21,518 nucleotides of DNA from contig NW_003126887.1 in NCBI RefSeq assembly GCF_000003605.2, positions 333,630-355,147 on the forward strand. Reading direction: 5' to 3'. A model generated the notes under the pieces. It saw only the letters and a program-made list of their open reading frames with translations. It was not told the origin of the DNA and searched no databases. This DNA is from Saccoglossus kowalevskii. Taxonomy: Eukaryota > Hemichordata > Enteropneusta > Harrimaniidae. A program made the translations under genes and the position numbers. Positions 1 to 21,518 of the stretch are shown here, piece by piece. Within the stretch, counting starts at the first letter, position 1. Every line of letters starts with the position of its first letter.

Positions 1-761
1 AAACAATTTTCCCCTGAAATAAATTCCAGTGAAAATGCCATTTCCCCTCATACTCTATTGAGACACAGCGCAGTGGAAAATTGGATTCACATGTAATGCT
101 TGAAAACATGTCAGCAAAAATAAATTAAGTGAAATTATACGCGTCTTCATAATAGTTGGAAATGAACAAACTACACCCGACCCTACCACTCCATATACAA
201 TGTAAACTACACCCCAAAACATCCTTTCACCCACAGTTACTACCGTGTTTCACCAGTGTATTCTATTTGACGTCAGGAGAAATTGAAATAAACAAATTAA
301 TTATAATTTCAGCCTCTAGTTGAGCACTGATTAAATAAACTACCTCGTCTTTATGTCAACTTGCAGTTATTCGTTGCCTACATCAGTGATTTCAATCCCA
401 GGAATTTCACTCGCTGTTAATTGCATGGGAGTGCCAGTCTTTAATGAATTTCTATTGTCATGTCAATTTCTTGCGATTACTCGAACATTAAGCTGTAACC
501 ACATACCGCCTAGGTGCTGTAACTAAATCCTGGTTAGGCAGGCTTGAACTATGCATGTGAAGCCAGCTGTGGGGTATATTCAATCCTATAGATTTCTCAT
601 TGTTTGGTAACTATTTGCTGCAAATGCAACAAAAATCAATATAAAAAATATTACCCACACAGCATTCTACAGGTTACTTGTATTATGTAGATATTATTAT
701 TACTGACGTTAAAACATTTTTCATAACGATAATGATTAATATTGCTTGTTTATCGTTCTAG
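1..761. other. Intron of TYR-A running in from the left edge; no gene seen
   Basis: No reading frame here matches tyrosinase or any family I recognise. By comparison with TYR-B this should be the 3' part of the intron between the signal peptide/EGF/CuA exon and the PYWDW exon. It ends in a pyrimidine-containing stretch and CTAG. Confidence 0.6.
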
Positions 762-1140
762 GTGAACAATGACGATGACTTTGCTATACCGTACTGGGAC
801 TGGAGTGGTGCACCCAACTGTGAGATTTGTACTGAAGAATATATGGGGAAGAATTCGCCTTCTCCGCCTCATAACATCCTAGGCGAGTTTTCTGGATGGA
901 AGGATCTATGCTCTGATTTTCAACGTTTCCATGATATTGGCTTGATTTGTAGTAACAACGAGGTTTCGAATCTGCCGAGTATTACACGAAATCCCGGTGG
1001 TGACAGTCTTTTAGACGAGTTGCCTTCTCTAGAAGCACTTTATTATACGTTGAGTATGACTGATTATGATACAAGACCGTTGGTACCAACATTGAATGTG
1101 TCGATTACCTCTCCTTGTAGTTTTCGGAATATTCTAGAAG
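762..1140 (+). CDS. TYR-A exon equivalent to TYR-B exon 2 (central tyrosinase core)
   Basis: This 379-nt exon runs from a TTCTAG acceptor to a GTATAG donor and ends in phase 1. It encodes PYWDW, the CEIC pair and the conserved SFRNILEG end found in animal TYR proteins. It differs from the TYR-B copy by only about four bases over its first roughly 195 nt, the first 85 or so being identical. A loop of about 65 nt is then strongly diverged, and similarity is high again to the exon end. Confidence 0.93.
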
Positions 1141-4100
1141 GTATAGATGTATGTTATTCCTCGTATTTAACAATATATTCGTCAAAAGATGTAGATATGT
1201 AAACCTTGTCATTATTTAAATATGTATCTTTAAACAATTAAATGTAATAATTCAATTTGTCATTAATAATTGTATTTCCAGGATTTGCTGATTCGGAAAG
1301 ACAGAGTGGTCTGTTCACACCATTTGGATCACAATCACATAACCAAGTACATAGTTACATGAACGGTACAATGGGTGTCGTGGAAACGTCTCCAAATGAC
1401 CCTATGTTCTGGCTGCATCACTCCAATGTAGATAGAATTATGGAGAAATGGATACGACGGTAAGTGTTTCTCTCGTCTTCACTACATACTTAATAATGCT
1501 TTGCCATACATGTGTATGCATTCATGTGGTATGATTGAGGACTATATGTAATCAATATAGCACAAACAAATCACGTACGTTATCTCTATAGTGAACAAAA
1601 CAATACAATACTGGTCGAGTGAGGACGTCGTTTTTAACGCTCTGTCCGTTTTGCCAGGTTTTGGCGTCAGTAATACTGTGGCGGCATGTCTCATGGGTTG
1701 ATATGGTCTCTGCGCTGGCATTGACATAGGATATTTACACGTGCAAGTCGAACCTCTGAAAATTGTTTTATGTACTGTACTCCATTTGTTACCAGACCAC
1801 TGTATTACCAACGCCTTAGCTAACCACGGGCGTGTTATGAGCACGGTGGGAGCAATCCCACGTGGGTGTAAAAACAGCACTAAAACATGTAAAGTCTGTT
1901 TCACTGCCTGATTTATTTTCACTTACAAAATCTGAAAATGTCTGGCTTATTGCCTATCACTTTTCAAATACACATTGTTTGCGTTTAATCTACAACAGAT
2001 ATGAAACAGGTGAAAGATAATTTGAATGACACTGACGAAGTCGATGACATAACAGATAAAAATGTCACCGGTTATTGTTATACAAAATAATGAGACCCAT
2101 GTTGTAACATATAACACTGAAACAGATATGGTTACTAGTCTTTCTAAGAATACGGCTAACAAACGCGTGCGTTCGAATTCGCAAGTTAACAGAGAAAAAC
2201 AAAATGATGACAACACAAAAGATGAAAATATGACTGAAATAATTTTCAAAAAGCGCAAAGATGGAAATGAAATAGAAATTGATGAACGAAATAGCCTTTT
2301 CAATCCCCTTCGCCCTCCAAGCCCCTTTCACACTACTCGCTACTTTCTGAAGTCCCTCTTGATTTAAGAGGATAAACGCATCAGTCATAAGACCTTTGTT
2401 ACACATCAGATCACACTGAATGTAGCGATAATGAAGGGTCTACGGTCTACTATATTTCAACGCATACTAGCAGTGATGAAACAATCATATCAAATGGAAA
2501 TATCAAAGAGATGTCGGTGTCCGCGTAGACTTTCATACAGTCTCTTTTATTTATTTTTCTCAATAAAATAAAATATGAGAGTGTATAAATGGCGAAAGTC
2601 GGGTTACTGTTTACTTCGCGATAACCCGGCTTTCGCCATTTACACTCATATATAAAAATTCATTGAAAAATAAGACTCAAAAATAAAAACTGTATTCAAG
2701 TTTAGTGACCACACCGCACCCTCAAAAGTGCTTTGAATGTGTATGCACCCGTTAACGGCGCTGAACGTATGAAATGTGTTACTAAGCTTAACTAACAATT
2801 TATCAGTTATTTGAATTATGAAAGGAGATTTTAACTGAACTACTCAATGGCAATTTTCAATCGAAATATTAAGTGAAGGTTTAAAACTGATTGTAAATAT
2901 TCACTTGTTATGAAACAATTGCCTAGGTTGAACAATACGTGGTCAATGGAGAGCGCGCTGTGACATATCCAGGATAACGCACTTCGCTTTTTTCTATAAA
3001 TATGTCAAGTGCCGGTAAACTTGCTGGATTTCTTCTTGCACTTGGATATATATGTAATATTACATATGTCAGTGTCATTTCCGTTTCCATATGGTGTGAA
3101 ACTTTGAAGGTGTTCCATTATAGGTTTGCAATACAAACAGTGGTTAGGTCACTTAGGAATTTGAATGTCTGTAGACATAAGATATTGTTCAAATGGTCAA
3201 TCTATTGTTATGAAAAACGGGAACACTGAACATGAAAGCAGAGTAAATGTCAGTAAATATGTTCACGATTTATTAGCGCAATGATGGAATTCAAATAGAC
3301 TAATACAACTTACCCAGTACCTAGTTTAATGGTATCTAATTTTACATAGTACTAACTATTGTTTTCCGTAGTTACAACGCAAACACGACCCACTATCCGA
3401 AGGACAGCACACCAGTAGGACACGATGCGGATTCATATATGGTACCATTTTTCCCAGTAATGACAAATGGAGAATTCCTGCAGAAATCACAAGTATTCGG
3501 ATACACATACGACAATATAGATTCACAAGGTGTGAATATAAAACTTTGTTCAGTTATGCGACAGCATCGATTGTATAGCATTTTAATCTACAATTAGTTG
3601 TCCAATAGATTTAATATTGTTATGTGACATTGTTACTGAATATACATTATAAATTCTGTTTTATACAAAGGATATTATTTCACGTCGCATTTATTTCTAT
3701 TTTAATCACAGGCAAACCGGTTAATAGACGTGAGAGGATAAGAGAGGGGCGTGCCATTAATGGTATGCAAGAATGTGTAGTGCCAATACTTGATAACGAT
3801 CTATATTGTAAGTATTATTGATGACGTCATTTGTTTGTATTCATCTATGTGATATTAATGGTACCAATTGTATTTTATTATGTATTTTGTATTATGTATT
3901 TTATTATTTATGTTATTATGTATTACGTATTTTATTAGGTATTTTATTATGTAGTTTATTAAATTTGGATTTCCTATTGAATAGTTTTTAGTAGCGACCC
4001 TAAGGTGATGGAGGCGGAAGTAAGCGCTATTTTGAGTATGGCACCTTGGAAGGCCTTTCCAATGCAAAGTAAGTAATAATTTTTGTGTGAAAAATTCTGA

Positions 4101-4602
4101 TATCTAATATGCAAATTAGACTATCTATCGCAATATTATATTATGACTGTTATCGAAATATATGTGTTTAATTTCATAAGTGTGATAACAGCATATTGAT
4201 GTGTATCTATGGAAATAACGAAACAAGACATTTAACTACAGCTTTTGTGGGTAGTACTGGTGACTACGAATATGAACGGTTGCAGTCAGACGGGCAAAGA
4301 CCCAATTATGGTAATGAACGAACATGTTACGCTTATACACTAATAAATAAGTCATATTGTTTTGTTCGTGGTCGTTCGTCGTTCGGTTATTTAATATTTG
4401 TTTGTTTGTTTGTTTGTTTGATTCTTTAGATTATTGATTATGTTTTACTGTTACAGATAAAGACAGAACGCCAATAGCAGGAATGATGATCAGTGAAGTT
4501 CTCGTAGTTGGTCTACTTGCCGTTTCTGTCGTGTTTATCGCTACAAAGGGACGAACTGTTTACCGCCGTTATAAGGGTTATCAACGTATAACAGAAAATT
4601 AA
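762..4602 (+). CDS. TYR-A: membrane-anchored tyrosinase, 3' seven exons (5' part outside window)
   Basis: Spliced model: 762-1140, 1282-1459, 3372-3529, 3712-3807, 3985-4068, 4242-4310, 4457-4602. It joins in frame to 1110 nt (369 residues plus TAA). The product belongs to the type-3 copper tyrosinase family, which oxidises phenols or catechols to quinones. Visible features are the PYWDW motif, the CuB site HNQVH followed by NGTM, then NDPMFWLHH, and the block SYMVPFFPV typical of animal TYR/TYRP proteins. All three CuB histidines are present, and Asn follows the first one, as in active tyrosinases. The C-terminus is one hydrophobic helix followed by a basic tail with YQRI. The signal peptide, EGF-like and CuA exons must lie left of position 1, because the first exon starts at a phase-0 acceptor (CTAG before GTG). 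Exon lengths and phases match the complete paralogue at 12333-17944. The acceptor at 3985 is the weakest junction. Family assignment is secure; activity and tissue are inferred. Confidence 0.93.
1282..1459 (+). CDS. TYR-A CuB exon, copper ligands intact
   Basis: This 178-nt exon (acceptor TTCCAG, donor GTAAGT) enters in phase 1 and leaves in phase 2. It encodes the CuB centre: two histidines in HNQVH, and the third in FWLHHSNVD. This is the canonical TYR arrangement. The corresponding TYR-B exon lacks the first of these histidines. Confidence 0.93.
2000..2520 (+). pseudogene. Unidentified broken coding-like segment inside a TYR-A intron
   Basis: Three reading-frame pieces follow one another. 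One starts at about 2000 (MKQVKDNLNDTDEVDD...). A second covers 2062-2367 in another frame and is rich in Asn, Lys, Asp and Glu, with an apparent KKRK basic cluster. A third ends at about 2529 (...SDNEGSTVYYISTHTSSDE...). The composition looks like a hydrophilic protein rather than random AT-rich DNA, but frame changes and stops interrupt it. I do not recognise the family. It may be a decayed mobile-element ORF or a retroposed fragment; it could also be chance. Confidence 0.25.
2536..2694. mobile_element. Palindromic MITE, Tc1/mariner-like ends
   Basis: This is a long imperfect inverted repeat. The inner arms (about 2573-2606 and 2622-2651) are nearly identical with a loop of about 15 nt, and weaker pairing extends outward. 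The outer ends read TA-CAGT and ACTG-TA, which fits a TA target duplication with CAGT-starting terminal repeats, the Tc1/mariner pattern. It has no coding capacity. It would fold into a hairpin of about 155 nt in the TYR-A pre-mRNA. Confidence 0.6.
3866..3962. repeat. AT-rich simple repeat (TATTTTATTATG-like units)
   Basis: Degenerate repetition of TATTTTATTATG and TATTATG words within a TYR-A intron, just upstream of the doubtful acceptor at 3985. This low-complexity tract may have displaced or weakened that exon's splice signals. Confidence 0.6.
3985..4068 (+). CDS. TYR-A linker exon with a poorly supported acceptor
   Basis: The frame of the conserved part (AIL...PWKAF) is clear and matches the TYR-B exon at 16557-16625. 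The donor GTAAGT at 4069 is good. The only AG that keeps frame with the previous exon is at 3983-3984, which adds five residues (FFSSD region) compared with TYR-B. The AGs at 3990-3991 and 3993-3994 both lead to an in-frame TGA. Either the exon has grown by 15 nt, or this copy has a splice or frame defect here. Confidence 0.6.
4397..4420. repeat. (TTTG)6 microsatellite
   Basis: Six perfect TTTG units lie in the last TYR-A intron, a short distance upstream of the terminal exon. Confidence 0.85.
4457..4602 (+). CDS. TYR-A terminal exon: transmembrane helix and cytosolic tail
   Basis: The exon follows a TTACAG acceptor and ends at TAA. It encodes about 20 hydrophobic residues (from MMISEVLVV to VVFIA), then KGRTVYRRYKGYQRITEN. 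The helix is followed by basic residues and a YxxI tail, as in a type I membrane protein. The tail pattern KGR-VY-RY-GYQ-I is shared with TYR-B although the helix itself has diverged. Confidence 0.88.
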
Positions 4603-5325
4603 ACAGAATAGCATTTACATTAAGTTTCCGAATATGCATCTGAAGATACGGATAACAATGATATAATAGTGTGTTAATATATGGACTATAATGTGAATGC
4701 AGTGTGACAGTATTTAAAAAGATAAATTGAATGTGTATAGAGCTTTAAAATACAAAATATATAAAATAAAAGAAGTGAAATAATGTTTATAATTTGTATT
4801 TATTGTAAATGTATTTTTATAATGTTTGGAGAGTGCTAAGCTTTATCGATCACATGATTTGTCAGACCTAAATGAGCCAAAGATGTATATTGTATTGACC
4901 TAGAAGGTCTTGGTCAGTCTACTGTTGTATGCCCGGGGGGGAGGCTGAACGCAAATAGAACCTTTCTTGAGTAGTATGGTTGAATTTACTTCAACTTGTG
5001 ATATCATTCAGCCATAATGATTTCAAAATAAGTTACCTAGTCACCGGCGCCATTGGACAATAATGATTACAAGAAGTTGTTTAACGCCACCGTTGTCGTG
5101 AATTAGAAATACAATTTTGTGTGCACAATGTATTTTTCATTCTGTTGGAAATAAGCCCTGCAATGTGTCAATGTATTGTTAACTTTATACTATGAATGTC
5201 AACTGATATTCAATACAAGCCCTTCTCCCCAATTTAGCGAATTTTACACTCGTAGATCCGTTAGACTTGTCAGATACAATGTACATACTGGACAGTTGTG
5301 ATGTACGACATGTGTATGTTTTTTT
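4603..5325. other. 3' flank of TYR-A, no gene seen
   Basis: Untranslated and intergenic DNA after the TYR-A stop. Apart from the AATAAA at 4765, I see no exon-like frame with splice signals and no recognisable repeat. Confidence 0.5.
4765..4770 (+). other. Candidate polyadenylation signal of TYR-A
   Basis: An AATAAA hexamer lies about 160 nt after the TYR-A stop codon, in an AT-rich 3' flank. It is the first canonical hexamer after the stop. Position and sequence fit; usage is inferred. Confidence 0.5.
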
Positions 5326-5422
5326 AAGGTCAATCCTAGCGGAGGGGACAACGTCCAGGTTATACTAATTCACACGTAATATTTGTTTCCCATAAATGGA
5401 ATTTGTTTTATATTGAATCCAC

Positions 5423-5469
5423 CATACGTTTAACTTACGTCTGTCATCTGACAGATACGAAGAACCACA
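5423..5469 (-). pseudogene. Decayed copy of WAP-gene exon 5 (copy 1)
   Basis: Read on the minus strand, GGTTCTTC...CTGTCAGA..., then AACGTATGGTGG, matches the intact exon end GGTTCTTCTTTTCCGTCAGA... AACGTATGGTGA. Insertions disrupt the frame, and the 5' part of the exon has been replaced by the CA repeat. No open frame survives. Confidence 0.55.
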
Positions 5470-5471
5470 GG

Positions 5472-5493
5472 CACACACACACACACACACACA
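5472..5493. repeat. (CA)n microsatellite
   Basis: About eleven CA units, followed by a degenerate CA-rich tail to about 5503. The tract sits where the decayed WAP exon copy breaks off. Confidence 0.85.
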
Positions 5494-5633
5494 GACACGC
5501 ACACGTCAACTAATTTTAAGGACAATCCTAGCAGAGAGGACCGCCAATAACAGGCAGGTCACCGTCCATGATATGCACATTCACACGCAATATTTATTTC
5601 CAATTAATGGAATTTGTTTTATATTGAATCCAA

Positions 5634-5708
5634 CATACGTTACGTCTATCGTCTGACAGATACGAAGAACCATATGTTCATGATGATTTCATATTCCAAA
5701 AGGGTCCA
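5634..5708 (-). pseudogene. Decayed copy of WAP-gene exon 5 (copy 2)
   Basis: The minus strand retains the acceptor-like TTTGCTAG and CATCATGAACAT, GGTTCTTC and AACGTATG of the intact exon at 7770-7854. An AT insertion after CATCATGAACAT, plus a TGA in the expected frame, abolish coding. It is one piece of a partial tandem duplication of the gene's 3' end. Confidence 0.65.
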
Positions 5709-6092
5709 CTAGCAAACAAAAAACTCAAATTGTTTACGAAATAAAATAGTGCTATACGAAATACAAATCTAGATGAGTTGAGTAACTAATTCTATGATGT
5801 TTAGGTGTTAAATTGTTATTTAAAGGATTGCATCGCACAATTTTTGACATATCATATAGCTGTGCGAAGGTATTGTGACTGCCGAGTAATAGAAGTCAAT
5901 GTGATTCCGTACTGCAGAAAATACACATTCCTGACAACACTATCAATAAATATATGTATTCCAGTCTGTTTTCATAAATGCAAAACATATTCGCGCAAGT
6001 GCGTTTCGTACGACCCGGACGCTTGATTATACTTTGCTCGATTCCATATGTTTTATAAAGCGCGTCGAAAAACAGTTTTATGTGAGTGTCCA

Positions 6093-6463
6093 CGAACCTG
6101 CATCTGTGCTTTGTGAATCACAAACACTGACTCAAACGCTGCATACGAACCTGCATCTATGCTTTGTGAATCACAAACACTGTCTCAAACACTGCATACG
6201 AACCTGCATCTATGCTTTGTGAATCACAAACACTGACTCAAACGCTGCATACGAACCTGCATCTATGCTTTGTGGATCACAAACACTGTCTCAAACACTG
6301 CATACGAACCTGCATCTATGCTTTGTGGATCACAAACACTGACTCAAACACTGCATACGAACCTGCATCTATGCTTTGTGAATTCCAAACACTGACTCAA
6401 ACACTGCATACGAACCTGCATCTATGCTTTGTGGATCACAAACACTGACTCAAACATTGCATA
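6093..6463. repeat. Minisatellite: seven copies of a 53-bp unit
   Basis: Units begin CGAACCTGCATCTATGCTTT at 6093, 6146, 6199, 6252, 6305, 6358 and 6411. They are near-identical, with single-base variants such as GAATCAC/GGATCAC and ACTGACTC/ACTGTCTC. Because 53 is not a multiple of three, each unit is read in a new frame. The open frames here are therefore by-products, not a repeat protein. The first (CATCTGTG) and last (ACATTGCATA) units carry edge variants, as is usual for slippage or unequal crossover arrays. Confidence 0.95.
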
Positions 6464-7279
6464 ACTTACTTGCATTTGTTACTTGTGTCTATTGGAAAGA
6501 TCCAATGACTATACAATATGACTTTAATCTGATTCTAAAATGTGGCTCAACAAATAGTATCATTCTCTAATTAGATCCGACCAATTCATTGTTGCACGGT
6601 CGGAAGCAAGATGTATTATTAATTTTAGTATTAATTTGATCCGATTAATGATTTATTTGCATACCGGTAAATGTAATCGCACGTATTAGAACGTGTTTGT
6701 GATTGTGGGCAACACAGTTATAGTAGTCTGCATATTGCAAATGTACGAAGCCGATGGAAACGATATAGTTATATATTCAGCCATACAGTGCCGTATCACG
6801 GTTAATTTACAATAATACAAACGTCTGTTTCATTGTTTTCATATTCTCATTAATAATTCACACCACGGACATTGAAAGCGTTCGCAAAAGCTTGGATTTT
6901 AGTGATAATGATTTCTATCTGTAATTATGAGTTTACATGTGCGGTTGTCAGTGAGTTGTGCCGGTGCATAAATAACTCTAGGCAATACGTTCTCACAGAA
7001 ATTGCAGATATGATTTCCAATCACAATAAGTGAAAATAAAAATCGTAATGAATAAATGGTATATTTTAAAAACAAGCAAGCGTCAATCACACATAAGCTT
7101 TCCGTTAGTGCGAGGAATTGGAATTGTTGTCATAGTAATATAGCAAGGTGTGTCAGCCGTATATGTGCTAAAATGTGACGTCATGCTTCGAACGCGGTGG
7201 TATTTCACAACTTATAATGCAGCAGTAATTTCAAACTTAAGTATATAGAAAGGATTGATTCAATAATGACAACAATTTT
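6464..7279. other. Intergenic, nothing supported
   Basis: AT-rich DNA between the minisatellite and the 3' end of the WAP gene. Short open frames exist on both strands but have no family match, splice context or composition to support them. Confidence 0.5.
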
Positions 7280-7285
7280 TTTATT
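7280..7285 (-). other. Polyadenylation signal of the WAP gene
   Basis: AATAAA read on the minus strand, about 140 nt after the TAA stop at 7426-7428. It is the first canonical hexamer downstream of the stop and fits a short 3'UTR. Confidence 0.6.
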
Positions 7286-7425
7286 GTTCTTGTATTTCAT
7301 TCATTGAATAATATACACTACTAGATATTATATTCCAGTTGCTTACAATGTATATATATATTTAGACGTAAACTTGGGAATCTGATAACTGACATCTTGA
7401 TAGGCCGCAACACTAGTGTGTGGGT

Positions 7426-7480
7426 TTAGATGAGTGTGCAAGCCCTTTTGGTACACATAGTCCTACCATCATTGCAGAAA
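7426..7480 (-). CDS. WAP gene exon 6: last half of pacifastin/VWC-like domain
   Basis: The acceptor has a strong pyrimidine tract ending TTTTGTCAG. The exon completes the Cys codon and adds FCNDGRTMCTKRACTLI and then TAA. The result CNxCxCxxGxxxCTxxxC is the family signature, which identifies this short exon despite its 55-nt length. Confidence 0.82.
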
Positions 7481-9429
7481 CTGACAAAAGAAAAACGTAA
7501 AAATTGCAGTTAATCTTGCTGCGGTTGATTTTAAAGCGGAGGAGTCTTCACGTGCGCATGCGTCAGATGGCCATGGCGTGTCATTGTTTTCAAACAAGCG
7601 TCTACCATGCGTTTTTAGCGTGTGTTGTTATCGTCGCAAGGGACTTCCTCGCGTGCGCAGGTGACGACCCTCCCGATTTAATATTAAATCACTGATGGAC
7701 GTACAACCAGATCATACACAACACATTCACACATTTTTTTTCTAATATAAAATTGTATACTTAACTCACCATACGTTACATCCATTATCTGACGGAAAAG
7801 AAGAACCATGTTCATGATGACCTTCAGGTCCATTGCAATCCTTGGGAGGTTTCACTAGCAGAAAACAGAAACAATGATATAATAATCGACATAGTTAACT
7901 GCGGTAACGCGCCTCGCAACTGAAATGAGTGAAACCAAAAAGGGAGTCACCCTAGTGTTCAAAATGTTGAAACATGAATTTTGAGAATTAAATTTGCTTT
8001 AATAACCAGAATAAAATACACGTGGTATTACATGATATATCGACAATATTCGATATGAAACTTACCACCAATAGGTTGTAAACACATTGAAGCACATCCG
8101 TTAGAGCAGCATTTCAGTTCGTTGTCGCATTGAATGTCACTGTCACATTCATGGATACACAGAACTCGGGTCAAGTCGCTGGGTGGTTTCAGATTTGGAC
8201 ACTTGCCTGGTTTTTCTATTAAATTATACATAACGTCAGAGAATCGCATTGAACATTGATAAACATTGCAGCACAACAGATGATTCACATTCAATCATAC
8301 AGTCTCGTAATCGGTATTAAAATACGCTTACCATTACAGTCGACTTTCTCTCCATCGTAAAAGAATTCAGCATTGCATCCGCCACAGTAATTTGCTACAC
8401 ATTCGGCGTAGGGATACAACGGGCATTCTTCAACTGTACAAGGATCAGCAAAGCAGTTAACAATTGTACCACCGGGACAAGGATTGCCTGTGTACAAAAA
8501 CTATTATTCAGCAACAACAAAAATAATACCATGGTTTTATCTAGTTCTAAGTTTTAAGATGAATATTGAGTTCCGTGGTTGATTTGTTTAATAACATGAA
8601 ATCATTCAATACAATAATGATATATAAACTACAATGCTTTCATCAAGTTCCAAATCTCTTATTGAGATGAGTACTTTGTGGCATTTTATATTGTGCAGTG
8701 ACAATTAAATGCATTTCTATTAAATTAGGCAATTACCACCACAATTTTTTATAGTATCGAGGGAGGGACAATAAACGCTATTTTTAATCACGTTCAAAAT
8801 TCATATCCAATTTATATTAGCTAATAAAAAAAAAACATTTTAACATAAACCGATATACAAATCAACATATTAGTATTCCAGTTGACTTTCTCTGTCTATC
8901 AATACAGAATTCAGCATTTCATCTATCATAATGACTTTCTATCTAGTGTCTGACGCAGTGGGTAATCAGTGATCTGGCGGGAATCAGAGAAAAGGTAAAA
9001 AATAGTATGACCAGGAAAAGACAATTGTCAATGAACGCAAAATACCATACTTTTATTTAAATCATATCATATCATATCTTCATATCTTGTTTTGGCAATA
9101 TAATTTAAATCATTGGTGTTATACTAGGTATGTCAGTGCTCCTTCTTTTTTTACCTCCATGTACTAGGTAAGAACGCTAGTGAATACACATGAATACCCA
9201 TCTATTGTCACCTACCTGCATTCTGTCTCTTCGCTATGTCAACAGCTGGTGCCTAAAACAAAATAAGTACACAAATAAAAATATTATAATGTTAAAAAGT
9301 ATTCTTATTATGAAACCATTCTTATCTTTCAATTCTCAAATAACATATATATTATATATCTATAGATGTACTTACTGTTGCGGCGGCGACAAAGACAACG
9401 ACGACGAGAACGGAAAGTATTCGAAACAT
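7426..9429 (-). CDS. Secreted three-module Cys-rich protein: 8-Cys domain, WAP domain, pacifastin/VWC-like domain
   Basis: Minus-strand exons in order: 9376-9429, 9216-9252, 8332-8487, 8066-8215, 7770-7854, 7426-7480. They join to 537 nt (178 residues plus TAA), and all junctions are GT-AG. Residues 1-18 form a signal peptide (MFRILSVLVVVVFVAAAT), followed by a linker with AKRQ. Residues 34-81 hold eight Cys with CVANYCGGCNA, a domain I associate with invertebrate shell or matrix WAP proteins. Residues 88-127 are a textbook WAP four-disulfide core (C-x13-C-x3-C-x5-C-x5-CC-x3-C-x3-C). Residues 139-175 carry CNVCFCNDGRTMCTKRAC, the pacifastin inhibitor pattern, although the first Cys spacing (18) is longer than usual, so VWC-like is an alternative. 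Likely roles are protease inhibition or extracellular matrix. Domain exons 3 and 4 are phase 1-1 modules, consistent with exon shuffling. Domain calls are firm; function is inferred. Confidence 0.9.
7531..7681. mobile_element. TTAA-ended MITE, copy 1
   Basis: A 151-bp element between TTAA and TTAA with imperfect terminal inverted repeats of about 16 bp (TTAAAGCGGAGGAGTC versus TTAAATCGGGAGGGTC). It shares long blocks with the element at 13121-13256, including TGCGCATGCGTCAG, ATTGTTT and CAAACAAGCGTCTACC. TTAA ends point to a piggyBac-type family. It lies inside the last intron of the WAP gene and encodes nothing. The TGCGCATGCG core resembles an NRF-1 site. Confidence 0.75.
7700..7769. other. 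WAP gene intron sequence flanking exon 5
   Basis: Short intron remainder between the MITE and exon 5. It holds the donor GTGAGT (minus strand) and loosely resembles the flanks of the two decayed exon copies at 5326-5715. Confidence 0.4.
7770..7854 (-). CDS. WAP gene exon 5: first half of pacifastin/VWC-like domain
   Basis: Encodes DCNGPEGHHEHGSSFPSDNG then CNV, and ends with two bases of a Cys codon before GTGAGT. Reading on without splicing would give Trp and then TGA at once. Splicing instead completes the conserved CNxCxC motif with the next exon, so the splice reading is preferred. Two decayed duplicates lie further along the minus strand at 5634-5708 and 5423-5469. Confidence 0.82.
8066..8215 (-). 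CDS. WAP gene exon 4: WAP four-disulfide core
   Basis: A phase 1-1 exon encoding one complete WAP domain. Cysteines at 88, 102, 106, 112, 118, 119, 123 and 127 have the standard spacing, including the adjacent CC pair in LKCCSNGC. One domain per exon is typical of this family. Confidence 0.9.
8332..8487 (-). CDS. WAP gene exon 3: 8-Cys matrix-type domain
   Basis: A phase 1-1 exon encoding residues 31-82 with cysteines at 34, 42, 47, 52, 60, 65, 68 and 81. The strings FADPCTVEECP and YCGGCNAEFF are the recognisable core. Acceptor GTACACAG and donor GTAAGC are good. A decayed copy of its 3' part lies at 8876-8943. Confidence 0.88.
8876..8943 (-). pseudogene. Decayed duplicate of WAP gene exon 3
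   Basis: The plus-strand string GACTTTCTCT...GAATTCAGCAT, followed by a CATC-rich stretch, aligns with 8336-8400 inside the intact exon (GACTTTCTCT...GAATTCAGCAT then TGCATC). On the minus strand the CGGCNAEF region is recognisable, but a TGA interrupts it and cysteine codons are lost. It is a relic of an exon duplication within the same gene. Confidence 0.6.
9058..9082. repeat. ATCAT-type simple repeat
   Basis: Repeated ATCAT/ATATC words (AATCATATCATATCATATC) in WAP gene intron 2. Confidence 0.6.
9376..9429 (-). CDS. WAP gene exon 1: signal peptide
   Basis: Eighteen codons from ATG (9429-9427) give a short basic start and a Val-rich hydrophobic core ending AAAT, a classic secretory signal. 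The exon ends in phase 0 before GTAAG. A TATA box 40 nt upstream supports this ATG as the start. Confidence 0.88.
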
Positions 9430-9468
9430 GATAAGTGGTAACACTGATGGCTCACCAAACAAATTCTA

Positions 9469-9476
9469 CTTATATA
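9469..9476 (-). promoter_or_regulatory. TATA box of the WAP gene
   Basis: TATATAAG on the minus strand, 40 nt upstream of the signal-peptide ATG. A CATCAGTG initiator-like string at about 9442-9450 lies near the expected start, 25-30 nt after the TATA box. This implies a 5'UTR of only about 15-20 nt. Confidence 0.65.
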
Positions 9477-9479
9477 TGT

Positions 9480-12332
9480 TGTATCGATACAAGTGTGACG
9501 TGGCAGGTTAAAGTTCAAATAATCTGTGAATAATAATATTAATATTAATATTAATGGTATGTTTCACTGGACCTGAAAATACATGAATAATAGATATGTT
9601 TACTCAGCAATGATTAAAAAACAGCCTTACTTCACTTTATTCAAACTATTAGAAAAATCCAATTATCATTCGGAGAACGAAATTGCCACAGAAAGAAACA
9701 AACTTGAGAAACAATATCAGAAATAAATTTGAATTTATCAGTGAGTAGATATATTCAACATAGAAATGTAAATTTTGTCATTAAAATTACCAATAAAACA
9801 CTATTAAATATAAAAAAAAGAATTTCCTCTTTAAAATATTCTCTGTTTCTCCTTTTCAAAAGCTCAACACGTGTATTTTAGTGTAGATAAATACATTACT
9901 ATTTGAGTATTAGTTTTTTAACTAAAATTATGTAAATGTTTGTTAAAATAATATCGACCATACCTAACGCTTTCGTTGGTAGGTGTATGTTTAAATACTC
10001 GCTGACTAAACTCCCTCACCTACTCATACACTCGTACTTATGTAATAGTGTTAGTAACCGAATGTTCTACGCCTACACATATACAAATCTGTCAACACTG
10101 TCTTTGATGGCAAACATTTCATCAGTGCCATTATCCCTGGATACAATTAGGCATATGGCATTTTCGTAAATGTAAATTTACCTAATTACACGTTATTCGA
10201 TGGGATGATATTATTGTTTATATGGTAATGGCAGTAAATCCCATATGGTATATAATCTCGGTGCAACAAAAGTATTCAATTCATCTTTATAAATACTTAA
10301 AAATAATTTCATTATTCAAACCGAAGCGAGAGGTTTCTATTGAGTTAGATTGGAACGTTTCCAAATGACGTCGTTGCGCCCTTGTTCGCTGATTGGTCGA
10401 TTGGTTTGATTCAACTGCCATTTAAAGTGCACCATGGTCTCCAGAGGGAAAACTATGAAGGGCTGAACCTCTCTTTCATAGCCTTTCACTTAAAATGATG
10501 TTAGTTCGTATGAATATACACCTGCGATTGTTAAAATGTACCAATAATCAATTTTAAAAAAAACGAAATTACTTGCCGCCACTGTACCAATGTTGGATAA
10601 TATGTCTAGACTCCTGGTGAGTGTTCCACGGTTTTCTTCTCATGTGTGTCAGAATACGTTCAATCAACATGTTGAGTATCAATATCGGTAACACTGAGAA
10701 GTTCCTTGACAATTCACATGAAGTCATCAGTTCGAGCGAATCAAGTGTAACGATTCAAAAATAACGTATTATTATCGGATTTGTTGCAGTCTTTGTGTCA
10801 CGTTTATATTTGTACCTGTTCTCAAACTAATTTATATGAGAATCGCTGGAAGTGTGCTCCGAAATGTCGCCACCGTGTCACCTGTACGTCGTTCACGACA
10901 TTGTAGTTTCGAAAATATTACATCCCATAAAAATAAAACACGAAGGTACTGTTGATTAGATGGGACAACGGGTGTACTTTTGATAATAATTTAATATTTT
11001 TCAGTAGTGTCATTGTGCGACTAGTTCCATATTTATTAGTGTTGTGGTGACAACAATCAATTCTTCGAACAATATTGTTTATTTATGTAAAAGTTGATAC
11101 ACTTGAGTAATTAAGTTTGAATTAATTGTGCCTGAAAAAAGTGTGGTAGTGTGCTTTATGTTGTGGAATGATAAGATTGGATACCATGATGATTGGGTTA
11201 GGTATAAGCAATGTATTTTAAAGTTACAACTGTGTATTCGTTCATCATTTAAAACGGCCTTCATTTCATCAAAAAGGTCTTCGTCACCAGAGGGCGCTTT
11301 CAAGCACCACTTTCAACAAAGTCACACTCGTTAGTGAATTGATAGCGTTGGCCTCTCATCCGGGGTATGGGGCGATGGCACATTGTGAAAACGGAAACGA
11401 AAGATTAAATATTAAAACTAGTCAAAAACGACCTAAATAAGCCAAAATTAAACCAAGACTGATAAGTTTCAGTATATTCATGGCGACGTTTTCTCAAACA
11501 AATATTTAAAAAATGTTATCGTCCAATGTTATTCTTCGAGGTTCAAAAGTTGAAAAGTTCAAGTACTTTCCAAATTATATACGTAAAATTAAATAACTCA
11601 ATGAAATTTAAGAACAATTACAAATTGCATTTGGGGGGAGATTTGAGTGCATTGTTAAATTAAAGAATTATTAAATCTACCTTTTTATCAATAATTTGTT
11701 TTTTAGTCGTATTTATTGGACTGAAAACCTTTTAAACTAAGTGACATCTACAAAATAAATGAATGCAGAAATCCCCAAATAGATCATTATGCATAAATGT
11801 CGTCCCGTACAAATACTTGTTTATTATGGCGTGATGCCATACCTCAAAATCGGTAATTAAAATGTAAATAAAATAAATGAATGTTTATTTGATACTAAAT
11901 GTAATGTAGTTGGCTAATTACATGTATAAGTGTATTCAGACTAATTTATTCCTATATGTCTACTTTTGCCGTGACGGTCTTTTGAGTGATATGTAAGCTA
12001 CTATAACTGAAAAACGCCACAACGCCCGGATGACAAACTGTTTTGTACATGATAAAATTTCAACTTGAAGATTGCCGGGTTAGCAAATGTCTAATCTCAC
12101 TTTTACGTCAGATTAAAAAGAGTAATTTAGGATGCATTTCATTGCCACGGGAACCCCTTCAGCCATTACAGTATTGGTATTGTAATTTAGTATAATATTA
12201 AAATTAAAATCTGAACGTATTTAATGGTATATGTTTAAGTCATTATCCTTGTAAGCGCAAGCCGAGAGCTACGCTCACCTTTCAACTTTGCACTTTGATG
12301 CCAAACAAAAGGGCATATAATAAATAAATAAA
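9480..12332. other. Divergent intergenic region between the WAP gene and TYR-B
   Basis: About 2.85 kb of AT-rich DNA between two head-to-head genes; it must hold both promoters. Visible elements are an (ATT)n-like stretch (AATATTAATATTAATATT) at 9533-9554 and a TGACGTC CRE-like site near 10366 followed by two ATTGG (inverted CCAAT) motifs near 10392-10405. I find no gene: the open frames at 9936-10169 and 11079-11334 have no family resemblance. Confidence 0.5.
12316..12326 (+). promoter_or_regulatory. TATA-like string just before the TYR-B ATG
   Basis: TATAATAAATA lies only about 7-17 nt before the ATG at 12333, which itself has a good context (AAAATGG). If this were the working TATA box, transcription would begin inside the coding region, so it is more likely AT-rich leader sequence. 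The true promoter, or a 5'UTR exon, would then be upstream. Confidence 0.25.
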
Positions 12333-13010
12333 ATGGCGGCCGACTTTCAACTTCGTACAGTACTATTAAGCACCTTGTTCTTCAAATGCAGTGGCCAGTT
12401 CCCGAAGGTATGTGTTTCACCAGAATCACTGTCAAGTAAGGAATGCTGTCCACAACCAGTTGGTTATGACTCGAAATGTGGAGGACCTGGTAGAGGGGCG
12501 TGTGTCGATCTGTCGCCACCAAAAGCCGACGACTCTTCGCAATTCGGTGGTGATCTCGACCGTTTGGCGTGGCCGAGTACATTCTTTACACGTGCGTGTA
12601 AGTGTGACGGTAATTTTGACGGTTATGACTGTAGTCAATGCAAGTTTGGTTATAAAGGAACGGAATGCGACAAAGAAAATCGTGTGACCAGACGAAATAT
12701 CTTGTCAATGTCTCAGTCTGAAGTTAAGAAGTTCCGATCGTACTTATTAAATGCTAAAGACAAAATAAGTGACTATCAGATAGCGACAAGTCTTTATATC
12801 GATATGTTAAATGGTGATAACCCACTCTTTAATAATGTAAACGAGTATGATCGTTTTGTGTGGAACCACTATTATGCAGCGCGAGAAAATATTCGACGAC
12901 CTGCCGGTGTGAATGACGGTAGCACTATTATCGATTTTGCGCACGCTGGACCCGCCTTCTTAACCTGGCACCGGGCGTATCTACTCTTATTTGAACGCAT
13001 GATACAACAG
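12333..13010 (+). CDS. TYR-B exon 1: signal peptide, EGF-like region, CuA site
   Basis: 226 codons ending in phase 0 at MIQQ. A hydrophobic leader (TVLLSTLFF) precedes a likely cleavage near CSG-QFPK. QFPKVCVSPESLSSKECCP and the GRGAC string match the TYR N-terminal Cys-rich region. CKCDGNFDGYDCSQCKFGYK is EGF-like. CuA histidines lie in WNHYY, DFAHAGPAF and TWHRAYL. The donor is CAG|GCAAGT. Reading through it would add 16 residues (to TGA at 13061) and truncate the enzyme before CuB. Confidence 0.93.
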
Positions 13011-16000
13011 GCAAGTATAGAGGGCATTGACCTCTTCTTTGGTTTTATGACCCGGGAATGATATTCAGTTAGTACGCGTGAATAATTTAGGAGTCAATTA
13101 ATTGATACGTTTTGTTATAATTAAAGCGGGGGTGTCGCCGCCTGCGCATGCGTCAGTGGCCATAGCGTGTTATTGTTTACAAACAAGCGTCTACCCATGA
13201 GCCTTAGCGTTGTTAGCTTGTGTTGTTATCATTGCTTGATGACCCTCTCGCTTTAAGCTGTCAAATTATTCCCGGTATTATTCTTATACTTGTTGTTAAT
13301 ACCTGATTCTAACAAACTCATGGATAATTACGATATGGAATTACAGTATAATATTGTGTTTATTGGATCCCAGGTCCTGTCACGGTCCCATATATGGGAC
13401 ATTAGAAATTAGCCAGGATATATTGTCTACCTACTTTACAAATATAATCAAACACACAGGATATAACTGAACACCTTTTAATTAATCTTTTAAATATATT
13501 TATTTGACAAACTTTTTTTTCATGTATCTTGTACATTTCCGATGTGTTCTATCGATTTAAAAACAATTAAAAAAATGTTGGCTGTGTATTGCTGATACAA
13601 GTATTTTGAGGTCTAATAGAATCGGGAAATCAAATATACCTAGAATTTATTCAAAACAAGTTACTTTTGGACGGGATCCAATGGAAAGTAAGTCCTACAG
13701 GATGGGGAAAATAAGCAGGTGGTCCAATGGGAACCACTAGAACTGTTCTTATTGATTATTATAGGGTCTGTGATTTGTGATTGCATTATGAACACTTTGT
13801 AAATATCTTGTAACACAACAGACTTTTAATTTGATGAACTCACATAAAATCTAATTTTTCTAATAATATACTAAGTACACTATTACACTTCTTTGCTAGT
13901 AAAAGTTTTCCTAAATCATGAAAAAATATGTTCTGGTGTATAACAGTTTTTTTTAACAATGGTCTATAGGAAGATACCAAACCATCGATACAATTTTTAA
14001 AAAGGCACTATAATGCAAAACTGCATTATATGGAAATAATAAGATTACAATTTGAAAATGTTTATGAATATAGATATTAAATATGGTAATGTACCAGACT
14101 TGGTATAAGGTGATGTCGATATACACATAAGATATCAACATATATATTATAATTCCAGAATTATTATAACATTTTCTGTATGTGTCATATTATTTAGTGT
14201 TTTACTGTGACATATTTATTATTATGTTAATCATATATGTAATATTTATCTCTAAAGGTGAACAATGACGATGACTTTGCTATACCGTACTGGGACTGGA
14301 GTGGTGCACCCAACTGTGAGATTTGTACTGAAGAATATATGGGAGAAAATTCGCCTTCTCCGCCTCATAACATCCTAGGCGAGTTTTCTGGATGGAAGGA
14401 TCTATGCTCTGATTTTCAACGTTTCCATGACATTGGCTTGATTTGTAGTAATGTCGACAATTCGAATCTGCCGAGTATTACAAGACATCCTGGTAGTAAC
14501 AAGGTGTTGGACGAGTTGCCTTCTCTAGACGCACTTTACTATACGTTGAGTATGACTGATTACGATACAAGACCGTTGGTACCAACATTGAATGTGTCGA
14601 TTTCCTCTCATTGTAGCTTTCGGAATATTCTAGAAGGTATTACAAATATTAAACAATGTATATAGCGCTTTATTTTATGTGTCCTTTATACGAGATGTTG
14701 AAATGTTCGAGTTACGAACATCGACTTACGAAAACATCTAGTTACAGAAATGACCACACCCATATATTTGAAACCACGCCCACTTCTGTGGTACCACGCC
14801 CAAATTGTAACTCGATGTTCAATTAACAGTTGACAGAGTTATGGTCAACATATATTTTGGTGTTTGTTGAACGTTCACATCCAGTAACTCGAACATTAAA
14901 TAACAGTTAATCAAATTTCGAGGTACGGGCAACATTTATTTTTTGTTTTGTTTAACTTTCAAATTTCGAGTTAGTAACTCGAAATTTAATTAACAGTTAA
15001 CGAAAGTTTGAGTTGTTGTTTAATGTCTGCATTCATTTTAATTAACAGTAAACGTAACTACGAGTTACGGCAACATAGATTGTTGTTATTATTCAAACAT
15101 CCACATACCGTCTTTCATTTTTGACCACGCAATAAGCTTGCTTGTTTCAACTTGTCAACGTCCAATGGCGAGTGTATTTCAGTTTCGCTATGTGTTTGCA
15201 GGATTTGCCGATTCGGAAAGACAAACTGGTCTGTTCGCACCATTTGGTTTACAATCACAGAATCGAGTACATAGTTATCTGAACGGTACAATGGGAATTG
15301 TGGCATCGTCTCCAAATGACCCTATGTTCTGGCTACATCACTCCAATGTGGATAGAATTATGGAGAAATGGATACGACGGTTTGTAAATACCAAGAGTTT
15401 AAAATATGATTCCTTCGCTTATTTTACTCATTGTATGTATTGGTGTTTACACTGATTTGACACAATCTGCAATGACACTGATTGATAATTTTAATCATAT
15501 TGGCAGTGGACAGTTTCAGACCATGACCAAGCACGTTCTTTTAAACGTATGTGTTAGAGTGAAATATAATCTACCCCGGTATCCAGAAAAGCAAAACGAT
15601 GAGTAAATAAAACATTTTTCTAATTGTCTTGTAACCCAACATTACGACGTTAACTATAGCTATTTTGTGTGTTCCCTGTAGTTACAATGTCAATACAAAC
15701 CACTATCCACCAAAGGACAGCACACCTGTAGGACAAGAAGCTGATTCCTATATGGTACCATTCTTTCCAGTAATGAAAAATGGAGAATTCCTGCAGAAAT
15801 CACAAGTATTCGGATATACATACGACAATGTGGATTCAGAAGGTGCGAATATACGTATTCTCCTATCAATCGGGACAACATCGACTTATTAGTTGTTATA
15901 TTTTTTTATTTCTTTTAACATGATCCCAACCAAAAATGGTTTGTAAATTAACATTATATATTTACCATTCTTGACCAACTACATTTGCCAATGGCTTGTA

Positions 16001-17944
16001 GGCATATTTGCTATGTCTTTGTCAAATGATAACCACTCACACTGTAGTTGTATTGATTGATAACAGGTAAACCTATAAGTGCGCTTGAAAAAGAAAGAGA
16101 AGATCAATCCATTGATAGAATGCAAGGATGCGTTCTTTCTCCCTTGGATGCAGATCTACAGCGTAAGTTAATGCCATCATTGCTGATTTCGAGCTGTGTT
16201 TTTGCTTACATCCATATAAATACATTGGTGCTGATGAAATGTCACATTTGTTAAATTTTTTGGAAAATTGTTATATAGGCTTACATACATTATCACTAAC
16301 TTTCTTATTATAATTCAGTACATAAATAAATAAGAAGATAGACATTCTCAACGTTATTAAATTAAATATAATTGTACATTCTAATTGAATATATTGAATA
16401 ACCAACACGTTTACGAGTATACGTTAACCTGTGGTTAACATTATTTTTTTAAACATGTGTACAATGATTTTCAAATGTGCGTAGTGTTTGATTCGACGTT
16501 TTCTACTTCTGTGCTCAAAATGTGTGTACTTTCATTATTATTTTCTTCACATAAAGTTGACCTTGGCATTCCTGAGATAACCGCAATATTGAATTTGAAA
16601 CCTTGGAAAGCGTTGAAAATGAAAAGTAAGTACCTCTTGAAGTGATGTGTTGTTAATGTGCATATTTCAAACATCCATATATACCGTAATATTTTCACAA
16701 TTTATTTGTTTGTTTCACTATGGAAACTGTGCACTTACCCAATATACCAAATGTATTGAAATACCAGTAATTATTAATTTCGGTCGAATGATTCTGTTTC
16801 AATTTGTCGAGCCATTCCCAAGTTATTCATTACCGGACATGCATACCGATAATCATATTACAATATTTATTGAAATGCATACAACCAGCTGGAACGATTG
16901 TCTTAGACGAACTTTTATTCTACTGATCTGTCGTCTTTTTACAAAACATTACAATAGTTGTTGTACTTCACCAATACATGATGGGATAAAACTGAACTTA
17001 TTGTTTCAGATGTGAACAAAAATGATGGCAACGATGTGTTTAAAACGTTCAACCATCCATCAGCTGATCAGCAACACAGCGACGGTAATTATCGAATACA
17101 GTATATTAATTACATATATCAATGTGCGTGATTCAGACGATTCGTCGTTTTTGTGTATACTGATACACTCTAGTGAAATTGAATTACTAGTAGTCCCTGA
17201 AATTAGAATAATGAGTCGATCCGAAAGTGAAAATCAGAGACAATTTAGCTGATGATTACTATAAAGATGGTTGATGTTGATTACTCTAACTGTACGATGT
17301 CACACTACATGTAGTTATCAAAAGTGTCGATAAACATGCGCCGCCCATTTCGTCAGGTGTTCTGAAAGGGCTGAGTATGTTTGTCGTATATAAATTACAA
17401 GACAATTTCCGCTTTGAAGAGTTTACACAAGAATATTATAGAAAAAAGATATATACATTGTATTTAAGCTTGTTATTTGTCTTGAATTATGACTGAAATA
17501 AGCTTAAATGAGATTACAAACTATGTAGTGTTCAACAACTTACGTATGAACAGTAACTTTAATAAATATGATTTTATTTGGTAAAAATATTGTATTTTCC
17601 TGCATAAAAACGAAAGAATTTCACAATGTCAAAAATGGAAAATCTTTATCGCAGTGTTGATTGTGCATGACCAAGCTAACAAACTGATACCAAAACATGC
17701 CTAGCAGCAACATCCTATCAAACTAAAGTTTAGAATCAAATATTTGCTACTTGCTATTTTACTTATATTTAATTTATTTTTAGGTGCAAGAAAGCCGCCA
17801 ACAGGAACCATATCTGTCGCAGTCGTTGTGATAGTCCTACTCATTGCTTCATCAGCGTTCATCTCTATAAAGGGTCGCAATGTGTATCATCGATATAGGG
17901 GTTATCAACCCATTAGAGAAATGGACACGGATAAGAAATTGTAA
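12333..17944 (+). CDS. TYR-B: complete membrane-anchored tyrosinase paralogue with an altered CuB site
   Basis: Exons: 12333-13010, 14258-14636, 15202-15379, 15682-15842, 16067-16162, 16557-16625, 17010-17084, 17784-17944. They join to 1797 nt (598 residues plus TAA). Domains: signal peptide 1-21; Cys-rich and EGF-like region about 27-112; tyrosinase domain about 120-450; linker; transmembrane helix about 555-574; 24-residue cytosolic tail with YQPI at 586-589. CuA histidines are at 179, 204 and 213. In CuB, H376 and H399 are present but the first ligand is Gln372 (SQNRVH). The layout is that of vertebrate-type TYR/TYRP, a melanosome-lumen oxidase of phenols. Without one copper ligand, ordinary oxidase activity is doubtful, so a TYRP-like or regulatory role is possible. 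The first intron uses a GC donor. The gene is the tandem paralogue of 762-4602. Confidence 0.93.
13011..14257. other. TYR-B intron 1 (GC-AG type)
   Basis: The intron starts GCAAGT and ends CTCTAAAG. It contains a TTAA-ended MITE about 110 bp from its start and a 16-bp perfect palindrome, GTCCCATATATGGGAC, at 13385-13400. The palindrome includes an exact CArG box, CCATATATGG. No coding content was seen. Confidence 0.75.
13121..13256. mobile_element. TTAA-ended MITE, copy 2
   Basis: 136 bp, TTAA at both ends, terminal repeats TTAAAGCGGGGGTGTC versus TTAAAGCGAGAGGGTC (13 of 16 alike). It is homologous to 7531-7681 in the same orientation, with shared internal blocks TGCGCATGCGTCAG and CAAACAAGCGTCTACC. 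It has no ORF. Both copies lie within introns of adjacent genes. Confidence 0.75.
14258..14636 (+). CDS. TYR-B exon 2: central tyrosinase core
   Basis: 379 nt, residues 227-352, with PYWDW at 236-240 and a phase-1 end (donor GTATTA). The length equals that of the TYR-A exon at 762-1140. Nearly the whole sequence is conserved except a hypervariable loop of about 65 nt after LICSN. Confidence 0.93.
14637..15201. other. TYR-B intron 2 with repeated TAACTCG/ATTAACAGTTA words
   Basis: From about 14690 to 15070 the words TAACTCGA, CGAGTTA and ATTAACAGTTAA recur in both orientations with diverged spacers, as in an old tandem or inverted array. A 27-bp perfect palindrome sits at 14961-14987. No coding content. 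Confidence 0.55.
14961..14987. repeat. 27-bp perfect palindrome
   Basis: Arms AAATTTCGAGTTA and TAACTCGAAATTT surround a single central G. It is the centre of the repeated TAACTCG array in TYR-B intron 2 and may be the fused ends of a small inverted-repeat element. Confidence 0.8.
15202..15379 (+). CDS. TYR-B exon 3: CuB site with His-to-Gln change
   Basis: Acceptor TTTGCAG; 178 nt as in TYR-A. Codons read SQNRVH where TYR-A has SHNQVH, so ligand 1 of CuB (residue 372) is Gln. The other two, H376 and H399 in FWLHHSNVD, are kept. The donor is GTTTGT, much weaker than the GTAAGT of TYR-A, but it is the only site that keeps frame with the next exon. Confidence 0.9.
16626..17009. other. TYR-B intron 6, nothing further seen
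   Basis: 384 bp between GTAAGT and TTGTTTCAG. A 122-codon open frame (16647-17015) covers it, but it has no family resemblance and is treated as chance. Confidence 0.6.
17085..17783. other. TYR-B intron 7, nothing further seen
   Basis: About 700 bp between GTAATT and TTTTTAG. AT-rich with no recognised repeat. It is much larger than the equivalent TYR-A intron (4311-4456, 146 bp). Confidence 0.6.
17784..17944 (+). CDS. TYR-B exon 8: transmembrane helix and tail
   Basis: After the acceptor TTTTTAG it encodes 53 residues: a short Pro/Thr stem, a Val/Ile/Leu-rich helix (ISVAVVVIVLLIASSAF), then KGRNVYHRYRGYQPI and an acidic/basic end. YQPI fits the YxxPhi endosomal/lysosomal sorting motif, which would suit delivery to a melanosome-like organelle. 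Confidence 0.9.
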
Positions 17945-18422
17945 TATTTACATTTTGTATTTAACCATCAGGCTGGATACATACATTTGTCATTTATATT
18001 TTGTCTGTCCAAATATGTTATTACAAACACAGAAATATAGTTATAAATCACTGTAATTGTGTCATTGTGTCCTAATATTTGTCTATCTTTTAAGTGATAT
18101 ATGGTAGGCAATAATCGGAAATCGTTGTCTAATGTAACTTCAAAATTTCTAAACGTTTCGGGCTTTTTCGGTAGTATATGAAAATTTGTAAATAAGAATT
18201 TCTTGTTTTTGTTTTACTTTTGTTGGTATTTATCAAACGAGTTAATACTTTGGAAAGACCATTTAGTAGTTGATTAATGACGGTACATTAATAATATTTT
18301 TTTATAAACTAATCATGCTACGATTTGTTACATATTTGAGTGATAATCATCTTATTATCCATATACTATTTACAGCCTCATGTCTTTCATATATGTTGTT
18401 CACATAATTTACAATAGTAACC

Positions 18423-18463
18423 AATAAACGTGAATTGCTCTCGTTGGTATTCGATCAAATAAA
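18423..18463 (+). other. Candidate polyadenylation signals of TYR-B
   Basis: AATAAA occurs at 18423-18428 and 18458-18463, the first canonical hexamers after the stop at 17944. They would give a 3'UTR of roughly 0.5 kb. Usage is inferred. Confidence 0.4.
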
Positions 18464-18499
18464 TTAATTTATATTTTTTTTATGAATTTTTCGAAATAA

Positions 18500-19610
18500 A
18501 TGCTATTTTTCACATACTTCTCTTAGCTTTTTATTATTTTTTTGAGTGGTGAATGCATTCCAATAGCTTGAATTCTTTACGCCGGATTTCTATTACAAAA
18601 GTGTTGTATATATCAGGTATGGTCCACAATCATTAAAGGGCAGCGGTCGTCGCACCGCGTTACAAAAATGATTTAATAATTATCTGTCATTTAATAATTA
18701 ATTTAAATGCAACAGTCGTTGCAATGCGCCGTTGCTGTAGAAAGCCGGGGAGCTGGCGTAAGCAGCACAAACACAACTTTGCACTTGTAGGTGTAATCTT
18801 GTTACACTGTACAGGAGAGTCTCAAAAACTTTCCCAAAATACAGTTTTCTGAGAGTTTTCACACGTTTTTATCATCGGTAATGATTGCCAGGCCATGGAA
18901 ATGCCTGGTTGTTCGCTCCCAAGAATACATTATTGTTGTGCACGAAATTAGAACGTGACGGCCCATTGTGTAAATTTCTAATTCTTGGTTACAATTTTAA
19001 ACAGCAAATGAATACCGGTAGTTTATGTTCATATGACTGAGTCTGTCGTTGAGGGCGCATACCTCATGCCGACCATGTCACAGACACATGTGAAATAATT
19101 GCTTGTACCTCAGCCACCTAGTTCATTTAGGTTAGTTTCCCTAATGAATTAACAAATTCAATTCTATGTGAGGAATTTCAATAAGTTTTGAGTTTCAATA
19201 ACCTGTATTAGCGATGCTTTTCTATGACATAGATCAACGCAGATGACAGTGGCAAGGTGACGTTTTGAAACAAAGTTGTGTACATTCCATCAATACAGCT
19301 ACATAATATTGGAGAGGTACCAATTGCATGGTCGTGCCAGGAAAGATCCAATCACAATTTACTGTCTGTCGTAATGTGCACGTCCATCTAGACGACTAGA
19401 AATGTGTACGCTGGAAATCCAATATAAAATCGTACGTGGAAATATATATTATATTCAAAACAAGTCACTTCGCGATGAGCGTCTTTTGCGGTCAGTAATA
19501 TTTACGAAAATTGTTGTACATTATTGGCGATCCGCTCCGCTAGGATTGCCCTTAAAATCAATTTTGTGTGTCTGTATGTGTGATTTCCAGTGTTTTCAAG
19601 TATTAATTCT
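18500..19610. other. Right flank, no gene seen
   Basis: AT-rich intergenic DNA. A short GC-richer block at about 18638-18765 has two related words (CAGCGGTCGTCGCACCGCG and CAACAGTCGTTGCAATGCG) separated by repeated TTTAATAATT, perhaps the remains of a small element. No supported exon. Confidence 0.4.
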
Positions 19611-20240
19611 GTGATTTTTTTGGCTTGGCCTATTTCCCTCAAACTTGGCAGGCAGGTCACACCATCACACTAGTTATTAGGTAAAATCTGAAAAAAACTT
19701 GGCCCACCGTTGCCATAGTAATAGCCAAAAACTGTTGTTTTTTTTTTGGATAACTTAGTGTCAAATGTATCTCCTCCTACAAATTTAGGATAAAACTCCT
19801 CAGACATAGCTCATTCTTCTCGGCTTGAGTGTGGGCACAAAGTTGAATTTTTGATATCTTTTTTTATTGCTTAGAAATTTTACTTTTCTGTGATTTTTTG
19901 GTTGGGCCGATTTGGTTCAAACTTGGCAAGTCACACCTTCACTCTAGTTAGGTTGTAAAATCTAAAAATTCTGGCCCACCGTTTCCATGGCAACAGCCAA
20001 AAAATATATTTTTTGTATACCTTCTCGCCCTACAATTCTAGGATTAAGTAGCTCATTCTACTCAGCTTGAGTGTGCATAAATTTACTGGTTGTTTTATGT
20101 CTATTTTCATTACCGAGAAACTTGACCTCAAAGTTGGGGTAACTTTTCACCAGCGGCTTTTAACCATGCCATGGCAACAGCCAGAAACTGATTTTTGAAT
20201 ACTTTCGCCCCAAATGTATTACCTACTAGCAGTCTTGTAA
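19611..20240. repeat. Diverged tandem repeat, unit about 280 bp
   Basis: Unit 1 from about 19611 and unit 2 from about 19890 both read GTGATTTTTT-GG, a TTGG..CC block, CAAACTTGGCA, GTCACACC, GGCCCACCGT, CCAT...AACAGCCAAAA-type text and GCTCATTC-T-CTC-GCTTGAGTGTG in the same order. A shorter third piece at about 20140-20240 repeats CCATGGCAACAGCCA, and a fourth trace is at 20552-20575. It looks like an old dispersed or tandem non-coding repeat. Confidence 0.7.
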
Positions 20241-21518
20241 TAGCAGTGTATATGATCATGTTTGTTTTTATTTTGGCTACGTTGCACACTGGTAAGAGAT
20301 CACCGGCCCCAACATTGTTACACTGTATCAACGTAATCCCAACGCAACTTTGAACTATGAATGAACTGTATTAAATGCTGCCTTCAATCTAGAAAATACT
20401 ATCGCAAAACGGTTGGAAATAATAAATTTAACAGCAGAATACGTCCTAGCAATACAATAAAGTGACTTATAAAGACTGAACGTTTTTTTGCGAACTTCGT
20501 ATACGGGGCCCGGTTTTAGTTATAAACCGACGTTAGCTTCACGTTCATGTCCTACCATGGTAACAGCCGAAAACATGATGTTGCTTGTTTTTGAGCAAAG
20601 CAGATAGCCAACCAGCCTACCGGCTTGTTTTATAAACTGGCTTGGCAATTCCCACCACCAATTAGACCATGTCACAGCATTTCGGCTACTTTTCCAACAA
20701 ATCCAAAATCACTCGATAATTTTGTGTACTTTACATTTGTACTACTATATGATTACATTTTAAGTTACGATAATTTTAATGCATACATGTACACTCACAA
20801 AAATACCCCAAAATAAGAGAAAATATGATATAGCCTTGATAAAAAGGCATTATTTTTCCTTGTCTTAATACTGCATTTTTTTATATCTGTGTAACTTCAT
20901 GTGGATATCCTGATGAAATTTAAAGTTCAGTTCACAACTGACGGTTTTACAATATTAGAGGCTGTGAACTTGTCCATGGAGGCTGTAAATTAATAAATAT
21001 TGTATTCACTGACATTTATTTTGTATTTACATTTGTAATGAGTTTCCACAGTATCTTTTTCTTAATACTGTGACTGTGAACAGTAACTTGAAAGTACTTG
21101 TATACTTTGTTATCCAGCATCATAAATATCAGATTGTTCGGAAGAATGAGATTGTAAATTTCTTTCATTAATTTTGTAAGATGACGCTTTCTCCGGGGCC
21201 TTCAGAGTCCCATGTTGACTACTAGTATGTCCCGGTCCCTTTACTCAGGGTAAGGTAACTCACTTGTTGTCAGTGTCTGAGTGGTATATACAAAATACGA
21301 CCAAGTAAACGTCAGAATATTAAAAAAAAATAGAAACCTAAAAATCAGTTGCCCATGCCAAGAGAGCCGCAAAACCAAAACAATCTGTCGGCCGTCGCCG
21401 TCCACAGCAGAAGAATCGCATGTGTAGACATATTGCATAGAAATGAACACTTAATACATCTATCCCGGCCAGCAATCGAATCATTAATCTTCATGAGTGA
21501 TGTAACTGGCATTTCCTT
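20241..21518. other. Right end of window, no gene seen
   Basis: No frame of convincing composition and no splice-bounded homology to a known family. Short open frames on both strands are unremarkable for AT-rich DNA. Confidence 0.4.

Follow-up and report, generated by a model that had tools for sequence, protein, structure and literature searches.

A tandem tyrosinase paralogue in Saccoglossus kowalevskii with glutamine in place of a CuB copper-ligand histidine

A competent type-3 copper protein, one with oxidase activity and two coppers, requires six copper-ligand histidines, which gamma-subclass ('type C') animal tyrosinases arrange in two patterns, H1(n)-H2(8)-H3 at CuA and H1(3)-H2(n)-H3 at CuB. 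One account describes linked clusters of gamma-tyrosinase genes in amphioxus, and zinc in the tyrosinase-related protein TYRP2 that is coordinated by three conserved histidines (PMC3658974). Replacement of the first CuB histidine (HisB1) is known from engineered proteins. Asn or Gln at HisB1 of Streptomyces SgMelC2 leaves 50-90% of the copper content but removes all activity, Asn at each of the six ligands of the fungal enzyme AoMelO causes complete activity loss, and a fungal CuB position is described as stabilized by a seventh histidine (PMC11608171). Human TYR made in bacteria with the same ligand changed (H363A) retains 23% of its tyrosine-hydroxylating and 15% of its dopa-oxidizing activity (PMC7144311). 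No case of natural HisB1 loss was found among the papers listed by searches of a mostly open-access literature.

Here we describe two linked tyrosinase genes, TYR-A and TYR-B, of which TYR-B has a glutamine at HisB1. The window, meaning the whole stretch of DNA that was analysed (21,518 nt), is the end of contig C1942 in a 572-Mb assembly. TYR-B (12333-17944, + strand) has eight exons of 678, 379, 178, 161, 96, 69, 75 and 161 nt and encodes 598 residues, in a frame that stays open without a stop through all 598 codons. Its features are as follows.

12333..13010, + strand: TYR-B exon 1, with the start, a hydrophobic N-terminus, a Cys-rich/EGF-laminin-like part and the CuA ligands H179, H204 and H213
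14258..14636, + strand: TYR-B exon 2, with 92% DNA identity to TYR-A exon 2 (the aligned stretch takes in 13 and 4 nt of flank)
15202..15379, + strand: TYR-B exon 3, the CuB exon, with Q372 (ligand lost), H376, H398 and H399
15258..15260, + strand: TYR-B codon CAG for Gln372, replacing the first CuB histidine
15380..15385, + strand: TYR-B exon 3 splice donor GTTTGT, weak-looking
15682..15842, + strand: TYR-B exon 4, which holds H430Q (GHN motif changed to GQE)
15734..15736, + strand: TYR-B codon CAA for Gln430, a position that is His in TYR-A, TYR-C and TYRP1 and is not a copper ligand
16067..16162, + strand: TYR-B exon 5
16557..16625, + strand: TYR-B exon 6
17010..17084, + strand: TYR-B exon 7
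17784..17944, + strand: TYR-B exon 8, with a hydrophobic membrane span (by eye), a short tail and the stop

The tyrosinase domain (PF00264) was matched in TYR-B residues 170-411 at 140 bits, against a curated cut-off of 22.6 (E 1.8e-40), and an EGF_laminin match at residues 85-112 scored 23.5 bits against a cut-off of 21. All 16 Cys columns common to TYR-A and TYR-C are also Cys in TYR-B; ten of them lie at residues 27-112, in the Cys-rich region upstream of the tyrosinase domain. Two hydrophobic segments, one N-terminal and one encoded by exon 8, were picked out by eye in the translation and are a candidate signal peptide and a candidate membrane span. CuA follows the gamma-subclass pattern, with eight residues between H204 and H213. 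TYR-B is best read as a gamma-class (membrane-bound) tyrosinase paralogue, in which membrane anchoring is presumed.

TYR-A exons 2-8 lie at 762-4602 of the window.

762..1140, + strand: TYR-A exon 2
1282..1459, + strand: TYR-A exon 3, with canonical CuB and the His codon CAT at 1338-1340
3372..3529, + strand: TYR-A exon 4
3712..3807, + strand: TYR-A exon 5, with donor GTAAGT
3985..4068, + strand: TYR-A exon 6, whose acceptor AATAG ends at 3984, in frame
4242..4310, + strand: TYR-A exon 7
4457..4602, + strand: TYR-A exon 8, with a membrane span (by eye) and tail

The CuA exon of TYR-A is outside the window. A matching exon 1 with three CuA ligands lies at C1942:314098-314793, 18.8-19.5 kb before the window; because an N run from about 315773 to 333629 separates the two, its assignment to TYR-A is presumptive. 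The same GC splice donor (CAG/GCAAGT, the slash marking the exon end) follows exon 1 in TYR-B (13011) and the presumptive exon 1 of TYR-A (L007 6794). A broken TYR-A frame at exons 5/6 was considered and ruled out by an ordinary in-frame junction, with the donor at 3808 and the acceptor ending at 3984. Between the two tyrosinases, a gene on the - strand contains a WAP four-disulfide-core stretch (PF00095, E 2.2e-10) at 8028-8294, and 6092-6463 is a tandem array of seven 53-bp units with 94% matches.

A PF00264 profile search of the assembly returned at least six exon matches (nine candidates, nine scored). They comprise exon 1 and the CuB exon of TYR-A and of TYR-B; a third tyrosinase gene, TYR-C, accounts for two more. 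TYR-C lies on contig C3162 (L011/L012, C3162:364560-369525), encodes 556 residues in seven exons and carries LHNQVH where the CuB motif lies. N-glycosylation sequons number 12 in TYR-C, two in TYR-B and three in TYR-A.

The Gln372 codon falls inside the span 15244-15275, where a preliminary description of this DNA had located the loss of the first CuB histidine, and stands opposite the CAT of TYR-A. That description was also right that the other ligands and the frame are intact: H179, H204, H213, H376 and H399 are present, so TYR-B keeps five of the six ligand histidines of a competent type-3 copper protein and its CuB pattern is broken at H1 alone. H398 and N373, the Asn after HisB1, are kept as well. 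Five positions of this 32-nt span differ between TYR-B and TYR-A, which identifies it as paralogue sequence. A rare allele or an assembly error at the Gln codon is improbable, although the single base itself could still be one or the other and the evidence comes from one genome with one assembled copy and long N runs near by. When the assembly was searched at the DNA level with the TYR-B CuB exon, the hits were that exon and its TYR-A counterpart at 90% (two candidates scored), and no second version of it was found.

TYR-A, TYR-C and TYRP1 all have His at column 372, the TYRP1 evidence being three alignments out of 61 matched sequences in a solved-structure search, so Gln372 is on this comparison the derived state. 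The preliminary description had allowed that a neighbouring histidine might serve as the ligand; the Gln-xxx-His376 spacing is the same in TYR-A, TYR-C and TYRP1, so no neighbouring residue has shifted into the slot, though H398 may act as a substitute ligand. Changes clustered around Q372 were not found, the densest 20-codon stretch in exons 2-4 beginning at codon 291.

The top solved-structure match for TYR-B is TYRP1 (PDB 5m8q and relatives; E 8.5e-81, residues 22-460); the 5m8q chains are listed as 5,6-dihydroxyindole-2-carboxylic acid oxidase, which we take to be human TYRP1. TYRP1 resembles TYR-B in combining a Cys-rich part with the tyrosinase layout, but it retains the column 372 histidine and the GHN histidine, both of which TYR-B has lost. 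This difference bears on a suggestion of the preliminary description, that the pair could serve as a model for how TYRP-like proteins arise. Were TYR-B TYRP-like, with its metal changed and the protein becoming a tyrosinase-related protein, the ligand histidines would be kept, whereas column 372 is not His. Tandem duplication and a membrane-bound gamma-type layout do recall the TYR/TYRP families. However, TYRP1 keeps His in this column and TYRP2 is described with three conserved His, which hold zinc (PMC3658974); on this evidence TYRPs changed metal without losing ligands. A TYRP-like metal swap is thus ruled out at the ligand level and the TYRP-like explanation as a whole is highly improbable. 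By this comparison TYR-B lost its ligand in an event separate from the one that gave rise to TYRPs, and the TYRP-like model is not supported.

A second histidine has also gone. Nine His columns are common to TYR-A and TYR-C, and two of them (372 and 430) are changed in TYR-B, the latter turning GHN into GQE. In addition, the exon 3 donor of TYR-B, GTTTGT where TYR-A has GTAAGT, is alone among the 20 donors of the three modelled genes in lacking a purine at +3. A GTAAAT at 15384, 4 nt downstream of this donor, would with the normal acceptor produce a frameshift into a stop. H430Q and the weak donor fit decay, and because the histidine is lost and the donor is the weakest-looking of the 20, early decay is a live rival explanation. 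TYR-B would then be an early pseudogene in which selection for catalysis has weakened, and in which invariant residues have been hit by missense changes and a splice site has decayed before any stop has arisen. A plain pseudogene would have its frame broken by a stop or frameshift, whereas the eight exons of TYR-B are open and its shared cysteines are complete. We regard early decay as unlikely but serious.

Measures of selection also count against decay, with qualifications. Across exons 1-4 without the signal peptide (449 codons), TYR-A and TYR-B differ with dN 0.043 and dS 0.176, giving an omega of 0.24, which indicates that the pair as a whole is under constraint. With TYR-C as outgroup, unique replacements number 20 in TYR-B and 18 in TYR-A over 539 sites (chi2 0.11), or 20 and 14 without the signal peptide, and accelerated evolution of TYR-B was not seen. 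Compared with exon 1, exons 2-4 hold an excess of B-only replacements when the signal peptide is counted (Fisher p 0.036) but not when it is left out (p 0.16), and this excess is not relied on. The preliminary description had proposed estimating dN/dS on TYR-B. A codon branch model of the three genes rejects omega_B = 1 (p 0.025 for exons 1-4, 0.029 for exons 2-4). For the same two sets of exons, omega_A = 1 is compatible with the data (p 0.60, 0.65), and omega_A and omega_B are not distinguished (p 0.21, 0.29). The branch estimates of this model are poor, with omega_A and the TYR-C branch at bounds and the TYR-C branch saturated, which weakens the p values obtained for TYR-B; constraint on TYR-B alone is thus weakly shown.

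The similarity of the two genes is distributed unevenly. BLASTN identities between TYR-A and TYR-B are 95.9, 92.4, 89.5 and 86.0% for exons 1-4, and there are two weaker alignments at exons 6 and 8 (76 and 75%). The exon alignments extend just 2-13 nt beyond exon edges, and that of exon 1 begins within the exon, downstream of the signal peptide, which has diverged. From exon 1 to exon 4, dS takes the values 0.10, 0.15, 0.29 and 0.48; exons 5, 6 and 8 give 2.4, 0.93 and 1.3, and exon 7 is saturated. The 0.29 of exon 3, against 0.10 and 0.15 for exons 1 and 2, makes the 'otherwise well-conserved exon' of the preliminary description an overstatement. The synonymous difference is 0.157 in exons 1-4 and 0.662 in exons 5-8, a gap that none of 10,000 permutations equalled; exons 1-2 have 0.113 and exons 3-4 have 0.293, a gap equalled in 5 of 10,000.

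No homology was detectable between introns 2-7 of TYR-A and TYR-B, whose best local scores fell within the shuffle range in six of six cases, in a test that catches similarity like that of exons 1-2 but not reliably divergence like that of exon 4. In controls on a 141-nt intron, mutation at 15% gave scores of 132-160, where shuffles reached at most 29; mutation at 30% gave 29-72, and at 40%, 22-50. Intron 1, which is flanked by the two most similar exons, consists largely of N in TYR-A and was judged at its edges alone. Because exons 5-8 are near synonymous saturation and introns 2-7 lack detectable homology, the pair is probably old, though exons 1-4 look young.

Synonymous-site constraint behind the similar exons was rejected, since the comparisons of TYR-A and TYR-B with TYR-C are saturated in exons 1-4. 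Raised GC3, a mark of biased gene conversion, was not found in these exons (Fisher p 0.61 and 0.76). Some results argue against similarity that stops sharply at exon edges. Among the 60-nt flanks of the exons, 4 of 14 beat shuffles at p <=0.005 and three more at p 0.015-0.05, in a test whose TYR-A edges at exons 5-6 were those of the second-best model; part of this similarity may come from splice-site composition that the two genes have in common. A non-coding stretch upstream of both first exons (L007 2316-2414 and window 11687-11784) is 80% identical over 99 columns and is a candidate dispersed repeat, untranslated exon or shared control element.

The best reading of this pattern is ectopic gene conversion that is confined mostly to exons and more pronounced where these are longer, although exon 8 departs from a pure length rule. 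Codons 196-231 of the CuA exon contain no A-B differences, a count that relies on the presumptive TYR-A exon 1, and the gradient suggests that conversion is strong over the CuA exon and weaker over the CuB exon that carries the Gln. Either Gln372 is younger than the most recent conversion of exon 3, or that conversion failed to remove it. With exons 1-4 apparently homogenized, exon similarity gives no date for the duplication and may mask decay: conversion from TYR-A could keep a dying TYR-B looking constrained, so the A-B omega is not to be over-read. The exon-limited similarity is a caution in itself, as the exons make a probably old pair look young.

Loss of HisB1 would leave CuB with two histidines, H376 and H399, possibly plus the adjacent H398, which we take, from its place next to HisB3, as the seventh histidine. 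A coupled two-copper site for O2 activation could not form properly, and CuA (H179, H204, H213) should still hold metal. By analogy with the published mutants of other tyrosinases, from which the loss of activity in TYR-B is argued, the likeliest state is one with little or no oxidase activity and a CuA still able to bind metal. 'Silenced' may be too strong a word, because human H363A keeps some activity. TYR-B would then be most useful as a folded, membrane-anchored partner, stabilizer or competitor of TYR-A and not as an oxidase; metal content, anchoring and the partner role are features that we infer. What the sequences show directly is the derived Gln372, the open frame, the five ligands and 16 cysteines retained and purifying selection on the A-B pair as a whole. 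Our tentative preference goes to this explanation, in which catalysis is lost or nearly so, the fold is kept and TYR-B may serve as a partner of TYR-A.

The explanations considered here are not strictly exclusive. TYR-B might instead be an active but altered oxidase, in which H398 or Gln372 itself holds CuB and gives weak or shifted chemistry. H398-H399 and N373 are retained, a fungal CuB position is described as stabilized by a seventh histidine (PMC11608171) and the human mutant keeps 15-23% activity (PMC7144311), but the complete loss seen with Asn/Gln at HisB1 of SgMelC2 and with Asn at any of the six AoMelO ligands (PMC11608171) makes this unlikely, though still a serious rival. A more specific form of the favoured explanation, which we consider rather unlikely, holds that TYR-B is an expressed pseudoenzyme with a single CuA metal, selectively kept beside its active twin, with conversion renewing the CuA half and the CuB exon escaping. 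If true, the array would preserve an active enzyme together with a partner that lacks a ligand.

The functional divergence proposed in the preliminary description accordingly stands in part: a ligand codon has been lost, in a derived state, in an open frame, in a pair that is constrained and without overall acceleration, but not along TYRP-like lines. Its contrast with simple decay has the open frame and the constrained pair in its favour, but H430Q at the GHN motif and the poor exon 3 donor keep decay live.

Several described systems resemble this pair in part. Mammalian mosaic pairs (DDX19A/B, TUBG1/2 and BMP8A/B) likewise have some exons homogenized between linked copies and others divergent, but their tracts take in introns and GC3 is raised in two pairs (PMC2720389), whereas the six introns examined in the TYR pair have no detectable homology and its GC3 is not elevated. 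Insect hexamerins (PMC4092376) are hemocyanin-derived proteins that lack copper-binding sites, keep a similar structure and have a new job; they are arthropod storage proteins without any copper sites, whereas TYR-B is gamma-type and lacks a single ligand of the six. Tandem type-3 copper paralogues that have lost protein parts are also known among rice PPOs (PMC12876524), but there the loss is by truncation, whereas TYR-B is full length. Gamma-subclass tyrosinases share with TYR-B an N-terminal hydrophobic stretch, a Cys-rich part, CuA/CuB and, as a candidate in TYR-B, a membrane span (PMC3658974), and differ in that the CuB H1(3)H2(n)H3 pattern is broken at H1 in TYR-B. TYR-B would show an exit from the enzyme role different from that of the TYRPs. 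Further parallels are the HisB1 Asn/Gln mutants of SgMelC2 and human H363A, in which the same ligand is changed; these were made in the laboratory and their results differ, with no activity in one and 15-23% in the other, whereas the change in TYR-B is natural. Together with its intact twin, a natural paralogue that has Gln for one ligand would offer a ready system for learning how a tyrosinase behaves without a coupled copper site.
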